Of a stretch of 64,000 nucleotides of DNA, positions 1 to 64,000 are shown piece after piece; the first letter of the stretch is position 1; the number at the start of each line of letters is the position of its first letter. A model generated the notes under the pieces. The model was given only the letters and a program-made list of their open reading frames with translations. It was not told the DNA's origin and did not search any database. The stretch spans positions 62,001 to 126,000 of the forward strand of contig JAGUQW010000007.1 of assembly GCA_030154445.1 (NCBI GenBank), read 5' to 3'. The translations under genes were made by a program, and so were the position numbers. This DNA comes from Spirochaetota bacterium (lineage in GTDB: Bacteria; Spirochaetota; Brevinematia; Brevinematales; Brevinemataceae).

Positions 1-875
1 TGATTAATCGCACTATTATTATTATAGATAATATAATAATAATAGATTATACCAGCTTTCACATCTTTATCAATATATTCCATTGCTTCTGTATGGTCAA
101 TTGTCTTAATGAGCGTTCCACTTTCATCTAACTTTTCAGAACGAAATATTTGATATTTTGTAGCATATTGATATTTATTCCAAGTTAATACTATTTTATC
201 ACTGTATATACCTGCTAATGAATTTAGACCCAAATTAGCACTAAATACAGCACCTTGTATGGGTTTAGATGGATTTGGACTTGGAATCCCATCTTTATCC
301 AAAGAAGTAATTCTATAATAATATACCTCATCTTCTTTGACATCTGAATCTATATAATGTAAATATACCACTTTATCAACAATATTCCAATTAATATTAT
401 CTTTACTTTTTTCAATCTCATAAGAGACAGCATTATCAACTCTCTTCCAATCCAAACGCAAAGATTTTGTTGATTTTCCTGTGTCTATAGTAATATCACT
501 TGGTGAAACAAATCCACCCCCAGCTCCAGCATAACCCTTTGTTGATTCTGTTAAGAACATAGCAGTACCAACACTATTATAACCTTGAACTTTATAATAA
601 TATGTAATACCTTTGACTATATCAGTATCTATTAATTCAGCATTTTTTATACGAGAGCTTATAGGAACATAAGTACTATTTTCAGAAGAACTTCTTAGTA
701 CTACAAAATTAGCATAATACTTAGTTTTGATCCATGATATTTGAATCTTATCATCGAATTTCCCTTGTGTCGCTATAGCTACAAAACGATTCGCTGTTTC
801 ATCAGTTAAACTTGATATTTGACAACTACTTAAAGTTATCAAAAGTATTATAAATAAATTATTAATAATTTTCAT
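1..875 (-). CDS. FnIII-like lipoprotein, 3' end outside window
   Basis: The reading frame is open from the ATG at 875 to the window edge, about 291 codons with no stop, so the C-terminus is missing. The N-terminus is a lipoprotein signal: a positive and hydrophobic stretch followed by LSSC, with Cys18 as the lipidation site. The rest consists of repeating beta-rich units with WIK/YYYKVQGYNSVG-type strands, typical of fibronectin type III folds. An AGGA site sits 7 nt before the ATG. Only 9 nt separate it from the stop of the gene at 885, a similar lipoprotein, so the two are probably one transcript and paralogous. The role is unknown; a cell-surface or periplasmic binding protein is an inference. 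Confidence 0.8.
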   Translation of the reverse strand, partial: MKIINNLFIILLITLSSCQISSLTDETANRFVAIATQGKFDDKIQISWIKTKYYANFVVLRSSSENSTYVPISSRIKNAELIDTDIVKGITYYYKVQGYNSVGTAMFLTESTKGYAGAGGGFVSPSDITIDTGKSTKSLRLDWKRVDNAVSYEIEKSKDNINWNIVDKVVYLHYIDSDVKEDEVYYYRITSLDKDGIPSPNPSKPIQGAVFSANLGLNSLAGIYSDKIVLTWNKYQYATKYQIFRSEKLDESGTLIKTIDHTEAMEYIDKDVKAGIIYYYYIIYNNNSAIN

Positions 876-884
876 AGTAATATC

Positions 885-3026
885 CTAATAATGAGCTGGC
901 TTAGTAGCCGGTTCTGTAAACCAAATACCTCGCACATCACCAAGAAGATTTCCAGCGGCACCATTAATAGAACCAACATCAAAAGAAGCATTTTCTACAG
1001 AATACCCTAACCAATCAGAGAATACATACAATCCTGTCATTGATTCTGTAGTTGTTTCATTATTAAACCATTGCACAGAATCTTTTTTAGTACCATTAGC
1101 TGGATATTCAGAATTTTCAATCCAATTATCTTGAGCTGAACCTCTTGAATGTCTTACTCTATAAGTAGAGGCTAATGTTACATCACCCCATGTAAGATAC
1201 ATATGATTAGCTCCACCTAAACCAACTACTTTTTCCACACCTTTTGGAGAAAGATGTCCTTTAGCCCATGTTGCTCTTCCAAAACCATTACCATCAGCCC
1301 AATGTGCCGGAATACTAACATAATCAGGTGCTGGTAAAATATCACTTGGATTAATTGCAGATCCTGACTCAATTGTAGATGGAGCACTTTTTTGTCCAGC
1401 AAAAGTCGCTATGATTTGATATTCATAAAAAGGATATACAAAATCAATACCTACACCAGATCCTTGTAATTCTGATTTCGTCAAAGATATATCCGAGTAT
1501 GCCAATGATGTTAGATTATCTTTTAGTACTTCAAATTTTGTTGTACCTTTTTTTCTTCTATATATGGTATAATAATCAATATATTCAGATGATATTTGCT
1601 TATCCCATGTTAAGTCAATATTCCCTACTATAGAAGTGATAAGCCATTCTTTTTTAACAGTCCCTACCATCGAAGTATCTGATCCCCAATATACATGCGA
1701 TTCAACATTGACCTCTGAGGTATTAGTAATAAAAATACGCGTATTAGTAGAGATAGTAGCTATTACTGGAGGTGCTGGAGATGAACTAGTATAAAACTTA
1801 GAAGTACCCTCACCCGGTAAATTACCTATATTATTATTAAGAGCTTGCAACCTATACTCCCATTGAGAACCAAACGCTTCATTAGGTATAGTATATTCTA
1901 ATAAAGAAGTGTTATCAATAATAATATTTGTAATATTATTATTATCAATTTTAGACAAACGATAAGTAACAGCACTATGATCTATAGCTTTCCAAGATAA
2001 AATTAGTTGATATGGATAAACAGATTTGTCTAGACGAATATCAAGCTCAGATGCAGGTAAAAAGTCTGCAGGATCGATTGCTTGCCCAACAATAGGTGTA
2101 CTAAATCCTGATTCTTGACCTTTAGAAAATGATTTGATTTTATAATAATAAGAAGGATAAGTCCAAACTCCATCAACTACAGTGCCTGTAAAATTAGGAA
2201 GTGAATAATCAGTATATTTTGCATTCTTTATAAAAGGAACAACTAATTCGTAATCTTTTTCTTCCGTTTCAGATCGATAGACTTGGTAATAATCAGAAAA
2301 AATATCATTATCCCAAGATAATGCAATACCACCAACAGTACTGATAGCTTTAACTCCCTTTGGAGCTATTTTAGTAGAACCTTCTAAAGGTGACCCTGTT
2401 GATAATTTTTCTTTTATAATACCATTCAAATCTTTACCTATAGATGAAACTTTATAAAAATAATGTGATCCTGAATCAACTTTATAATCAATATATTTTA
2501 ACTCTTCAGAGGAATTAAAAGCAACTTCTGCTATTTCAGTAAAAACACCTGCTGCACTAATAGATCTATACACTCTAAAAACATCGGTTGAATTTCCAGC
2601 CCAAAAAATTTCAATTTTATCTGAATATTGCGCTATGTATGTTTTTAAATTTGTTGGTTCCATTATTTGATCGTAAGGTTTATAAGAACGAAGTCCCTTA
2701 TAGACATCAGATTGCCCTATCAATCTATTTTTAGAATTAAACGCTTGGATTTGATAGTATGTATCTTGTCCAGATATACTCTCTGTATCTAGCAATGTAT
2801 TTTGAGCTAGATTATCTCTGAAAACTGACAAACTGTTAGCATTCATCCCTCTTAACACTTTCACTCTTGCAAAATCCCATTGGGTTTCCCATTCAAGAAG
2901 TATACCTGTATCTAAAGCATTGTATGATACTTTAGTTTTGATAAAAACAGCATTCTGTGTTTCTTCCAAAAAAGTTTGAGAACATGATACAAAAATTAAA
3001 CAAATAAATAATAAATATTTTCGCAC
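885..3026 (-). CDS. Large FnIII-repeat lipoprotein
   Basis: About 713 residues from a GTG start at 3026. This start gives a textbook lipoprotein signal (MRKYLLFICLIFVSC, lipidated Cys15) and has GAGGA 5-6 nt upstream. An ATG at 3068 would add 14 residues and has its nearest GGAGG 18 nt away, so it is less likely. The body is a string of FnIII-like beta units with recurring patterns such as YRS, YYKI and LTWD, separated by linkers containing INPSDILPAP/IDPADFLPAS-type sequence that recurs at least twice. No catalytic motif is visible. It is co-directional with a second FnIII-like lipoprotein directly downstream. A surface-exposed adhesion or binding role is inference from the fold only. Confidence 0.82.
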   Translation of the reverse strand: MRKYLLFICLIFVSCSQTFLEETQNAVFIKTKVSYNALDTGILLEWETQWDFARVKVLRGMNANSLSVFRDNLAQNTLLDTESISGQDTYYQIQAFNSKNRLIGQSDVYKGLRSYKPYDQIMEPTNLKTYIAQYSDKIEIFWAGNSTDVFRVYRSISAAGVFTEIAEVAFNSSEELKYIDYKVDSGSHYFYKVSSIGKDLNGIIKEKLSTGSPLEGSTKIAPKGVKAISTVGGIALSWDNDIFSDYYQVYRSETEEKDYELVVPFIKNAKYTDYSLPNFTGTVVDGVWTYPSYYYKIKSFSKGQESGFSTPIVGQAIDPADFLPASELDIRLDKSVYPYQLILSWKAIDHSAVTYRLSKIDNNNITNIIIDNTSLLEYTIPNEAFGSQWEYRLQALNNNIGNLPGEGTSKFYTSSSPAPPVIATISTNTRIFITNTSEVNVESHVYWGSDTSMVGTVKKEWLITSIVGNIDLTWDKQISSEYIDYYTIYRRKKGTTKFEVLKDNLTSLAYSDISLTKSELQGSGVGIDFVYPFYEYQIIATFAGQKSAPSTIESGSAINPSDILPAPDYVSIPAHWADGNGFGRATWAKGHLSPKGVEKVVGLGGANHMYLTWGDVTLASTYRVRHSRGSAQDNWIENSEYPANGTKKDSVQWFNNETTTESMTGLYVFSDWLGYSVENASFDVGSINGAAGNLLGDVRGIWFTEPATKPAHY

Positions 3027-3224
3027 TGTTTTCCTCACAAATCTAAATTTTAATAATAATAATAACATGTTGATATTGTAAGAAATCCTCCTTCATAGTG
3101 AATTTAATGAGTTGAAAAAATAAAACTCAATTTAATTATATCAAAAAATCGTGTTTTAGTCAATCTTTAATCTTATCTATTTTAAATTAGTGCCGACTAC
3201 TATTAATTATTTACAAACATATGA

Positions 3225-3254
3225 TTGACTAAGTATATCATAATATACTATAAT
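3225..3254 (+). promoter_or_regulatory. Promoter for the P-loop protein gene
   Basis: TTGACT (3225-3230), an 18-nt spacer and TATAAT (3249-3254), about 50 nt before the start codon. The stretch 3241-3280 consists of four imperfect copies of a 10-mer (consensus TAATATAYTR) that overlap and follow the -10 box. Confidence 0.6.
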
Positions 3255-3306
3255 ATACTGTAATATGTCATAATATATTATATAATAACTATATTTGGAG
3301 AAATTT

Positions 3307-5031
3307 ATGCCAAAAGAATTTGATATTATACGAGCAGGTGCTTTACTCGATTTTAATTTAAAATATTGTCACTCTTCTTTTGAATTATTAGAGAGTAAAG
3401 GTTTCAACCGTATACTTAATATGTATTTAGAAGTTAGTGAAAAAAATAGAAGTATTGTTTACAGCTATCTCACTTCTATATATAACGAAAAAGATTTACA
3501 AGAAGTCTTAGTTAGTATGCTCAAAGTATTATCTATCCAAGAACTTGATGACGAATATCCTCTATATAAAAAATTCATCCAAGATATAGCGAAATTCAAT
3601 ACATTTATAGACGAGCTTTATTCTTTTTGGTTAAAAATTGAAAGGTATGCTATTTTTTATTATGATAGAAATTCTCGTTCTGGACTTGCTAAAGGAGAAT
3701 TAATTATTGCTATTGATGAATTAACAAACCTTATAATTGATACTCGTCGTAGTATCAAAAAACATGTGTCATTCAAAGTTAGTATGGTTCTTCGTCAATC
3801 ACGCAGTAGTGTAAATGCAGGTATAAGTCTGGCTAAAGTCCCATGGAAATGTCCATCTAACTATGGTAACATCAATGAAATACCATTCATTCAAGAACTT
3901 GTATTAATGCCTCCTTTTATTGTTTATCCCAAAATGAATACGCGTAAAGGTACTTTTAATGAAATAAATTATAATCCTATAGAAAACATTCAATTAGATC
4001 TTAATGACTGGTTTTGTTATCCTATCAAAGTTGGTGCGTATCTTGTATTTACTTATTTTCCAAGAGATTTTATGTCTCAAGGGATTACTTTGTGTAATCT
4101 ATTTGAAACTGCTGCTCCTACAGAATATGAGAACAAAAAACCAGATATGGTCTATGTTTATGCTTTTAATGATCAAGATAGTAAATTAAAAACCGATTTT
4201 TTTCATGATAAAAAAAATGATATTATGGTTGGATTTATTAACAAAAGTGATGATATTGATTATTTTGGTTATATGAAAAAAATGCTTCTCACCCTTCATA
4301 ATGTCAAAGCTCTTGGAAATAAAGAGCTTCCTATACATGGTGCTATGGTAAAAATTACTCTTAAAAATGGTATTAACAAAAATGTCGTTATTATGGGAGA
4401 TAGTGGAGCTGGAAAATCAGAAAGCTTAGAAGCCTTCCGATCTCTTACTCAAGATTATTTACAAAAAATGGTTATTATTTTTGATGATATGGGAATCTTC
4501 AAACTAAATGAAGGTAAGCCTCTTGCTTATGGAACTGAAATTGGTGCTTTTGTTCGTCTTGATGATTTAGATCAAGGTTATGCTTATAAAGAACTCGATA
4601 GATCTATTTTTATGAATCCTGATAAAATAAATGCTCGAGTTATTATTCCAGTATCAACTTACGAAGAAATAACCGCAGGTGAACCAGTAGATTATTTCTT
4701 ATATGCAAATAACTATTCTAATTCTGAGCAAGCTATTACTTTCTTTGATAAAATAGATGATGCCTTAGAGGTATTTATTTCTGGCAAACGGATGGCTAAA
4801 GGAACAACATCAGAATCAGGTATTGTAGAATCATTCTTCGCAAATCCTTTTGGTCCTGTACAACGACAAGAAGAAACTCTAACTCTTATTGATGCTTATT
4901 TTAAAGATATGTTCAATAAAAAAGTTAAAGTTGGAATGATACATACTAAACTTGGTATTCCTGGACACGAACAAAGTGGTCCTAAAGATGCTGCAAAAAG
5001 TTTATTTGAGATGATCTTAAACGAAAAATAA
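3307..5031 (+). CDS. P-loop protein, HPr kinase/PEPCK-like nucleotide site
   Basis: 574 residues from the ATG at 3307, which has GGAG 6 nt upstream; a TTG 12 nt earlier overlaps that ribosome site and is not the start. The N-terminal 330 residues are mostly helical and unfamiliar. Residues 360-373 hold a Walker A loop GDSGAGKSES, followed by an aspartate pair (FDDMG, Asp393-Asp394). This spacing and the GxSGxGKSE pattern resemble HPr kinase/phosphorylase and the PEP carboxykinase fold rather than an ABC or AAA protein. It is much longer than HPr kinase (about 310 residues) and I see no HPrK signature beyond the P-loop. The gene stands alone with its own promoter and terminator. ATP-dependent kinase or carboxykinase-like chemistry is an inference. 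Confidence 0.75.
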   Translation: MPKEFDIIRAGALLDFNLKYCHSSFELLESKGFNRILNMYLEVSEKNRSIVYSYLTSIYNEKDLQEVLVSMLKVLSIQELDDEYPLYKKFIQDIAKFNTFIDELYSFWLKIERYAIFYYDRNSRSGLAKGELIIAIDELTNLIIDTRRSIKKHVSFKVSMVLRQSRSSVNAGISLAKVPWKCPSNYGNINEIPFIQELVLMPPFIVYPKMNTRKGTFNEINYNPIENIQLDLNDWFCYPIKVGAYLVFTYFPRDFMSQGITLCNLFETAAPTEYENKKPDMVYVYAFNDQDSKLKTDFFHDKKNDIMVGFINKSDDIDYFGYMKKMLLTLHNVKALGNKELPIHGAMVKITLKNGINKNVVIMGDSGAGKSESLEAFRSLTQDYLQKMVIIFDDMGIFKLNEGKPLAYGTEIGAFVRLDDLDQGYAYKELDRSIFMNPDKINARVIIPVSTYEEITAGEPVDYFLYANNYSNSEQAITFFDKIDDALEVFISGKRMAKGTTSESGIVESFFANPFGPVQRQEETLTLIDAYFKDMFNKKVKVGMIHTKLGIPGHEQSGPKDAAKSLFEMILNEK

Positions 5032-5048
5032 AATATTTAAATAAAAAA

Positions 5049-5077
5049 ATCAGTTCTATAAAGAACTGATTTTTTTT
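5049..5077. terminator. Bidirectional intrinsic terminator
   Basis: The stem ATCAGTTC/GAACTGAT with loop TATAAA is followed by seven T and preceded by an A run. It lies between two convergent genes and can serve both. Confidence 0.9.
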
Positions 5078-5144
5078 ACGCTTTTTTAATTATTAAATTC
5101 TAATCAATACTCATAGATGAATATGAATACTTCTATATAAATCA

Positions 5145-6083
5145 CTATTCTGAATTTTTATGTATATTATGGTACACCCATATATGAAGTTTAATAAATA
5201 TATAAATAATAACAATGACTGCTATAGTTAATTCTACATAAGAAATTATTCTAAAGATTGTATAAAATTCATGATTAACAGTATTAAAATAATCAGCTGT
5301 TTTGATCATTGCTGTAGACCCTATTGCTAATGGAAATGTATATGAAGCATACATTGGAGAAAATTTAATTTTCCAAATTCTAAACATAGACATATACACC
5401 AAACTAGTGCTGCATAATGCCAATCCAACTAATACTGCTATAATAAGAATATTAGGATCTGGAAAAGCTGTTAAATAACCAGCCAAACACAAACTCGGTG
5501 GTGCTGCCATAATTCCAAAAGAAGGGAGTCTAGCTTCTTCTATAGGATTAACAAAAATCACACGATAAAACATCATTGGTAACATTACTAGATAAAATGT
5601 AAAACCTATATAAAAAATAGATTGACTAACAAGAGGAAATCCCATCTGAGATCCTGTTACAGATGCTGTTACAATTCCAATAGGAGGGACAAACCAACTT
5701 GGAATTATATGATCCCACGTAAAATTCTGAATTCTATTTTTTAAGAAAAATCCTAAACAAATAGCATGTAATATAATAGCTATCCACCATAATATTTTAC
5801 CTAATAACGGATTAATATTTACTACTACAGAAGCAATAATCATTAATGCCATATCAAAAGTTGGTACAACCCCACTAGCTGTAGGATGCCTCAATTCTTC
5901 TAATAAAATCTGAGGATATAGTAGATTTTTAATAAGAATAATTGTCAAAAGACAGGCAGCAATCATGACACATAAATACAATATACCATTACCAAATATA
6001 GTAGCAAGAGCACCTCCTAAACCAGAGATACCTAATGCAATTCCTGTTAATGCAACAGGATACCGTTTTAATTTTTGTTTCAA
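5145..6083 (-). CDS. TDT/SLAC1-family membrane transporter
   Basis: 312 residues from a TTG at 6083, chosen because AGGAG lies 7 nt upstream; an ATG at 6146 would add a 21-residue basic leader without a ribosome site. The protein is almost entirely hydrophobic, with about ten membrane helices. It carries the family's HPTASGVVPTF-type segment near residues 66-76 and a second conserved glycine/proline-rich segment around PSWFVPPIGIV. This is the fold of the tellurite-resistance/dicarboxylate transporter (TehA, Mae1, SLAC1) family of anion channels and carriers. The substrate cannot be read from the sequence; small organic or inorganic anions are usual. It is a single-gene unit facing the P-loop gene across a shared terminator. 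Confidence 0.85.
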   Translation of the reverse strand: MKQKLKRYPVALTGIALGISGLGGALATIFGNGILYLCVMIAACLLTIILIKNLLYPQILLEELRHPTASGVVPTFDMALMIIASVVVNINPLLGKILWWIAIILHAICLGFFLKNRIQNFTWDHIIPSWFVPPIGIVTASVTGSQMGFPLVSQSIFYIGFTFYLVMLPMMFYRVIFVNPIEEARLPSFGIMAAPPSLCLAGYLTAFPDPNILIIAVLVGLALCSTSLVYMSMFRIWKIKFSPMYASYTFPLAIGSTAMIKTADYFNTVNHEFYTIFRIISYVELTIAVIVIIYIFIKLHIWVYHNIHKNSE

Positions 6084-6509
6084 AATTATTCTCCTAGTCT
6101 TTTTTAATATGAGTCTGATCATATATTTTATTTTTATAAAATTCAATAATTATAATATTAACCCGAGTTATATAAATTGGATATTATTTCAGTTTTATAA
6201 TAAAAATTTTTGATAAAATATTATAAGAATAAAAAAATAAAAAATCAAATTTGAAAAAAAATATTTTTAAAAAGATTTCTTTTAAATATCATTATATTAT
6301 TTATTTATATATGATGAATAAATACATAATAATGATTGATTTTACACTTAATCATTATTATCTTCCTAAGATAAAATAAAAAATATAGTCTGAAGTATAT
6401 ATAGTATAATATTTTATAATATGTATATTGCACAGAAATAATAATCATAGTATACTATACTTATAAATATTATATAAACTATTAATATATAAAATTCAGG
6501 AGTATTCAT
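6084..6509. other. A+T-rich intergenic region between divergent genes
   Basis: This region separates the TDT transporter from the redox operon. Apart from the ribosome site of the transporter (6091-6095) and the promoter of the symporter operon (6428-6456), I see no gene, RNA or repeat. It is almost pure A/T with several short A and T runs. Confidence 0.6.
6428..6456 (+). promoter_or_regulatory. Promoter of the redox/cystine operon
   Basis: TTGCAC (6428-6433), a 17-nt spacer and TATACT (6451-6456), about 55 nt before the symporter start. The -10 box matches 5 of 6 bases; the -35 box is weak. Confidence 0.5.
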
Positions 6510-7901
6510 ATGTTACAAAAACCTTTATTTACTAATTTTCTTAAGTTATCAGACCCGCTAACATTTATCGCTATAGCGCTACTAATTTCTTGTTTTTTCA
6601 TCATATATTTATTAGAAAAGAAAAAAATATCTTTTTCTATACGTATGTTTATTGGACTTGTATTAGGAATAGCTTTGGGCTTTTTAATTCAAGTAGTTGC
6701 TCAATTTCCTGACACTACAATTATTCAATCTACTCCATGGATGCAAGAAACAATTACTTGGTATGGCTTATTTGGATCTGCTTTTGTAGCATTTATTCAA
6801 ATGTTAGTATTTCCTATTATTATGATATCACTCATTCAAGTAATTTTAAGCTTAAAAAATGATTTTAATATTTCATCTTTAGTAAAACGCACACTATTTT
6901 GGTTAATGCTTACTACAGGTATTGCTACTTTGATAGGTGTTTTCTTGTCTATTGTTACCAATTTAGGATCAAATATTATGATCGTAGATCAAACAACAAG
7001 AAAATCTCGTGAAGTAATCACTCTTGTTCAAGTCTTTTTAAATCTTATTCCTAGCAATCCTATCAAAGCTATGAATGAGAATAATGTTATAGCTATTGTT
7101 ATTTTTTCGTCTTTAGTAGGTTCATCTGCCCGTATTATGCGTTCTAAAGAAAAATACAAACGTGTATTAGATTTATTCGCTGATCTAATTGATGCTCTAT
7201 ACAGAATTGTAATGTCTATGGCAATGACTATTGTCAAATTCATGCCTTATGGGGTAATAGCACTTATGTCTAACACTTTGATCTCCAATGGTACTACCGC
7301 CATACAACAAGCATTTTTATTTATTGTTTTAATTTATACAGCATGTTTTTTAATGATGATTGTATATGCAATTATTCTTATTTTTCACGGACTTAATCCC
7401 CTTACCTTTTTCAAAAAATCTAGCCCTGCACTTCTTATGGCTCTTTCAAGTCGTTCTTCTGTAGGATCTTTGCCAATGACTATTTCAACTCTAGAGAATG
7501 AGCTTGGAGTTAATACAGGAACAGCTAATTTCGTATCATCTTTGGGTTCAACAATGGGAATGAATGGGTGTGCTGGCTATTTTCCAGGTATGATTGCCAT
7601 TATGGTTGCTATTATGACAAATACACCTATTGATATAAGTTTTATTTTTATGATACTTATTATTGCTGTATTAGGTTCTTTAGGAATTGCAGGTATTCCT
7701 GGTAGTGCAACTATGGCTGCATCTATCATGCTTGCAGGAATCGGCATGAGTGAATATTTTCCTTTACTAGCAATTGTGTTGGCTATCGATCCTCTTATTG
7801 ATATGGCTCGTACAATGAGCAATGTTAACGGTGCTATGATTTCAGCAGTATGTATTGACAAAGAATTAGGCACATTAAATATAGAAAAATATAATAGTTA
7901 A
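6510..7901 (+). CDS. Sodium:dicarboxylate-type symporter, cystine-uptake (TcyP-like)
   Basis: 463 residues; CAGGAG lies 8 nt before the ATG. The N-terminus carries several membrane helices. The C-terminal half contains the substrate/ion-binding segments of the DAACS family: the serine-rich hairpin ALSSRSSVGSLP, then GSTMGMNGCAGYFP, then GIPGSATMAAS and AIDPLIDMARTMSNVNG. The N-terminal layout and the SSRSS hairpin are closest to the L-cystine importers TcyP/YdjN rather than to glutamate carriers. It is the first gene of an apparent four-gene operon with a disulfide-reductase-type flavoprotein, a nitroreductase and MsrA. That supports import of cystine for thiol and sulfur needs. The substrate assignment is inference from family and context. 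Confidence 0.85.
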   Translation: MLQKPLFTNFLKLSDPLTFIAIALLISCFFIIYLLEKKKISFSIRMFIGLVLGIALGFLIQVVAQFPDTTIIQSTPWMQETITWYGLFGSAFVAFIQMLVFPIIMISLIQVILSLKNDFNISSLVKRTLFWLMLTTGIATLIGVFLSIVTNLGSNIMIVDQTTRKSREVITLVQVFLNLIPSNPIKAMNENNVIAIVIFSSLVGSSARIMRSKEKYKRVLDLFADLIDALYRIVMSMAMTIVKFMPYGVIALMSNTLISNGTTAIQQAFLFIVLIYTACFLMMIVYAIILIFHGLNPLTFFKKSSPALLMALSSRSSVGSLPMTISTLENELGVNTGTANFVSSLGSTMGMNGCAGYFPGMIAIMVAIMTNTPIDISFIFMILIIAVLGSLGIAGIPGSATMAASIMLAGIGMSEYFPLLAIVLAIDPLIDMARTMSNVNGAMISAVCIDKELGTLNIEKYNS

Positions 7902-7920
7902 AAAAACAAGGAATAAATAT

Positions 7921-9249
7921 ATGAATTTCATTATTATCGGTGGAAATGCAACAGGAATGTCTGCTGCATCTCGTTTACGCAAAAATAATCCTCAAGCAAC
8001 TATCACTGTTTTAGAACAAGGTGATCTTGTGTCTTTTGGAGCTTGTGGACTACCTTATTATATAGGAGATGAATTTAATAATCCTGATAATATGATCGTT
8101 CGATCTGTAGAAGATTTTCAAAAAAATAATATAAATGTATTATTATATCATCAAGCAAAAAAAATTGATCCAATTAATAAAATAGTAATAGTATCTGATA
8201 GTAGTACTAACACTACAAAAAATATTTCTTACGACAAACTTATAATTTCTACTGGTGCTCATCCTTTAATTCCTAATATTGAAGGGATTGAATTACCTGG
8301 TATTTATACACTTACCAAAATGAAAGATGGAATTCTACTCAAAGAAGCCCTTCGTACTGCCAAAAAAATAATTATTATTGGTGGTGGATTTATCGGATTA
8401 GAAGCAGCCGAAGCAATGATTCGTCAAGAAAAAACAGTAACTATTCTTGAAAGAAGTGAGTCTATCAGTGGACGAGTATTCGATAGTGAAATGACTAACT
8501 ACTTAGAAGAAAGTATCCAAAAAGATGGTGTTCAACTTTGCTTAGAAGAAACTGTTACTGCTTTCAAAGGAAACGAAAAAATACAGCAAGTTATTACAAA
8601 TAAAAGCACTTATAATGCTGATTTAGTTATCATTGCTACAGGATTTATTCCAACTACCAAATGGTGTGCAGATATAGGATTAAATATGCTCCCTAATGGA
8701 GCGATTATTATTGATGAGTATTGTCAAACCAATCTTCCAGATATATATTCTGGAGGAGATTGTGCAACGGTAAAACATGCTGTCTCTAATCAAAATAGTT
8801 ATATCCCTCTTGCTACTAATGCTAATAAATTAGGGCGTCTTTTGGGTGATATTCTTACAGATAAAAAAACAAAATTTCAAGGGACTCTCGGTTCTTCAGC
8901 ATTACGTTTTTTAGATTTTCAAATAGCACGAACAGGAATTAGTGAACATGAGGCAAAATCCTTAGGACTTAATTATGCAACTAATTTTATTACTGATTAT
9001 GATCATACATCTTATGTACCAAATCAATCCAAATTACATATTAAATTAATCTATGACAAAGAGACTAGAGTTATTCTTGGTGGACAAATGTGTGGAGCAA
9101 AGGGAGCTGTGTTAAGAGTTGATGTTTTAGCGGTAGCTATTTTAAAAAAAATGACTGTTGATGAATTGGGAATGATGGATCTTATTTATTCACCTCCATT
9201 TTCACGAACATGGGATATACTGAATATTGCAGGAAATACTTGTAAATAA
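7921..9249 (+). CDS. CoA-disulfide reductase / NADH oxidase-type flavoprotein
   Basis: 442 residues, 19 nt after the symporter. The FAD-binding GGNATGMSAASRLR motif is at the N-terminus. A single redox cysteine, Cys42, sits in SFGACGLPYY. A NAD(P)H-binding GGGFIGLEAAEAM segment lies near residues 147-160, and the second FAD motif (YSGGDCA) near 275-281. One Cys42 rather than a CxxxxC pair is the hallmark of the CoA-disulfide reductase / peroxide-or-water-forming NADH oxidase group of pyridine nucleotide-disulfide oxidoreductases. Both activities protect against oxygen or recycle low-molecular-weight thiols. Next to a cystine-type importer, CoA-disulfide reduction is attractive, but the sequence cannot decide. 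Length is normal for the family. Confidence 0.9.
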   Translation: MNFIIIGGNATGMSAASRLRKNNPQATITVLEQGDLVSFGACGLPYYIGDEFNNPDNMIVRSVEDFQKNNINVLLYHQAKKIDPINKIVIVSDSSTNTTKNISYDKLIISTGAHPLIPNIEGIELPGIYTLTKMKDGILLKEALRTAKKIIIIGGGFIGLEAAEAMIRQEKTVTILERSESISGRVFDSEMTNYLEESIQKDGVQLCLEETVTAFKGNEKIQQVITNKSTYNADLVIIATGFIPTTKWCADIGLNMLPNGAIIIDEYCQTNLPDIYSGGDCATVKHAVSNQNSYIPLATNANKLGRLLGDILTDKKTKFQGTLGSSALRFLDFQIARTGISEHEAKSLGLNYATNFITDYDHTSYVPNQSKLHIKLIYDKETRVILGGQMCGAKGAVLRVDVLAVAILKKMTVDELGMMDLIYSPPFSRTWDILNIAGNTCK

Positions 9250-9268
9250 TATCATTAAGGAAGAAACT

Positions 9269-10021
9269 ATGAATTCAACTACTCAACAAATGCTTGCAAG
9301 AGGAAGTATTAGAAAATTTGATTCCTCAAAATCTGTATCCAAAGAATTATTAGAGCATCTATTATCAGCCATGCTTCAAGCACCTAGCTATATTAATGGT
9401 CAACAATTTTCTGTAATTGTGGTACAAGATCCCGTTCAAAAAGAAAAAATATATGAATATACAATGCCTAGCTCAGGGGTTGTTATGAATTTCATTAGGC
9501 AAGCTCCTGTATTTTTGATATTTGTTATGGATTTTAACAAAATTGAAACAGCGATGAAAATAGATAACGCAGAAATAAAAATAACAGATTCTATTGAATC
9601 ACTTTTAATTGGAACAGTAGATATTGGGATACTTGCAGAAGCAATAACCGTTGCTGCAGAATCTCATGGATTAGGTACTACTATTGTTGGTGCTATTCGA
9701 AAATGTTCAGAACAACTTATCAAAGATTTCAATCTTCCCGAAAAAACATTTCCTATCATTGGTTTATCCTTAGGCTATCCTGCTGAAAATGTTTTTCCAC
9801 AAGTTAATCCTCGTTTACCTTTGTCTGGCATTATTCATTATGATAAATATGATTCAAAAGGATTCTCCAATGTTTTAGCTGATTATAATGAAACAATGAA
9901 AAATATTTATGTTCAAAAAGGAATCGACTTAACTTGGACTGGTCTATTATCCAAATATTATTCCAAACCTATTAACAAAGATCTTTTGGAAGTATATAAA
10001 AAACAAGGATTTAATTTCTAA
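9269..10021 (+). CDS. NAD(P)H-dependent nitroreductase, NfsA/FRP-like
   Basis: 250 residues from the ATG at 9269, preceded by AAGGAAG and 19 nt after the flavoprotein stop. The N-terminal RGSIRKF and the following QAPSYINGQQF segment form the FMN-binding start of the nitroreductase fold. The C-terminal GLSLGYP and a long tail with Lys/Arg match the NfsA/FRP subgroup (about 240-250 residues). These homodimeric FMN enzymes use NADPH to reduce nitroaromatics, quinones or flavins. The natural substrate is unknown. Position in a thiol/redox operon suggests a role in oxidant or electrophile defence. Confidence 0.88.
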   Translation: MNSTTQQMLARGSIRKFDSSKSVSKELLEHLLSAMLQAPSYINGQQFSVIVVQDPVQKEKIYEYTMPSSGVVMNFIRQAPVFLIFVMDFNKIETAMKIDNAEIKITDSIESLLIGTVDIGILAEAITVAAESHGLGTTIVGAIRKCSEQLIKDFNLPEKTFPIIGLSLGYPAENVFPQVNPRLPLSGIIHYDKYDSKGFSNVLADYNETMKNIYVQKGIDLTWTGLLSKYYSKPINKDLLEVYKKQGFNF

Positions 10022-10059
10022 ATATTTTTCTCTACTACATGGTATTAAAGAGGTTTTTT

Positions 10060-10575
10060 ATGACAAAATCAATTGTATTTGCTGGTGGATGTTTTTGGGG
10101 AGTAGAAAAATTTTTCTCTTTGATAGATGGTGTTACTCATACAGAGGTAGCTTATGTTAATGGAAACACATCTCACCCTAGCTATAAAGAAGTGTGTACT
10201 CTTAATACAGGACATACAGAAGCTATAAAAGTAGAATATGATTCTACTAAAATTACTCTTTTAGAATTATTAGAGTTTTATTATAAAGTTGTTGATCCTA
10301 CTTCTCTTAACAAACAAGGTAATGATGTCGGTCAACAATACAGAACAGGTATCTATTCAAACGATCCTGAAGACATAATTTTGGCCAAAGAGTCTCTTAC
10401 ACAACTACAAAAATCGTACAAAAATCCTATTGTTATTGAAGTAACAACTTTAGAAAACTATACAAAAGCAGAAGACTATCATCAAAACTATCTTAATAAA
10501 AATCCTAATGGTTATTGTCATCTTACTCAAGAACACTTTCAATTAGCTAGTAAGAAAAAATCGTCAGATATTTAA
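10060..10575 (+). CDS. msrA: Peptide methionine-S-sulfoxide reductase MsrA
   Basis: 171 residues from the ATG at 10060 (AAAGAGG 6 nt upstream); an ATG at 10039 lacks a ribosome site. The active-site GGCFWG motif is at residues 9-14 with nucleophile Cys11. The family segments GYVNG-like (AYVNGNT), HTEAIKVEYD, FYKVVDPTSLNKQGNDVGQQYR and AEDYHQNYL follow in order. MsrA reduces the S-epimer of methionine sulfoxide in proteins using thioredoxin. It is the last gene of the redox operon, 38 nt after the nitroreductase. The C-terminus is short (CHLTQEHFQ then a basic tail), and no fused MsrB is present. Confidence 0.95.
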   Translation: MTKSIVFAGGCFWGVEKFFSLIDGVTHTEVAYVNGNTSHPSYKEVCTLNTGHTEAIKVEYDSTKITLLELLEFYYKVVDPTSLNKQGNDVGQQYRTGIYSNDPEDIILAKESLTQLQKSYKNPIVIEVTTLENYTKAEDYHQNYLNKNPNGYCHLTQEHFQLASKKKSSDI

Positions 10576-10688
10576 AATGCCAATCCTTTTCTAATTCATT
10601 ATAAATTAGAGAAAAAATTTCATCAGATATTAACAAATAGAATGTAATATATTATTAAGAAGGCATACATATCTAGCCTTGAGCTTTT

Positions 10689-10989
10689 TTGTATTGTCCT
10701 GTTGATATAGAAGCTACTTTTTTGAAGAAAGTTACAGGAAAAACTACTTATACTGATCTGGTTATATTACCAAAAGATATAGATGGTACAATATATACTA
10801 GAGATAGTACTAATTCACTCTTGAAAAAAAGAATTTAAATTTTTAAACTCTCATGATTCTAGTGAAAATTCAAGTGTCTATAGAGAATTCCCCATAGTTA
10901 TTGGAACTCTTTCGATACTTATTCTTATAAAAACTACTGATGGGATAATAGGTTCCCGTGATACTTCGGAAATATGGCTCAAAAACTAA
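10689..10989 (+). pseudogene. Decayed gene remnant with one frameshift
   Basis: Two open pieces in adjacent frames read as one broken protein. The first, 10689-10838, has about 49 codons and contains the stretch TGKTTYTDLVILPKDIDGT. The second, about 10831-10989, has 52 codons and contains SSENSSVYREFPIVIGT, ending in TAA at 10987. A one-base slip in the A run near 10824-10830 would join them. The remnant has no start codon with a ribosome site but is followed 30 nt later by a strong terminator, as a real gene would be. Both pieces are protein-like in composition. The family is not recognised. Confidence 0.5.
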
Positions 10990-11019
10990 CAAGCTTAATT
11001 ATCATTATATAAATAAAAA

Positions 11020-11059
11020 AGACCTGAATTATCTTATTTGATAATTTAGGTCTCTTTTT
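11020..11059 (+). terminator. Intrinsic terminator
   Basis: A 14-bp stem (AGACCTGAATTATC with GATAATTTAGGTCT, one G-U pair) and loop TTATTT are followed by CTTTTT. It ends the msrA/remnant region and may also stop the opposite-strand lipoprotein gene. Confidence 0.88.
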
Positions 11060-11159
11060 AATGTTATTTAATCGCTATCAGTCAAAAACTGTTTTTTCTA
11101 TAAAAGATGCTTTTTTTCTCTTTTGTTAAATAAAAAGCAAAGAAGTATTAATAATAAAA

Positions 11160-12086
11160 TTAATAAATAGTTTTATCAAAGGGATAACTAGTCAAAGATC
11201 CTTCTGGTAAAGGATAGTCATTTTTACCTTTATTTGGTGTATGAGTTTTAGAAAATTCTTTATCACTTATCAAAAAATAATCATATAAAACTTCTATTCC
11301 CGATCCAACTAGTGGATCATTCCATGTTGGATCTATATTATACCAAGATCCATCAAGCTTAACTTTATTCCATGCATGCAATCCTATAGGAGTTCCATCT
11401 TCGTTATGTGTATTTCCAACAATATAAATAGATTCTAATCCTAATTTTTGAAATAGTAGATGTAGAGCTTGAGCATAACCATCACAAAGTACTAAAAAAT
11501 CAATAAAAGCTCCTCTAATATCAGCAACACCTTGAGAACTAGCACTAAGAGAATATCGTACTAGTTTGAGTAATTCATCATGAACTACTTTAATTTTTTG
11601 AGCATCTGTCATATCAGAAGATATTTTTAAAAGAATTTTATTGATTTTTTTATTAATAATAATTTCGTCAGATTTAAATTTTGAATAATTAGGAAACTTA
11701 TCATATCTAAACTTAAAATCTATCACATAGCCTTTGCTATCTAAAGTAGAATATCTCGCTGTTGGTCTAGTATTATATAATTCAACATTATCTTGTTTTA
11801 AATAAATTAATATAGTTAATAATTCTTCTTGTGTTATTAAAATACCTGTATTTTCAAATGATATGGTTTTGAGAGGATCTCCTGCAGAAGTACTCTCACT
11901 ATCATCCCAAACCCAACTTTGTTCCATAATATATTGATAAGCTTTGAGTTGATGATCAGTGAGTAAAGACTGCCCATAATAATACATATCTATTGATTTT
12001 GCAGATTTGTCCACAGAATCAACAGATATAGAACATGATGTGAATATAACACTAAATATAAGACTAACAACAATATATTTTCTCAT
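11160..12086 (-). CDS. Transglutaminase-like lipoprotein
   Basis: 308 residues. Lipoprotein signal FSVIFTSC with lipidated Cys18; AGAGGG lies upstream of the ATG. Residues 20-160 form a charged, mixed alpha/beta domain that I do not recognise. Residues 165-255 are a transglutaminase-like core: VVHDELLKLVRY, then Cys201 in LVLCDGYAQALHLLFQKLG, His237 in GLHAWNKVKLDG and Asp252 in WYNIDPTWND. This is the complete Cys-His-Asp triad of the papain-like transglutaminase/protease superfamily. Bacterial members of this type are often peptidases or cross-linking enzymes of the envelope. It is a single-gene unit, probably membrane-anchored in the periplasm. The activity and substrate are open. Confidence 0.88.
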   Translation of the reverse strand: MRKYIVVSLIFSVIFTSCSISVDSVDKSAKSIDMYYYGQSLLTDHQLKAYQYIMEQSWVWDDSESTSAGDPLKTISFENTGILITQEELLTILIYLKQDNVELYNTRPTARYSTLDSKGYVIDFKFRYDKFPNYSKFKSDEIIINKKINKILLKISSDMTDAQKIKVVHDELLKLVRYSLSASSQGVADIRGAFIDFLVLCDGYAQALHLLFQKLGLESIYIVGNTHNEDGTPIGLHAWNKVKLDGSWYNIDPTWNDPLVGSGIEVLYDYFLISDKEFSKTHTPNKGKNDYPLPEGSLTSYPFDKTIY

Positions 12087-12220
12087 TTAAACCCTCTATT
12101 ATATAAATATATTATACACTATATTTATATTTTTATCAATCTTATGAAAAATATATACTTTTTATCATCAAATTATTTCCTTACAATATAAAGAGTTAAT
12201 AGGTAAAAAAAAAGTATACA

Positions 12221-12249
12221 TTGAATGATGTCTATAATTATGGTACAAT
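12221..12249 (+). promoter_or_regulatory. sufBCD promoter
   Basis: TTGAAT (12221-12226), a 17-nt spacer and TACAAT (12244-12249), about 60 nt before sufB. The 50-nt leader shows no obvious hairpin or iron box. Confidence 0.65.
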
Positions 12250-12308
12250 TATAAACAATCTTATATTAAATAAAAAATATGAATAACAAACTTTAAAGAG
12301 GTATAATT

Positions 12309-13754
12309 ATGAGCGATTCAGCTTTACAAGATTTTATGGCTCAGGAATACCAATATGGATTCAAATCAGAGATTGATTCTGATGAAGCTCCTATAGGTCT
12401 TTCTGAAGATATAATCAGATTAATTAGTCAAAAAAAAGGCGAACCTGAGTATATGTTAGAATATAGACTTAATGCTTTTCGTCATTGGCAAAAATTAGAA
12501 CAACCTACTTGGTCTAGAACAGAAATAGAACCTATTGATTTTGATAAGCTTCGTTACTATTCTGCTCCAAAAAAAAATACAGCTCCAAAAAGATCTTCTC
12601 TTGATGAAGTTGATCCAGAAGTTTTAAAAACATTTGAGCGTCTTGGAATTTCTTTGGACGAACAAAAAAGATTATCAAATGTTGCTATTGATGCTATTTT
12701 TGATTCTACTTCTGTTGCAACAACACATCAAAAATTTCTTGGTAAATTCGGAATTATTTTTTGTTCTATTTCAGAAGCGATCAAAAATCATCCAGAACTC
12801 ATTAAAAAATATATGGGATCTGTTGTTCCCCACACCGATAATTTTTATGCAGCTCTTAACTCTGCTGTTTTTACAGATGGATCTTTTTGTTTTATCCCTA
12901 AAGGTGTTAAATGCCCTATGGATTTAAGTACTTATTTCCGTATTAATGCAGTCGATACAGGTCAATTTGAACGAACATTAATTGTTGCTGAAGAAAATAG
13001 TTATGTTAATTATATAGAAGGTTGTACAGCTCCTCAATTCTCGTCCAATCAATTACACGCTGCGATTGTAGAAATTATTGCTTTAGATGATGCTGTAGTT
13101 AATTATTCTACCGTCCAAAACTGGTTTCCTGGTGATAAAGAAGGTTCTGGTGGTGTTTACAATTTAGTGACTAAACGAGGTATTTGTAAAGGCAATAGAT
13201 CAAAAATTACTTGGACACAAATTGAAGTTGGTTCTTCTGTAACATGGAAGTATCCTTCTGTTATTCTAAAAGGTGACAACTCTCGTGGAGAATTTTATTC
13301 TGTAGCACTTACTAATAACAAAATGCAAGCTGATACAGGTACTAAAATGGTACATATAGGTAAAGGATCTACTTCTTATATTGTATCAAAAGGAATTTCT
13401 GCTGGAGAAAGTCGAAATGTTTATCGAGGATTGGTTGAATTTAAAAAATCAGCTACCAATGCCAAAAATTTCACACAATGTGATTCTATGTTAATTGGAG
13501 ACAAATGTGCTGCCGTTACTTATCCGTATATCGAAGTAAAAAATTCAAGTTCACAAATTGCTCACGAAGCAACCACTAGTCAAATTAGTGCTGAACAAAT
13601 TTTTTATCTTCAATCTCGTGGACTATCTCAAGAACAAGCTGTATCCTATATTCTTAATGGATTCTGTCAAGAAGTATTCAAACACCTTCCTGCTGAATTT
13701 TCTGTCGAAGCAGTTCGTTTACTAGAACTAAAACTTGAAGATTCTATTGGTTAA
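12309..13754 (+). CDS. sufB: Fe-S cluster assembly scaffold SufB
   Basis: 481 residues, the usual length for SufB. AAAGAGG lies 7 nt before the ATG. Recognisable family segments in order: EPEYMLEYRLNAFRHW, the FKSE start, SVVPHTDNFYAALNSAVFTDG, YVNYIEGCTAP, the long right-handed beta-helix core, and the C-terminal EATTSQISAEQIFYLQSRG with the conserved LNGFCQEVFKHLP. SufB with SufC and SufD forms the SufBC2D complex that builds [Fe-S] clusters in the cytosol from SufS-derived sulfur. It heads a sufB-sufC-sufD unit with its own promoter, in the gene order seen where only the Suf pathway exists; no Isc genes are in this window. Confidence 0.97.
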   Translation: MSDSALQDFMAQEYQYGFKSEIDSDEAPIGLSEDIIRLISQKKGEPEYMLEYRLNAFRHWQKLEQPTWSRTEIEPIDFDKLRYYSAPKKNTAPKRSSLDEVDPEVLKTFERLGISLDEQKRLSNVAIDAIFDSTSVATTHQKFLGKFGIIFCSISEAIKNHPELIKKYMGSVVPHTDNFYAALNSAVFTDGSFCFIPKGVKCPMDLSTYFRINAVDTGQFERTLIVAEENSYVNYIEGCTAPQFSSNQLHAAIVEIIALDDAVVNYSTVQNWFPGDKEGSGGVYNLVTKRGICKGNRSKITWTQIEVGSSVTWKYPSVILKGDNSRGEFYSVALTNNKMQADTGTKMVHIGKGSTSYIVSKGISAGESRNVYRGLVEFKKSATNAKNFTQCDSMLIGDKCAAVTYPYIEVKNSSSQIAHEATTSQISAEQIFYLQSRGLSQEQAVSYILNGFCQEVFKHLPAEFSVEAVRLLELKLEDSIG

Positions 13755-13792
13755 TTTAAAGAAATAAAATAAAAAAATTAAGGAAACATACT

Positions 13793-14563
13793 ATGTTGAA
13801 AATACAAAATTTATCTGCTCGTATTGAAGAAAAAGAAATTTTATTCGATATTTCTCTTGAATTTAAAAAGGGAGAAGTTCACGCAATTATGGGACGAAAT
13901 GGTTGTGGTAAATCAACCTTGTCCAAAGTTATTGCTGGACATCCTGACTATGAAGTGACTAGCGGAGATATACTCATGATGAATGAATCTGAAGAATATA
14001 TATCAATCTTAGAAATGGAACCAGAAGAAAGAGCTCATTTAGGATTATTTATAGGTTTCCAAAGTCCTATTTCTATTCCAGGACTTGATAACGAAAGTTT
14101 CTTACGAACTGTTTATAACAATCATAGTGAATTAAAAAACTTAGAAAGAATGGATGTATTAGATTTTCATGATTTTATTCTTGAAAAAATGAATAATTTA
14201 GGAATGTCAGAAGAATTTCTAAAACGAGGTGTAAACAGTGGTTTCTCTGGTGGAGAGCGTAAAAAAAATGAAATGATACAATTGGCATTATTAACACCTC
14301 GTATGGCATTACTTGACGAAATCGATTCTGGCTTGGATATTGATGCTCTTACAACTATTTGTAAAGATATTAATTCTTTTAATTCTAAAGACAATTGTTT
14401 TGCACTAATTACTCACTACAATCGTATTCTTAAACATATCAAACCTGATTTTATTCATGTATTACATAAGGGTAGAATTGTACTTACCTCTAATGACCCA
14501 AAATTAGCTCAAGACATTGAAGAGAATGGTTTTGATTCTCTTTTAGATGGGAAGGGGGAATAA
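13793..14563 (+). CDS. sufC: Fe-S assembly ATPase SufC
   Basis: 256 residues, 38 nt after sufB, with AAGGAA before the ATG. It is an ABC-type ATPase without membrane helices: Walker A GRNGCGKST at 34-42, Q-loop near FQSPISIPG (89-97), signature SGGER at 152-156, Walker B ALLDEID at 172-178 and switch His in LITHYNR. The signature is followed by KKNEM, the form specific to SufC. It hydrolyses ATP to drive conformational change in SufBC2D during cluster assembly. Its TAA overlaps the ATG of sufD by one base (TAATG), implying translational coupling. Confidence 0.97.
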   Translation: MLKIQNLSARIEEKEILFDISLEFKKGEVHAIMGRNGCGKSTLSKVIAGHPDYEVTSGDILMMNESEEYISILEMEPEERAHLGLFIGFQSPISIPGLDNESFLRTVYNNHSELKNLERMDVLDFHDFILEKMNNLGMSEEFLKRGVNSGFSGGERKKNEMIQLALLTPRMALLDEIDSGLDIDALTTICKDINSFNSKDNCFALITHYNRILKHIKPDFIHVLHKGRIVLTSNDPKLAQDIEENGFDSLLDGKGE

Positions 14564-15675
14564 TGAACTCTATTGTTTCTTATTTCAAACCGTTTTCTAA
14601 AAATATTAGTTCTGAATTTCCCACTGCTAAAACAGAAGAATATCGCTATAGTAATGTTATTACAACATTATCAGCTCTTACTTTTGAAGCAGCTATTGGG
14701 AAAAAGATAAATATTCCTACAAAAGGAGATTTTTCTTTTTTTTCAGATCAAGTTCTAGAAAATTGTGCTACTAAAACATTTGAAGAATTACCAAAAAATT
14801 ATCATAGACATGAAAATTATTTCAAACAAGCTAGTCTTGCTAAAGATAATAAATTCTATGAAATCACTTGTGATAAAACAGAAATATCTCTTGATTTTGT
14901 TACAAGTAAAGCTTCTGTTCTAACTGATAAAGTTTATATTCATGTTCCTTCTCAGAAAAAAGTACAGATTTATCTCAATTTTTATACAGAAGATAATAGT
15001 TTATCTATCCCTATGATTTATATAGATGCTCAAGATAATACTCATGTAGAACTTATTTATACTGTAGAAAAAGAACACAACACTGGTGTTGTAGCTCCTT
15101 TATTTGAACTGATTGCACAAGAAAAAAGCCATGTTTCTCTTCAAACATTCACCCAAGGAATCGATAATCATCGTTTAACTTTTATTGGATTTTGTGCAGG
15201 AGCAAACAGTCATATAGATCTTCGTTCAGGATTTCACCTACAAAACAAAGAATCTTGTGATCTTTTTGTAAGAATTTACCACGAAGCTGCTGATAGTACT
15301 AGTAATCAAATGATTAAAACTGTTGTCTTAGATTCTTCTCAGATGAATTTTAATGGTCTTATCTATGCAAATGGAGAAGCACATAATATTTATGCTTACC
15401 AAATGTTAAAAGGAATGATCCTTAGTGATGATGCACAAATACTAGCAAGACCTCAGCTTGATATTGAATATTTTGAGCTAGCGTGTTCTCATGGTGTTTC
15501 TATTGGTGGATTTGATCCAGAAGAACTTTTTTATCTAAAAAGTCGAGGTATTCCAAATAAAGAAGTTTATCCTTTATTATTATATGGATTCTTTACAGAA
15601 CCATTCATGGAAATTCCTTTAGAAGCTTATTGGATTTCACGCATCAAGAATTTACTTGGTACAAAACAAATTTAA
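14563..15675 (+). CDS. sufD: Fe-S cluster assembly protein SufD
   Basis: 370 residues. The C-terminal third matches the SufB/SufD fold: GLIYANGEAHNIYAYQMLKGMIL, RPQLDIEYFELACSHGVSIGGFDPEELFYLKSRG and the terminal PLEAYWISRI. The N-terminal region is divergent, with the short SEFPTAKTEEYRYSN motif replacing the usual WR..EEWRYT. SufD partners SufB and SufC in the SufBC2D scaffold and is linked to iron delivery. Translation is coupled to sufC by the one-base overlap. A strong terminator lies 19 nt downstream, so full-length mRNA probably ends here and the rest of the pathway is read from a second promoter. Confidence 0.93.
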   Translation: MNSIVSYFKPFSKNISSEFPTAKTEEYRYSNVITTLSALTFEAAIGKKINIPTKGDFSFFSDQVLENCATKTFEELPKNYHRHENYFKQASLAKDNKFYEITCDKTEISLDFVTSKASVLTDKVYIHVPSQKKVQIYLNFYTEDNSLSIPMIYIDAQDNTHVELIYTVEKEHNTGVVAPLFELIAQEKSHVSLQTFTQGIDNHRLTFIGFCAGANSHIDLRSGFHLQNKESCDLFVRIYHEAADSTSNQMIKTVVLDSSQMNFNGLIYANGEAHNIYAYQMLKGMILSDDAQILARPQLDIEYFELACSHGVSIGGFDPEELFYLKSRGIPNKEVYPLLLYGFFTEPFMEIPLEAYWISRIKNLLGTKQI

Positions 15676-15693
15676 GCTAATTATCTAACAACA

Positions 15694-15728
15694 AATAAGA
15701 GAGAATTAATTTTCTCTCTTATTTTTTA
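15694..15728 (+). terminator. Terminator between sufD and sufS
   Basis: A TAAGAGAGAA/TTCTCTCTTA stem with loop TTAATT is followed by ATTTTTT. It separates the sufBCD and sufSU units. Confidence 0.88.
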
Positions 15729-15749
15729 TAATAAATATTTTTGAAAAAT

Positions 15750-15778
15750 TTGAATATTTATTGAATTTCTTATATAAT
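15750..15778 (+). promoter_or_regulatory. sufS-sufU promoter
   Basis: TTGAAT (15750-15755), a 17-nt spacer and a perfect TATAAT (15773-15778). The predicted transcript begins near 15785, which excludes the ATG at 15761 as the sufS start and supports the TTG at 15803. Confidence 0.7.
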
Positions 15779-15802
15779 AATCTTATACATATGGAGGAAA
15801 TA

Positions 15803-17053
15803 TTGAAAGACTATACTAAGGAAATTTTACATATCCGTAAAGAGTTTCCATTTTTTAATACCCCTCATGGACAGAAATTAATTTATATGGATAGTGCTGC
15901 GACTACTCTAAAACCGCAATCTGTTATCGATTCTATCTCCACATATAATACAGAATATTCAGCTAATATTCATAGAGCTGTTTACGATATTAGCCAACAA
16001 GCTAGCACAGCTTATGAGCAAGCGCGTGAAACAATAGCTAACTTTATTGGAGCAGAACATTCTAGTGAAGTTATTTTCACAGCTGGTACTACAGCTGGAA
16101 TCAATCATTTTTCTAGATCTTTTGCTGAAGCTTATCTAAAAGAAGGTGATAGAATTGTTATATCAGAAATGGAACATCATGCAAATATATTACCATGGCA
16201 AAAAATAGCCAAAGATTTCAAATGTACCTTAGCTTTTATTCCATTAAAATTAGACGGTGAACTAGATTTATCTACTATAGATGACTTACTTTCAGCACCT
16301 ACCAAATTATTAGCTATTTCTGCCCTGTCCAATGTTTTAGGAACTATTAATCCTATTACAGAACTCACTGCTAAATGTAAAAAAAATAATATTTATACTT
16401 TTATCGATGGTGCTCAAAGTGTACCTCATATGCCCTACTCACTCAAAGATAAAGATCTCAATATCGATTTTATGGTTTTTTCAGGACACAAAATGTATGC
16501 TCCTACAGGAGTCGGAATTTTTTATGGTAAAAAAGAATTGTTAAAAAAAATGCCCCCTTTCTTTTTGGGAGGAGGTATGGTATACGATGTTTCTATGGAT
16601 ACAGCTATTTTTAGTACCGCTCCTAGCAAATTTGAAGCTGGTACACCACCCATCGCTGAAGTAATTGCTTTTGCAGAAGCCATCAAATATTTAGAAGCAA
16701 TAGGTTGGGAAACAATACAAGGTATAGATCACCAACATTTATCACTAGGACAAGAGACTTTTAACAAATTTAAAGATTATATCAAAGTGTTTGGCACTAG
16801 TTCTCATAGAGCACCGATTTTTTCTTTTCAAGTTAATGAAATCCATCCCCATGATATAGGATCTTTTTTTAATGAGTTTAATATTGGTTTGAGAACAGGG
16901 CATCAATGTACCCAACCTACTTGGAAAAGAATGGGAATCACTTCTGTAACGAGAGCCTCTACCGGTATTTATAATACCCCAGAAGAGTGGGAGTATTTTG
17001 AAAAAATAACAAAATCTCTATTGGAGTTTTTTAATGTTAGCAAATTTAGCTAG
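15803..17053 (+). CDS. sufS: Cysteine desulfurase SufS
   Basis: 416 residues from a TTG start with GGAGG 5 nt upstream; the upstream ATG at 15761 precedes the -10 box. It is a class-V PLP enzyme. Motifs: DSAATTLKP near residue 30, EMEHHANILPW (His125/His126), DGAQSVPHM, the PLP lysine Lys230 in FSGHKMYAPTGVG, FEAGTPPIAE, and the sulfur-accepting Cys369 in RTGHQCTQP. The short RTGHQCTQP loop is the SufS (group II) type that needs a sulfur acceptor. It removes sulfur from cysteine and hands it to SufU/SufBCD. The sufU start lies inside its 3' end (20-nt overlap). Confidence 0.96.
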   Translation: MKDYTKEILHIRKEFPFFNTPHGQKLIYMDSAATTLKPQSVIDSISTYNTEYSANIHRAVYDISQQASTAYEQARETIANFIGAEHSSEVIFTAGTTAGINHFSRSFAEAYLKEGDRIVISEMEHHANILPWQKIAKDFKCTLAFIPLKLDGELDLSTIDDLLSAPTKLLAISALSNVLGTINPITELTAKCKKNNIYTFIDGAQSVPHMPYSLKDKDLNIDFMVFSGHKMYAPTGVGIFYGKKELLKKMPPFFLGGGMVYDVSMDTAIFSTAPSKFEAGTPPIAEVIAFAEAIKYLEAIGWETIQGIDHQHLSLGQETFNKFKDYIKVFGTSSHRAPIFSFQVNEIHPHDIGSFFNEFNIGLRTGHQCTQPTWKRMGITSVTRASTGIYNTPEEWEYFEKITKSLLEFFNVSKFS

Positions 17054-17525
17054 TTTATATCAAGAACTTATTCTTGAACATAGTAAAAGTCCTAGAAACA
17101 TAGGTGTACTAGACACCCCTACTTCTAAAAAAGGACTAGGTATCAATCCTTCTTGTGGCGACAAACTAATATTATCTCTTGATATTCAAGATAATATTAT
17201 CATTGAGATCAAACATGATAGTGATGGATGTTCTATTTTTAGAGCAAATTGTTCACTCATGAGCCAATTACTAATAGGTAAAACAACAAAAGAAGCCGAA
17301 GAAATATTAAAGTTATTTATAAGATTAATTACTTTCGATGAAAACAATACTTTCACGGAAGACGAGATTAAACCATTAGGTAAACTTCAAGTATTTCAAA
17401 ATATTGCCAATTATCCTGCTCGAGTTAAGTGTGCTGCTCTTTTTACGAGAACAATACAAGATCTTATTACAAACTATGATTCTATTGAAGAAAATCATTT
17501 AGTATCTACAGAAAATGATTTTTAA
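17034..17525 (+). CDS. sufU: Zn-dependent sulfurtransferase SufU
   Basis: 163 residues; the ATG lies 20 nt inside sufS with TTGGAG upstream. It shows the SufU rather than IscU pattern: Cys41 with Asp43 in NPSCGD, Cys66 in GCSIFRANC, and Cys133 in ARVKCAAL, with the roughly 20-residue insertion between the second and third cysteines that marks SufU. An extra Cys73 follows the second ligand. In Gram-positive bacteria SufU takes persulfide from SufS and passes it to SufBCD, acting as a zinc-bound carrier. The sufS-sufU pairing fits this. It is the end of the suf region. Confidence 0.92.
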   Translation: MLANLASLYQELILEHSKSPRNIGVLDTPTSKKGLGINPSCGDKLILSLDIQDNIIIEIKHDSDGCSIFRANCSLMSQLLIGKTTKEAEEILKLFIRLITFDENNTFTEDEIKPLGKLQVFQNIANYPARVKCAALFTRTIQDLITNYDSIEENHLVSTENDF

Positions 17526-17550
17526 AATAATACTATAATAAAAATAAATA

Positions 17551-17587
17551 AAAAAACACTATTCTGAAGAATAGTGTTTTTTTATCT
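17551..17587. terminator. Bidirectional terminator after sufU
   Basis: The stem AACACTATTC/GAATAGTGTT with loop TGAA has a T run on one side and an A run on the other, between convergent genes. Confidence 0.9.
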
Positions 17588-17625
17588 AATAATTGAAAAT
17601 TAATTGTTTAATATTTTTATTCATA

Positions 17626-18555
17626 TCAATTTAATGATAAAACTGTGTAATCAGAAATAAGCCAAGAACCTTGAGTACTTCTATAAAGTGTAAACACATA
17701 TCTTATCTTTCTACTAGTAAAACGAATACTTTCTGTTGCATCTACCGTAACTGTGGCTTGTTGACCTTGAATAACAGTCTCTTTAATATTATAACCAATA
17801 AGAGGAATATTCCAGTGTATAGTTAAAAATTTTTTAAAATTCTCTATTAATTCTAACTTGAAAGTTCCATCTTTAGAATTATTATATTGAAATGAGTAAT
17901 TATGAAAAATCTGAATTAATCGTTCTGCATCAATATGTAATAAAAATTTACTCCAATCTTTCACAAATTGTGCATCAAAAAAACTTTGAATTATTTCACT
18001 AGGTAATAAAGTAACCAATTTCTTTAATTCTTGGTCTCTTAAGATTAAATCTGCTGATATTTTTTGTTGAACTAACAATGGTGGCGTATGTGAAAAAGAA
18101 GTGTTGTCAGATGTTATAAAAACAGACTTATTATCAGGATCAGGAAAAAATATCCCTTTAACATAGAATGTTTCGTCAGTAGTAATATTATACAAATACC
18201 TAAGATCAAACATTCTAGAAAAAGATTCCCCTGGCATAAGATTAATATTTCTATATAATGATGGATTTGAAAAAGCACCTGTTAATCGAACATCTGTATT
18301 ATGATTTACTTCTATTTCTTCATTTCTTGAGGTTTTTAGTTCAAAATCAATAGATTGATCTAAAATATCAGAAAGTACAAAAGAACTTTCTTCAGTACCT
18401 GTATTTTCAATAGAAAATTTAATATTAATAGATTCATCACCCTGATAATTTTGTTTTATAAATGATATCTCTATCTTGTTATTATTAGTATCAAAAGTAG
18501 ATTGAGTATACAAAGAAGAAGCTATTATAAATATAAAAAAAGATAGTAATACCAT
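17626..18555 (-). CDS. Secreted protein with Ig-like and NTF2-like parts, unknown function
   Basis: 309 residues. The N-terminus is a signal peptide (hydrophobic FFIFIIASSLYTQS) without a lipobox. Residues 25-140 look like an Ig/BsuPI-like beta domain: IEISFIKQNYQGDESINIKFSIENTG, then LMPGESFSRMFDLRYLYNI. The C-terminal 120 residues (KDWSKFLLHIDAERLIQIFHN to QATVTVDATESIRF and RSTQGSWLISDYTVLSL) have the layout of an NTF2/SnoaL-like cone. AGGAG lies 10 nt before the ATG. It stands alone between a terminator and the divergent hydroxyacid dehydrogenase. The location is envelope or secreted; no function can be assigned. Confidence 0.75.
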   Translation of the reverse strand: MVLLSFFIFIIASSLYTQSTFDTNNNKIEISFIKQNYQGDESINIKFSIENTGTEESSFVLSDILDQSIDFELKTSRNEEIEVNHNTDVRLTGAFSNPSLYRNINLMPGESFSRMFDLRYLYNITTDETFYVKGIFFPDPDNKSVFITSDNTSFSHTPPLLVQQKISADLILRDQELKKLVTLLPSEIIQSFFDAQFVKDWSKFLLHIDAERLIQIFHNYSFQYNNSKDGTFKLELIENFKKFLTIHWNIPLIGYNIKETVIQGQQATVTVDATESIRFTSRKIRYVFTLYRSTQGSWLISDYTVLSLN

Positions 18556-18664
18556 ATTATAGTATCTCCTTACAAGATTAACACTAATTATAGTATCGGA
18601 ATTTTCAAAAAAAAAATTAGAATTTGAATTATTATATAGATATCAAAAATTTGTATTTATCAAT

Positions 18665-18692
18665 TTGATATCTATTTATAATGTGTTATAAT
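18665..18692 (+). promoter_or_regulatory. Promoter of the hydroxyacid dehydrogenase gene
   Basis: TTGATA (18665-18670), a 16-nt spacer and TATAAT (18687-18692), 44 nt before the ATG. The bracketing TATAGATATCAAAAATT and AATTTGATATCTATTT form an imperfect inverted repeat around 18640-18676 that could be an operator. Confidence 0.55.
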
Positions 18693-18736
18693 TAAATATA
18701 GAATTTATCTATAATAAATATATAAAAGAGGTTTCT

Positions 18737-19678
18737 ATGAATAAAATTTCTAGAAAAGTTGCTGTTATTGGCTTAGGCAATGTTGGTTTAGGTACAGCTA
18801 TTACAATTCTTAATCAAGGAATTGCGGATGAATTATTACTTATAGATCGTAATGAATATAAAGTAGAAGGTGAAGCTTGGGATATGGCTAACGCAATTGC
18901 TTTTTTTACATCTCAATCAAAAGTCCGAACTGCTTCTTATTCAGATTTAAAAGATGTTGATATTATTTGTGTGGCTGCAAGTGCTGCACCTCCCGAGGGT
19001 GGTGATCGTATTGCCGAACTAAAACTCAATTCAAATATCGTTCGTTCTGTTGTTAGACAAGCTGTAGATAATGGATTTAATGGTATTTTTATTATTCAAT
19101 CAAATCCTGTAGATATTCTTACTTTTGTAGCTTTACAAGAAAGTGGATTTCCTGCAAATCGTGTGATTGGAACAGGTACTCTTCTTGACACAGGGCGTCT
19201 AAGACAAGTGATTTCTGAAATTTGTGGAAATATTGATATTCGTTCCGTGATTGGATATATGATGGGTGAACATGGGAATTCTCAAGCATTAATTTGGAGT
19301 AGTGTCCGTGTTGGTGGTAAATCATATCTAAAAATGAGAGAAGAAGATCCTCAAAAATATGCTCAATTATCTCTTGATGAAATAAAAGCAAAAGTCATAG
19401 GAATGGCATGGGAAATTATTGATAGAAAAGGTAATACAGCTTATGGTATTGGTGCTGTTGCAGTTCGTATTATTAAGTGTATTTTTCGTGATCAGAAATC
19501 TATTATCCCTGTCTCTGCATACTTAGATGGTCAATATGGTCAAAAAGGATTTGTTGCTAGTGTTCCTGCTATTGTTGGACAAAATGGTATTGAAGGTATA
19601 GTTGAACTTAATATGACTAAAGAAGAAGAAACAGAACTTCAAAAATCATTTGAATTACTAAAAAAACATTCTATATAA
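18737..19678 (+). CDS. L-2-hydroxyacid dehydrogenase, LDH/HicDH family
   Basis: 313 residues; AAAGAGG lies upstream. NAD-binding GLGNVG at 12-17 with Asp37 (NAD preference), catalytic His179 in GEHGNSQ, and substrate Arg154 in LLDTGRLR. The active-site loop reads APPEGGDRIAELKLN: Arg91 is the mobile-loop arginine, but the substrate-specifying position (Gln in lactate, Arg in malate dehydrogenases) is a proline. The DRIAELK and GFPANRVIGTGTLLDT segments match L-2-hydroxyisocaproate dehydrogenases better than classical L-LDH. A lactate or branched 2-oxoacid substrate is likely; the choice is an inference. It is monocistronic with a strong promoter and terminator. Confidence 0.88.
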   Translation: MNKISRKVAVIGLGNVGLGTAITILNQGIADELLLIDRNEYKVEGEAWDMANAIAFFTSQSKVRTASYSDLKDVDIICVAASAAPPEGGDRIAELKLNSNIVRSVVRQAVDNGFNGIFIIQSNPVDILTFVALQESGFPANRVIGTGTLLDTGRLRQVISEICGNIDIRSVIGYMMGEHGNSQALIWSSVRVGGKSYLKMREEDPQKYAQLSLDEIKAKVIGMAWEIIDRKGNTAYGIGAVAVRIIKCIFRDQKSIIPVSAYLDGQYGQKGFVASVPAIVGQNGIEGIVELNMTKEEETELQKSFELLKKHSI

Positions 19679-19687
19679 TAAAAAAAA

Positions 19688-19720
19688 AGATTCCTAGTTA
19701 ATATTAGGAATCTTTTTTTT
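19688..19720 (+). terminator. Intrinsic terminator
   Basis: The stem AGATTCCTA/TAGGAATCT with an 8-nt loop is followed by a run of T. The A run upstream could also stop the opposite-strand gene at 19744. Confidence 0.92.
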
Positions 19721-19743
19721 GTTATTTTTTTAAAATAATCATT

Positions 19744-20049
19744 TCAGTTATTTTTGTTATCTTTATAATGGTTTAATGTATTTTGTTGAAATTTTTGTTG
19801 CTCATACTGTACTTGTTGTTGACTTTCTTGTAATAGGTTATATTCTTGTTGGAGTTGGTTTTTATTTTTCTCTATATTATTTTGTTCTAAAATTTTCTGC
19901 ATTGATAATTTAAATTTTTGCTGTGGAATATTTTCTAATATTGATTCAATCATTAAACTTACTTTTTTAACCCCTTTTTCTAATAATTCAATACTTTGCT
20001 CAAGTTCTTTATTAAAAAACTGTGTTACTTGTTTTTTTGACTTTTTCAT
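19744..20049 (-). CDS. Small coiled-coil, glutamine-rich protein
   Basis: 101 residues from the ATG at 20049, which has AGAGGAG 7 nt upstream; an ATG at 20106 lacks one. It has no signal peptide. The N-terminus is basic (MKKSKKQ). Residues 10-60 form heptad-like helices, and residues 60-100 are very rich in Gln, Asn and Glu with the look of a long coiled coil (QQEYNLLQESQQQVQYEQQK). The family is not recognised. It is divergent from a second small helical protein at 20230 with only 180 nt between the two starts, so they may share regulation. Confidence 0.65.
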   Translation of the reverse strand: MKKSKKQVTQFFNKELEQSIELLEKGVKKVSLMIESILENIPQQKFKLSMQKILEQNNIEKNKNQLQQEYNLLQESQQQVQYEQQKFQQNTLNHYKDNKNN

Positions 20050-20229
20050 ATAAAGCTCCTCTTTTGCAATATATTTATATTTAGTCATAGAATTATCAAA
20101 AAACAAATAAACTGCATTTTATTTATAGTATTAATATATTTTTTAACTATTTGACATTCTATATTTTATTACATATCTTTGAATTAATAATTTAATAAAA
20201 AATATTAAATTAATGTTTAGGAGGAAGTT

Positions 20230-20709
20230 ATGGACTTTCAAAAAAAAATAGCTACTCATATGAATGATGCTAAAAATTGGATGCACAATCATTTGAATTT
20301 TGCACATAAAAAATATCATTGTGATATGTTCATGAATATGGAAGAGTTTTCTCCAAGAATGGAATGGTTGCATTTAACCAACATTCTTCCAGGTGAATTA
20401 TTAGAAGAAATTCATCTTTTTGCTTTAAAAGAACATGAGAAGTTTTTGAGTTCTCATTTTAAATTTGCAAAAAAAATGAAAGAGTTACATCATAAAAAAG
20501 AAATCTTACACTTAGATATTATAGAACATTGCCATCTCAAAGAAAGTTCTTTTGATAAAAAAGTCATTTCAGAAAGTCTTGAAGCTCTGAAAAAAACAAA
20601 TCGTGAGTACAGAGATTTATTTTCACAAGAAAAAGAACGATTTTATGAAATAAAACAAAATACCGAAGATGCTATTTATAATAAAATTCAAGATTTTTTA
20701 AAAAAATAA
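20230..20709 (+). CDS. Histidine-rich helical protein, unknown
   Basis: 159 residues; a strong TAGGAGG site precedes the ATG. It is entirely helical by composition, with no signal peptide and no membrane segment. Histidine is unusually frequent, in clusters such as MHNHLNFAHKKYHCDMF (residues 18-34), HLFALKEHEKFLSSHF, ELHHKKEILHLDIIEHCHL. The C-terminal 50 residues are a charged coiled coil. The HxH...H...HC pattern could bind metal, but I recognise no family. It is divergent from the Gln-rich coiled-coil gene and ends in a strong terminator, implying a well-expressed single gene. Confidence 0.7.
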   Translation: MDFQKKIATHMNDAKNWMHNHLNFAHKKYHCDMFMNMEEFSPRMEWLHLTNILPGELLEEIHLFALKEHEKFLSSHFKFAKKMKELHHKKEILHLDIIEHCHLKESSFDKKVISESLEALKKTNREYRDLFSQEKERFYEIKQNTEDAIYNKIQDFLKK

Positions 20710-20723
20710 GAATTAATGTAATT

Positions 20724-20765
20724 AAAAAAAAACTACCCTCTTACTTATAAGAGGGTAGTTTTTTT
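20724..20765. terminator. Strong bidirectional terminator
   Basis: A 13-bp perfect stem (AACTACCCTCTTA and its complement, 20731-20760) with loop CTTA, flanked by an A run and a T run, between convergent genes. Confidence 0.93.
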
Positions 20766-20782
20766 GTTATTTAATAATTTTA

Positions 20783-21172
20783 TTATTTTTTTGATCCTAA
20801 GATTTTTATTAGTTTTGAAAAGTCTATAAAGTCTTTCTTTTCAGAAAGACTTGCTCCACTAGTAATATCTGCTTTTGTTCCTACTCGATGTAGTGAACCA
20901 TCTGCTAATTTCAATCCAGTATATCCAGATTTGCCATTTTCTTTATAAAAAGCCTCTATTTCTGTTTTAGCTTCATCAAAAAAGAATATATACTCCCCAC
21001 TATCGGGTGCTGATTTCGGAACTTTCACATCTCCGTTAGCTTCAACAGTTAATAATTTACCATCTGTATTAAAAAAAGATATGCTTCTCGCATTAGAAAT
21101 CCATTTTTCATTATTTTCATTTTTATTACACGATACAACTACTAATAATAATAAAAGTGAGTTTTTTTTCAT
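20783..21172 (-). CDS. Small lipoprotein, unknown
   Basis: 129 residues with signal MKKNSLLLLLVVVSC, lipidated Cys15. The mature part starts with an Asn/Glu-rich linker, then a beta-rich domain of about 90 residues (ARSISFFNTDGKLLTVEANGDVK and EYIFFFDEAKTEIEAFYKENGKSGYTG). No known family is recognised. Downstream of the outer-membrane-like gene at 21183 by 10 nt, so the two are co-transcribed and probably both envelope proteins. Confidence 0.75.
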   Translation of the reverse strand: MKKNSLLLLLVVVSCNKNENNEKWISNARSISFFNTDGKLLTVEANGDVKVPKSAPDSGEYIFFFDEAKTEIEAFYKENGKSGYTGLKLADGSLHRVGTKADITSGASLSEKKDFIDFSKLIKILGSKK

Positions 21173-21182
21173 ATTAATACCC

Positions 21183-21992
21183 TTAATTTATATTATTTTT
21201 AGCTCGTTTTTTCTGCATTTCTTGAATAGAACTGATCGAAGTACCCCAAGCTCTTTTTGCTGTTTCACTATAATCTCTTTTATAATTAAACATATGATAA
21301 AAATCTACCCCAAAACCCCAAGTAAAATGAATAGCATGATGTGGAACATGAAACTCACCTGTATAAAAATTACTAGGCTCTATCAATCCTGAAGGATCTA
21401 TTTTTCCAGAGTATGGTACTTTAGCATATCCTGCTGTATACTTTAATTCTAAAAATCCAATAAGATAGTCTGCAATAGGAATACGCATTTGTAATGCTAA
21501 TTGCCCTCCAACTCCAGCCACAGTAAAGCTTTTACCACCAGTACCATTATAAACACCATCAATAATAGATTCAGCATGAGCAATAACCATACCAAAGCCT
21601 ATTCTTGCAATTAATTCTATTCCCTTATTCGCATATAATTTATTTGCATAGTTCAAAAGAAATAAATTATATCCATGAGAAATATCAAAATGCTGAATAT
21701 GACTATTTGTATTAATTAAAAATATTTTTTGATGTATCCATTCTAGTTCTATTCCCCATTTATGAGTGCTGTTCCAAATTCCATTTCGAGCAGCCCAATA
21801 AGGAGAATCTTCTACAACTGTAAAAGATCTAGATTCCCATTGAGGATTATAAACAATAGGAGACCCTAGACCATATTCTGTCATCGTAGAGGGTAAATTT
21901 AGATTATAACCCCATAAAAATTCAAAAACTAAATTTGCTCTCGTTGTTATAGGTGAAAAAAATATTATTAACACTAAGATTAAATTTTTCAT
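21183..21992 (-). CDS. Outer-membrane beta-barrel-like protein
   Basis: 269 residues from the ATG at 21992 (GAGG 7 nt upstream; the ATG six bases earlier is too close to the site). A signal peptide (NLILVLIIFFSPITTRA) has a cleavage-type end. The mature protein alternates hydrophobic and polar residues in short strands with many aromatic residues at strand ends (NLVFEFLWGYNLNLP, GIELIARIGFGMVIA, LIGFLELKYTAGYA, HAIHFTWGFGVDFYHMF). This pattern fits an 8- to 10-strand barrel. The family and function are not identified. It precedes a small lipoprotein in the same operon. Confidence 0.7.
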   Translation of the reverse strand: MKNLILVLIIFFSPITTRANLVFEFLWGYNLNLPSTMTEYGLGSPIVYNPQWESRSFTVVEDSPYWAARNGIWNSTHKWGIELEWIHQKIFLINTNSHIQHFDISHGYNLFLLNYANKLYANKGIELIARIGFGMVIAHAESIIDGVYNGTGGKSFTVAGVGGQLALQMRIPIADYLIGFLELKYTAGYAKVPYSGKIDPSGLIEPSNFYTGEFHVPHHAIHFTWGFGVDFYHMFNYKRDYSETAKRAWGTSISSIQEMQKKRAKNNIN

Positions 21993-22082
21993 TGACATAC
22001 CTCATTATATATATGTAACAGTATAAAGGGTTGTATATATATTTGTCAATAAATATATAAATAAATCTCATTAAATACTATA

Positions 22083-22111
22083 TTGACAATTATTATAAAA
22101 TATATTATAAT
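22083..22111 (+). promoter_or_regulatory. Perfect consensus promoter of the pyrimidine operon
   Basis: TTGACA (22083-22088), 17 nt, TATAAT (22106-22111): all twelve consensus bases. Transcription would start near 22118 and run through a leader ORF and a terminator before carA. Confidence 0.85.
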
Positions 22112-22139
22112 AATTAAAATAATTTAAAGAGGAAATTTT

Positions 22140-22208
22140 ATGGATTATAAATCTAAGACATTTACTTATCCTAATATTTTTAATTTTTCTATTTCAAATG
22201 ATTATTAA
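22140..22208 (+). CDS. 22-codon leader peptide of the pyrimidine operon
   Basis: The short ORF starts with ATG at 22140, with AAAGAGG 7 nt upstream (22126-22132), and encodes MDYKSKTFTYPNIFNFSISN plus Asp-Tyr before TAA at 22206. The RNA of codons 7-19 is very rich in U (about two thirds of bases). The stop lies 4 nt before the terminator stem at 22213. A ribosome at the stop codon would cover the left arm of that stem. No amino acid is over-represented in the manner of an amino-acid attenuator, but a U-rich pause region plus translation is how the enterobacterial pyrBI leader senses UTP. The regulatory role is inference from this layout. Confidence 0.6.
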   Translation: MDYKSKTFTYPNIFNFSISNDY

Positions 22209-22212
22209 ATTT

Positions 22213-22242
22213 AAATACCGATTTTCAATCGGTATTTTTTTT
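22213..22242 (+). terminator. Attenuator terminator in front of carA
   Basis: The stem AAATACCGATT/AATCGGTATTT with loop TTC (22213-22237) is followed by a run of T to 22242. It lies between the operon promoter and carA, directly after the leader ORF stop. No upstream segment complementary to its left arm is seen, so a ribosome, rather than an alternative RNA fold, would be the antiterminating element. Confidence 0.85.
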
Positions 22243-22296
22243 ATACTTATTTTCATAAAATAACAAATAATATAAAATAATACAAAGGAATCAACT

Positions 22297-23385
22297 ATGA
22301 AAGCCAAATTGATACTAAGTAATGGTGATATTTTTATTGGAAAAACTTTAGGTTATATTACTGAAACTACTGTGGCTGAGCTAGTATTTAATACTTCTAT
22401 GAGTGGATTTCAAGAAATCATGACAGATCCATCTTATTATGGACAAATGGTTACATTATCTTATCCTTTGGTTGGTAATTATGGATTTAATGCTGATGAT
22501 ATTCAATCAATAGATCCAAAAATATCAGCTTTAATTGTAAAAGAAGATTGTAAATTTCCTTCTAACTTCCGTTGTGAAATGACCTTAAGAAATTATTTAA
22601 GACAATACAAAATTCCTGGAATTAAAGGTGTAGATACTAGAGCTTTGGTTCGTATTATTCGCGAAAATCCAGGTATGACATCTATTATTACAACAAAAGA
22701 TCTTACTCAACACCAAATTCGTACTCTTTGTAGTGAATTTTCCAATAAAGATGCTATCTCAAAAGTTACTTGCAAAGAAAGTTTTGATTTTTCACTTATT
22801 ACCAAAAATACTAGGTACAAAATAGCAGTTATTGATTATGGCGTAAAGCGTTCTATCTTAACTAATTTTACAGAATTAAATTGTGCTGTTCGTGTTTTTC
22901 CTTATACCACAACAAGTTCAGAAATTGAAGAATGGAATCCTGATATTATCTTTTTGTCTAATGGTCCAGGAGATCCATCAACACTTTACAACAAACTTGA
23001 ATTCTTACAACCTTTCTTTGGTAAAAAACCCATTGTCGGAATTTGTTTAGGTCATCAATTATTAACCTTAGCTTTAGGAGGTGAAACCTCTCGCTTGAAT
23101 TATGGACATAGGGGCGGGAATCATCCTGTACTCGATATTTTAAAAGATAAAATATTAGTAACTTCACAAAATCATGGTTATTTTGCTTCTAAATTACCAA
23201 AAGATGTTATAGAAACTCACAAAAATCTTATTGACCAAACAAATGAAGGAATGATGTCTGACAAACTTGGAATCAAATCTGTTCAATTTCACCCAGAAGC
23301 TGGTCCTGGACCAAACGATGGCAAGGTTTTATTTGGAGAATACTTAGATTTTGCAGATAAATTTTATCAAAAGGAAGCTAACTAA
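22297..23385 (+). CDS. carA: Carbamoyl-phosphate synthase small subunit (glutaminase)
   Basis: 362 residues; AAAGGA lies 9 nt before the ATG. The N-terminal half is the CarA-specific domain ([21 protein letters not shown]). The C-terminal half is a class I glutamine amidotransferase with Cys250 in VGICLGHQ and the His332/Glu334 dyad in FHPEAGPGP. It strips ammonia from glutamine and channels it to CarB, the first step of UMP (and arginine) synthesis. It is the first structural gene after the leader/attenuator; its TAA overlaps the carB ATG (TAATGA). Confidence 0.97.
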
Positions 23386-26300
23386 TGAAAAAATTTAATA
23401 AAATTCTTGTTATTGGATCTGGTCCTATTATTATTGGGCAAGCTGCCGAATTTGATTATTCAGGAACACAAGCTTGTCAAGTTCTCAAAGAAGAAGGGAT
23501 AGAAGTAATCTTACTCAATCCCAATCCTGCCACTATTATGACTGACACCTCTTCAGCCGACAAAGTTTATCTCGAACCACTTACGATACAAACAGTAGAA
23601 AAAATATTTATAGAAGAACAGCCTTGTGGAATTTTGTGTAATCTTGGTGGTCAAACAGCTCTTAATCTTGCTATAGAATTATCTGAACATGGTATCCTAG
23701 AAAAATATAATATAGAAATGTTAGGCTCGAGTATTGACACTATCAAAAAAGGGGAAGATAGAGAAATTTTCCGTAATCTGATGAATGAAATCAACGAACC
23801 TATTGTAAAAAGTGAGATTGTTCATACTATAGAAGATGGGCTTAACACAGCTGGACATATTGGTTACCCTGTTATTGTTCGGCCAGCTTTTACATTAGGT
23901 GGTACTGGTGGCGGTATCGCAGATACCCCTGAAGAATTAAAAGAAATTCTAACAAAAGGTCTTATTCTTAGTCCTGTACACCAAGCCTTAATCGAAAAAA
24001 GTATCAAAGGTTGGAAAGAAATTGAATTTGAAATTATGCGTGATCACAAAGGTAATTCTATTTCTGTATGTCATATGGAAAATCTTGACCCTGTAGGAAT
24101 TCATACAGGTGATAGTATCGTCGTTGTCCCATGTCAGACTCTATCCGACAAAGAAATTCAAATGTTACGCTCATCAGCAATTCATATTACTTCAGAAGTT
24201 GGTGTTATTGGTGCTTGTAATGTACAATTTGCTCTCCACCCTGAATCTTTTGATTATATCGTTATCGAAATTAATCCTCGTGTAAGTCGTTCTTCTGCCT
24301 TAGCTTCTAAAGCTTCAGGTTATCCTATTGCTCGTATTGCTACCAAAATATCTATAGGGTATGGATTAGACGAAATTATTAACGAAGTTACTGGAAAAAC
24401 TCCTGCTTGTTTTGAACCGTCATTAGATTATGTTGTTGTTAAAATACCCAAATGGCCTTTTGATAAATTTCCAAAAGCAATACGAACTCTCGGTACCAAA
24501 ATGATGGCTACTGGTGAGGTTATGGCTATAGGGCGTAATTTTGAACATGCTTTTCTCAAGGCTATTCGTTCCTTAGAAATCAATCGCTATGGTCTCATGT
24601 ATCCTGAATCCGAAAATAGAACTATAGATGAATTGAAACAACGTGTAATCAAAGCTGGTGATGATAGAATTTTTGATGTTGCAGAACTTCTTAGAAAAGG
24701 ATTTATGTGGCGTCGTCTCTGCGAATTAACTGGTATTGATTATTATTTTATGGAAAAAATAGATTGGATTGTTCGTCAAGAAGAGTTACTCAAAACATAT
24801 ATTCTTAGTGATCTCACTACCGATCATTTAAGAACTATCAAAAGTAAAGGTTTCTCAGATAAAGCTATTTCACAATTAATGAATGTTGCAGAAGAAGATA
24901 TTTTTGCAAAAAGAAAAGAGCTTGATATCTTCCCTGTGTACAAACCTGTTGATACTTGCGCTGCTGAATTTGAAGCTCTCACTCCCTATTATTACTCTTG
25001 TTATGAAACAGAAGATGAAGTACCTGTTTCTAATAGACAAAAAATGCTCGTTATTGGATCTGGTCCTATTCGTATTGGACAAGGAATAGAATTTGATTAC
25101 TCTGTGGTACATGCTGTAAGAACATTAAGATCAATGGGTTATGAGAGTATCGTTATCAATAATAACCCTGAAACGGTAAGTACAGATTTTGTTATTGCAG
25201 ATAAATTATATTTTGAACCTCTCACCGAAGAGGATGTTTATCATATTATTCTTAAAGAAAAACCAGAATATGTATTTGTACAATTTGGAGGACAAACAGC
25301 TATTAAATTAGCTCATTTCCTTTATGAAAAAAATATTCCTACTGCTGGTGTTGGTTTTGAACAAATTGATCTAGCTGAAGATAGAGAGCGTTTTGATAGC
25401 TTGATGGAAGAGCTAGATATTCCAAGACCCAAAGGTACTAATATCCGCTCTATGGAAGAAGGTATCAAAGCTACTCATGAACTTGGATTCCCTGTTTTAG
25501 TAAGACCTTCTTATGTGCTTGGTGGTGCAGGAATGGAAATCTGTTATTCCATTGAGGAACTCAAAAATTATCTTGCTACTGCTCTTGAACGAACAGACCA
25601 TCCTATTTTAATAGATAAATATCTAAAAGGAATAGAATTAGAAACGGATGCTATTTGTGATGGTGAGGATATCTTTATTCCTGGTATTATGGAACATTGG
25701 GAAAGATCTGGAGTACACTCTGGAGATAGTATTAATATTTATCCAACTCAGCGTATTACTCCAGAAACAGAACAATTAGTAGAAGACTATTGTCGTAAAA
25801 TTGCTCTTGCTATGAATATCAAAGGTCTTATCAATGTTCAATTTGTAATGCATGATAATAAACCTTATGTCATTGAAGTTAATCCTCGTGCCAGCCGAAC
25901 TATTCCCTTTATCGCCAAAGTTACAGGAATTCCCATTATTGATATAGCTACAAAAGTCATGTTGGGCAAAAAATTAAAAGATCTCGGCTATACTAACACA
26001 CATCCAAAAATCAAAGATATTGCTGTCAAAGTACCAGTATTCTCTACTGAAAAATTATCGAATGTAGAAGTAGGACTCAGCCCAGAAATGAAATCTACAG
26101 GAGAAAGTGCTGCAATAGCATCTACTTTTGAAGAGGCACTGTATAAAGGACTTTTATCTGCTCGTAAAAATTATCTTCATTTGGAAGACACTCATATTTA
26201 TTTGTCACTTTGTGAACAAGATCTTGTAAGACAAGAGATTACAGATATATTAAGATCTTTTCCCGCTAATTGTTTGAATCTTAGTGCAGAAGAAAGTACC

Positions 26301-26582
26301 GCTTTGTATTTACAAGAGCAAGGTTTACAAGTACAAGCCTTAAAATCTACTGAAAAAATTGAAGCGAGTATGAAAAATGGTACTTTTAATATATTTGTAA
26401 ATATATCTACAACATCTCGTGATATAGAAAGGAATGAATTTAATTTGAGACGAACAGCTTTGGAATTTGGTTTGGAAGTAATGACTTCACCCGATAGTCT
26501 TAAAGCTTTTTCTATTATTAAAAATGCTAATATTCAAGACTTTACTATAAAAGAATTATTTACAACAATAGGGTATAAATAA
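23385..26582 (+). CDS. carB: Carbamoyl-phosphate synthase large subunit
   Basis: 1065 residues, the normal full length. Two homologous ATP-grasp halves are visible: the first starts with [24 protein letters not shown] and contains [12 protein letters not shown], the second starts near residue 550 with [22 protein letters not shown] and contains [13 protein letters not shown]. Each half carries [15 protein letters not shown]. The C-terminal 120 residues are the MGS-like regulatory domain, which in Escherichia coli binds UMP and ornithine. The protein makes carbamoyl phosphate from bicarbonate, ammonia and two ATP. Overlaps of one base on both sides couple it to carA and pyrB. Confidence 0.98.
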
Positions 26583-27472
26583 TGAAATCTCTTGTTTCTA
26601 TTAATGATATTGATAAAACAACTATTTTAAAAATTTGTTACCGAGCCTTAGAAATAAAAAATCAAAGATTCTCAAAAACACTTTCTGATAAAATTATTGC
26701 ACTTTTATTTTTTGAACCTTCTACAAGAACCAAATTATCTTTTCAAAGTGCTATCTTACGCAGTGGTGCTCATATTCTCAATTTTGAAGCAGAGAACTCT
26801 TCCCTCAAAAAAGGAGAGAGTTTAGAAGATACTATTCAAATGACCAGCTCTTATGCTGATCTGATTATTATTAGACATCCCGAAGAAGGTGCTGCACTCA
26901 GAGCAAAAAAAGTTAGCTCTTGCCCTGTCATTAATGCAGGTGATGGAACAAATGAACATCCTACTCAGACGCTTCTTGATTTAGCAACTATCTTAGAACA
27001 TAATGGATCTTTAGATGGTATTACTATCACTCTTGGAGGGGATTTAAAATATAGTAGAACTATTCCCTCCCTACTCCAAGCCTTAGCACATTTTGATATC
27101 AAAATAATTCTTGCTTCACCTCTGCTACTTGCATTACCTGATCATTTAAAGACTAAATTTCAAGACAAAATAATCCTAGAAACAAACTCCCTCAAAGAAG
27201 GATTGAAAAGTGATTATTTTTATATGACAAGAGTACAAAAAGAAAGAATATCCAGCACTACTGATATTTCATTTGAAGAAGACTGGATCTTAAACAAAAA
27301 TATTTGTGAACAATATGCTAACAAAAACACCAAAATTCTCCATCCTCTTCCTAGAGTTAATGAAATTGCTCTTGACATAGATAATAGTCCTTATCAATTA
27401 TATTTCACTCAAGCAGAAAATGGTGTGTATACTCGTATTGCTTTATTAGAATATATTTTAGGAGTTTTTTGA
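26582..27472 (+). CDS. pyrB: Aspartate carbamoyltransferase catalytic chain
   Basis: 296 residues, a normal length for the catalytic chain. Carbamoyl-phosphate site FFEPSTRTKLSFQ at 43-55, HPTQTLLDLATILEH for the second substrate domain, and the C-terminal HPLPRVNEIALDID. No pyrI-like regulatory chain follows, so this ATCase is probably of the unregulated trimeric (class C) type. It joins carbamoyl phosphate to aspartate, the committed step of pyrimidine synthesis. Translation is coupled to carB (TAATG) and to pyrK (TGATG). Confidence 0.97.
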   Translation: MKSLVSINDIDKTTILKICYRALEIKNQRFSKTLSDKIIALLFFEPSTRTKLSFQSAILRSGAHILNFEAENSSLKKGESLEDTIQMTSSYADLIIIRHPEEGAALRAKKVSSCPVINAGDGTNEHPTQTLLDLATILEHNGSLDGITITLGGDLKYSRTIPSLLQALAHFDIKIILASPLLLALPDHLKTKFQDKIILETNSLKEGLKSDYFYMTRVQKERISSTTDISFEEDWILNKNICEQYANKNTKILHPLPRVNEIALDIDNSPYQLYFTQAENGVYTRIALLEYILGVF

Positions 27473-28230
27473 TGCACTCTATCACTTCCACTATTCTTAA
27501 TATTACACATTTAAGTCCTGATTTGTTTGTTCTTGATATTAATTTCCCTTATCCTATTCAAGCAGGACAATTTATGATGATTAAAATACCAGACAACTCA
27601 AAAATCCTTCCTCGTCCTATTAGTATTTTTAATTACGATCCTCTCACCCATAATTTATCCTTGTTAATTCGAAATCGTGGCAAAGGTTCTAGTGTATTAT
27701 CAAAAATATCTCTTGGACAAAAATTAGATATATTTGGAAGTTTAGGAAAAGGGTTTGATACTAAGATCACTAATAAAAATATTATTCTTATGGGAGGAGG
27801 AGAAGGCATTGCCCCTATGCTCCTCACCAGTGAACTACTCAAAACAAATAATAATGTTTCTGTATTTGCTGGTTTTCGCCATCAAATCGAAGCCTCTACT
27901 TTGGATTATTTTGATACAGATTTACATATTCAATACACAGCACAAGATCATTCAGAAAATTGTTCCCGTGGATTAATTACTGATCTATTAGACGATCTTA
28001 ATGAGCCTGATTATATATATACTTGTGGTCCTATTCCTATGATGAAAGCTATTTATAATAAAGTGCTTCATAAAAAATGGAACACCAAAGTATTTGTCTC
28101 TATGGAGAGTCGTATGGCATGTGGTGTTGGAGCTTGTGTTGGTTGTGTCATAAAAAATTGCGATAATAATTCTATAAAAGTTTGTACAGACGGACCAATA
28201 TTTCTTGCACAGGAGATATTCAATGGCTAA
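27472..28230 (+). CDS. pyrK: Dihydroorotate dehydrogenase electron-transfer subunit PyrK
   Basis: 252 residues from the ATG at 27472, which overlaps the pyrB stop and has GGAG 7 nt upstream. The FAD-binding RPISIFNYD segment (48-56) is followed by GGGEGIAPML and the NAD-site-like TCGPIPMMKAI. A [2Fe-2S] cluster is held by Cys217, Cys222, Cys225 and Cys238 in the C-x4-C-x2-C-x12-C pattern typical of PyrK. With PyrD it forms the class 1B enzyme that uses NAD as the electron acceptor, instead of fumarate or quinones. Its stop lies 8 nt inside pyrD. Confidence 0.96.
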   Translation: MHSITSTILNITHLSPDLFVLDINFPYPIQAGQFMMIKIPDNSKILPRPISIFNYDPLTHNLSLLIRNRGKGSSVLSKISLGQKLDIFGSLGKGFDTKITNKNIILMGGGEGIAPMLLTSELLKTNNNVSVFAGFRHQIEASTLDYFDTDLHIQYTAQDHSENCSRGLITDLLDDLNEPDYIYTCGPIPMMKAIYNKVLHKKWNTKVFVSMESRMACGVGACVGCVIKNCDNNSIKVCTDGPIFLAQEIFNG

Positions 28231-29137
28231 TTTATCTGTTAATTTTCTTAATTATACTCTAAAAAATCCTCTTATTGCTGCTTCTGGAACTTTTGGCTTT
28301 GGAGAAAATTATCAAAAATTTTTTTCTTCTGATGAACTAGGTGGTATGGTACTAAAAGGACTTACCCCTGAAGCTCGTATAGGAAATGATGGAATTCGTC
28401 TTGCGGAAACTGCTTCTGGAATGCTCAATTCTATAGGCTTACAAAATCCAGGTCTTGAATATTTTGAATCTTTTATACTTCCTAGCCTTAAAAATGTTAA
28501 TAATCTCCGTATTGCGAACATCAATGGAAAAAGTATAGAAGACTATGAAATTCTTGCTGCTCGTGCTGATACATGGGAAGAAATTGATATGATAGAATTA
28601 AATATTTCTTGCCCTAATGTAAAAGAAGGTGGAATGGCTTTTGGAACTATCCCCGAAGTAGCTGCTGAAGTTACAAAACGCGTCAAATCATTAATTCATA
28701 CCAAACCCCTTATTGTCAAATTATCTCCAAATGCTATGGATATTGGAGCTGTAGCTATCGCTGTCGAAAATGCTGGTGCTGATGCCTTGTCTCTTATTAA
28801 CACTTTATTAGGAATGGCTATTGATATCAAACAAAAAAAACCAGTCCTAGGAAATGTTTTTGGTGGATTATCTGGACCAGCAATAAAACCTATTGCCTTG
28901 AGAATGTTATGGCAAGTAAGACAACAAACATCTATTCCTATTCTTGCTGGTGGAGGAATTTTTAACGCTACTGATGCTATTGAATTTTTAATGGCTGGAG
29001 CAGATGCTTTGTCCATAGGTACAGCTTTTTTTAGTGATCCGCTTGTTACCCAAAAAATATTAAAAGATTTACAAAATTATATGAATCAAGAGAATATAAG
29101 CTCTCTTCAACAAATTATAGGCATTGCCCATCTATAA
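28223..29137 (+). CDS. pyrD: Dihydroorotate dehydrogenase, class 1B catalytic subunit
   Basis: 304 residues from the ATG at 28223 (AGGAG 8 nt upstream), overlapping pyrK by 8 nt. FMN/orotate motifs: ASGTFGFGENY near 21-30, NSIGLQNPG, ELNISCPNVKEGG with catalytic Cys130, KLSPNAMDIGAVA, LSINTLLGMAID-like LINTLLGMAID, GGLSGPAIKP and AGGGIFNATDAIEFLMAGADA. The catalytic cysteine, rather than serine, and the neighbouring PyrK define class 1B. It oxidises dihydroorotate to orotate in the cytosol. Confidence 0.97.
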   Translation: MANLSVNFLNYTLKNPLIAASGTFGFGENYQKFFSSDELGGMVLKGLTPEARIGNDGIRLAETASGMLNSIGLQNPGLEYFESFILPSLKNVNNLRIANINGKSIEDYEILAARADTWEEIDMIELNISCPNVKEGGMAFGTIPEVAAEVTKRVKSLIHTKPLIVKLSPNAMDIGAVAIAVENAGADALSLINTLLGMAIDIKQKKPVLGNVFGGLSGPAIKPIALRMLWQVRQQTSIPILAGGGIFNATDAIEFLMAGADALSIGTAFFSDPLVTQKILKDLQNYMNQENISSLQQIIGIAHL

Positions 29138-29156
29138 TATTACATAGGAGTCATCT

Positions 29157-29864
29157 ATGACCGCTCAAGAAAGATTAATCGTAGCTTTAGATTTTAAAAC
29201 TGCTAGCGAAGCAGAACAAGTAATTTTAACTTTGGGAGAACATGTTTCTTTTTATAAAGTGGGATTAGAATTATTTTTGAATACTGGAGGATCTATTTTA
29301 GAATTTTTAGCATCTCAAAATAAACGCATTTTTTTAGATCTAAAATTTCACGATATCCCTAATACCACTGCAGCTGCTTCTCGTTTTGCTGCTAGTTTGA
29401 ATTCTGTGAGCATGTTTAATATTCATGCTTCTGGTGGAACTGAGATGATTAAAGAATCTATAGCTGTCAAAAGAGTTGATCAAATATTACTTACCGTTAC
29501 TGTCTTAACTTCTCTTGATGATTCCGATATTATTTTGAATTTTCAAAGTCCTTTAAATGCTTCTAAATTAGCATTAAATTTAGCAAAAAATAGTAAATTA
29601 GCTGGAGCTAATGGCGTAGTTTGTTCTGCTCTTGAAGCTCAAACAATCAAAAAACATTGTGGTGATAAATTTATCACTGTCTGTCCTGGAATTAGATTCA
29701 ATGATTCTAATCTAGGCGATCAAAAAAGAGTCTTAGGACCTAAAGAAGCAATACAAAATGGTGCTGATTATTTAGTAGTAGGACGCCCAATTACAGCAGA
29801 TCCCTCTCCAAAAGATGCTGCTCTAAGAATGTTAGAACAAATATCTCAGGCTTTAATATCATGA
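29157..29864 (+). CDS. pyrF: Orotidine 5'-phosphate decarboxylase
   Basis: 235 residues, 19 nt after pyrD, with AGGAG before the ATG. It has the catalytic DLKFHDIPNT motif (61-70) with the Asp-Lys-Asp tetrad members Asp61, Lys63 and Asp66, the FNIHASGG strand, VCPGIR, and the phosphate-binding YLVVGRPIT near the end. It belongs to the short bacterial (group 1) form and makes UMP, the final pathway step. The stop overlaps the start of pyrC by four bases (ATGA). Confidence 0.97.
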   Translation: MTAQERLIVALDFKTASEAEQVILTLGEHVSFYKVGLELFLNTGGSILEFLASQNKRIFLDLKFHDIPNTTAAASRFAASLNSVSMFNIHASGGTEMIKESIAVKRVDQILLTVTVLTSLDDSDIILNFQSPLNASKLALNLAKNSKLAGANGVVCSALEAQTIKKHCGDKFITVCPGIRFNDSNLGDQKRVLGPKEAIQNGADYLVVGRPITADPSPKDAALRMLEQISQALIS

Positions 29865-31057
29865 CTCTGTTCAAAAATGCCTTACTATCCAGTAATCAAG
29901 TACGAGATATTCTTGTTGACCAGGGTACTATTCAATTGATTAGTCCCTGTATCGATAGTCCTACTGATCATATTATTGCTTGTGAAGGACGACTACTACT
30001 CAGTGGGATGATAGATGGACATGTTCATTTTAGAGATCCTGGATTTCCTCAAAAAGAAGATGCTATGAGTGGAACAAAAGCAGCGTTACGAGGTGGTGTT
30101 ACCTCTATATTAGATATGCCTAACACCTTACCATTGTGTGTTAGTACCCAAGAATTAGCTCATAAAAAGTCTATCTATAGACAAAATTCTTATACAAATT
30201 ATGGATTTCATTTTGGTGGTGATGCAAGAGATAATTCTCTCCAATTTCCTCATCCTTCACAATATGCAGCATTGAAAATATTCTTAAACGAAAGCACTGG
30301 TTATATGCTTGTTACTGATGATAATGTGCTAAATAATCTCTTTTCAAAATCACATTATATAGCTGTTCATGCTGAAGGAGACGCTGTTGATAAAGCTATT
30401 TATTTTGCAAAAAAACATCACAATACGCTTTATTTATGTCATATTTCTCAAGCAGAAGAATTACAACTTATCCAAGATGCCAAAAATAAAAAATTACCTA
30501 TTTTTGCAGAAGTATGCCCGCATCATCTTCTTTTTAACCAAAAAGATACTACAGCACTCCTAACAATGAAACCCAGTCTTAGAAGTAAAAGAGATCAAGA
30601 CATGCTTCTTCAAGCCTTAGACAGTGGATTATTAGATACATGGGGAACAGATCATGCTCCTCATCTTATTTCTGAAAAAGAAACACAACTCACTTATGGA
30701 ATCCCCGTTATAGAATTCGCTCTAGAGCTTTTACTCACTCTAGCCAAAGATATGAATTGGTCTCATCAAAAAGTCGAATCTTTATACTCTAGTATGCCTC
30801 AAAATATTTTTTCTATTACAAAAAAAGGGAGAATTATTGAATCATATGATGCTGATTTTGTTCTTATTGAACAAGATACTTCATATACTATTCATGAGAA
30901 AGATATAGTTTCTAAATGCAATTGGAGTCCTTATCTAGGAAGAAAAGTCACATCAAAAATACATAGTACCTATATAGGTGGAGAAGAAGTATACAATGCT
31001 TCTTCTCAAGAATTCAAAAAATCAAGATATATTAAGGAGATTTCTTATGATAGATAA
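29861..31057 (+). CDS. pyrC: Dihydroorotase, class I
   Basis: 398 residues; the ATG overlaps the pyrF stop. Metal site DGHVHFRDPG with His54 and His56, AALKIFL with Lys139 as the probable carbamylated lysine, His170 (IAVHAEGD) and His194 (LCHIS), and Asp264 in WGTDHAPH. The family's ALRGGVTSILDMPNT segment is present. It cyclises carbamoyl aspartate to dihydroorotate. The deduced length is a little shorter than Gram-positive class I enzymes (about 425). Its end overlaps the pyrE start by 11 nt. Confidence 0.95.
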   Translation: MTLFKNALLSSNQVRDILVDQGTIQLISPCIDSPTDHIIACEGRLLLSGMIDGHVHFRDPGFPQKEDAMSGTKAALRGGVTSILDMPNTLPLCVSTQELAHKKSIYRQNSYTNYGFHFGGDARDNSLQFPHPSQYAALKIFLNESTGYMLVTDDNVLNNLFSKSHYIAVHAEGDAVDKAIYFAKKHHNTLYLCHISQAEELQLIQDAKNKKLPIFAEVCPHHLLFNQKDTTALLTMKPSLRSKRDQDMLLQALDSGLLDTWGTDHAPHLISEKETQLTYGIPVIEFALELLLTLAKDMNWSHQKVESLYSSMPQNIFSITKKGRIIESYDADFVLIEQDTSYTIHEKDIVSKCNWSPYLGRKVTSKIHSTYIGGEEVYNASSQEFKKSRYIKEISYDR

Positions 31058-31667
31058 TACCAAAAAAATCGCTCAGGTACTTTTAGATACCAGAGCAGTA
31101 CGATTGAATGTTAACACTCCTTATATATTTGCCTCAGGTATTAAAAGTCCCATCTATTGTGATAATAGATTTTTATTAGGATTTCCTGACGCTCGTAATA
31201 CTATCATTAATGCTTTTTTAGAAAATCCTCTTGTTCAAGATGCTGAAATTATTGCTGGTACTTCGACTGCTGGAATTCCTTGGGCTGCGATTATTGCTGA
31301 TCATCTCAAAAAACCATTAGCCTATGTAAGAGCAGAAGCCAAGGCTCACGGCGTAGGTAAAACAGTAGAAGGTGCTGAAGTAGCAAATAAAAAAACAGTC
31401 GTTATTGAAGATCTTATTTCTACAGGAGCTAGTTCCAAAAAAGTATTAGACAATTTATTAACTGAAAATGCATTGGTCACTGGCATTGTTGCTATATTTT
31501 CTTATGAATTTCCAGAAGTCACTACTATTTTTGAAAATACTCCTTATCATACTCTTAGTACTTTTTCTACTTTATTACAAATAGCTAGAGAAACAAATAT
31601 GCTTAATGACATAGAATGTTCTATTGCTAGTGCATGGAATTCTTCTCCTCGTACTTGGAAAATATAA
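31047..31667 (+). CDS. pyrE: Orotate phosphoribosyltransferase
   Basis: 206 residues from the ATG at 31047 (AAGGAG 6 nt upstream). The PRPP-binding motif VVIEDLISTGAS spans 118-129; RAEAKAHGVGKTVEG is the flexible catalytic loop, with the KAHG arrangement. ASGIKSPIYCDNR is the orotate-side N-terminal motif. It adds ribose phosphate to orotate, giving OMP for PyrF. It is the last gene of the operon, so the window encodes every step from glutamine and bicarbonate to UMP in one transcription unit. Confidence 0.97.
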   Translation: MIDNTKKIAQVLLDTRAVRLNVNTPYIFASGIKSPIYCDNRFLLGFPDARNTIINAFLENPLVQDAEIIAGTSTAGIPWAAIIADHLKKPLAYVRAEAKAHGVGKTVEGAEVANKKTVVIEDLISTGASSKKVLDNLLTENALVTGIVAIFSYEFPEVTTIFENTPYHTLSTFSTLLQIARETNMLNDIECSIASAWNSSPRTWKI

Positions 31668-31810
31668 TTATAAAATTAAAGAAGAAAAGTTATACTTAAT
31701 CAAAAATATAAATTTCATAATATTAGATAATAATTTTAGAGTAAATACAAAATTCTATTTTTTATAGAATTTATAAAAAAGCATACAAAAAAAATTATCA
31801 ATCAAATCAA

Positions 31811-31844
31811 AAAAACACCCTTAATTTTGGGGGTGTTTTTTTTT
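31811..31844 (+). terminator. Pyrimidine operon terminator
   Basis: The stem AACACCC/GGGTGTT, with a loop of about 10 nt, is followed by nine T, 150 nt after pyrE. Confidence 0.88.
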
Positions 31845-31859
31845 GTGATTATTAATGAT

Positions 31860-32144
31860 TTATTTTATAGCTTCTATCCCAAAAGAAAATTCCTCATGAG
31901 TTAGCTGAAAACATTCTTCCCATAGAATAGGACAAGCACTTTGATATAACTCTACTGAATTTACAATTGAAAATCTTGCTTTTTTACATTCTTCCATTAG
32001 CATTTCTTTATTATCTAAGGATTATTTTGAATAGAAATCATAATATACAAAAAGAAAATCAGAATGTAGTGTATTAATTATTTCTGCTATTTTATCTTGT
32101 TTATCTTTTCTAGATAGCCTAATACCTAGAAAAGAAAGTAAATA
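31860..32144 (-). pseudogene. Interrupted gene remnant downstream of metK
   Basis: One frame reads for about 94 codons from 32144 to a stop at 31860 and is broken once, by TAA near 32025. The two parts, with DKQDKIAEIINTLHSDFLFV before it and CPILWEECFQLTHEEFSFG after it, are protein-like. There is no start codon with a ribosome site; the frame opens 18 nt after metK ends. This looks like the end of a former gene co-transcribed with metK, inactivated by a nonsense mutation and loss of its 5' part. The family is unknown. Confidence 0.5.
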
Positions 32145-32161
32145 TTAATATACTTATTATA

Positions 32162-33313
32162 TTAATATTTACTTAAATCTGTAATTCTATGCGTAGATTC
32201 CCAAGGAAGATTTTCTTTACCAAAATGTCCATAATTGGTAGTTTGAGTAAAGATAGGTTTAGTGAGTTCTAAGTATTTGATAATAGCTTCTGGAGAAAGA
32301 TCAAAATTTTTAATTATTAATGTTGAAATTTCTTCATTAGAAATAATTCCCGTTCCAAAAGTGTCTACAAATACTGATAATGGCTGATCATATCCTATAG
32401 CATAAGCTAATTGAATTTCTACTTTTTTTGCTAAATTAGCAGCGACAATATTTTTTGCAATGTGCCGTGCCATGTAAGCTGCAGATCGGTCAACTTTGGT
32501 CGCATCTTTTCCACTAAAAGCACCGCCACCATGACGAGCCATACCACCGTAAGTATCTACAATAATTTTTCTGCCTGTCAATCCAGTATCGCCATGAGGT
32601 CCACCAACAACAAATCTTCCAGTACTATTAATATAAAATTTAGTATTTTCATCCAATAAATTTGTCGATGCTAATGATGGTATAATAATATGTTCTTTCA
32701 GTACAGAACGAAGTTCTTCTATAGAGATATTATCATCATGCTGATGAGATAAAACTACAGCATCAATACGCTTAGGTATATTATTTTCATATTCTATAGT
32801 AACTTGAGATTTTGAATCCGGTCTCAACCAAGATATTTGATTAGATTTTCGAAGCTTTGTTGCTAATTTTAAAATATTATGAGACAATTGTATCGGTGCT
32901 GGCATTAATTCTGGAGTTTCATCTGTTGCATAACCAAACATAATTCCCTGATCTCCTGCTCCCAATGCAGAAAATGTTCCTTCACCTTTATTAACACCTT
33001 GCGCAATATCTTTCGATTGTTCATCAATCACATTCATCACACAAATAGAATCAGCACTAAAATGTAATTCAGGAGTAATATATCCAATATCACGAATTGC
33101 TTGTCGTGCTAATTTTTGTATATCAACATAAGTAGAAGTTGTAATTTCTCCACCAATAACTAGCATTCCTGTAGTAGCATAACACTCACAAGCAACCCGA
33201 CTATTTGGATCTTTTGTAAGACAAGCATCTAAAATAGTATCAGAAACAAGATCACAAACTTTATCAGGATGTCCTTCAGAGACTGATTCTGATGTAAAAA
33301 AATATTTTGACAT
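32162..33313 (-). CDS. metK: S-adenosylmethionine synthetase
   Basis: 383 residues, standard length. AGAGGT precedes the ATG. Signature segments: SESVSEGHPDKVCDLVSD at the N-terminus (ATP/methionine site), GAGDQGIMFGYATDE, the KIIVDTYGG and GGGAFSGKDATKVDRSAAYMAR loop, and the Asp/His residues for Mg. It makes SAM from methionine and ATP. The gene is transcribed alone from a strong promoter (33329-33357) and may once have continued into the remnant at 31860-32144. No SAM riboswitch is seen in the short leader. Confidence 0.98.
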   Translation of the reverse strand: MSKYFFTSESVSEGHPDKVCDLVSDTILDACLTKDPNSRVACECYATTGMLVIGGEITTSTYVDIQKLARQAIRDIGYITPELHFSADSICVMNVIDEQSKDIAQGVNKGEGTFSALGAGDQGIMFGYATDETPELMPAPIQLSHNILKLATKLRKSNQISWLRPDSKSQVTIEYENNIPKRIDAVVLSHQHDDNISIEELRSVLKEHIIIPSLASTNLLDENTKFYINSTGRFVVGGPHGDTGLTGRKIIVDTYGGMARHGGGAFSGKDATKVDRSAAYMARHIAKNIVAANLAKKVEIQLAYAIGYDQPLSVFVDTFGTGIISNEEISTLIIKNFDLSPEAIIKYLELTKPIFTQTTNYGHFGKENLPWESTHRITDLSKY

Positions 33314-33328
33314 ATTGACCTCTATAAT

Positions 33329-33357
33329 ATTGTATTATATTATATTATATATGTCAA
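33329..33357 (-). promoter_or_regulatory. metK promoter
   Basis: Read on the minus strand: TTGACA (33357-33352), a 17-nt spacer and TACAAT (33334-33329). The predicted leader is only about 10 nt long. Confidence 0.7.
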
Positions 33358-33449
33358 TCACATAATATTAACCATAAACATATATAAATTGAATACAAAT
33401 AAATTTTATACATACTAGATTATCAATTTTACTATTTTTAAAAATAATA

Positions 33450-33472
33450 AAACATCTTAAATTAGATGTTTT
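33450..33472 (-). terminator. Probable terminator of the ankyrin gene
   Basis: The stem AAAACATCT/AGATGTTTT with loop TAAATT lies 38 nt after the ankyrin gene end. The T run on the minus strand is interrupted (TTTTATTATTTTT), so it is weaker than the others here. Confidence 0.6.
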
Positions 33473-33509
33473 ATTTATTTATAATATATTTATTAATAAT
33501 TTCTATTCT

Positions 33510-34640
33510 TTAATAGTTTTCATCATACGATTCATCTTCAGTATATTCTTCAGTAGCTTCTTCTATTACAGCTTCTTCTATTACAGCTTCTTCTATTACA
33601 GCTTCTTCTATTACAGCTTCTTCTATTACAGCTTCTTCTATTACAGCTTCTTCTATTACAGCTTCTTCTATTACAGCTTCTTCATATATAGTAGGAGCTC
33701 CTATCGTTGGAGGAACTGTATCTAATGTAATACTAAAATTATCTGTTGGATTTTGTTTTGTATTAAGAATGTCTACAGGCACAATATTTGACGCTGAATT
33801 CATAGAACCGGATAGCTCTTTCAATTTTTGAGGATTATTCATCATCCCTTGTCTGAGAAATTCTTCTGCTAAATTATCAATAGCAGCATCTGTAGATCTT
33901 TGAGCAGCCAGTGCTGCAGATTGAGCTTCATAAGCACGAATCTGTGCTTTCGTACTAGCACCCTGTTCTCTTAAAAGTCTTTCGGCAGCATTACGAGCTA
34001 AGCGTTCTGTTTTATAATTTTTTTCTGCTGATAATTTTTCAGTTAGTATTTCATCATAACGCTCTCTAGCTAATAAATCTATTTGTATTTGTTTATCTTT
34101 TAGAGTATTGGCTTCTCTCGTCCATTTTTCAGCTTCTGTTCTCCAATATTCAGCTTCCTTAGTCCATTCAGAAGCTTGTTGACGTAATCGCTCAGCTTCT
34201 GATCTAGATTTAGCTGCTAGAACAAGATCTGTATTGACTCTCTCTTTTTCAGTTTGTTCCTGAAGTTGTCCAATTCTTGTAGATCGCATTTTTACAAATA
34301 AATAATCAACAATTTTTTGTTCTCCAGCTTTTGCTGCTATAGTTAATGGTGTAAGATTTTTATTATTAACAACATATACATCTGCACCGTTGTTTATAAG
34401 ATATTCAACACCTGAAAAAGAACCTATAGCCGCAGCATAATGAAGTGGAGTAAATCCGTCAATATCTTGAGCATTAATATCATACCCTTTATCTACAAGT
34501 ACTCTAATCATTTCTATATAACCTTGTGCTGCTGCCCAATGTAATGGTGAATAGTTTGATGACATTGTTTGTGTGGACTGCCCATAAGAACTAGTTGATA
34601 TCAAAAATCCTACAATTGTACATAATACTATTTGTTGCAT
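33510..34640 (-). CDS. Secreted ankyrin/coiled-coil protein with EEAVI repeat tail
   Basis: 376 residues from the ATG at 34640 (AGAGG 7 nt upstream). Signal peptide MQQIVLCTIVGFLISTSSYG. Residues about 25-130 hold three ankyrin repeats (SPLHWAAAQGYIEMIRVLVDKG, TPLHYAAAIGS and TPLTIAAKAGE). Residues 130-270 form a long charged coiled coil rich in Glu, Arg and Ala (EWTKEAEYWRTEAEKWTREA). The C-terminal tail has eight EEAVI pentapeptides from nearly identical 15-bp repeats (33556-33690), then an acidic end. It is a periplasmic or secreted protein for protein-protein contact; its partner is unknown. A second secreted ankyrin gene follows upstream at 34755. Confidence 0.82.
   Translation of the reverse strand: MQQIVLCTIVGFLISTSSYGQSTQTMSSNYSPLHWAAAQGYIEMIRVLVDKGYDINAQDIDGFTPLHYAAAIGSFSGVEYLINNGADVYVVNNKNLTPLTIAAKAGEQKIVDYLFVKMRSTRIGQLQEQTEKERVNTDLVLAAKSRSEAERLRQQASEWTKEAEYWRTEAEKWTREANTLKDKQIQIDLLARERYDEILTEKLSAEKNYKTERLARNAAERLLREQGASTKAQIRAYEAQSAALAAQRSTDAAIDNLAEEFLRQGMMNNPQKLKELSGSMNSASNIVPVDILNTKQNPTDNFSITLDTVPPTIGAPTIYEEAVIEEAVIEEAVIEEAVIEEAVIEEAVIEEAVIEEAVIEEATEEYTEDESYDENY
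33556..33690 (-). repeat. 15-bp coding minisatellite, eight EEAVI units
   Basis: The unit GCTTCTTCTATTACA (plus strand) is repeated eight times with no substitutions in the internal copies. It is inside the C-terminus of the ankyrin gene and keeps the reading frame. Confidence 0.9.
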
Positions 34641-34754
34641 ATCCTTACCTCTTAATACTATCATATTCTTACTATTATTCATAAAGAATCAATGATTTAT
34701 CGGAATTTTTATACAAAAATTAAAATTTTATCTTGTTTTTATTTATATATACTG

Positions 34755-35378
34755 CTATATATTTATTCCAACAACTACACTAGTTGTATCGGGTATTCTA
34801 ATATTTTGTTCTGGATATTTATAATAAGGTACATAAACCCCTATATTAACAAGAAAATCCAATACATCTCTATGAGCATTTTCAGCTGCATATTCTACAG
34901 GATATTTACCAAAATTATTTTGAGTATTTAATTCAACATTTTGACTAACAAGAAATTCTACAATTTCTTTTCTACCTAAACTAGAAGCATAATGTAATAT
35001 TGTATTACCATTGAAGTCTTTATCATTGAGATTAGCTCCATAAATAGCTAATAAAACAATCATTTCGTAGTTATTATTTTGAGCAGCTAATAAAATAGAA
35101 GAATATCCCTGATTATTTTTAATAGAAACATTTGCATTATTTTCAATCAAAAAACGAGCTATTTTAGTATGATTTTTATATAAAGCCCACATCAAAGGGG
35201 TGAAGCCATTTTCATCTCTCGTATTAATATTAGCACCTTGTGCTAGTAAAAACTTGGTATATTCTATATTTCCAGAATACACAGCACCTAAAATATCATT
35301 TGTATTATCTACCTTGTTACTATATATATTAGTGGAGAAATACACAAGAAAAAATAAAATAATTGATTTTTGATACAT
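34755..35378 (-). CDS. Secreted ankyrin-repeat protein
   Basis: 207 residues with a signal peptide (MYQKSIILFFLVYFSTNIYS). AAGGA lies 7 nt before the ATG. Residues 28-180 contain five ankyrin repeats, with TPLMWALYKNHTKIARFLIENNA, SSILLAAQNNNYEMIVLLAIYGA, NTILHYASSLGRKEIVEFL and YPVEYAAENAHRDVLDFLV as the clearest. Since the signal is not of the lipobox type, the protein should be periplasmic or exported. It is co-directional with the larger ankyrin gene at 33510 (115 nt apart). Function unknown. Confidence 0.85.
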   Translation of the reverse strand: MYQKSIILFFLVYFSTNIYSNKVDNTNDILGAVYSGNIEYTKFLLAQGANINTRDENGFTPLMWALYKNHTKIARFLIENNANVSIKNNQGYSSILLAAQNNNYEMIVLLAIYGANLNDKDFNGNTILHYASSLGRKEIVEFLVSQNVELNTQNNFGKYPVEYAAENAHRDVLDFLVNIGVYVPYYKYPEQNIRIPDTTSVVVGINI

Positions 35379-35773
35379 TTACCAATCCTTTTCTAAAACA
35401 AAAAATTTATTAACACAATATATAGCATATTATACTAACAAATCAATTTTTATCGCAAATTTTTAACTTATTTGTTTTTTATATTATCGTATATATGTCA
35501 TATATATAGACGATAAAATCATTAAATATCTTAAAAGTCTCTTTACAAATTTATTCAAATGTGATATACTATTTTATAATATATAAGTGTATACCACTTA
35601 TTTCGTTGAAAAATAAATAGTATTTAAGCTATTTATCATGAAATATATTAGATAAATCTAAATTAACCAAATACCTCCTATTGTTAATTTATTAGTGGCA
35701 TATCTAAAATTTCTTAACACATCATTCAGCTAAAATAAGTGTGACCATTATAAATAATTTAAGGAGTATTCAT
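35379..35773. other. Intergenic region with long structured leader
   Basis: The first 160 nt hold no gene. From about 35577 the region is the predicted leader of the DEAD-box helicase gene, about 195 nt long, with two clear hairpins: ATAAGTG/CACTTAT (35583-35601) and ATAAATAG/CTATTTAT (35613-35636). No start codon with a ribosome site is seen before 35774. Confidence 0.6.
35542..35570 (+). promoter_or_regulatory. DEAD-box helicase promoter
   Basis: TTTACA (35542-35547), a 17-nt spacer and TATACT (35565-35570). It lies some 200 nt before the start codon, giving the long leader described for 35379-35773. Confidence 0.65.
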
Positions 35774-37405
35774 TTGAGTACAACATTCGATTTAGATAAA
35801 AAATTTACAGATCTAAACCTCCCTGCAGATATTCTGCAATCATTAAACGATCTAGGCTATGAACATCCAACAATGATTCAATCAGAAAGTCTTCCTATTA
35901 TCGTTGCTGGTAACGATGTCGTTGGTCAAGCTCACACAGGTTCAGGCAAAACAATTGCTTTTGGAATACCTGCTCTTATGACTATTGATGTCAACAATGA
36001 TGATACGCAAGTTCTTATTATGTGTCCAACAAGAGAATTAGCAAACCAAGTCGCCGATGAAATTGGTAAAATTGGTAAACATACTAATAGATTAAAAATC
36101 GTTCCTGTTTATGGTGGAACATCTATAGACAGACAAATCAAATCTCTAAAAAGAGGTGCTCATATCGTTGTGGGAACACCTGGTCGTATTTTAGATCATA
36201 TTAATAGACGAACTATTTCTTTAAGTGCTATTAAAATGGTAATATTGGATGAAGCTGATAGAATGTTAGATATGGGATTTGTAGATGATATGAAAACTAT
36301 TTTATCTACCTCTCCAACAGATAGACAAACTGTCATGTTCTCTGCAACAATGCCTAAACCAATTTTAGAAATTGCTAAAAGATTTCAAAAAAATCCTATA
36401 AATATTAAAACAAGTAATGCGGAAATGTCCGCTCCAAAAGTAGAACAATTTTCACTTGATATTAATGAAAGTCAGAAATTAGAAGCAACATTACGAATTT
36501 TCACTATTGAAAATCCTCGTCTTGGTATTATTTTTTGTAACACCAAAAGAAAAACAGATGAAGTCGTTTCTGCTTTACAATCTCATGGTATTTTTGCTGA
36601 TGGTCTTCATGGAGATATGAAACAAGCTCAAAGAGATTCTGTATTACACAAATTCCGTCAAGGAACTATTACTGTTCTTGTTGCAACAGATGTTGCAGCT
36701 AGAGGGTTAGATGTAGATGATATTGATTTAGTTATCAACTATGATTTTCCACAAGATCCTGAGCAATATGTTCACCGCATTGGACGTACTGGCCGTGCTG
36801 GAAGAGAAGGTAAAAGTTATGCTTTTATAGGTCGTAGAGATCGTTTTCAATTAAAAATTGTACAACGATTAACTAAAGTAGAACCAACTATGATGCGTAT
36901 GCCATCTCCAAAAGATGTTGAAGAAATTCAAAATAAACGAATGATAGAACAATTAGTAAAATTAGCTGAAAGTGATGATATTAATACCTATATTGAAAAA
37001 ATTAATAATTGGAGTACTATCGCTAATTTAGATGCAACAACTCTTGCAGCTATTCTTCTTAAAATGAAAACAGTTGCCAAAAGTGGTTCAGCTGATTCCA
37101 AAAAGAAATCTTCTTCATCTTCTTCTTCTTCTAATGCATCTTTTGATAATACAGGAGCAGAACACGGTATGGTTCGTTTCTTTATGAATGTAGGGCGTGA
37201 TAACAGAACAACTCCTCGTGAAATTGTTCAAGCACTCGTTCGTGAATGTGGTCTTCAAGGATCAGATATTGGTAAAATTAATATTTTTGATAAATTTACA
37301 TTCTTCGAAGTATCTGATGCTAAATCAGAAGAAGTTTATAGAACTATTCAAAAAACTAGAGTTAGTGGTATCTCTGTAAATGTAGAACCTGCAAATAAAA
37401 AATAA
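35774..37405 (+). CDS. DEAD-box RNA helicase, CsdA/DeaD-like
   Basis: 543 residues from a TTG at 35774 with AAGGAG 7 nt upstream. Helicase motifs in order: Q motif (YEHPTMIQSESLP), Walker A AHTGSGKT at 53-60, PTRELANQ, DEAD at 158-161, SAT, and HRIGRTGRAGR. A serine-rich linker (KKKSSSSSSSSN) joins a C-terminal DbpA/CsdA-type RNA-binding domain (MVRFFMNVGRDNRTTPREIVQALVRECG to SVNVEP). Such proteins unwind rRNA or mRNA, often under cold stress. The 195-nt structured leader resembles cold-responsive mRNAs, an inference. It is monocistronic. Confidence 0.93.
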   Translation: MSTTFDLDKKFTDLNLPADILQSLNDLGYEHPTMIQSESLPIIVAGNDVVGQAHTGSGKTIAFGIPALMTIDVNNDDTQVLIMCPTRELANQVADEIGKIGKHTNRLKIVPVYGGTSIDRQIKSLKRGAHIVVGTPGRILDHINRRTISLSAIKMVILDEADRMLDMGFVDDMKTILSTSPTDRQTVMFSATMPKPILEIAKRFQKNPINIKTSNAEMSAPKVEQFSLDINESQKLEATLRIFTIENPRLGIIFCNTKRKTDEVVSALQSHGIFADGLHGDMKQAQRDSVLHKFRQGTITVLVATDVAARGLDVDDIDLVINYDFPQDPEQYVHRIGRTGRAGREGKSYAFIGRRDRFQLKIVQRLTKVEPTMMRMPSPKDVEEIQNKRMIEQLVKLAESDDINTYIEKINNWSTIANLDATTLAAILLKMKTVAKSGSADSKKKSSSSSSSSNASFDNTGAEHGMVRFFMNVGRDNRTTPREIVQALVRECGLQGSDIGKINIFDKFTFFEVSDAKSEEVYRTIQKTRVSGISVNVEPANKK

Positions 37406-37430
37406 TTTTATAAAAAATATTTAAACAAAA

Positions 37431-37461
37431 AAAGAGTTGAAAAATTTCAACTCTTTTTTTG
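37431..37461 (+). terminator. Intrinsic terminator
   Basis: A 12-bp stem AAAGAGTTGAAA with its complement and a minimal loop, then a run of T. Confidence 0.9.
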
Positions 37462-37562
37462 TGTTTTATATAGTATATGTAATTTTTTAATAAAAATATT
37501 ATTATTATAATTTTTATTCCGATACTTAATTAAATATTTATTATTATTAAGAGGCTTATTTT

Positions 37563-38168
37563 ATGGGCAAAATTTATAAAAATACAAATCCTACAAAAGT
37601 GTCAACTTCTCCTATATTTATAAAAAATACAATTTCTCCTTTTCAAGAAACAACTATTATAAATACATCTTTTGTTCTTCCTCAAGCCAAAATTATTCCT
37701 TTAGAAAATTTCAATCAATTTTTAGATATAGCTATAAAACTTATTCATAATAATGAATTTGATAAAGCTCTTTCTTTTTTAGTAAATCTTGAAATAACTG
37801 ATCCTAATAATATACAAGTACACGAGCTTTTAGCAGATGTATTCTTACAACTAAATCAATTAGCTTTAGCAAAAGAACAATGTCAAATTTGTGCAGAATT
37901 ACTTAGTAAAATAAATCCTAGCGATATATTTACTCTTAAAACATTTGAACAAATATTAGCAGATGCTGGTAATTTCAATGAATTAGAACAAGATTTTAAA
38001 AATTTTCAAACAGAAGAAATCACTAATGATAATTTTCATTATGGTACTAACATCGCTTTGAAATTAGCAACTCATCATATGTCACAACAAAGATATCAAG
38101 AAGCAGAAACCTTACTTATTAATTTTCGAGATAAATATACCAACTTTTTAGAAAACACAGAATCTTAA
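37563..38168 (+). CDS. TPR-containing protein, unknown
   Basis: 201 residues; AAGAGG precedes the ATG. No signal peptide. The N-terminal 50 residues are polar. Residues 60-185 contain about three tetratricopeptide helical pairs (FDKALSFLVNLEITDPNNIQVHELLADVFLQLNQLALAKEQC and ALKLATHHMSQQRYQEAETLL). The likely role is scaffolding in the cytosol. The TAA overlaps the last base of the convergent murB stop by four bases (TTAA), so both genes share one stop region with no room for a terminator. Confidence 0.75.
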   Translation: MGKIYKNTNPTKVSTSPIFIKNTISPFQETTIINTSFVLPQAKIIPLENFNQFLDIAIKLIHNNEFDKALSFLVNLEITDPNNIQVHELLADVFLQLNQLALAKEQCQICAELLSKINPSDIFTLKTFEQILADAGNFNELEQDFKNFQTEEITNDNFHYGTNIALKLATHHMSQQRYQEAETLLINFRDKYTNFLENTES

Positions 38169-39109
38169 GAAAATTTTCTAAATTCTCCATTTTTTTCTAA
38201 AAATTTCACTTCTGGTTCTAATACAATTTGAAAATTTTTCCATATTTCTTTTTGAATATATGTGATCAAATCTAAAATATCTTGAGCTTTAGCATTTTGA
38301 CCATCATTTATAATAAAACCTGCATGCTTTAAAGAAATAGAAACCCCACCTATTTTCATCCCCTGTAAACCTGCATCCATAATTAATTTGCCAGTAAAAT
38401 ATCCTTCAGGTCTTTTAAAAATACTTCCAGCACTAGGGAATTCTAGAGGTTGCTTGCTTTCTCTTTGCTCTCTATAATCATCCATTTTTTTCTTAATAAT
38501 ATCAGCATGTGATTTTTGTAATTGAAAAACAGAAGAGAGGACTACTGATTGATTTTTAGCAATAGAACTAGTTCTATAAGCAAATTGATGCTCTTCATTA
38601 GTAAGAATTGACATACCTTTTATTTTATGAAATATGGTAGAAGAATGTAAGACATCTTTCATTTCACCACCATAAGCTCCTGCATTCATAAAAACAGCAC
38701 CACCTACAGTTCCAGGAATACCAGACGCAAATTCTAATCCTGTTAAAGAATGCTTCAAGGCAAAAACACTCAAATCAAATAAGCTTACACCTGCTTCTAC
38801 TATGATTTTCATGTTATCTTTTTCATCTATATAAATACGATTAAGTTTTTGAGTGTTAATAAAAAGTAAATCCACCCCATCATCATTTGCAATAATATTA
38901 GAACCTTTACCTAATATAAAATAAGGAATATTTGTTTGTTCCAAATCTTTCAACAATTCAATCATTTCAGAGACTAAAGCAGGATACAGCATCAATTCTA
39001 CTTTTCCACCAACTTGCATTGTTGTGTAATCTGATAAGTATTGATTTTTTTTATATTCAATATGATCATATTTTTCTTGTAATAACATATTATTATTTGA
39101 ATAAAACAC
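38165..39109 (-). CDS. murB: UDP-N-acetylenolpyruvoylglucosamine reductase
   Basis: 314 residues from a GTG at 39109 with AGAGG 6 nt upstream. FAD-binding segments: TTMQVGGKVELML, LGKGSNIIANDDG, FASGIPGTVGGAVFMNAGAYGGEM, then AYRTSS, and SAGSIFKRPEGYFTGKLI with the catalytic Ser of the type IIb enzyme. The C-terminal HAGFIINDGQNAKAQDIL and EPEVKFL close the fold. It reduces enolpyruvyl-UDP-GlcNAc to UDP-MurNAc, so the organism makes peptidoglycan. It stands alone, convergent with the TPR gene. Confidence 0.96.
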   Translation of the reverse strand: MFYSNNNMLLQEKYDHIEYKKNQYLSDYTTMQVGGKVELMLYPALVSEMIELLKDLEQTNIPYFILGKGSNIIANDDGVDLLFINTQKLNRIYIDEKDNMKIIVEAGVSLFDLSVFALKHSLTGLEFASGIPGTVGGAVFMNAGAYGGEMKDVLHSSTIFHKIKGMSILTNEEHQFAYRTSSIAKNQSVVLSSVFQLQKSHADIIKKKMDDYREQRESKQPLEFPSAGSIFKRPEGYFTGKLIMDAGLQGMKIGGVSISLKHAGFIINDGQNAKAQDILDLITYIQKEIWKNFQIVLEPEVKFLEKNGEFRKFS

Positions 39110-39257
39110 TACTTACCTCTATAATTTAAAACAATTGTATAAATACTTTCTCTAATATATCCGAAGATATTATATATTATAATATACTTCTATTTATCGT
39201 GCAAATATATTATAATATACATTCTATCTTACTAAAAATTAAAAGGATCTTTTACAT

Positions 39258-40682
39258 ATGAAAAAAAATATTTTGTTATTATCTTTTTTAATTTTTTCTG
39301 GTTGTTATTTAAATAAATTTAGTGACTATATGGCACCAACACCACCAGTACTTACATTAGACTCAGCAATATGGACTTCTTTAGTATCTATTCCCATACA
39401 AATAAATAAAACGGTACCTTACACGATATTTGTTAATACGGATAACTTAATCTATACATATAAAAATCAACGAAATCAATTGAGTTTATTAATACATAAT
39501 TCTAAAAATAATATTACAAAACAACATAATATTACTTCTATACCGCTATCTATTTCTGATACAATACAAATTTCTTATACAGAAGCTAACAATACTGGGA
39601 CAAAAATAATTGGAGTAACTGAATTTGATCCAACAAGTACATTTTATCAATTCAAATCGTATATTTTAAACAATAATTGGAGTACATCTGATCTAAATAC
39701 ATATAGTACTGACAAACTTATTACTAGCAATCCTATTATTTTCAATTATGAAAATTCCAGTAGTGGAACTCTAATACTCCCCCATCCTATGTCTGCAACT
39801 CAAAAAAGACTTAGTAATTACAATATCAATCCAACTGGAGTTATTCCTCATAGAAATATTATTATAGATGAAAATAATACTTATAAAATTATAGATATCA
39901 ATAATAAAATTATAGCACTTTTTTTTAATAGCTCTTTATTTAAAACATTTAATTTTACAGATAATGTTAATTCTGATGGAACTATAATTTATTCAAGTAA
40001 TCCTAGAACAATAAAATATAGCTTATCTGAAGGATTCGATGTATGGGCAACACACAATCCTGATGGTCAAAATATGTCTATTGTAAAAATAACACTCAAT
40101 AATTCAGGTCAAATCATAAACGAAGTAACTGTTAAAGAAAAAATACAAGGATCAGAAGGTATAATTACAAAAGGTGAAAATGCTAATAGTTATTTTTTAG
40201 CTTTAAAAACTACACAAAATACATTACAAGTATTAAAAACAAGCGATAATTTTAAAACATTAGAAATTTTAGGAGTTACTAGTATCGGCTCATATAACCT
40301 AATTAATATTAATCTTACAAGTATAAATGGAATTCCTTTTCTTTCTTATGTTGATACACTTACTGATGAATTAACTATTCTTAAATATTCACAAAAAGAA
40401 AACAATTCAGATAATCACACTCTACCAGAAGCTAAAATCACTCTAACTTCTACCACTGTAACAGCAAATACTTTTTTTAATATATCTGGATCTACTTCAC
40501 TTGGTAATAATTTATCTTATTTTTGGAGTGTTAATCCTAAATTAGGATCAATTATCGAAAATTCTCTAAATATTAATACTCGAATATCACTTCCTTCTTC
40601 AGTAACGCCTATCGATATTATTTTAGAAATTAATGATGGTGAGAAAAGTTACAAAACTATTCAAAAAATAACAGTTTTATAG
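39258..40682 (+). CDS. Lipoprotein with C-terminal PKD-like domain
   Basis: 474 residues. Signal MKKNILLLSFLIFSGC with lipidated Cys16. The N-terminal 380 residues are beta-rich, with Asn/Thr/Ser-rich strands and no recognised family. The last 85 residues (EAKITLTSTTVTANTFFNISGST to YFWSVNPKLGSI and DIILEINDGEKSY) form a PKD-like domain. AAAGGA is 10 nt upstream. It is a likely surface or periplasmic binding protein, with no catalytic motif. The gene has no co-transcribed neighbour and ends at a bidirectional terminator shared with ligA. Confidence 0.78.
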   Translation: MKKNILLLSFLIFSGCYLNKFSDYMAPTPPVLTLDSAIWTSLVSIPIQINKTVPYTIFVNTDNLIYTYKNQRNQLSLLIHNSKNNITKQHNITSIPLSISDTIQISYTEANNTGTKIIGVTEFDPTSTFYQFKSYILNNNWSTSDLNTYSTDKLITSNPIIFNYENSSSGTLILPHPMSATQKRLSNYNINPTGVIPHRNIIIDENNTYKIIDINNKIIALFFNSSLFKTFNFTDNVNSDGTIIYSSNPRTIKYSLSEGFDVWATHNPDGQNMSIVKITLNNSGQIINEVTVKEKIQGSEGIITKGENANSYFLALKTTQNTLQVLKTSDNFKTLEILGVTSIGSYNLININLTSINGIPFLSYVDTLTDELTILKYSQKENNSDNHTLPEAKITLTSTTVTANTFFNISGSTSLGNNLSYFWSVNPKLGSIIENSLNINTRISLPSSVTPIDIILEINDGEKSYKTIQKITVL

Positions 40683-40719
40683 AATAAAAAACACTCTTAT
40701 AAAAAGAGTGTTTTTTATT
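40683..40719. terminator. Bidirectional terminator
   Basis: The stem AAAAAACACTCTT/AAGAGTGTTTTTT with a short A-rich loop lies between convergent genes. Confidence 0.9.
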
Positions 40720-40724
40720 CTATA

Positions 40725-43007
40725 TTATAAATTCTTAGAACTTTTATATAGCTCTAAAATATGTGGATCTAATTTATCAAAAAATTCTTTTTCTTGTAAA
40801 ATTATTATATTCAATTCTATTGCTTTTTTAACCTTTTCAGCTCCAGGATTTTCTCCTACAATAAGATAATCTAATTTTTTAGTTACTCCTGGTAGCATCT
40901 GAATGGACAAACTATCGAAGAATTCTAGTATTTCTTGTCTTGAATATAAAAATTGAGACTTACCTGTCATTAACACTTTTTTACCGCTAAATATATTATA
41001 ACCTAAAAACAATTTTAATTTATCTCCATATACTATTTTAAAATCTGTATCAAAAAGATATTTTAATTCTTGATGATAGCGTGTGTGTGATAAAAATTTA
41101 ATTAACTCTTCCGTTGCACTGACACCTAGTATTAATGATTGTACAGCAAGAAGCTCTTGTGATCTCAAAAAAGATAATTTTTCATCTAATAGTTTTTTAC
41201 TTACTTTCAAGTTTATATCTTGATTAATTTTTTCTATAGTTATTTTATCTTTTGTTTTTAATGTTTCTTCTATAGAATTTCTTATTTCTAATATTATTTG
41301 CAATTTTTTATTCTCATCACCTTCTTGAAGATAAGCGATAATCAAATTATCTAGATTTTTAAAATATTTTGCTAATTTATTAGCAGATATAGATCCTATT
41401 CCTTTGATACCAAAAGCTTGAATAAAGATTACTAAATCTACAGATTTTTTAGCATCAATATTTATCAATAATTGAGTAATACTCTTTTCTCCAAAACCTT
41501 CTAATTGAAATAACTCTTCTTTATGTTGTTCTAGTTTAAAAATATTTGCAAAAGAATCTATATAATCATTTTCAGAAGAACCTAAAAAACCTTTATCAAA
41601 TAATACTTCTACAATTTTATCACCAAATCCATCTATATTTAACCCAGATTTTGATACAAAATATTTCAAACGAGCTTTCAAAATACCCACACATGTAATG
41701 TTTGAACATCTTAACACTCTTGCTTGTTCATCACCAATGATTTTATCCCTAACTGTCTTTGCTTTACAAATAGGACATGATTCAGGTTCTACAATCATTT
41801 GAGCATTAGTAGGTCTCTGTTCCAATACAAATTTCACAACAAAAGGAATCACATCGCCAGCTCTTTTAATAATAACTGTATCATTTATACGAAAATCATT
41901 ATCTTTAATATAATCAAAATTATGTAATGAAGCTCTTGAAATAACAACACCCGCTAATTCAACTGGTTGTAAAATAGCTACTGGCGTTATTGCTCCTGTT
42001 CGTCCTACTTCATATTCTATACCTAACAAGATAGTTTGTATTTCTTCAGCTTCAAATTTCCAAGCTATAGCCCATTTTGGTGCTCTATCTGAATAACCCA
42101 ACACATCTTTGATTTCATCCATTATAACTTTTGCTACTAAGCCATCTATTTCAAAAGGTAATTGATCTCTTTTTTGTACAATTTCATTATAAAAAATCTC
42201 TGCTTCGTGAATATTTCCAGCATGAATTATTTTTCTTTCTGGAGAAATTGAGAATCCAAGCTCTGTTAAATAATCCATTCTATGTGTATGAAGATTCATT
42301 AATATTAATGAAGAGTTTGTATCTTTAGTTTTACAATCATAAGCATAAAATTGTAATTTTCTAGTAGCCGATTGTTTTGAATCTAAAAGTCGAACACTTC
42401 CTGCTGCTGCATTTCTAGGATTTGCAAATACTTTTTCACCTTTGATCATTTTATTTTTATTTAATTCTTTAAAATCATCTTTAAATATAATGATTTCACC
42501 ATAAATAACAAGATCATTTGGAGCTTGATCATCAAGACGCAAAGGAATATTTCGTATTGTTCTAATATTCTCAGTTACTAATTCTCCAATTTCTCCATCT
42601 CCTCGTGTTGATGCTTCTACAAGAACTCTATCTTTATAAACTAATTCTATTGCTAATCCATCAAATTTATACTCCAAGACAATACTTGGAGTTGCTAAAG
42701 ATACAACAGGAACTGTCATTATAGTATGAAAAAATGATAAAAATTCGTTTTTTGACATAACATTATTTAAACTATACATTTTATATTGATGTTTATAAGA
42801 TTTAAATTCTGCAAGAGCTGGAGCTCCCACTTTTAATACAGGAGAATCTAAAGAAAATTCTTCTGGATATTGCTGCTCTAAATCTAAAAGTTCTCTAAAT
42901 AATATATCATATTCAGCATCAGTTATTTCAGGATTATTATTTTGATAATAAGCCCTATTATGATACTCTATGATAACTCTCAGTTCTTTTAAGTGTTCAA
43001 CACTCAT
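40725..43007 (-). CDS. ligA: NAD-dependent DNA ligase LigA
   Basis: 760 residues, about 90 longer than usual. AAGGAG precedes the ATG. Ia domain with YHNRAYYQ, nucleotidyltransferase domain with catalytic Lys114 in EYKFDGLA and the STRGDGEIGE motif, OB fold, then a four-cysteine zinc motif (CPIC ... CSNITC), helix-hairpin-helix repeats (FGIKGIG), and a C-terminal BRCT domain (671-760; GKKVLMTGK, KLDYLIVG). Residues about 560-617, rich in Lys and Glu, appear to be an insertion between HhH and BRCT. It seals nicks in replication and repair using NAD. Confidence 0.96.
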   Translation of the reverse strand: MSVEHLKELRVIIEYHNRAYYQNNNPEITDAEYDILFRELLDLEQQYPEEFSLDSPVLKVGAPALAEFKSYKHQYKMYSLNNVMSKNEFLSFFHTIMTVPVVSLATPSIVLEYKFDGLAIELVYKDRVLVEASTRGDGEIGELVTENIRTIRNIPLRLDDQAPNDLVIYGEIIIFKDDFKELNKNKMIKGEKVFANPRNAAAGSVRLLDSKQSATRKLQFYAYDCKTKDTNSSLILMNLHTHRMDYLTELGFSISPERKIIHAGNIHEAEIFYNEIVQKRDQLPFEIDGLVAKVIMDEIKDVLGYSDRAPKWAIAWKFEAEEIQTILLGIEYEVGRTGAITPVAILQPVELAGVVISRASLHNFDYIKDNDFRINDTVIIKRAGDVIPFVVKFVLEQRPTNAQMIVEPESCPICKAKTVRDKIIGDEQARVLRCSNITCVGILKARLKYFVSKSGLNIDGFGDKIVEVLFDKGFLGSSENDYIDSFANIFKLEQHKEELFQLEGFGEKSITQLLINIDAKKSVDLVIFIQAFGIKGIGSISANKLAKYFKNLDNLIIAYLQEGDENKKLQIILEIRNSIEETLKTKDKITIEKINQDINLKVSKKLLDEKLSFLRSQELLAVQSLILGVSATEELIKFLSHTRYHQELKYLFDTDFKIVYGDKLKLFLGYNIFSGKKVLMTGKSQFLYSRQEILEFFDSLSIQMLPGVTKKLDYLIVGENPGAEKVKKAIELNIIILQEKEFFDKLDPHILELYKSSKNL

Positions 43008-43109
43008 CTTGTTCTCCTTGCCATTAAATTCATACTTATAATTCTTAATTTTCGGTATTATATAGTAAAATCTTGAAAAAAGTAATAAAATCAGTTAGAA
43101 TAAATAACT

Positions 43110-45896
43110 ATGTATAAATTTTGTTTAATATTTTTTTTTCCCTTCGTTATTTTTGCTCAATCTTATGAGATCAATTCATCAGAAATATCTCTTAGACTTT
43201 CTGATCCTTTAGAAGTATTACATACAAGCATATTATTTACAAATAACAAATCATCCTTATCTCAACGATATAGCTTTCAACAAATTATACAACTGTTTCA
43301 ACAAAAACGCTATTCTTTTACTCTTAAAGAAATCGCTACATTTCAAAGAAAATATCCTAATCATATTTATACCAACGAAATAACTTGGTTAAAAGCTAAT
43401 ACTTACTTACAAAAAGGTGAGATACCCCAAGCAAATGAACTACTTCTTACATTAATAGATTCAAAAAATATCGAGATTCAACATAGAGCTTTTCTTGATC
43501 TATATCAACTTAATATCGATGCTCGTAATAATACATTGGCTTTGAATTTTATCAAAAAAATTCATGATTCTCCTATAGGATCACCCTATAAAGAAATAGC
43601 TCATATGAAATATATCTATCATACTATTCTTTCTCAAAATTATAAACAAGCAAGTAATCTACTACAAAGTTTTGAACAATTATATCCAAATTCTCTTTAT
43701 CTTAATGAGCTTCAATATTTTATGGCACTAAATGATATTGTTAATGATAAAATAGTTAAAGCAAAAGCTTATGCTTCGACTGTTTTATCAAACAGTACTA
43801 ATATTGCTCTTCAGCGTCTCATGGGAGAAATAGAACTTCAAGAAAAAAATTACGAACAAGCACTTTCTTATTTTTTACCTATTACTAAAATAAATAACAA
43901 ATTTCAAGATGAAAGTATTTTCAAATCAGCATTATTATATAAATACCAAAAAAAATACATAGAATCTCAAAAATTATTCTCCACTATCGTGAAATATCAT
44001 CAAAATTCATCTTATTTTGAAAGAGCGTCAACAGAATTAGCTAATATAAATATTATTCTCAAAAATTATGATGATGCTCTTATCTATTATTTACAAGAAA
44101 GTGGTTATATAGGATCTCGAAAAGCTATTGCTTTACTCAAAATAGCTGAAATACATTTTTTAACAACAAACACCTTAGCGACAAGACGCACTGCAGACCG
44201 TATTCAATCTTCATTTCCTTATAGTGCCTATGCTAACGAATCTTTATATTGGGTAGGTCGATCTTATCTTCTTGATAAAGAATTCAAAAAAAGTATTCAA
44301 ATATTTGATGATTATCTTATTCGAGAACCACAAAGTCCTAAAAAAGACGAAATTATGATTTTTTTAGGACATGCTTACGCTAATATAGATAATCAAGCAA
44401 AAGCTCGTGGTTATTTTCAAGAAATTATTAATAATTCTCCTAATGAATACCTAAAACGACAAGCACTTATCGCCTTAGGAAGAAGTTATAATATAAACGA
44501 ACCCAAGCGTTCTTTAGAATATTTTGATCGTGTATGGAAAGTTTGGCCAATAGCCAAAGAGAGTGATCAAGCTCTTTATTATTCTGCTGCGAATAGATAT
44601 AATCTTCGTCTTAATACTCAAGCTTTAGAAATTTTCAAACAATTAGTTACTAATTTTCCAAATTCTAAATTTTATCAAGATGCTCAACTTGCTATTGTCA
44701 AACTAGAATTCAAAGCAGAAAACTTCAATGCTCTTTTAGATATTAACGATATTCCTCTTACAGTCAATAATCGAGAAATCGTCTCAGAATTTAAAGAATT
44801 ACAAGCACGCAGCTTTTTTAGAATAGGTGAATTTGATCAAGCACTTTCCTTATTTCAAGAATCATTAAAACTTACTGATAATAAAAATCGTAAAGTAGAA
44901 CTCTTTCTTACAGAAGCGTCTACACTTAGAGCTTTAAATCGTCATGATGAAGCTGTTCAAAAATATGAAAAATATCTTAATGCTATCAAAAATTCTAACG
45001 AAATCAGTGATCTTGAAGAAGTATTGTGGGCAGAAATTGCATTTAGTTATCTCGAGATACAAAACACAAAAAAGGCTGATAAAACAATAGAATATATGAT
45101 TAAAAATTTTCCTCAAAGTAAATTTATTGTGGATTTATACTTCAAACTTGCAGATGGTTATTTTAGCAAAAAACAATATGACCAAGCAGCTGTATATTAT
45201 AACAAAACACGAATGTTTACCAAAAATAAATCTGTTATATCTGATGCTCTATTAAGAGAAGCGTGGAGTTTAGATTACTCTGGTAGTAGTCAAACAAAAG
45301 AAATTTTCAACTTATTCCTTACTACATATCCAAAACATTTTGGTGTTCCTGATATCATGTCCAGATTAGCAATACTTGAAAATACTAATAATAGTTCTAT
45401 TAGTACACAACTCCGTATACAATTAATTCAAAATTATCCAGATTCTTTGGAAGCAGAACAGGCTCGTTTATTTTTTGCTAATCAATTTGATAATAATAGT
45501 TCTATTGATGAATTTTACCAAATCATCTCCTATACCAAAGATTCTCGATTAAAAGCAAAATATCTCTACAAATTAGGATATAAAATGATTAAAGAAAATT
45601 TAATTGAAGAAGCAATAATAGTATTTAAAGATATCCATGCACTAAAAGATCCTGTTCATGGAGCAGATGCTTTATTTGAAGCTACCAAATTGTTATCCGA
45701 TCAAAAAAAATATACAGAACAACTACAATTATATATTAATATTATTACCCATTATGATGAACTATATTATCCAAGAGCTTTAGATAATATCATCCAAACT
45801 TATATAGTCTTAGAAGATTATGAAAATGCTGAGAAATTTAAGACAAGACTGTTAGAACAATATTCTGATAGTAAAGAAAGTAAGAAATGGAAATAA
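43110..45896 (+). CDS. Large periplasmic TPR protein
   Basis: 928 residues with a signal peptide (MYKFCLIFFFPFVIFAQ). The body is a continuous array of tetratricopeptide-type helix pairs from about residue 50 to the end, many of the YbgF/BamD-like form with QKYPNHIYTNEITWLKANTY or NFPNSKFYQDA turns. Short repeats contain DEIMIFLGHAYANI and KADKTIEYMIKNFPQSKF. No enzymatic domain is visible. It should be a periplasmic scaffold, possibly for outer-membrane or cell-wall machinery. The start lacks a strong ribosome site. It is divergent from ligA and convergent with murG. Confidence 0.83.
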   Translation: MYKFCLIFFFPFVIFAQSYEINSSEISLRLSDPLEVLHTSILFTNNKSSLSQRYSFQQIIQLFQQKRYSFTLKEIATFQRKYPNHIYTNEITWLKANTYLQKGEIPQANELLLTLIDSKNIEIQHRAFLDLYQLNIDARNNTLALNFIKKIHDSPIGSPYKEIAHMKYIYHTILSQNYKQASNLLQSFEQLYPNSLYLNELQYFMALNDIVNDKIVKAKAYASTVLSNSTNIALQRLMGEIELQEKNYEQALSYFLPITKINNKFQDESIFKSALLYKYQKKYIESQKLFSTIVKYHQNSSYFERASTELANINIILKNYDDALIYYLQESGYIGSRKAIALLKIAEIHFLTTNTLATRRTADRIQSSFPYSAYANESLYWVGRSYLLDKEFKKSIQIFDDYLIREPQSPKKDEIMIFLGHAYANIDNQAKARGYFQEIINNSPNEYLKRQALIALGRSYNINEPKRSLEYFDRVWKVWPIAKESDQALYYSAANRYNLRLNTQALEIFKQLVTNFPNSKFYQDAQLAIVKLEFKAENFNALLDINDIPLTVNNREIVSEFKELQARSFFRIGEFDQALSLFQESLKLTDNKNRKVELFLTEASTLRALNRHDEAVQKYEKYLNAIKNSNEISDLEEVLWAEIAFSYLEIQNTKKADKTIEYMIKNFPQSKFIVDLYFKLADGYFSKKQYDQAAVYYNKTRMFTKNKSVISDALLREAWSLDYSGSSQTKEIFNLFLTTYPKHFGVPDIMSRLAILENTNNSSISTQLRIQLIQNYPDSLEAEQARLFFANQFDNNSSIDEFYQIISYTKDSRLKAKYLYKLGYKMIKENLIEEAIIVFKDIHALKDPVHGADALFEATKLLSDQKKYTEQLQLYINIITHYDELYYPRALDNIIQTYIVLEDYENAEKFKTRLLEQYSDSKESKKWK

Positions 45897-45921
45897 ATTG
45901 ATCGTGAAAAATAGGAATAAG

Positions 45922-45954
45922 AACTATTGTAATAATAAAAAAGATACAATAGTT
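45922..45954 (-). terminator. Hairpin overlapping the murG stop
   Basis: A 10-bp perfect stem AACTATTGTA/TACAATAGTT with a 13-nt A-rich loop spans the murG stop codon at 45924. On the minus strand it is followed by a U-rich stretch (CTTATTCCTATTTTTC). It could terminate murG mRNA, though the U run is imperfect. Confidence 0.5.
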
Positions 45955-47003
45955 GATGCGGGATCTTCTTCTCTTATAAAAAAATTATTATGATAGTATT
46001 CTTGATTAGACATCATCATTATAATTATTTCTAATAATTTTTGTTCTGTAAGTGTGGGTTCTTCTAATATTTCTGCACAAGACATATCTTTAAGAAATTT
46101 AGCGTTAAGATATTGATGATTATCTGGTGATTGAAAAATAGGAATAAATAAACTTGGCGTCCTAAATAATAGTGACTCTGATACTGTACCAGCTCCTGAC
46201 CTAGCTAAAACCAATCTCGATGCAGACCAAAAAGCATCCATTCTAGTAATAAAACGATATATTTTAATATTCTCTTGATAGGGATCAAGACTAGATAATA
46301 AATTTTCTTTATCAAATCTCTCATACTCTTTGGTTCCCAAACTCCATACAATCTGATACCCCTTTTCTATTAAAAAGGGGATAATTTTTAATACTAGATT
46401 ATTAATTATCTGAGATCCTTGAGATCCTCCAGAAATACCTATGATCGGTTTTGTTGAAGATGATAATTCTAATAAAGCACAAGATTCTTCAAGGCTTAAT
46501 AATTCTTTATATAATAGAGGATTCCCAGTATATATTTCTTTGTGTAGTGGGATAAATTTAGGAGAAGGAAAAGTAGTAAAAATATTTTTCGCGAAATGAG
46601 CCCAAAATCTATTAGTAATTCCTGCAACACTATTTTGTTCCAAAATGTACAAAGGCTTTCTCATTAACAAAGCTGATAATGCAACAATATTAGATAAATA
46701 ACCACCAGTAATTACCATAAAATCAGGATTAAATTGTTTGATCTTTTTAAAAACCTGTCTCCAAGCATTAAAAATAGAAAATAATTGTTTGATTGTACTA
46801 ATAGATAATCTACGAGAGATTCCTGTTAATGAAACACAAATACGCTCATCAGATTTTAATAATTCAAATATATCATAAGCTTTGTCTCTATCACTTAATA
46901 CATAAAGTAGCTCTACATTATGTTTTGCAAATTCTTTATACAAAGCAATTCCTGGTACCAAATGCCCTCCAGTACCACCACCACCAATTAATACTTTCAT
47001 CAT
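45924..47003 (-). CDS. murG: Undecaprenyl-PP-MurNAc-pentapeptide GlcNAc transferase
   Basis: 359 residues (or 358 from the second ATG; AAAGGA serves either). The N-terminal GGGGTGGHLVPG loop, GGYLSN and EQNSVAGITNRF are the lipid-I-binding half. GISGGSQGSQIINN and RSGAGTVSESLLFRTPSLFIP with QSPDNHQYLNA form the UDP-GlcNAc half. It is membrane-associated on the cytoplasmic face and converts lipid I to lipid II. It lies 12 nt after the TPR membrane protein gene at 47016, so they are co-transcribed, possibly with ychF further upstream. Confidence 0.97.
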   Translation of the reverse strand: MMKVLIGGGGTGGHLVPGIALYKEFAKHNVELLYVLSDRDKAYDIFELLKSDERICVSLTGISRRLSISTIKQLFSIFNAWRQVFKKIKQFNPDFMVITGGYLSNIVALSALLMRKPLYILEQNSVAGITNRFWAHFAKNIFTTFPSPKFIPLHKEIYTGNPLLYKELLSLEESCALLELSSSTKPIIGISGGSQGSQIINNLVLKIIPFLIEKGYQIVWSLGTKEYERFDKENLLSSLDPYQENIKIYRFITRMDAFWSASRLVLARSGAGTVSESLLFRTPSLFIPIFQSPDNHQYLNAKFLKDMSCAEILEEPTLTEQKLLEIIIMMMSNQEYYHNNFFIREEDPASTIVSFLLLQ

Positions 47004-47015
47004 TGTATCCTTTGA

Positions 47016-48557
47016 TTATTGTTCTAATGCTTTTGATAATAACTCATCATCTAAAAAATTATTTTGTTTATTTAAAATATTTTCTACTATAGGATCTATA
47101 TTTTGATCAATTACAGGTTCTACATCAGGTTCAAATTTTAAATCTGTATCTGATTCAATCTTAGGAATTATTTCAGGAAGATTTCTCATGCCTTCCACAA
47201 AATTCATTGCTTGTCCACCTTCTATATGATCAATTGTAGCTACTGCCAAATTAACTTGCACCAAAAATTCATCATCAGATTTGAATACAATTCTATATTC
47301 ATAACTCATCTGTGCGTGTCTCTCTTTCTTACCTTCTAAAGACCAAATTTCGACCTCTTCAATATGAGAAAGATTTTGGATAATTTGAGTATCTATTTCT
47401 TTTAAAAAATGATCATTAATTTCTCTCATTTCTCTATAAAAAACACAGACTTTATTATCTAAAACACCCATTACATAGCTAGCCGTTCTTCTAAAAATAG
47501 TTAATCCAGGAATAGCTAATCTAGTAATAAGTGATTCAAATAAACTTTCATTAGAAGTGTAGTAATTACTTAAAAACGGATAATCCAGCCATTTTTCATT
47601 ATTGAGCATAATATTATCAAGATCTTTATAGAGTGGATTTTCTTGATGCAGTGTTTTATATTCTCGTAATGCAATGATATGATCTCCTCTCAAAGAAAAT
47701 ATAGAAGCACGCATATATTTTAAGTTCAATTTAGTCTCAGATTCATTTACTTGATTAAGATAAGAATCTATCATTCCTAAACTTTCATGATATTTTTTCA
47801 TAGAAATACAAATAGAAACTAATTCACAAATAATAAATTCTTTTATATGTTGGTCTTGTGTTTTTTCTAATAAGAGCGTGTAAACATCATATGCTTTATC
47901 CCAAACTTTCAAGTTTGTTAATGTTTTTGCATAATTATAAGTAATTATATTCTCTTGCTTTCTTTCTAACAAATTATAATGACGAATCGCTTTGGCATAC
48001 AAACCTAAAGAAGCCAAACATTCTGCATAAAGTTTTCTACTATCAATCAAGGCAGGATTGTTTTTGAGAACAGGTATTAATATTTTACGACACATATCAA
48101 AAATATTGTTACAATAAAAAATATAAGCTAATTTATGATTTGCTTTTTCATGTTTTTTATCTAAAGCTGTTGCTATTCTATAATGCATTTCTGATTGTTT
48201 AAGATCATTAATCGCTAAAAAACAATCGCCAATTTCTAGTTCTACAAATATTTTATCATTTGTACTTAATTCCAATCTTATTAATGCTATTTCCCACCAT
48301 TTAATCGCTTCTTCAAACATAGCTAATTTTGATCTTGCCTGAGCTGCATGGATATAAGCACTAAGAGAAGAGTGACTAAAAGTATGCTCTTTACCTTCTG
48401 TTAGTTGAACTACTTTATCATAATCAGTCTCATTAAAAGCATCTGAAATTTCAATCCTATGATCTTTATTAGGGAAAAATGTTTGGATAATTAAATAACC
48501 TATAGACATTGTTAGCACAACTGTAAGTAAAGAAATTGCAACAAGTATTATATCCAT
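47016..48557 (-). CDS. Membrane-anchored TPR protein
   Basis: 513 residues. A single N-terminal membrane helix (IILVAISLLTVVLTMSIGYLII) is followed by about eight TPR-like helix pairs (residues 40-300). The last 200 residues carry a beta-rich domain (SNESLFESLITRLAIPGLTIF, CVFYREMREINDHF, EIWSLEGKK, YRIVFKSDDEFLVQVNLAVATI) that I do not recognise, and an acidic tail. AGAGGA lies before the ATG. It is in one unit with murG and 43 nt from ychF on the same strand. A role in cell-wall synthesis is inference from position alone. Confidence 0.78.
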   Translation of the reverse strand: MDIILVAISLLTVVLTMSIGYLIIQTFFPNKDHRIEISDAFNETDYDKVVQLTEGKEHTFSHSSLSAYIHAAQARSKLAMFEEAIKWWEIALIRLELSTNDKIFVELEIGDCFLAINDLKQSEMHYRIATALDKKHEKANHKLAYIFYCNNIFDMCRKILIPVLKNNPALIDSRKLYAECLASLGLYAKAIRHYNLLERKQENIITYNYAKTLTNLKVWDKAYDVYTLLLEKTQDQHIKEFIICELVSICISMKKYHESLGMIDSYLNQVNESETKLNLKYMRASIFSLRGDHIIALREYKTLHQENPLYKDLDNIMLNNEKWLDYPFLSNYYTSNESLFESLITRLAIPGLTIFRRTASYVMGVLDNKVCVFYREMREINDHFLKEIDTQIIQNLSHIEEVEIWSLEGKKERHAQMSYEYRIVFKSDDEFLVQVNLAVATIDHIEGGQAMNFVEGMRNLPEIIPKIESDTDLKFEPDVEPVIDQNIDPIVENILNKQNNFLDDELLSKALEQ

Positions 48558-48600
48558 CTAATATCCTCTATATATTTATTAATAAAAAATATTATCAACA

Positions 48601-49701
48601 TTAATTATTAAATAAAAAATGCACAACATCCCCATCTTGAACAATATACTCTTTCCCTTCTTGACGAAGCACACCTTTTTCTCTCGCTTTTGACCAAGCT
48701 CCTACGGCAACAAGATCTTGATAAGACACAGTTTCCATACGAATAAAACCTTTTTGCATATCAGTATGTATTATCCCTGCTGCTTCAGGTGCTAACATTC
48801 CTTGATGAAGAGTCCATGCTCTAGTTTCTATTTCGCCAGTAGTGAGATAAGTAATCAAGCCTAATAATTCATAACCAGCTTTAATAAGTCTATTAAGACC
48901 GCTATCTTCCCAACCTAATTCTGCAATATATTCTTTGGCTTCATCATCTTCTAATTCTGAAATTTCTTGTTCTATTTGAGCAGACAAATGTAAAACACCA
49001 GCTCCCAATTGAAGAGCTTTTTGATTGAGGGGTGTCCAATATATATTTTGGTTAGGATCATTGACTTCACTTTCTGATACATTAGCAACAATAAGAATAG
49101 GTTTGTCTGTAAGAAAACGATATCCGTCTGTCAATATGCGTTGAGCTGGAGTAAGTTCAGCTTGATAAATCATTTTACCTTCTGTGATAATTTGTTCCAA
49201 AGCGACCATTAATTCAAATAATATCTTAGCTTCTTTAATTCCTGTACGAGCTTGTCGCTCTTGTTTGGATTTGATATTAAGAATTGTTTCAAGATCTTTT
49301 AGTGCTAATTCATCTAAGACTATTTCAATATCCCTAACAGGGTCTATACTACCAATAACATGCATTACATCTTCGTCTTGAAACAAACGTGTCATCATAA
49401 TAATTGCATCCGTATCACGAATATTAGAAAGGAATTGATTACCTAATCCCTCACCTTTAGAAGCTCCCTTTACAAGACCTGCAATATCAACAAACTCTAC
49501 TGTTGTTGGGATTAGTTTTTTAGAACCAGAGATTTCTGAAAGCACTGACAATCTTTTATCAGGAACATTAACGATACCAATATTAGGATCAATAGTACAA
49601 AAAGGATAATTTGCACTTTCTATTCCAGCTTTTGTTAGTGCATTAAAAAGTGTTGATTTACCAACATTTGGCAAACCGACGATTCCACAAGAAAATCCCA
49701 T
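48601..49701 (-). CDS. ychF: Ribosome-associated ATPase YchF (OLA1 family)
   Basis: 366 residues from the ATG at 49701 (GGAGG 7 nt upstream; a TTG two codons earlier overlaps it). P-loop GLPNVGKST at 9-17, FCTIDPNIG, VDIAGLVKGASKGEGLGNQFL and NVSE as the specificity loop (the NxxE form that favours ATP over GTP). The C-terminal TGS domain starts near LITYLTTGEIETRAWTLHQG. YchF binds ribosomes and is linked to oxidative-stress responses. The gene is the first of an apparent minus-strand group ychF, TPR protein, murG. Confidence 0.96.
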   Translation of the reverse strand: MGFSCGIVGLPNVGKSTLFNALTKAGIESANYPFCTIDPNIGIVNVPDKRLSVLSEISGSKKLIPTTVEFVDIAGLVKGASKGEGLGNQFLSNIRDTDAIIMMTRLFQDEDVMHVIGSIDPVRDIEIVLDELALKDLETILNIKSKQERQARTGIKEAKILFELMVALEQIITEGKMIYQAELTPAQRILTDGYRFLTDKPILIVANVSESEVNDPNQNIYWTPLNQKALQLGAGVLHLSAQIEQEISELEDDEAKEYIAELGWEDSGLNRLIKAGYELLGLITYLTTGEIETRAWTLHQGMLAPEAAGIIHTDMQKGFIRMETVSYQDLVAVGAWSKAREKGVLRQEGKEYIVQDGDVVHFLFNN

Positions 49702-49783
49702 AATCAAACCTCCAGTATGAGTTTATTGTATTTCCATTATTATAACATACACAATAAATATAAGCAAAAATACATCTTAAAAT

Positions 49784-49812
49784 TTGATAAAAAAATCAGT
49801 TCGAAGTATAAT
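49784..49812 (+). promoter_or_regulatory. Promoter of the HEPN-like gene
   Basis: TTGATA (49784-49789), a 17-nt spacer and TATAAT (49807-49812). Transcription should start near 49819, downstream of an ATG at 49717, so the gene starts at 49867. Confidence 0.65.
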
Positions 49813-49866
49813 AAATACAAGATTATTCATTATATAATTACTAAACAATCACATTTAGGAGATCTC

Positions 49867-50811
49867 ATGCTTTTATATCCAACATTTTATTTTAGATCTC
49901 TTTGTCAACCTATCACTTTATCTCACTTATTTAATATTACATTAAGAAATCTATCTTCTGATGAACTACCAATCTTTGAAAAAAGTATCAAAATATTAAG
50001 CGACAAACTTTCAGACAAAGAGCGTCGACGCATTTTGTATACTCTTTACCCTCTTGGTAATTTTAGTGCAGAAGGTGCATTAGAAGAGCAATTTATTAGA
50101 GAAATTAGCAAAATATGGGTAATTGCTACTTGTGACAAAAAACTTCCTTTTGAACATGGATTGGTGGATTATGGATTTTTGTGCGGGTATATTTCTGATA
50201 ATAGTTATCTCCAAAATCCTGGTGGATTCATCTGTGATATAAATAACATTAGCTCTAGAGAAATTTTAAGAGCCTTAAAAAAAGAACTACCCAAAGCAGC
50301 ACAATTAATTCTTAATCCATCATTATTAATTGATGATATCAATGATATTAAATTACAAGCCTCTTATTGGGACGGTATTTTAACCCAACATAATAATATT
50401 CCTCATTTTGTACAACTAGCTAAAAGTTTAAGACTTACTAATGAATTTACTGATCTCACACAAAAATTTCTACAATACTGCATTTCTGCAGAAATTTTAT
50501 TAGTACACAATCCTAGTAAGCATGATAGTAAAATGCCCATGAATAGACAATTTGTTAGTAAGCTGACCTTGATCCGTCATATGATGATCAAACTAAAAAA
50601 ACAGCATTCTTTATATTCTTTGAATGAGCTTCAGAATACCTTTAATCAAATTTATGATTTTCGATCTCAATTAATACATGGTCGTCAATATACCCCTATC
50701 AATAAAAAAACAATAGCTCAGTATATTAATTTATTACATCCTACGATACGATTAGGTATTGAATTACAAACAACAGATCCTCTATTTATAGAATTTATTA
50801 AGAAAATTTAA
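49867..50811 (+). CDS. HEPN-like domain protein (ApeA-type)
   Basis: 314 residues from the ATG at 49867, which has TTAGGAG 5 nt upstream; an ATG at 49717 lies before the promoter. Residues 1-200 are helical and unfamiliar. The C-terminal part contains LIRHMMIKLKKQHS and YDFRSQLIHGRQY (residues 263-275) with the Arg266-x4-His271 pattern typical of HEPN domains of the ApeA type. In that family the Arg and His form an RNase active site in defence and toxin proteins. One base separates the stop from the next start, so it is co-transcribed with the SpsF-like gene. The RNase role is inference; no partner antitoxin is recognised. Confidence 0.65.
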   Translation: MLLYPTFYFRSLCQPITLSHLFNITLRNLSSDELPIFEKSIKILSDKLSDKERRRILYTLYPLGNFSAEGALEEQFIREISKIWVIATCDKKLPFEHGLVDYGFLCGYISDNSYLQNPGGFICDINNISSREILRALKKELPKAAQLILNPSLLIDDINDIKLQASYWDGILTQHNNIPHFVQLAKSLRLTNEFTDLTQKFLQYCISAEILLVHNPSKHDSKMPMNRQFVSKLTLIRHMMIKLKKQHSLYSLNELQNTFNQIYDFRSQLIHGRQYTPINKKTIAQYINLLHPTIRLGIELQTTDPLFIEFIKKI

Positions 50812-50812
50812 A

Positions 50813-51478
50813 ATGCAAGAAAAAATATTTATAGGAATACAAAGTCGTCTTTTATCCTCACGATTCCCTAACAAAGCATTTACAGATATTTTAGATATTC
50901 CATTAATTATACGCGTTATCCAACGAATGCAACAAATCAAACATCCTTATATATTAGCATTATTAGTACCAGAAAATGAAATATCACAATATACACAATT
51001 TTTAATTAAATATCATATTAATATTCCTATTTTTGGAGGAGATGAGACTAATGTTCTCCATCGTTATTATCATGCTGCCAAACATTTCGGTTCTCACGAT
51101 TTAATAATGAGAGTTACAGGCGACAATCCTCTTCTCAGCCCCTATTTAGCTGATTTGTTAATTGTATATCACCATAAGAAAAAATGTGATCTGAGCCATT
51201 TTTTAAAAAATACTTTTGGAACAGGGGTTGAAATTATTAATTTCAAAACATTAGAAAGAAGCTATCAACAAGCTTCTACTGTAGATGAATTAGAACATGT
51301 TACTCAATATATCTATAATAATCGTAATTTATTCTATATAGAAGAACCTATTAGTCCTTATACTTCTGATATATATACCTCTTTAAGTATAGACTATGTA
51401 GAAGATATTACTATCATAGAAAATATTTTAAAAAAATACCCAAATTGGGATATTACTCATCAATATAAAAATTATTGA
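50813..51478 (+). CDS. SpsF/CMP-sugar-type nucleotidyltransferase
   Basis: 221 residues; translation is coupled to the preceding gene. The N-terminal IFIGIQSRLLSSRFPNKAFTDI corresponds to the nucleotide-binding IQARMxSxRLPGK loop of cytidylyltransferases, with FPNK in place of LPGK. IRVIQRMQQ, GGDETNVLHRYYHAAKHFG and RVTGDNPLLSP follow in the order of the SpsF / acylneuraminate cytidylyltransferase family. The product would be a CMP- or other NDP-activated sugar acid for surface glycans. The substrate is unknown. Pairing with a HEPN-like protein is unusual. Confidence 0.78.
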   Translation: MQEKIFIGIQSRLLSSRFPNKAFTDILDIPLIIRVIQRMQQIKHPYILALLVPENEISQYTQFLIKYHINIPIFGGDETNVLHRYYHAAKHFGSHDLIMRVTGDNPLLSPYLADLLIVYHHKKKCDLSHFLKNTFGTGVEIINFKTLERSYQQASTVDELEHVTQYIYNNRNLFYIEEPISPYTSDIYTSLSIDYVEDITIIENILKKYPNWDITHQYKNY

Positions 51479-51503
51479 AATTTTTATATATTTAATATAT
51501 ACT
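51475..51503 (+). promoter_or_regulatory. Promoter of the coiled-coil membrane protein gene
   Basis: TTGAAA (51475-51480, overlapping the preceding stop), a 17-nt spacer and TATACT (51498-51503). Confidence 0.6.
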
Positions 51504-51550
51504 ATTATAATACACATCTTATGTGTTAAATTCTCAATTATGGATACATT

Positions 51551-52393
51551 ATGAAAAACCTAGCTCAACTAGTAAAATTGATTCCAACATCTTATTACCC
51601 TTTTATTTTTATTATAATTAGTGTGATTATAATCATTTTATTTATTTATTATATTCGATTATCATCAAAAATCAAACAGCTTTCAGAAGCTCTTTTCAGT
51701 TTACAACGATCTGTAAATCATAAGGAAACAATATTTGAAAATACTATTTCCAAATTAGCTCAAAATCTTCCTCTAGACAATCATCCAGCTACTCAAGAAA
51801 AACACATTTCTAATATTATAGAACAATTACTAAATAAATTTTCTATTCAATTACAAAGAAAAATTCAAGATAATTTTCAAGATGAACAAGATATTTGGCA
51901 TGATAAATTCACTATTTTATTAACTATACTAGGTAAAACGGAACAAGATCTTCGTCAAAATAGAGATGAATTGTTCAAAAAATCTTGGATTTCTATTACT
52001 GAATTGAGACAAAAATCTCAATTATTGTTTAATGATATGAAAGAAGATGGTATCTTTTATCGTATGCAATCACTATGGCTTTTAAGTGATCTTGAGGCAC
52101 AAAAACAATTCTATTACGATTCTTTTCGCTATTCTATAGCAGCCTTAAAACTTTATCAGGATAGTAAACCAACATTACCTTTATCTCAAAAAATTGCTTG
52201 GAAAGTAGGTGAGAATTTAGCAGATATTTCTACCAAATTAGACAAACAATCTCAACAAAAAAATCTTAAAAAATTTAATCTAACAATGCCTCAAGTATTA
52301 GAGATATTTCAAGAATTAGAAAACACTTCAAGTAATATTGAAGTGTTTCAAAAAATACGACTTTGGAACAATCAATTCACTAGTATTCTATAA
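51551..52393 (+). CDS. Membrane-anchored coiled-coil protein, unknown
   Basis: 280 residues. A membrane helix at residues 17-37 (FIFIIISVIIIILFIYYI) is followed by a long charged coiled coil (KIKQLSEALFSLQRSVN to about 190) and a helical C-terminus. There is no catalytic motif. Most of the protein should lie on one side of the membrane as a rod. GGATACATT with the ATG gives a moderate ribosome site. It is monocistronic with its own promoter and a bidirectional terminator. A role in shape or division is a guess only. Confidence 0.72.
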   Translation: MKNLAQLVKLIPTSYYPFIFIIISVIIIILFIYYIRLSSKIKQLSEALFSLQRSVNHKETIFENTISKLAQNLPLDNHPATQEKHISNIIEQLLNKFSIQLQRKIQDNFQDEQDIWHDKFTILLTILGKTEQDLRQNRDELFKKSWISITELRQKSQLLFNDMKEDGIFYRMQSLWLLSDLEAQKQFYYDSFRYSIAALKLYQDSKPTLPLSQKIAWKVGENLADISTKLDKQSQQKNLKKFNLTMPQVLEIFQELENTSSNIEVFQKIRLWNNQFTSIL

Positions 52394-52425
52394 TTTTATA
52401 TAAGTTCAACTCCTAAGCAAACAAA

Positions 52426-52459
52426 AAAGACTAGTTTTTTCCACTAGTCTTTTTTTTTA
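52426..52459. terminator. Bidirectional terminator
   Basis: The stem AAAGACTAGT/ACTAGTCTTT with a T-rich loop is followed by a long run of T, between convergent genes. Confidence 0.92.
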
Positions 52460-52465
52460 TAAAAA

Positions 52466-52861
52466 TTATTTCATTTTTGTCCATAACTCTAGAGCTTCCC
52501 CATTGTCAAAATCAATAGCGATATGATCTTCTTTTATAGTAATAAACACTTCTAATTCTGGCGTAAAATCCATTGTTTTCAAATCCAAATCTCCTATAGA
52601 GAATAGACCTTGTTTGTTGTCATCAAGACCATCATAAAAAATATAATAAGGATCAGAGGCAACAAAAGATTTATCAGGAAAATCTTCTTCCCACTCTAAT
52701 AGTACCTGAATATCTGTAATTTCAAATGTTAATAAATCTACAAATTCTCCTTTTTTAGTGATGGAATTTTTATAAATCCTTTCCATTTGAAGAAATAACA
52801 TATCTTTAGTAGCGACAGACTTGTAACTATTAAACCATAATTGTCTAAATTCTTTTGGCAT
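52466..52861 (-). CDS. Small acidic protein with unclear start
   Basis: 131 residues from the only standard start codon (ATG at 52861), which has no spaced ribosome site. The frame stays open upstream for 25 more codons to ATA at 52936 and reads as convincing protein (for example ERTFISFFEENHPLLQEM), without ATG, GTG or TTG. The ATA overlaps the plsY stop (ATAA, like the usual ATGA coupling) and has AGAG 7 nt upstream. A non-standard ATA start coupled to plsY, or a gene that lost its start, are the options. The protein is acidic, with beta-rich C-terminal repeats of short strands; no family is recognised. The same promoter as plsY/glyS would serve it. Confidence 0.6.
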   Translation of the reverse strand: MPKEFRQLWFNSYKSVATKDMLFLQMERIYKNSITKKGEFVDLLTFEITDIQVLLEWEEDFPDKSFVASDPYYIFYDGLDDNKQGLFSIGDLDLKTMDFTPELEVFITIKEDHIAIDFDNGEALELWTKMK

Positions 52862-52932
52862 CTCTTGTAATAAAGGGTGATTTTCTTCAAAAAAACTAAT
52901 AAATGTTCTTTCATGTTCTTGTGTATTATTTT

Positions 52933-53589
52933 TTATTTGATTGCTCTTTTTTTATTTTTTTGTACTAGATCTTGACCTGTATACCAATCTTTGATATTTT
53001 TTTTATGTGTCAGAACGATGATAATACATATAATAATAGCAGCTATCTGCAAAGGTTTAGTTGTATTAGGAATTAGATAAGTTATAAAAGGAAAGAACAT
53101 CGTAGCACAGATAGATGCTCGTCCTACTATTTTTTTACCAAAAGTGAAGAACACCACGGAAAAAATTCCTACGATGATTAATGCAACCATATAATTCCAA
53201 GCAAAAACAACTCCCAATGCTGTAGCAACACCTTTACCACCTTTAAATCCCAAGAAAGGAGAAAAAATATGTCCTGCTATCGCAAACAAACCTATAAAAA
53301 TTTCCATGATATCAAATAAAGATGCATCTAATTCACGAGATACACATATTCGAAAAAGAACAATAGGAATACTTCCTTTCATTGCATCCAAGATAAGTAT
53401 AGGAACAAAACCTTGCCAAAAACCAAATTGACGATTAATATTAGTAGCACCTATATTACCAGAGCCCAATTTTCTAATATCAATACCTCTTGCAAAACCA
53501 TATAACAAGCCGTAAGGGACACTACCAGAAATAAAACTTATTCCCATAAATAGTATTCCTGAATATAGTACATTGTCAAATAAACTCAT
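52933..53589 (-). CDS. plsY: Acyl-phosphate glycerol-3-phosphate acyltransferase PlsY
   Basis: 218 residues with six membrane helices. Active-site loops: SGSVPYGLLYG and GSGNIGATN near the N-terminus, and FLGFKGGKGVATALGV (GGKG motif) mid-protein. AAGGAAG lies 7 nt before the ATG. It transfers an acyl group from acyl-phosphate (made by PlsX, not in this window) to glycerol-3-phosphate, the first step of phospholipid synthesis. The gene is 12 nt after glyS on the same strand, one transcription unit. Confidence 0.96.
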   Translation of the reverse strand: MSLFDNVLYSGILFMGISFISGSVPYGLLYGFARGIDIRKLGSGNIGATNINRQFGFWQGFVPILILDAMKGSIPIVLFRICVSRELDASLFDIMEIFIGLFAIAGHIFSPFLGFKGGKGVATALGVVFAWNYMVALIIVGIFSVVFFTFGKKIVGRASICATMFFPFITYLIPNTTKPLQIAAIIICIIIVLTHKKNIKDWYTGQDLVQKNKKRAIK

Positions 53590-53601
53590 TAATTTTCTTC
53601 C

Positions 53602-55686
53602 TTATGATAGCTTACTAAAATCAGCTTGATTCATAAATAATTTATCAATCAAATGTAATAAGGCTATTCTATTAATCTCTTTTTCATCCCCAGTTTTTAC
53701 CAAAATAGTATTAAAAAATTGTACAATTACTTGTTCCATTTTTAATAATTCTAATAATCTATCTTCATAGGATAGTACATTTATCTGTTTTGTCACTTGT
53801 TGGTACTGTAAATACAATTTTTTTTCTATATCTTCACTTAATAATGACTCTCGTAAAGTTTGCACTTTTTGATCTTTCAAAATATTAGAAATTCTCTTAG
53901 CTAATTCTATCAAATTAGTAAAACTAGCATGATTTTTGGTTCTTATTTGTTGCAACGCTCCAGCTCTATCTATATCATGAAGTATTATATCTATATTTTG
54001 AGAAAATATAGCATTCAGTGTATCTGCTTGATAATTATAAGGAGTATTTTTTAAAATCCCCTCTAATCTTACTTGAACAAAATCTAATATCATTTTTTGC
54101 CATTCTTGTTGATCTATTGTCAACATAGGAATATATAAAGAAGAAATATTTTTAAAAATATCAATAATAGAAAATACTTCCCACTTGTACTGAAGTAAAA
54201 TATTAATAATTGCTATTGTTTGTCTTCTCAAGGCATAAGGATCTCTTGAACCTGTAACAGTTTTACCAACAGCATATAAAGTAAATAAATTATCCAAACG
54301 ATCCGTCAATCCTAATAAAGCTGACAGCTTCTGAGTAGGAACATGTAGCTCCCCATCTATATTCATAGGATAATAATGTTCTCTTATTGCCAAAGCAACA
54401 TCATCGGACATGCCCTGATTCTTAGCGTAGTATGCTCCGATAATCCCTTGTAATTCTGGAAATTCACCTACCATTAATGAACTTAAATCTGCCTTTGAAA
54501 AAGAAACTGCCTGCATTAAATCCTTTTGATCTATACTAGGCTCTAATATATTTTTAAGATAAGTAGCAATAATTTTCATTCTTTCTATTTTATCAGCAAT
54601 ACTTCCAGCACCATCTATAAATGCTATAGATGATAACTGATCGGCATAATAAGTTAATCCTTTTTTGCTATCTTCTTCAAAGAAAAATTGACCATCTGCA
54701 AAACGAGCTCTTAATACTCTATCATTCCCAGCTAAAATATTTTTTTTAGTACTTTCATCCTGATAGGAAATATTAGCAGTAATAATATAATTTGGTAATA
54801 AAACACCTTTTTGATCAATAATCGGTATATATTTTTGATGTACTTTCATCTCTGAAATTAATACTTCTTTTGGTAAACACAAAAATTCAGGATCAAAAGT
54901 AGCAAGAAGAGGATGTGGATATTCTGTGAGTGATGCTAAAATACTTAATAACTCATCATCCAACAAAGCAATTCCATTCATTGAAGAAACTATTGCAGTT
55001 ACATAATCTTGAATAATTTGTTCTCTTTCTTCAAATTTTGGAATACAGCCATGCATTTTGAGTATCTCTTCATATTTTTTAGCATTAGGAAGCACTATCG
55101 CTTGTGGAAATAATTGTCTATGCCCATAAGTACTATTACTAGATTCTAATCCAAAAAAATTTACTGGTAATATTTTGTCATTAAGAAGAGCCATAATACC
55201 ACGGACAGGACGAATAAATTCATAAACTTCATTATTGTAATTCCAACGCATTGGTTGAGGAAATTTGATTCCTTGAATAAGTTCTTTTAGAATAGTAGGT
55301 AATATTTTTTCTAAATCTTCCCCAATTTCTGTTTTTTGAATAAAAAGATATTTTTGTCCTTTTATTTCTCTTTCTTCTATATCTGATAAAGTAACATTAT
55401 AAGAATTAAAAAATCCTTGCAATGCTTTGGTAGGATTTCCTTGTTCATCATAAGCAGCCTTACTAGAAGGTCCTTTTTGTTCTATGATCCTATCATTTCC
55501 TTTTGGAGGGCACTCTTCTATATAAAAAGCTAAACGACGCGGAGTCATAAAATAAGTAATAGATTTATAATTGACACCATATTTTGATAATAATATAGGT
55601 AATTGATCTTTTATATGTTGAGATGTATTTGGTAATACTCCATGTGGAATTTCTTCGATAAGAATTTCAAACACAAAATTAAACAT
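53602..55686 (-). CDS. glyS: Glycyl-tRNA synthetase beta subunit
   Basis: 694 residues, normal for the beta chain. AGGAG precedes the ATG. Characteristic segments: FEILIEEIPHGVLPN, FMTPRRLAFYIEECP, EQKGPSSKAAYDEQGNPTKALQGF, MRWNYNNEVYEFIRPVRGIMALL, then HD-like KADLSSLMVGEFPELQGIIGAYYA and REHYYPMN, then the anticodon-binding-like C-terminus. It partners with the alpha chain (glyQ), which is not adjacent here; the gene upstream encodes an ankyrin protein. It charges tRNA-Gly. It heads the glyS-plsY unit. Confidence 0.97.
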   Translation of the reverse strand: MFNFVFEILIEEIPHGVLPNTSQHIKDQLPILLSKYGVNYKSITYFMTPRRLAFYIEECPPKGNDRIIEQKGPSSKAAYDEQGNPTKALQGFFNSYNVTLSDIEEREIKGQKYLFIQKTEIGEDLEKILPTILKELIQGIKFPQPMRWNYNNEVYEFIRPVRGIMALLNDKILPVNFFGLESSNSTYGHRQLFPQAIVLPNAKKYEEILKMHGCIPKFEEREQIIQDYVTAIVSSMNGIALLDDELLSILASLTEYPHPLLATFDPEFLCLPKEVLISEMKVHQKYIPIIDQKGVLLPNYIITANISYQDESTKKNILAGNDRVLRARFADGQFFFEEDSKKGLTYYADQLSSIAFIDGAGSIADKIERMKIIATYLKNILEPSIDQKDLMQAVSFSKADLSSLMVGEFPELQGIIGAYYAKNQGMSDDVALAIREHYYPMNIDGELHVPTQKLSALLGLTDRLDNLFTLYAVGKTVTGSRDPYALRRQTIAIINILLQYKWEVFSIIDIFKNISSLYIPMLTIDQQEWQKMILDFVQVRLEGILKNTPYNYQADTLNAIFSQNIDIILHDIDRAGALQQIRTKNHASFTNLIELAKRISNILKDQKVQTLRESLLSEDIEKKLYLQYQQVTKQINVLSYEDRLLELLKMEQVIVQFFNTILVKTGDEKEINRIALLHLIDKLFMNQADFSKLS

Positions 55687-55722
55687 TTATTACTCCTAAG
55701 CTATTATGTAATTGTAACTATT

Positions 55723-55751
55723 ATTATAAATTAATTTGTTGTAAATTTCAA
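55723..55751 (-). promoter_or_regulatory. glyS-plsY promoter
   Basis: Minus strand: TTGAAA (55751-55746), a 17-nt spacer and TATAAT (55728-55723), about 35 nt before glyS. The leader is too short for a T-box. Confidence 0.65.
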
Positions 55752-55825
55752 TATAAAAATTTGATTTGTATTTGAAAAAAAATATTAAAGACTTGACAAT
55801 TTACTTTTCAATATACTATTATCTT

Positions 55826-56398
55826 TTATAGTGTATTATTAAAATAGTTATTATTATATAATTCCGCAATTTGAGTTAATGATTGATTTCTCTTGTTACT
55901 CAAATCAATGATTGCACCCTCTGAGATCAAATAATCAATTAATATTTTGTTAGAATTATTTCTTACAGCATTAAAAATAGGTGTTTCACCTTCATTATTA
56001 GATCTATTAACATCTGCTCCTAAGCGAATTAATATCTCAATAATAGCCTGATTTTCTGTTAATACAGCTATATGAAGAGGAGTGCATCCATTCATATCTT
56101 GCATATTGATCAACAATCTATCATAAGTTAATGTTGTTTTTATCATGGATATATCTTGAGTAGCAACAGCTAAATGTAATAAAGAAAATTCTTTATTATT
56201 TAATATATAATCTTTATTCGCATCTAAATCATCATAAAAACGATTGTAATCGCAAGGGATTATTGTAGAAGATTGACTTGTTTCTGGATACAAATAATTT
56301 GAAGATATTAATTCATTTTCTGTTTTATTGACATTTTGAGAAAATAAGGTATAATTATAATTATTTGCTCTTATTTCTATTACACAGATAAACAACAC
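55826..56398 (-). CDS. Secreted ankyrin-repeat protein, start uncertain
   Basis: 190 residues from a GTG at 56398 that has no ribosome site and would start inside a hydrophobic stretch. The frame extends upstream to an ATT at 56422 with AAGGAG 6 nt before it; that start gives a complete signal peptide of the form MLKLIYFIVLFICVIEIRA. Residues 65-185 have three ankyrin repeats (FSLLHLAVATQDISMIKTTL, TPLHIAVLTENQAIIEILIRLGADVN, TPIFNAVRNNSNKILIDYLIS). It is the third exported ankyrin protein in the window. The function is unknown. A sequence error or an ATT start are the alternatives. Confidence 0.72.
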   Translation of the reverse strand: MLFICVIEIRANNYNYTLFSQNVNKTENELISSNYLYPETSQSSTIIPCDYNRFYDDLDANKDYILNNKEFSLLHLAVATQDISMIKTTLTYDRLLINMQDMNGCTPLHIAVLTENQAIIEILIRLGADVNRSNNEGETPIFNAVRNNSNKILIDYLISEGAIIDLSNKRNQSLTQIAELYNNNYFNNTL

Positions 56399-56422
56399 TA
56401 TAAAATAAATAAGTTTTAAAAT

Positions 56423-56678
56423 TTTACACTCCTTATTTTTTATATGTAAATAAATAATATATTTGCTAATTATTAAATACTATGTACCGACAAACTAATT
56501 AATAGTATAATATACATATTAGAAAAAGTGCAAGTAATATATCCAACTTATTATTCAAATTTAATATAAATATAAATCAATTAAAATAGTAGTAGTAGTA
56601 TATTTTAACTAGAGCAAAGAAAGCCCTCTTTCTTATATTTATAATATATTATAATTAATTTACTTAGGAGTATTTTTT
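56423..56678. other. Intergenic region between divergent genes
   Basis: I see no gene. A short AGT trinucleotide run (about 56587-56600) and a small hairpin AAGAAAG/CTTTCTT (about 56616-56634) precede the next gene. TATAAT boxes are at 56640 and 56650, but neither has a convincing -35 at the correct distance. Confidence 0.5.
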
Positions 56679-57755
56679 ATGAAAATACTAAATCTTTTTT
56701 ATCAAACACTCTTACTTACAATTTTCACAATCATTCCTACAATATCTCAAGCACAATACAAATGGATTACATATACTGGAGATCCAAAATTTTTATCTTT
56801 AGAAGATGGGATTGATAGAGGTCGTATTTTATACCATCAACTGGCACAAAACTCATCTTCTCTTGCTGGTAATAGAGGAATGATGTTTAATGCGACTTTA
56901 TTTGCGTTTCCATCATTAACGGGCTCTTTTGCTTGGTCTCAAATCCGTGTTAATATCGGTAAAATATCTTTTTACCCACATATTTTCAATTTTGATAAAG
57001 GTACTAGTTCTTTATCTATAGCTATTCTTTATAATATATCACGCGTATCACCTGTTCGTGGTGTGAGAACTAGACCTAGTTTTTCTCCTACCTCTCTTCT
57101 TCAATTAGAAAAAGAGAAAATGAATTTCATCAAATTAAAATTTGTATCAGAAGGATTTGAAGCAGATTTACTCCTACAAACTAGAAATCAAGAAACAGAA
57201 TTAAGTTTAAGTGACTATGATATTAACTATAACTATTGGTTAAAATCCAGTCCTTCTCAAAAAGAAGCTATGCAACTTCGTACTTTCTTTGCTCGTCCTT
57301 TAACAAGCTTTAAAGTTAGAGCTTATAGTGATAAAGGTTATTTAGATACAACATTATCTGGGTCTCAAGTTGATTCTTTAGGAGATGTCTTTGTCAGTAC
57401 AATAGATTTATATCAACGTCTTATTGATCCAAATTATATCAATAGTGTTAAAAACACTAATACTAATGCTGTTAAAAAGCCTACTGCTAAAAAATCTGCA
57501 ATTCCTCCAGCTAAAAAACCTGCAACTCCTCCAGCTGCTGCTAAAAAACCTGCAACTCCTCCAGCTGCTGCTAAAAAACCTGCAACTCCTCCAGCTGCTG
57601 CTAAAAAACCTGCAACTCCTCCAGCTGCTGCTAAAAAACCTGCAACTCCTCCAGCTAAAAAACCTGCAACTCCTGCTGCTAAAAAACCTGCTCCTACAAA
57701 AGTAGTACAAACAAATAGAAGACCTAAAGTTACTAGAGTTGTTAAACCTAAGTAA
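56679..57755 (+). CDS. Secreted protein with Ala-Lys-Pro-Thr repeat tail
   Basis: 358 residues. Signal peptide (TLLLTIFTIIPTISQA) with an AGGAG site upstream. Residues 27-265 form a beta-rich domain (WSQIRVNIGKISFYPHIFNF, LSIAILYNISRVSPVRG, NFIKLKFVSEGFEADLL) of unknown family. The C-terminal 95 residues are a basic, proline-rich tail with six KKPATP motifs, four of them in exact AAAKKPATPP units (57514-57655). Such lysine/proline tails span or bind peptidoglycan or acidic polymers. The SodC-like lipoprotein follows 26 nt downstream, in one unit. Confidence 0.78.
   Translation: MKILNLFYQTLLLTIFTIIPTISQAQYKWITYTGDPKFLSLEDGIDRGRILYHQLAQNSSSLAGNRGMMFNATLFAFPSLTGSFAWSQIRVNIGKISFYPHIFNFDKGTSSLSIAILYNISRVSPVRGVRTRPSFSPTSLLQLEKEKMNFIKLKFVSEGFEADLLLQTRNQETELSLSDYDINYNYWLKSSPSQKEAMQLRTFFARPLTSFKVRAYSDKGYLDTTLSGSQVDSLGDVFVSTIDLYQRLIDPNYINSVKNTNTNAVKKPTAKKSAIPPAKKPATPPAAAKKPATPPAAAKKPATPPAAAKKPATPPAAAKKPATPPAKKPATPAAKKPAPTKVVQTNRRPKVTRVVKPK
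57514..57675 (+). repeat. 30-bp coding repeat AAAKKPATPP
   Basis: Four exact copies of a 30-bp unit, flanked by shortened copies; the DNA is identical between units, which implies recent expansion by slippage or recombination. Confidence 0.88.
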
Positions 57756-57781
57756 ATATTTATATTAAATTGGAGGATAGA

Positions 57782-58306
57782 ATGAAATTAGTTATTATAA
57801 TTTTAAGTTTATTATTAACTTATTGTGGTATATCACCAAAAGAACTAGAAGGTTCCTTGTATAATCTTACAGAGAAGGGTATAGACCAGATTTTTGGTAC
57901 TATTACTGTTAAATCATTGGCTAAAGAAGGTATTATTATCCATGTTACTGCAACTAATCTTACTCCAGGTAATTATGGATTTCATATCCATGAAACCAAT
58001 ATTTTAACACCATCTATCCATGCTGATGGTTCACAAATGATAATAGGTGGTATGGCTAAAGGTCACTGGGATCCAGATAACACAGGTATCCATGCAGGAC
58101 CAGAAGGTAATGGCCATAGAGGAGATTTACCCCAACTTTCTGTTGATGACAATGGTACTATTAATTCTATAATTACTAATAAAAAAATTCAATTAACAGA
58201 TATTAAAGGTAAGAGTTTTATGATTCATGGAAATCCTGATAACTATTCAGACACACCTTTACCTCTTGGCGGAAGTGGTCCAAGAATGTTTGCCGCACCT
58301 TTTTAA
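57782..58306 (+). CDS. sodC: SodC-like lipoprotein (Cu,Zn superoxide dismutase family)
   Basis: 174 residues from the ATG at 57782 (GGAGG 5 nt upstream). The N-terminal signal ends LLTYC (Cys15), a permissive lipobox. Copper ligands His68, His70 (GFHIHE), His95 (bridging) and His149 (MIHGNPDNYSD) and zinc ligands His95, His104, His112 and Asp115 are all present, as is Arg168 (GGSGPRMF, the anion-guiding arginine). The two disulfide cysteines of the family are absent: Cys15 is the only cysteine. It would dismutate superoxide in the periplasm if metal is loaded. It is co-transcribed with the repeat-tail protein. Confidence 0.85.
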   Translation: MKLVIIILSLLLTYCGISPKELEGSLYNLTEKGIDQIFGTITVKSLAKEGIIIHVTATNLTPGNYGFHIHETNILTPSIHADGSQMIIGGMAKGHWDPDNTGIHAGPEGNGHRGDLPQLSVDDNGTINSIITNKKIQLTDIKGKSFMIHGNPDNYSDTPLPLGGSGPRMFAAPF

Positions 58307-58319
58307 TAAAATAAAAAAT

Positions 58320-58374
58320 CCCTATACTAAATTTCCCCCCAATATTATATATTGGGGGGAAATTTAGTATAGGG
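58320..58374. repeat. Perfect 26-bp inverted repeat
   Basis: The left arm (58320-58345) and right arm (58349-58374) are exact complements, with a 3-nt loop TAT. The arms contain a C6/G6 tract. It begins 13 nt after the sodC-like stop and is not followed by a T run, so it is not a standard terminator. Confidence 0.85.
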
Positions 58375-58500
58375 GATAATATAAAGTATATAAATAGTAT
58401 ATCTATATTACAAGGGGTGTACTATTATAAGTCTATTATAAAATAAATAGATTCGATAATTATATTTTTATTTTTTATACAATATTTATATTTATGTCTA

Positions 58501-58529
58501 TTGACTCACATCTCTTTTCACACTATAAT
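58501..58529 (+). promoter_or_regulatory. Promoter of the EIIB-like gene and aldolase
   Basis: TTGACT (58501-58506), a 17-nt spacer and TATAAT (58524-58529). It lies 32 nt before the ATG at 58562, and the aldolase gene follows with no separate clear promoter. Confidence 0.7.
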
Positions 58530-58561
58530 ATATTTATATTTATATTTAAAGGACTCTCAAT

Positions 58562-59359
58562 ATGTTATATCAAAACCTTATTTCTATATCTCAAAAAAAA
58601 ATTCTCAACAAATTAGCCATGGCTTTAGGTTATTATAATATTACTAAGATAAGTAACTGTATGAGTAGAATTAGAATAGAAGTAGTAAATCCTTCTCTAT
58701 TAGCATGTGATAAAAGTTTTCTTTTATTAAACACTCAAGGTATTATTCGAGAAGATAATTTTATACATCTAATTTACGGTAAGATAAGTTCTCAACTTGC
58801 TTTTCAATTAAATTTACTCTATAAAGCGTTAAATAATACTTTTACACTTGAATTAATAAATTTATTACAAGGTTCAAAAAATATCCAAAAATTAACTCAT
58901 ACTGATAAGCAAATTACTATATTTATAAATGATTCCATAGAAATAAATCAACAACTTTTACAAGACTTATCTCATACTCATAATATTATTATTCAACAAA
59001 AAAATAATTCTATACTACTATTAGTAGATCAAAATATGCAAGAAATATTTACTATAATTCAGTATACTCTGTTATTTTGGGATACTATACAAAGTTTGTT
59101 TATAATAAATACTTTAAAAATATCAAATATTACTAATATTACAAGAACTAACTATACATTAAAAATAGATACTGCTGTTCCTATCGCTATAAATACGACT
59201 ATTTGGGGTTATTACGGATTAGAGACATCTCCTAATAGTGTTAGTGAAAATGAAATATATATTCACAATATTTCTAATGAACTATTTGAATCTTTATTAG
59301 AATATTATCATTTTTTAATAAACGGTAATGATTTCTTTGACAAGAAATCATTACCATAG
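58562..59359 (+). CDS. Stand-alone PTS EIIB-like protein
   Basis: 265 residues; AAAGGA precedes the ATG. Residues 13-85 match a glucose-family EIIB: ILNKLAMALGYYNITKISNCMSRIRIEVV, with Cys33 at the phosphocysteine position, then the LLLNTQGII and HLIYGKISSQLAFQL segments. The rest (residues 95-265) is a second alpha/beta region of unknown family. It lacks EIIA and EIIC domains and membrane helices. It is adjacent to fba, so a role as sugar-phosphate sensor or phosphoryl-transfer regulator of glycolysis is tempting, but this is inference. The last codons encode a hairpin (59324-59355). Confidence 0.55.
   Translation: MLYQNLISISQKKILNKLAMALGYYNITKISNCMSRIRIEVVNPSLLACDKSFLLLNTQGIIREDNFIHLIYGKISSQLAFQLNLLYKALNNTFTLELINLLQGSKNIQKLTHTDKQITIFINDSIEINQQLLQDLSHTHNIIIQQKNNSILLLVDQNMQEIFTIIQYTLLFWDTIQSLFIINTLKISNITNITRTNYTLKIDTAVPIAINTTIWGYYGLETSPNSVSENEIYIHNISNELFESLLEYYHFLINGNDFFDKKSLP
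59324..59355 (+). promoter_or_regulatory. Perfect hairpin at the end of the EIIB-like gene
   Basis: A 14-bp perfect stem GGTAATGATTTCTT/AAGAAATCATTACC with loop TGAC, lying inside the last codons of the EIIB-like gene, 40 nt before fba. It is not followed by a T run. It may stabilise or process the mRNA between the two genes. Confidence 0.65.
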
Positions 59360-59395
59360 TATACTTAAATATAAATAAAATATTAGGAGTTTTCT

Positions 59396-60397
59396 ATGCA
59401 TTATACAGAACTTGGTTTTGTTAATTCTAAAATAATGTTTGAAGTCGCTGTCAAAGATAAATTTGCAGTTCCAGCTTTCAATTTTAACAATATGGAGCAA
59501 ATTCAAGCCATAGTTATGGCTTGTGTTGAAGCACAATCACCAGTAATTCTTCAAGTATCCAAAGGAGCTCGTGCTTATGCTAATCCTGTTCTTCTTTCTT
59601 GGATGGGTCGTGGTGCAGTTGAAATGATGAGAGCTTACGCAAAAGATAAAGGTGTCGGTGAAATTCCTATGGTTCTTCATTTAGATCATGGCGATTCATT
59701 TGAAACTTGTAAAGAATGTATTGAATCTGGATTTTCTTCTGTTATGATTGATGGATCTCATCATTCTTTTGAAGATAATATTACATTATCAAAAAAAGTT
59801 GTTGAATTTGCTCATCAATTTGATGTAACTGTTGAAGGTGAATTGGGTGTTCTTGCAGGAGTAGAAGATGATGTCGTTGCAGAAGATCATGTATATACAC
59901 AACCTGAAGAAGTACAAGAATTTGTATCAAAAACAGGTGTAGACTCTTTAGCTATTGCTATTGGTACTTCTCATGGAGCATTCAAATTCAAACCTGGACA
60001 AAAACCACAAATTCGTATGGATATCCTTAGAGAAATTGAACAAAAAATTCCTGGATTTCCTATTGTATTACATGGATCTTCTTCTGTACCACAAGATGCA
60101 GTTGCAATGATCAACAAATATGGTGGAAAACTAGAAGACTCTATTGGTATTCCTGAAGAACAATTATTTGAAGCAGCTCATTCTGCCGTATGTAAAATCA
60201 ATATTGATTCAGATTCTCGTCTTGTATTAACAGCTCATTTGAGAAAAGTACTTGCTGAAAATCCTGGTGAATTTGATCCTCGTAAATATCTTGGACCAGC
60301 TCGTGATGCAATGGTAATTATGTACAAAGATAAATGTATTAATGTTCTTAATTCTGCAGGCAAAGCACCAGCAATCATGGCTATGATTAATAAATAA
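59396..60397 (+). CDS. fba: Class II fructose-bisphosphate aldolase
   Basis: 333 residues. TAGGAG lies 7 nt before the ATG. Metal site HLDHGDS near residue 98-104, the EGELGVLAGVEDD segment, SLAIAIGTSHGAFKF with the second metal His, and VLHGSSSVP with the third. The KINIDSDSRL substrate loop is present. This is the longer class II (type B) form, zinc-dependent and cytosolic. It cleaves fructose-1,6-bisphosphate in glycolysis. Codon use is very even and GC-richer than its neighbours, as expected for a highly expressed gene. It follows the EIIB-like gene and has a strong terminator. Confidence 0.97.
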   Translation: MHYTELGFVNSKIMFEVAVKDKFAVPAFNFNNMEQIQAIVMACVEAQSPVILQVSKGARAYANPVLLSWMGRGAVEMMRAYAKDKGVGEIPMVLHLDHGDSFETCKECIESGFSSVMIDGSHHSFEDNITLSKKVVEFAHQFDVTVEGELGVLAGVEDDVVAEDHVYTQPEEVQEFVSKTGVDSLAIAIGTSHGAFKFKPGQKPQIRMDILREIEQKIPGFPIVLHGSSSVPQDAVAMINKYGGKLEDSIGIPEEQLFEAAHSAVCKINIDSDSRLVLTAHLRKVLAENPGEFDPRKYLGPARDAMVIMYKDKCINVLNSAGKAPAIMAMINK

Positions 60398-60413
60398 ATT
60401 GTAAATGTAAAAT

Positions 60414-60442
60414 AAAAAGCCCCTATTAATAGGGGCTTTTTT
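60414..60442 (+). terminator. Intrinsic terminator after fba
   Basis: The stem AAAGCCCCTA/TAGGGGCTTT with loop TTAA (and flanking A/T runs) is one of the strongest terminators in the window. Confidence 0.95.
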
Positions 60443-60460
60443 GATATTATTTGATAAAAA

Positions 60461-60808
60461 TTATCTTTCTACTTTTTCAAACACGAGCATATAAGAAGGT
60501 AAAGACATATAGATAAAACATGTTATAAATAAAACAAAGATGGCAAAGCTAAGAAATTACAATATTTGAATTAGCTCCCAAACTATACACAAATTTATAA
60601 CCTTGTGCATTCATATTATTTACTTTATTTTCTACCCTTTGTCTCGGAGAAATAAAAAGTCTAACAATCCCCCCAGCTAAAGATACATTAATAACTCTAT
60701 TTTTTGGAGTACTTTTATTTATATTTTTCAGATCATTTATACCCTGTTTATTTTTAATTGATTTTCTTTGAGTTTTGTCTGTATAAATTTAGATTTATTA
60801 ATACTCAT
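60461..60808 (-). pseudogene. Frameshifted membrane-protein gene
   Basis: From an ATG at 60808 the product can be read only by switching frame twice: MSINKSKFIQTKLKENQ, then RVINVSLAGGIVRLFISP through RVENKVNNMNAQGYKFVYS, then a hydrophobic LSFAIFVLFITCFIYMSLPSY and the end FEKVER before TAA at 60461. The middle resembles DUF4177-type small domains (QGYKFVYSLG), the last part a membrane helix. The order and length fit one former protein of about 115 residues, directly downstream of the small membrane gene at 60818. No known family can be fixed. Confidence 0.6.
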
Positions 60809-60817
60809 AGAATATCT

Positions 60818-61018
60818 TTATTTTTCAAATATTTGTTTTTGTTCTTTTTGTTTTTGATTATACCAAACCCATATGGCTAATAAAACAGGCATAGCAATAG
60901 CACCGACAGCTTGAATTAATTGAAATATAAATTCCCATGAATCCTTATCAAATTTTTCTCTTAAAACAAAACCAAGTACAAAGCCAAAATAAATAAACCA
61001 TTGTGTATTGTTATTCAT
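60818..61018 (-). CDS. Small membrane protein
   Basis: 66 residues from the ATG at 61018 (GGAG 5 nt upstream); an ATG at 61102 precedes the predicted promoter and is not used. The N-terminus is polar, followed by a helix (WFIYFGFVLGFVL), a polar segment and a second helix (AVGAIAMPVLLAIWVWY), then a Lys/Gln-rich tail. The length and pattern suggest a small accessory membrane protein. No family is recognised. A decayed gene follows directly downstream. Confidence 0.6.
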   Translation of the reverse strand: MNNNTQWFIYFGFVLGFVLREKFDKDSWEFIFQLIQAVGAIAMPVLLAIWVWYNQKQKEQKQIFEK

Positions 61019-61043
61019 TACTTCTCCAAAAACAAGATAAGAT

Positions 61044-61072
61044 ATTATACCATAAATGTTTTTACTCTTGAA
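61044..61072 (-). promoter_or_regulatory. Promoter of the small membrane gene
   Basis: Minus strand: TTCAAG (61072-61067), a 17-nt spacer and TATAAT (61049-61044), 26 nt before the ATG. The -35 box is poor. Confidence 0.45.
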
Positions 61073-61141
61073 TTGTACTTCCATTTGATATAAAACATAC
61101 ATAATTCAACATATATTAGAGTTTTTTATCTAAATATATTT

Positions 61142-62119
61142 TTATAATAAAAATATTCTTTCTCCAGCACAATTTTTTATGGTATCTTCACTCCAAACAG
61201 AAACTTGAACTTCCCCTATATGTATTTTTTCTAACAAAAACATACTTAATCGAGATTGTCCTACCCCACCACCTATAGACAAAGGTAAAAGCTCATTAAA
61301 GATCATTTTATGAAAATTTAATTCTGATCTTACGACTGTATCAGTAGCGATTAGTTGTTGATTCAAAACATTAATGTCAACTCTAATACCCATTGAAGAA
61401 ATAGATAATACTTGATCTAAAGGTTCATGATAAAAAAGCATTGTTCCATTCAAAGACCAATCATCATAATCTGGAGCTTTATAACGATGCATATTTCCAG
61501 ATTTAAGTAGTCCACCAATCTGAGTAATAAATACTGCTTTATGCATTGTCGTAATTTCATACTCTCTTTCGTCAGGAGTCAGTGATGGAAACATATCTTC
61601 TAACTCTTGTGTGGATACAATAGTGATTTCTGTAGGTAGTTTCAATTTTAATTGGGGATATTTTTTACAAATAACTTGTTCTGTATCCAAGATACAATTA
61701 TATACTTTTTCAACTGCTGAGATCAAAGTATCTATATTTCTATCTTCCATAGAAATCACTTTTTCCCAATCCCACAAATCTACATAAAAAGAATGTGTAT
61801 TATCTCTTTTTTCACAAGATCGAACAGCATTCATATCTGTATAAATACCTAAATTTTGTTGAATCTCATATTTATAAAGAGCAAATCTTTTCCATTTTGC
61901 GAGAGAATGAACTAACTCTATTTGTTGATTAGATACTGTAAAGCTAATAGGATTTTCATTTCCATATAAGTCATCATTTAATCCTGTATTTGCTTCTAAA
62001 AAAACTGGAGCTGATACTCTTAATAAATTTAATTGATCTGTAAGAGAAGATTCAAATGTCATTTTGAGTATTTTGATTGCAATCTCAGTATCTATAAGAT
62101 TTAATTTTGATTGGTACAT
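61142..62119 (-). CDS. asnA: Aspartate-ammonia ligase (asparagine synthetase A)
   Basis: 325 residues, the AsnA length. GGAGG lies 7 nt before the ATG. Family segments: LLRVSAPVFLEANTGLNDDL, KWKRFALYKY, YTDMNAVR, FYVDLWDWEKVI, QIGGLLKSGNMHRYKAPDYDDW and SIGGGVGQSRLSMFLLEK near the end. It makes asparagine from aspartate, ammonia and ATP (forming AMP), with no glutaminase domain. It is 37 nt after the RNase HI-like gene on the same strand, likely one unit. Confidence 0.97.
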   Translation of the reverse strand: MYQSKLNLIDTEIAIKILKMTFESSLTDQLNLLRVSAPVFLEANTGLNDDLYGNENPISFTVSNQQIELVHSLAKWKRFALYKYEIQQNLGIYTDMNAVRSCEKRDNTHSFYVDLWDWEKVISMEDRNIDTLISAVEKVYNCILDTEQVICKKYPQLKLKLPTEITIVSTQELEDMFPSLTPDEREYEITTMHKAVFITQIGGLLKSGNMHRYKAPDYDDWSLNGTMLFYHEPLDQVLSISSMGIRVDINVLNQQLIATDTVVRSELNFHKMIFNELLPLSIGGGVGQSRLSMFLLEKIHIGEVQVSVWSEDTIKNCAGERIFLL

Positions 62120-62156
62120 AACAATCCCTCCATTTATATTTTTTATTAATTTAAAG

Positions 62157-62828
62157 TTAACTTAATTTACTTTTTGCTAATTGATCTACTAGTTCATTAA
62201 ATCGATTTCCTGTATGAGCTTTGACTTTTTCCCAAGTAATTCTAATACGATTTTGCATCATTTTAGCAGAATAATACTGAGCAATACTACTATTTGCTTT
62301 CCATTCACCACAAGCCCATTTTTGAAGGCCTATATAATCATAAAAAATAGTAATAGACGAGAATTTATGATTTTCAGCATAAGATAAAGCTTCTAAAACG
62401 CCTTGAACTTCTCCTGCAATTTGACGAGATCCCTCTTCTGGAGAAAGATTCACTATCCCACTATCTTCTAAAAGAATTTGATTATCTTGTACAATAACCA
62501 AGCCCCATCCAATTTTATTATTATAAAAAGACCCATCTACATAAGCGCAGATGCCTTGTATGTTTTGAATATTAGGGCATTGATATCGATGCCATAATTC
62601 TTCTATTTGCACTTTTAAGGTAGAATCTGAAATATTATGAGTTCCTATAGAAAATGAGTTTTTAGAAGCTTTGTGATACAAAATCGCTGTTGCCCCAAGA
62701 ATATTTTTTATTTGTACATTATAATCTCTAAAACTACTCTCATCTACATAAGCTATAATTCCTAATTGATTGAGAAATTCTACAAATTTAATACCTTCTT
62801 TTTTTAATTCTGTATAACTTTTTGTCAT
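62157..62828 (-). CDS. RNase HI-like protein with N-terminal extension
   Basis: 223 residues. The C-terminal 130 residues form an RNase HI fold with all catalytic positions: Asp98 (AYVDGSF), Glu140 (AGEVQG), Asp164 (IFYDY), His205 (KAHTGN) and Asp215 (ELVDQLAK). The N-terminal 90 residues are not of the viroplasmin type; one segment (GIIAYVDESSF) looks like a second, degenerate copy of the first catalytic strand. It should cleave RNA in RNA-DNA hybrids. It is upstream of asnA in one unit. Confidence 0.85.
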   Translation of the reverse strand: MTKSYTELKKEGIKFVEFLNQLGIIAYVDESSFRDYNVQIKNILGATAILYHKASKNSFSIGTHNISDSTLKVQIEELWHRYQCPNIQNIQGICAYVDGSFYNNKIGWGLVIVQDNQILLEDSGIVNLSPEEGSRQIAGEVQGVLEALSYAENHKFSSITIFYDYIGLQKWACGEWKANSSIAQYYSAKMMQNRIRITWEKVKAHTGNRFNELVDQLAKSKLS

Positions 62829-62899
62829 ATACTACCTATAAAAAATTTTTTATATTATAGCTTATTATGATGAAATGTACAAGCAACTGATATTGTATA

Positions 62900-62928
62900 T
62901 TGACAAAAAAATACTATTCTACTATAAT
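62900..62928 (+). promoter_or_regulatory. Perfect consensus promoter of fabZ
   Basis: TTGACA (62900-62905), a 17-nt spacer and TATAAT (62923-62928), all twelve consensus bases, 31 nt before the fabZ ATG. Confidence 0.85.
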
Positions 62929-62959
62929 TATACAATCAATTTTTAGTTTAGGAATTTTT

Positions 62960-63463
62960 ATGAAAAATTATTTTGATATCAAAGATATTACCCAATTACT
63001 CCCTCATCGTTTCCCTATGTTATTAGTCGATAGGGTATTAGAAGTGAATGAAAACGATGGAGCTGGATACAAAAATGTCACTATAAACGAAGATTTCTTC
63101 AATGGTCATTTCCCCGGAACGCCTATTATGCCTGGTGTACTCCAAGTAGAAGGACTTGCTCAATGTGCAGGATTTATTGCATTGACACAATTAAAAAATC
63201 GTTATCCCAAAATCAACACAGAAGATATTTTGATGTTCTTTATGGGTATCGATGGAGTCAAATTTCGTAAACCTGTTGTCCCTGGAGATCGTTTGGACTA
63301 TAAAGTCACTGTTACCAAGCGTCGTGAATCTGTATCTGAAGATGGTACTACATTTAGCCGTGTGATTAATAGCTTTGAAGCTAAAGCTTATGTGGATAAT
63401 CAATTAGTATGTGAATGTACCATGAACGCTATGCTTACTCCAAAAGAAGGTAGTATTGCTTAA
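62960..63463 (+). CDS. fabZ: 3-hydroxyacyl-ACP dehydratase FabZ
   Basis: 167 residues from the ATG at 62960, with TTTAGGA upstream; an earlier in-frame TTG is part of the -35 box. Hot-dog fold with LLPHRFPMLLVDRV, the catalytic His50 in FNGHFPGTPIMPGV and Glu64 in QVEGLAQ. It dehydrates 3-hydroxyacyl-ACP in fatty acid elongation. It is a little longer than most FabZ (about 145-150), due to insertions around YPKINTED and the C-terminus. It is monocistronic, convergent with fabD. Confidence 0.96.
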   Translation: MKNYFDIKDITQLLPHRFPMLLVDRVLEVNENDGAGYKNVTINEDFFNGHFPGTPIMPGVLQVEGLAQCAGFIALTQLKNRYPKINTEDILMFFMGIDGVKFRKPVVPGDRLDYKVTVTKRRESVSEDGTTFSRVINSFEAKAYVDNQLVCECTMNAMLTPKEGSIA

Positions 63464-63481
63464 TTTTCAATTTGTTAAAAT

Positions 63482-63511
63482 AAAAAAAAGAGCCTTAAGG
63501 CTCTTTTTTTT
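63482..63511. terminator. Bidirectional terminator
   Basis: The stem AAAAGAGCC/GGCTCTTTT with loop TTAA and A and T runs on either side, between convergent fabZ and fabD. Confidence 0.93.
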
Positions 63512-63541
63512 ATTTGGATTTATTAATCAATAGTAAGATTA

Positions 63542-64000
63542 TTATGATATAAGTGACATAAGATCTATAAAAGCAAATTCTTTATTTATTTTTTTTACCA
63601 TTCCTTGAATAATAGTACCTGTACTCATTTCAATACCTGTATCAAATCCTTTATCGACAAGATAATTTACTGTGCTAACCCATTGCACAGGACTTTTCAT
63701 CTGAAGAGCTAATAATTGTTTGACTGTAGATTCATCATAGAATTCTGCTGTTACATTAGAGACAATAGGATAAAGTGGTGCACTAAAATTTAGTTGATTG
63801 ACAAATTCTTCAAAATGTATTGATGCCTCTTCCATTAATTTGGAATGAAAAGCACCACTGACAGCTAATGCTAGTACTCTTTTAGCACCTGCATTTGATA
63901 ATTTTTCTGATGCAAGAGTAATTCCTTCTTTGAGTCCTGAAATTACAACTTGACCTGGTGTATTAAAATTAACTGGCTCTACATAATATGTATTTGAAAC
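63542..64000 (-). CDS. fabD: Malonyl-CoA:ACP transacylase FabD, 5' part outside window
   Basis: 152 codons from the window edge to a stop at 63542; the N-terminal half with the GxSxG serine motif is missing. Visible family segments: EPVNFNTPGQVVISG, ASEKLSNAGAKRVLALAVSGAFHS (with the catalytic His), PIVSNVTAE, and SPVQWVSTVNYLVDKGFDTGIEMSTG. It loads malonyl groups on ACP for fatty acid synthesis. fabD faces fabZ across a terminator. Confidence 0.95.
   Translation of the reverse strand, partial: VSNTYYVEPVNFNTPGQVVISGLKEGITLASEKLSNAGAKRVLALAVSGAFHSKLMEEASIHFEEFVNQLNFSAPLYPIVSNVTAEFYDESTVKQLLALQMKSPVQWVSTVNYLVDKGFDTGIEMSTGTIIQGMVKKINKEFAFIDLMSLIS

Follow-up and report, generated by a model that had tools for sequence, protein, structure and literature searches.

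To our knowledge, attenuation in which UTP is sensed through the coupling of transcription and translation is known from enterobacteria and related bacteria, and we know of no attenuator of the pyrE kind described in Spirochaetota. In the E. coli pyrBI operon a short dedicated leader ORF, the 44-codon pyrL, contains a U-rich stretch and runs through an intrinsic terminator, and reiterative transcription where the transcript begins adds a further level of control. In the rph-pyrE region of E. coli a complete gene, rph, serves as the upstream frame and control extends to pyrE alone; the frame ends in a TGA that is followed by 5 nt (TTTTT), a 9-bp stem, 8 T and then pyrE. This TGA, 5 nt before the pyrE stem, is presumably the wild-type rph stop and lies out of frame with the stop annotated in MG1655. 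The PyrR attenuators of Firmicutes (RF00515) place a terminator before pyr genes, together with a PyrR loop and an antiterminator, and for Thermus ZO5 a PyrR-gated leader-peptide attenuation has reportedly been proposed, in which translation of the leader ORF would keep the terminator open and the PyrR site lies over the ribosome site.

The position of the stop codon is linked to uracil control of pyrE: a 1-bp deletion in rph of MG1655, which causes a frameshift, lowers pyrE, and control is held to return when the rph stop is brought closer to the attenuator (PMC2784333). In E. coli, relocating a stop so that it lay 5 bp ahead of a terminator lowered termination from about 90% to less than 10%, an effect that required translation, while in known amino-acid attenuators the leader stop lies more than 20 bp from the terminator (PMC4824070). 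A 2010 survey, setting aside the Firmicutes case that it reported itself, regarded leader-peptide attenuation outside Proteobacteria and Actinobacteria as unknown (PMC2965389).

Results

The window, by which we mean the whole 64,000-nt stretch of DNA analysed here, carries eight pyrimidine genes in the order carA-carB-pyrB-pyrK-pyrD-pyrF-pyrC-pyrE on a single strand; neighbouring genes overlap or are separated by no more than about 20 nt. The genes were named by NCBIfam families and, although pyrK, pyrC and pyrE scored below cut-off, their matches nevertheless named the expected enzymes:

22297..23385, + strand, carA, carbamoyl-phosphate synthase small subunit, first gene of the operon (TIGR01368, 398 bits; start ATG)
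23385..26582, + strand, carB (TIGR01369)
26582..27472, + strand, pyrB (TIGR00670)
27469..28230, + strand, pyrK (best match NF000798, under its curated cut-off)
28205..29137, + strand, pyrD (NF005574)
29157..29864, + strand, pyrF (NF001273)
29861..31057, + strand, pyrC, dihydroorotase (top matches dihydroorotases, under curated cut-offs)
31047..31667, + strand, pyrE (NF001729 and TIGR00336, both under cut-off, TIGR00336 by about 1 bit)

The ATG at 31047 is the likely start of pyrE; the mechanically called ORF starts at 30978. The gene upstream of the operon promoter is divergent (21183-21998, minus strand), and the following elements were found ahead of carA:

22083..22111, + strand, sigma-70-type promoter (TTGACA 22083-22088, 17-nt spacer, TATAAT 22106-22111; read directly)
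near 22118, + strand, predicted transcription start, downstream of this promoter
22128..22133, + strand, Shine-Dalgarno (SD) site AGAGGA of the leader ORF, 6 nt before its ATG (read directly)
22140..22208, + strand, leader ORF of 22 codons plus TAA, peptide MDYKSKTFTYPNIFNFSISNDY
22177..22194, + strand, U-rich stretch TTTTTAATTTTTCTATTT within the leader ORF, proposed region of UTP-sensitive pausing
22213..22242, + strand, intrinsic terminator (candidate attenuator) with an 11-bp stem, 3-nt loop and 8 T
22284..22289, + strand, SD site AAAGGA of carA (read directly)

The leader 5' of the leader ATG is roughly 20 nt long, and 4 nt (ATTT) separate the leader stop from the stem, whose arms are AAATACCGATT (22213-22223) and AATCGGTATTT (22227-22237), the run of 8 T occupying 22235-22242. 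The stem contains only 3 G-C pairs; the predicted hairpin energy of -10.6 kcal/mol was equalled in 0 of 200 shuffles.

The comparison within the genus covered three Brevinema genomes, the window's own and two same-genus MAGs (G001 and G002), whose carA proteins are 93% and 84% identical, respectively, to that of the window. A common plan of promoter, SD, short ORF, terminator and U8 precedes carA in all three. The promoter stands at the same place (TTGACA/TATACT in G001, TTGACA/TATAAT in G002), the leader ORF is preceded by GAGAGGGA in G001 and AAAGGAG in G002, and it encodes the peptide MYYKYKAFTRSISIVCDSSFSNDF (24 codons) in the former and MAFFCNSLPYPIRLSNKDMAVSKPV (25 codons) in the latter, with 5 nt between its stop and the stem in each genome. 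The peptides differ among the three species and the changes in length are in-frame. Between the window and G001 the stem with its T run is 97% identical and the ORF 72%, with a 6-nt in-frame indel, and against G002 the corresponding values are 88% and 52%. Selection, as far as three related species can tell, seems to hold the presence of the ORF, its end point and the terminator, and not the peptide. A pattern for the terminator allowing up to 2 mismatches gave one copy in each Brevinema genome and was absent from ten other genomes searched. The family member G003 yielded no match for carA and none that was convincing for carB, and among 27 carA loci of other spirochaetes a terminator was called upstream in only four and a leader ORF ending beside one in none.

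The original prediction had described a consensus promoter, a ribosome site, a 22-codon ORF and a terminator 4 nt after its stop in front of carA, which can all be read directly, and had taken them for a ribosome-controlled attenuator before the whole operon, a reading that gains from the retention of ORF, stop position and terminator in the three genomes. It had also named a U-rich tract, along with the ORF frame and the stem pairing, as a feature to compare in relatives. The tract is clear in the window and in G001 and weak in G002, the T fraction of the 75 nt before the stem being 0.51, 0.51 and 0.33, respectively. The pyrimidine fraction of the same 75 nt is 0.59-0.65 across the three species. 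Ahead of the carA leader of G002, the contig end carries a unit of about 20 nt (TTCATGGTAGCAGAGCACC) repeated in tandem (L009:3460-3521).

Among the 49 intrinsic terminators called on both strands of the window, an ATG ORF led by an SD site ends beside just one. Dinucleotide shuffles of the leaders yielded an ORF of this type, with an SD site, an ATG start, 15 codons or more and a stop lying 0-8 nt ahead of the stem, in 49, 33 and 23 of 20,000 sequences each for the window, G001 and G002, respectively (0.1-0.25%). These frequencies should not simply be multiplied since the three species are related, although the G002 ORF can barely be aligned to the others. With a U content of 0.48 the leader ORF ranks among the top 1% when compared with 66-nt stretches inside genes of the window, a level that was also reached at 4 of 39 gene starts.

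Pairing of the left terminator arm with other parts of the leader was no better than in shuffles, so that an alternative hairpin is unlikely. Searches against Rfam returned nothing above gathering score in the window, the leader or its relatives, the PyrR-loop pattern was found in none of the three Brevinema genomes, and the three leader peptides contain no run of a single amino acid and no common residue pattern that could mark regulatory codons. Upstream of pyrG (L056) no such leader was seen. Reiterative transcription at the start site was considered as a common feature and rejected, as the AATTTG of G001 lies 10 nt past the -10 element, farther than a start usually does, and G002 lacks one. 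A leader fold that hides the SD appeared in some best folds, most clearly in G001, and was set aside because leaders without the terminator fold no better than shuffles. A match to the PyrR-loop pattern in the spirochaete G171 (L070) lies inside apparent coding DNA and was taken as chance.

In the window's own genome the PyrR model matched only an HGPRTase and no pyrR was found; the classified phosphoribosyltransferases of this genome are HGPRTase, XPRTase and PyrE, with no uracil phosphoribosyltransferase above cut-off. G002 also lacks pyrR. G001 carries a real pyrR (L061:1844-2368, contig C146) beside short-chain dehydrogenase genes, and its product may serve as a uracil phosphoribosyltransferase. 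Contamination of this contig was suspected; a neighbouring gene on it is 76% identical to a G002 gene, and the contig is therefore probably genuine.

To place the operon, we turned to a tree of CarA, in which the three Brevinema sequences join clostridial ones with support of 99/94, apart from other spirochaetes and even from those of their own order. At 1.22 the stem branch leading to Brevinema is long, which leaves the exact donor uncertain. The tree suggests that carA was probably acquired horizontally, perhaps with the whole operon. Six of the seven clostridial loci in the CarA clade (L042, L043, L044, L045, L047 and L048) have a PyrR-loop hairpin in the leader before carA, in the region about 350 nt upstream of the gene. 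All six have an ORF of 20-46 codons that starts 12-22 nt past the PyrR loop, with the 3' arm of the hairpin forming the SD region of this ORF and the stop falling at the start of the terminator left arm, inside the arm or beyond it. One locus scored 33 bits against RF00515, under the gathering score of 54, and pairing of upstream RNA with the terminator arm was no better than in shuffles in five of the six. This arrangement suggests that PyrR of these clostridia may shut off the ribosome site from which the leader ORF is read, and not act through a classic antiterminator. Near codons 4-6 the beginnings of several of the clostridial peptides show FC or IFC (MTIFFC, MTMIFC, MNKFFC and MKKIFC), and the G002 peptide begins MAFFC; this match, noticed post hoc, hints at common descent.

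Discussion

Judged by its parts and their spacing, the Brevinema leader is in geometry closest to E. coli pyrE, and not to pyrBI. As in rph-pyrE, where the distance is 5 nt, a reading frame ends 4-5 nt ahead of a short stem with a run of 8 T behind it, a pyr gene comes next and no antiterminator is needed; unlike rph-pyrE, where a full gene lies upstream and pyrE alone is governed, Brevinema has a dedicated ORF of 22-25 codons and eight genes downstream. With pyrBI it shares the short dedicated leader ORF, the U-rich stretch, the intrinsic terminator and the pyr operon, but its ORF stops before the terminator whereas pyrL continues through it, and Brevinema shows no sign of the additional reiterative-transcription control. 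The terminator before pyr genes also recalls the PyrR attenuators of Firmicutes, and the clostridial relatives of the operon have one of these, yet the Brevinema leader lacks both PyrR loop and antiterminator, and the window's own genome lacks pyrR. The PyrR site over the ribosome site that distinguishes the Thermus ZO5 proposal is likewise missing.

We consider it very probable on sequence grounds that the leader is a ribosome-controlled attenuator. The more specific reading that we favour, with somewhat less assurance, is a translation-coupled attenuator that governs all eight genes of the operon and most likely responds to pyrimidine nucleotides by way of the speed of RNA polymerase. Masking of a terminator arm by the ribosome is the natural reading given the position of the stop codon and the improbability of an alternative hairpin. 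The pyrimidine functions of the genes, together with leaders rich in pyrimidines, make UTP the likely input. RNA polymerase would start near 22118 and quickly expose a good ribosome site. With ample UTP a fast polymerase would allow the hairpin to fold ahead of the first ribosome, and transcription would stop before carA. When UTP, and perhaps CTP, is low the polymerase would be slowed in the pyrimidine-rich leader and the ribosome could catch up; at the stop codon, 4-5 nt from the stem, it would cover the left arm and permit read-through into carA. We infer that the leader is translated, that termination occurs in vivo and that UTP is the signal. Coupling would be needed, and a polymerase that outran the ribosomes in spirochaetes would break the model; we know of no test of transcription-translation coupling in spirochaetes.

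The original prediction had invoked UTP sensing of the pyrBI type and had found neither a PyrR gene nor an alternative antiterminator stem in the window. The latter observation extends to PyrR in the whole of the window's own genome and agrees with the pairing results. As for the former, a coupled attenuator is what the leader appears to be, in a geometry nearer to pyrE; since the U tract is weak in G002, UTP sensing by pausing in that tract is inferred, and the sensing element is not demonstrably conserved.

That same weakness gives some room to a translation-coupled attenuator whose input is the general translation or growth state, through ribosome supply or initiation rate, and which acts as a partly open gate following the overall degree of coupling. 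The conserved parts are the SD, the ORF end and the terminator, not the U tract, and in E. coli a ribosome close by is all that is required to repress a terminator near a stop (PMC4824070). We nevertheless regard a general input as unlikely, because every gene under control is a pyrimidine gene, all three leaders are rich in pyrimidines and the pyrE geometry in E. coli is controlled by uracil/UTP (PMC2784333). Chance formation of the ORF, leaving a plain terminator or small RNA between promoter and carA and carA expressed by leakage, would be in keeping with AT-rich DNA, which readily gives weak hairpins and short ORFs, and with peptides that are not conserved; it appears very unlikely when an ORF with SD and stop position is kept in three species through in-frame changes in length, and when such an arrangement is as rare as it is in the shuffles for each species and among the window's terminators.

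Binding of PyrR or another trans-acting regulator to the leader, as in Firmicutes, is suggested by the PyrR-loop hairpin at this place in the clostridial relatives and by the pyrR of G001. We find it most improbable, as neither the window's own genome, where the match is an HGPRTase, nor G002 has PyrR, the loop pattern is absent from the three genomes and the 20 nt or so before the ATG leave little room for a PyrR hairpin. Amino-acid attenuation through stalling at regulatory codons would also place a leader ORF before a terminator, but it can hardly be sustained for three peptides with no residue run or common pattern, a leader without an antiterminator and a spacing of 4-5 nt where the known cases have more than 20 bp (PMC4824070).

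The attenuator, as we read these sequences, is real, conserved in the genus, mechanistically of the pyrE kind and placed before an operon of which at least the first gene was probably acquired horizontally. For its history we offer one scenario tentatively, as possible though doubtful: Brevinema received its pyrimidine operon from a clostridial donor with a PyrR-gated leader-peptide attenuator; the PyrR loop then disappeared, as did pyrR in at least one lineage, while the leader ORF and terminator were kept. Control would thereby have moved from a protein sensor to a race between polymerase and ribosome, giving an independent pyrE-type UTP attenuator outside Proteobacteria that governs a complete pathway. 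If true, this would be a spirochaete case extending over the whole pathway, with a visible clostridial precursor whose PyrR loop occupies the same place; it would make it possible to ask how a switch sensed by a protein turns into one without a protein, and it would imply transcription-translation coupling in Brevinema.

Elsewhere in the window, several ankyrin-repeat-like proteins with apparent signal peptides are encoded at 33510-35378 and 55826-56398, and one ORF in the first of these regions (33510-34682) has a run of EEAVI repeats at its end.

Follow-up and report, generated by a model that had tools for sequence, protein, structure and literature searches.

The U-tract is the defining part of an intrinsic terminator. 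Bidirectional intrinsic terminators are built from an A-tract, a hairpin, and a T-tract. The REP-type elements of Escherichia coli are intergenic and stabilising and belong to a repeated family. The transcripts of E. coli also often end at hairpins that have no U-tract, and these are read as Rho-dependent ends that were trimmed back to a stabilising hairpin, according to the available part of the report (PMC13289151). Rho-dependent ends are present in Borrelia, a spirochaete, according to the accessible sections of another report (PMC10319736). Template switching has been described, in the part of the source available to us (PMC8794818), as an origin mechanism for RNA hairpins. The hairpin reported in this work stands after a sodC-like gene and is referred to as the sodC hairpin. 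It was not found in the literature that was searched, and its absence from print is not claimed. The available part of a survey of bacterial inverted repeats (PMC10434271) yielded nothing on terminators.

Materials and Methods

The window is the whole stretch of 64,000 nucleotides that was analysed and corresponds to C7:62001-126000. The genome sample comprises 400,000 of the 1,499,402 bases of the genome, taken in stretches (C7:1-160000 and C2:1-240000). Perfect stems were counted with loops of 2-8 nt. Gene ends came from a crude call of ORFs of at least 100 aa. Convergent ends were used, as were co-directional ones whose gap was 100 nt or more, and the 400-kb sample yielded 144 of them in all. 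Ends whose gap was shorter than 15 nt had been removed before counting, and a hairpin shared by convergent ends was counted from both sides.

Results

The features of the locus are shown in Table 1. The sodC hairpin consists of CCCTATACTAAATTTCCCCCCAATAT, the loop, and the exact reverse complement of the 5′ arm, as identified by the inverted-repeat search of the window, and the arms are complementary at 26/26 positions. Among all perfect inverted repeats of the window whose arms are at most 60 nt apart, it is the longest. The stem is largely A+T with a C6/G6 core. The RNA fold reaches -43.8 kcal/mol (z -7.0 against 200 shuffles), the fold of the minus strand -44.1 kcal/mol, and the fold as single-stranded DNA -27.8 kcal/mol. 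The chance expectation for a 26-bp stem is about 6e-9 per 64 kb at the base composition of the window. A chance origin is excluded because 12 local dinucleotide-preserving shuffles of the 400 kb gave no perfect stem longer than 13 bp. The sequence-only reading had described a perfect 26-bp inverted repeat with a 3-nt loop and a C6/G6 tract after a sodC-like gene and had found a chance origin hard to credit, and all of this is upheld.

Table 1. Features of the sodC locus in the window.
Feature	Position	Strand	Basis
sodC-like gene, Cu/Zn superoxide dismutase, 174 aa from ATG 57782	57782..58306	+	PF00080; orthologues in G002 and G003
A-rich stretch from stop codon to hairpin; T-rich run after the hairpin when read on the minus strand	58307..58319	+	Sequence; terminator-like on the minus strand only
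5′ arm of hairpin, 26 nt, C6 at 58335-58340	58320..58345	+	Inverted-repeat search
Loop TAT	58346..58348	+	Sequence, inverted-repeat search, fold
3′ arm of hairpin, 26 nt, G6 at 58354-58359, then no T-run	58349..58374	+	Sequence, inverted-repeat search
Promoter-like TTGACT-17-TATAAT of the next gene	58501..58529	+	11/12 consensus matches, consensus match only

The two strands differ in what follows the hairpin. The plus strand continues with GATAATATAAAG, which is no T-run, and AAATTTAGTATAGGGG comes after the G6 core. The minus strand has ATTTTTTATTTTATT directly after the hairpin. A consensus scan found the hairpin to be terminator-like on the minus strand only and made no call on the plus strand. 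The earlier statement that no T-run follows and that the hairpin is not a simple terminator is right for the strand of sodC, which has no U-tract; it made no mention of the T-rich run on the minus-strand side.

The sodC product matches PF00080 with 88.5 bits (cut-off 28.9), and 13 nt separate the stop codon from the hairpin. The next gene downstream (58562-59359) encodes a PTS EIIB-domain protein (PF00367). Its promoter-like site begins 126 nt past the hairpin end and suggests that the sodC unit is probably separate from this gene. The hairpin thus lies between the sodC stop and the promoter-like site of the next gene, where the end of the sodC transcript is expected. No comparably strong hairpin was found between the sodC hairpin and this site, and no second terminator was identified there, since the stretches 58375-58500 (z -1.6) and 58415-58490 (z -0.4) fold no better than usual. 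The RNA just 3′ of the hairpin (58375-58450) has 4 C and 10 G and is G-rich, not C-rich. The first C-rich, G-poor stretch among those examined (58487-58535, 9 C and 2 G) overlaps the promoter-like site.

On the minus strand, the ORF list shows nothing of 60 aa or more from the hairpin to 59351, the site of a 61-aa ORF that overlaps the aldolase gene. Further minus-strand ORFs lie past 60818, and another two-way terminator (60414-60441) stands in front of them. The nearby promoter-like sites of the minus strand have 9/12 matches only, and such sites overall are not above shuffles. Directly upstream of sodC, a 358-aa protein that has no Pfam match is encoded, and tandem repeats at 57484-57690 encode about five copies of AAAKKPATPP near its C-terminus.

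Hairpins of -10 kcal/mol or better were identified at 102 of the 144 gene ends and start at a median of 13.5 nt past the stop codon. The eight bases after these strong hairpins contain at least six T in 93 cases, five in 2, and at most four in 7. Strong hairpins without a U-tract (at most five T in eight) are therefore a minority (9/102), and one of the seven with at most four T (C2:85316) sits in a tRNA-Gly gene. Of the 102, the sodC hairpin has the greatest stability (-44.0 kcal/mol) and the most G-C pairs (10), and it is followed by five T in eight bases. Its start by this measure, 12 nt after the stop codon, is ordinary against the median. The sodC hairpin is the ordinary kind of gene-end stem-loop of this genome in an extreme form that has no U-tract.

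Perfect stems of 14 bp or more number 57 in the 400-kb sample; 19 of these reach 20 bp, 8 reach 26 bp, and the longest has 35 bp. The shuffles contain none of at least 14 bp. The sodC hairpin is less exceptional against the real genome than against chance. Stems of 18 bp or more number 26; T-rich tracts occur on both readings in 19, on the minus reading only in 2 (the sodC hairpin included), on the plus reading only in 1, and on neither in 4. The density of stems of at least 14 bp is 14.2 per 100 kb in this genome, 8.2 in the same-genus G002 (134,654 bases), and 3.1 in the same-family G003 (160,000 bases), and these genomes differ in GC content (29.2, 34.5, and 34.7%, respectively). The excess of stems, the two-way tracts of 19/26, and the higher density than in the sampled relatives indicate that this species habitually carries long perfect hairpins, mostly as terminators.

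In the 400 kb, there are 10 occurrences of the pattern CCCC...GGGG and 4 of GGGG...CCCC, and several hairpins of the CCCC...GGGG pattern are ordinary terminators. A separate class of gene-end hairpins with a C-tract and no U-tract (C2:177570 and C7:148783) was considered and rejected, since both resemble the sodC hairpin in having a T-run on the other strand. Several hairpins of the sample were also recorded. A C6/G6 hairpin (C2:177591-177610) stands right 3′ of a plus-strand ORF, where no T-run follows and the opposite strand has one, like the sodC hairpin. A 29-bp perfect hairpin, AATATGAATGCTTTACAGTATATTTAAAA, lies between divergent ORFs (C2:178269-178329) and has no terminator tracts. A 26-bp perfect hairpin (C2:62832-62886) lies within a called ORF. 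Two perfect A+T-rich hairpins of 27 and 25 bp (C2:85114-85171 and C2:193412-193469, respectively) have T-tracts on neither reading.

The DNA search of 21 genomes identified the sequence of the sodC hairpin in its own genome only and in none of the 20 others. Orthologues of sodC are present in 2 of these 20 genomes (G002 and G003, 54 and 56% identity), and none was found in the same-genus G001, which is 79% complete. When 13 genomes of the order were searched for sodC, the same three genomes were returned, and a single distant match, in a Bdellovibrio MAG (28% identity), came from the scan of named genomes. In G003, a 10-bp hairpin of AATTCACCGG with its complement stands right after the sodC stop and is followed by the U-tract ATTTTTTT. 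In G002, a perfect 24-bp stem that holds A8 and T8 inside it stands right after the sodC stop. The arms of both hairpins are unrelated to those of the sodC hairpin in this genome. The position of a hairpin after sodC is kept and its sequence is not. The presence of a hairpin in both orthologues is expected and adds little evidence because hairpins follow 102/144 gene ends. The sequence-only reading had suggested that absence from close relatives together with uniqueness would point to chance or an artefact. The sequence is indeed unique and absent from the 20 relatives, yet each of the two relatives that bear sodC has a different hairpin at this position, and the argument fails as it was put.

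Other copies of the arms were searched in the whole genome with at most two mismatches. TTTCCCCCCAATAT was found in 17 places against 11 for its reversed control, and CCCTATACTAAATTT in 12 against 16. These counts are near those of the controls, so there are no arm copies beyond the hairpin itself and chance-level matches. Two matches with one mismatch were rejected: the one for TTTCCCCCCAATAT (C12:49967) lies in a sequence where short segments are repeated, and the one for CCCTATACTAAATTT (C2:213045) in a non-hairpin context. No match to the sodC hairpin was found in plasmids, phages, and viral contigs, and Rfam gave no match in the window at the gathering score.

Discussion

An extremely stable hairpin stands 13 nt past the sodC stop, where most genes with room carry one. 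The reading that we prefer, which we hold to be evenly poised between right and wrong, is that this hairpin is the 3′-end stem-loop of the sodC transcript, trimmed and protected after a Rho-dependent or leaky stop. The stable GC-containing hairpin that an intrinsic terminator has after the stop codon is present, and the U-tract that should directly follow is missing on the sodC strand; because of this, a classic hairpin release of the polymerase would not be expected. A gene-end hairpin that has no U-tract is what a 3′-end stabiliser should look like. RNA polymerase would stop further downstream, by Rho or leakily, and 3′-to-5′ exonucleases would then cut the sodC RNA back to the hairpin, which would fix the mature 3′ end and protect the mRNA. 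The perfect pairing of the long arms may have arisen or been kept via template switching during replication. As far as the sequence indicates, the hairpin is more likely to act as an exonuclease stop, following termination that is Rho-dependent or of the read-through type, than as a classic terminator. The missing U-tract, the Rho gene that is present in this genome, and the reports in E. coli and a spirochaete lead us to prefer a trimmed 3′ end over a terminator on either strand. Two findings stand against it: no rut-like site adjoins the hairpin in the G-rich RNA downstream, and the T-run lies on the opposite strand.

Direct termination of sodC by the strength of the hairpin alone or by NusA/NusG-type help is unlikely, but it has several findings on its side. 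The hairpin is located as ordinary terminators are, terminators with a U-tract occupy the same place in both orthologues, and no comparably strong hairpin precedes the next promoter-like site. However, the organism normally uses a U-tract, as seen at 93/102 strong gene-end hairpins, and AAATTTAGTATAGGGG is what comes after the G6 core here. A minus-strand intrinsic terminator that would keep antisense transcription out of sodC agrees with the T-rich run after the hairpin and with the terminator-like call on that strand. We consider it doubtful, since the minus strand offers only the 61-aa ORF near the hairpin, the ORFs farther away stand behind their own two-way terminator, the minus-strand promoter-like sites are weak, and A-tracts ahead of hairpins are the rule in this genome (19/26 stems with tracts on both sides). 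Similarly doubtful is the reading that template switching during replication made or perfected the palindrome, which would then be a by-product that has no present function. The great excess of long perfect stems (57 against 0), the 4/26 stems that have no T-tract on either side, and the mechanism described for RNA hairpins (PMC8794818, in its available part) are consistent with such an origin, but the sodC hairpin is at the usual gene-end position, and the terminator anatomy of 19/26 stems indicates that selection explains most of them. A combined history is only a little less remote: the species would perfect gene-end palindromes unusually often by template switching of DNA (stems of up to 35 bp, far beyond the need of termination), the U-tract of sodC would have been lost or become needless through the strength of the stem, and the gene would have moved from intrinsic termination to Rho plus trimming with the position kept.

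The remaining readings have much less in their favour. A protein-binding dyad or cruciform that acts on the downstream gene would fit the perfect symmetry and the stability as single-stranded DNA, and we regard it as highly improbable, given that the genome has no second arm copy, unlike a regulon operator, that the hairpin ends 126 nt ahead of the promoter-like site, and that unrelated sequence stands there in both relatives. A mobile-element footprint (MITE or IS remnant) or a REP family member should occur in several copies, which were found neither in the genome nor in the mobile-element collections; the inverted repeat is all that recalls a mobile element, and its probability is negligible. 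A sequencing or assembly artefact might be considered for a draft genome of 18 contigs, but it is hardly conceivable, as complementarity ends with the arms and does not continue into the flanks, as it would in a fold-back join, and many similar hairpins stand at gene ends of this genome. The interpretation given by the sequence-only reading is therefore partly borne out. Its view of a structure that did not arise by chance stands, and the mRNA-stability hairpin appears to be the best of its three ideas in view of the position and the gene-end habit of the genome. Its cruciform found no support, and its mobile-element footprint is not supported, given that the arm is single-copy and that the hairpin was found in none of the 20 relatives searched, nor in the phages, plasmids, or viral contigs.

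If the preferred reading of a trimmed 3′ end is true, the sodC hairpin would set the end and the lifetime of the superoxide dismutase mRNA. The genome-wide excess of long perfect hairpins is a more interesting lead than the sodC hairpin alone. In a low-GC genome with many over-long gene-end hairpins, selection for termination and the mutational perfecting of palindromes could be compared.

The sodC hairpin is comparable to three known systems. It shares with the U-tract-less 3′-end hairpins of E. coli, as these are presented in the available part of PMC13289151, a stable GC-containing gene-end hairpin that has no U-tract and a Rho gene in the genome. It differs from them in its 26-bp perfect stem, which is largely A+T with the C6/G6 core and is known here from its sequence, and in the adjoining downstream RNA, which is not C-rich. 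Compared with bidirectional intrinsic terminators, the sodC strand has no T-tract, but the location after the stop codon, the A-tract before the hairpin, and the long perfect stem, like that of 19/26 stems here, are common to both. Compared with the REP-type stabilising elements of E. coli, which are named in the accessible part of PMC13289151, the sodC hairpin is a single copy and not one of a repeated family, and it has in common with them that it is an intergenic hairpin proposed to block exonucleases.
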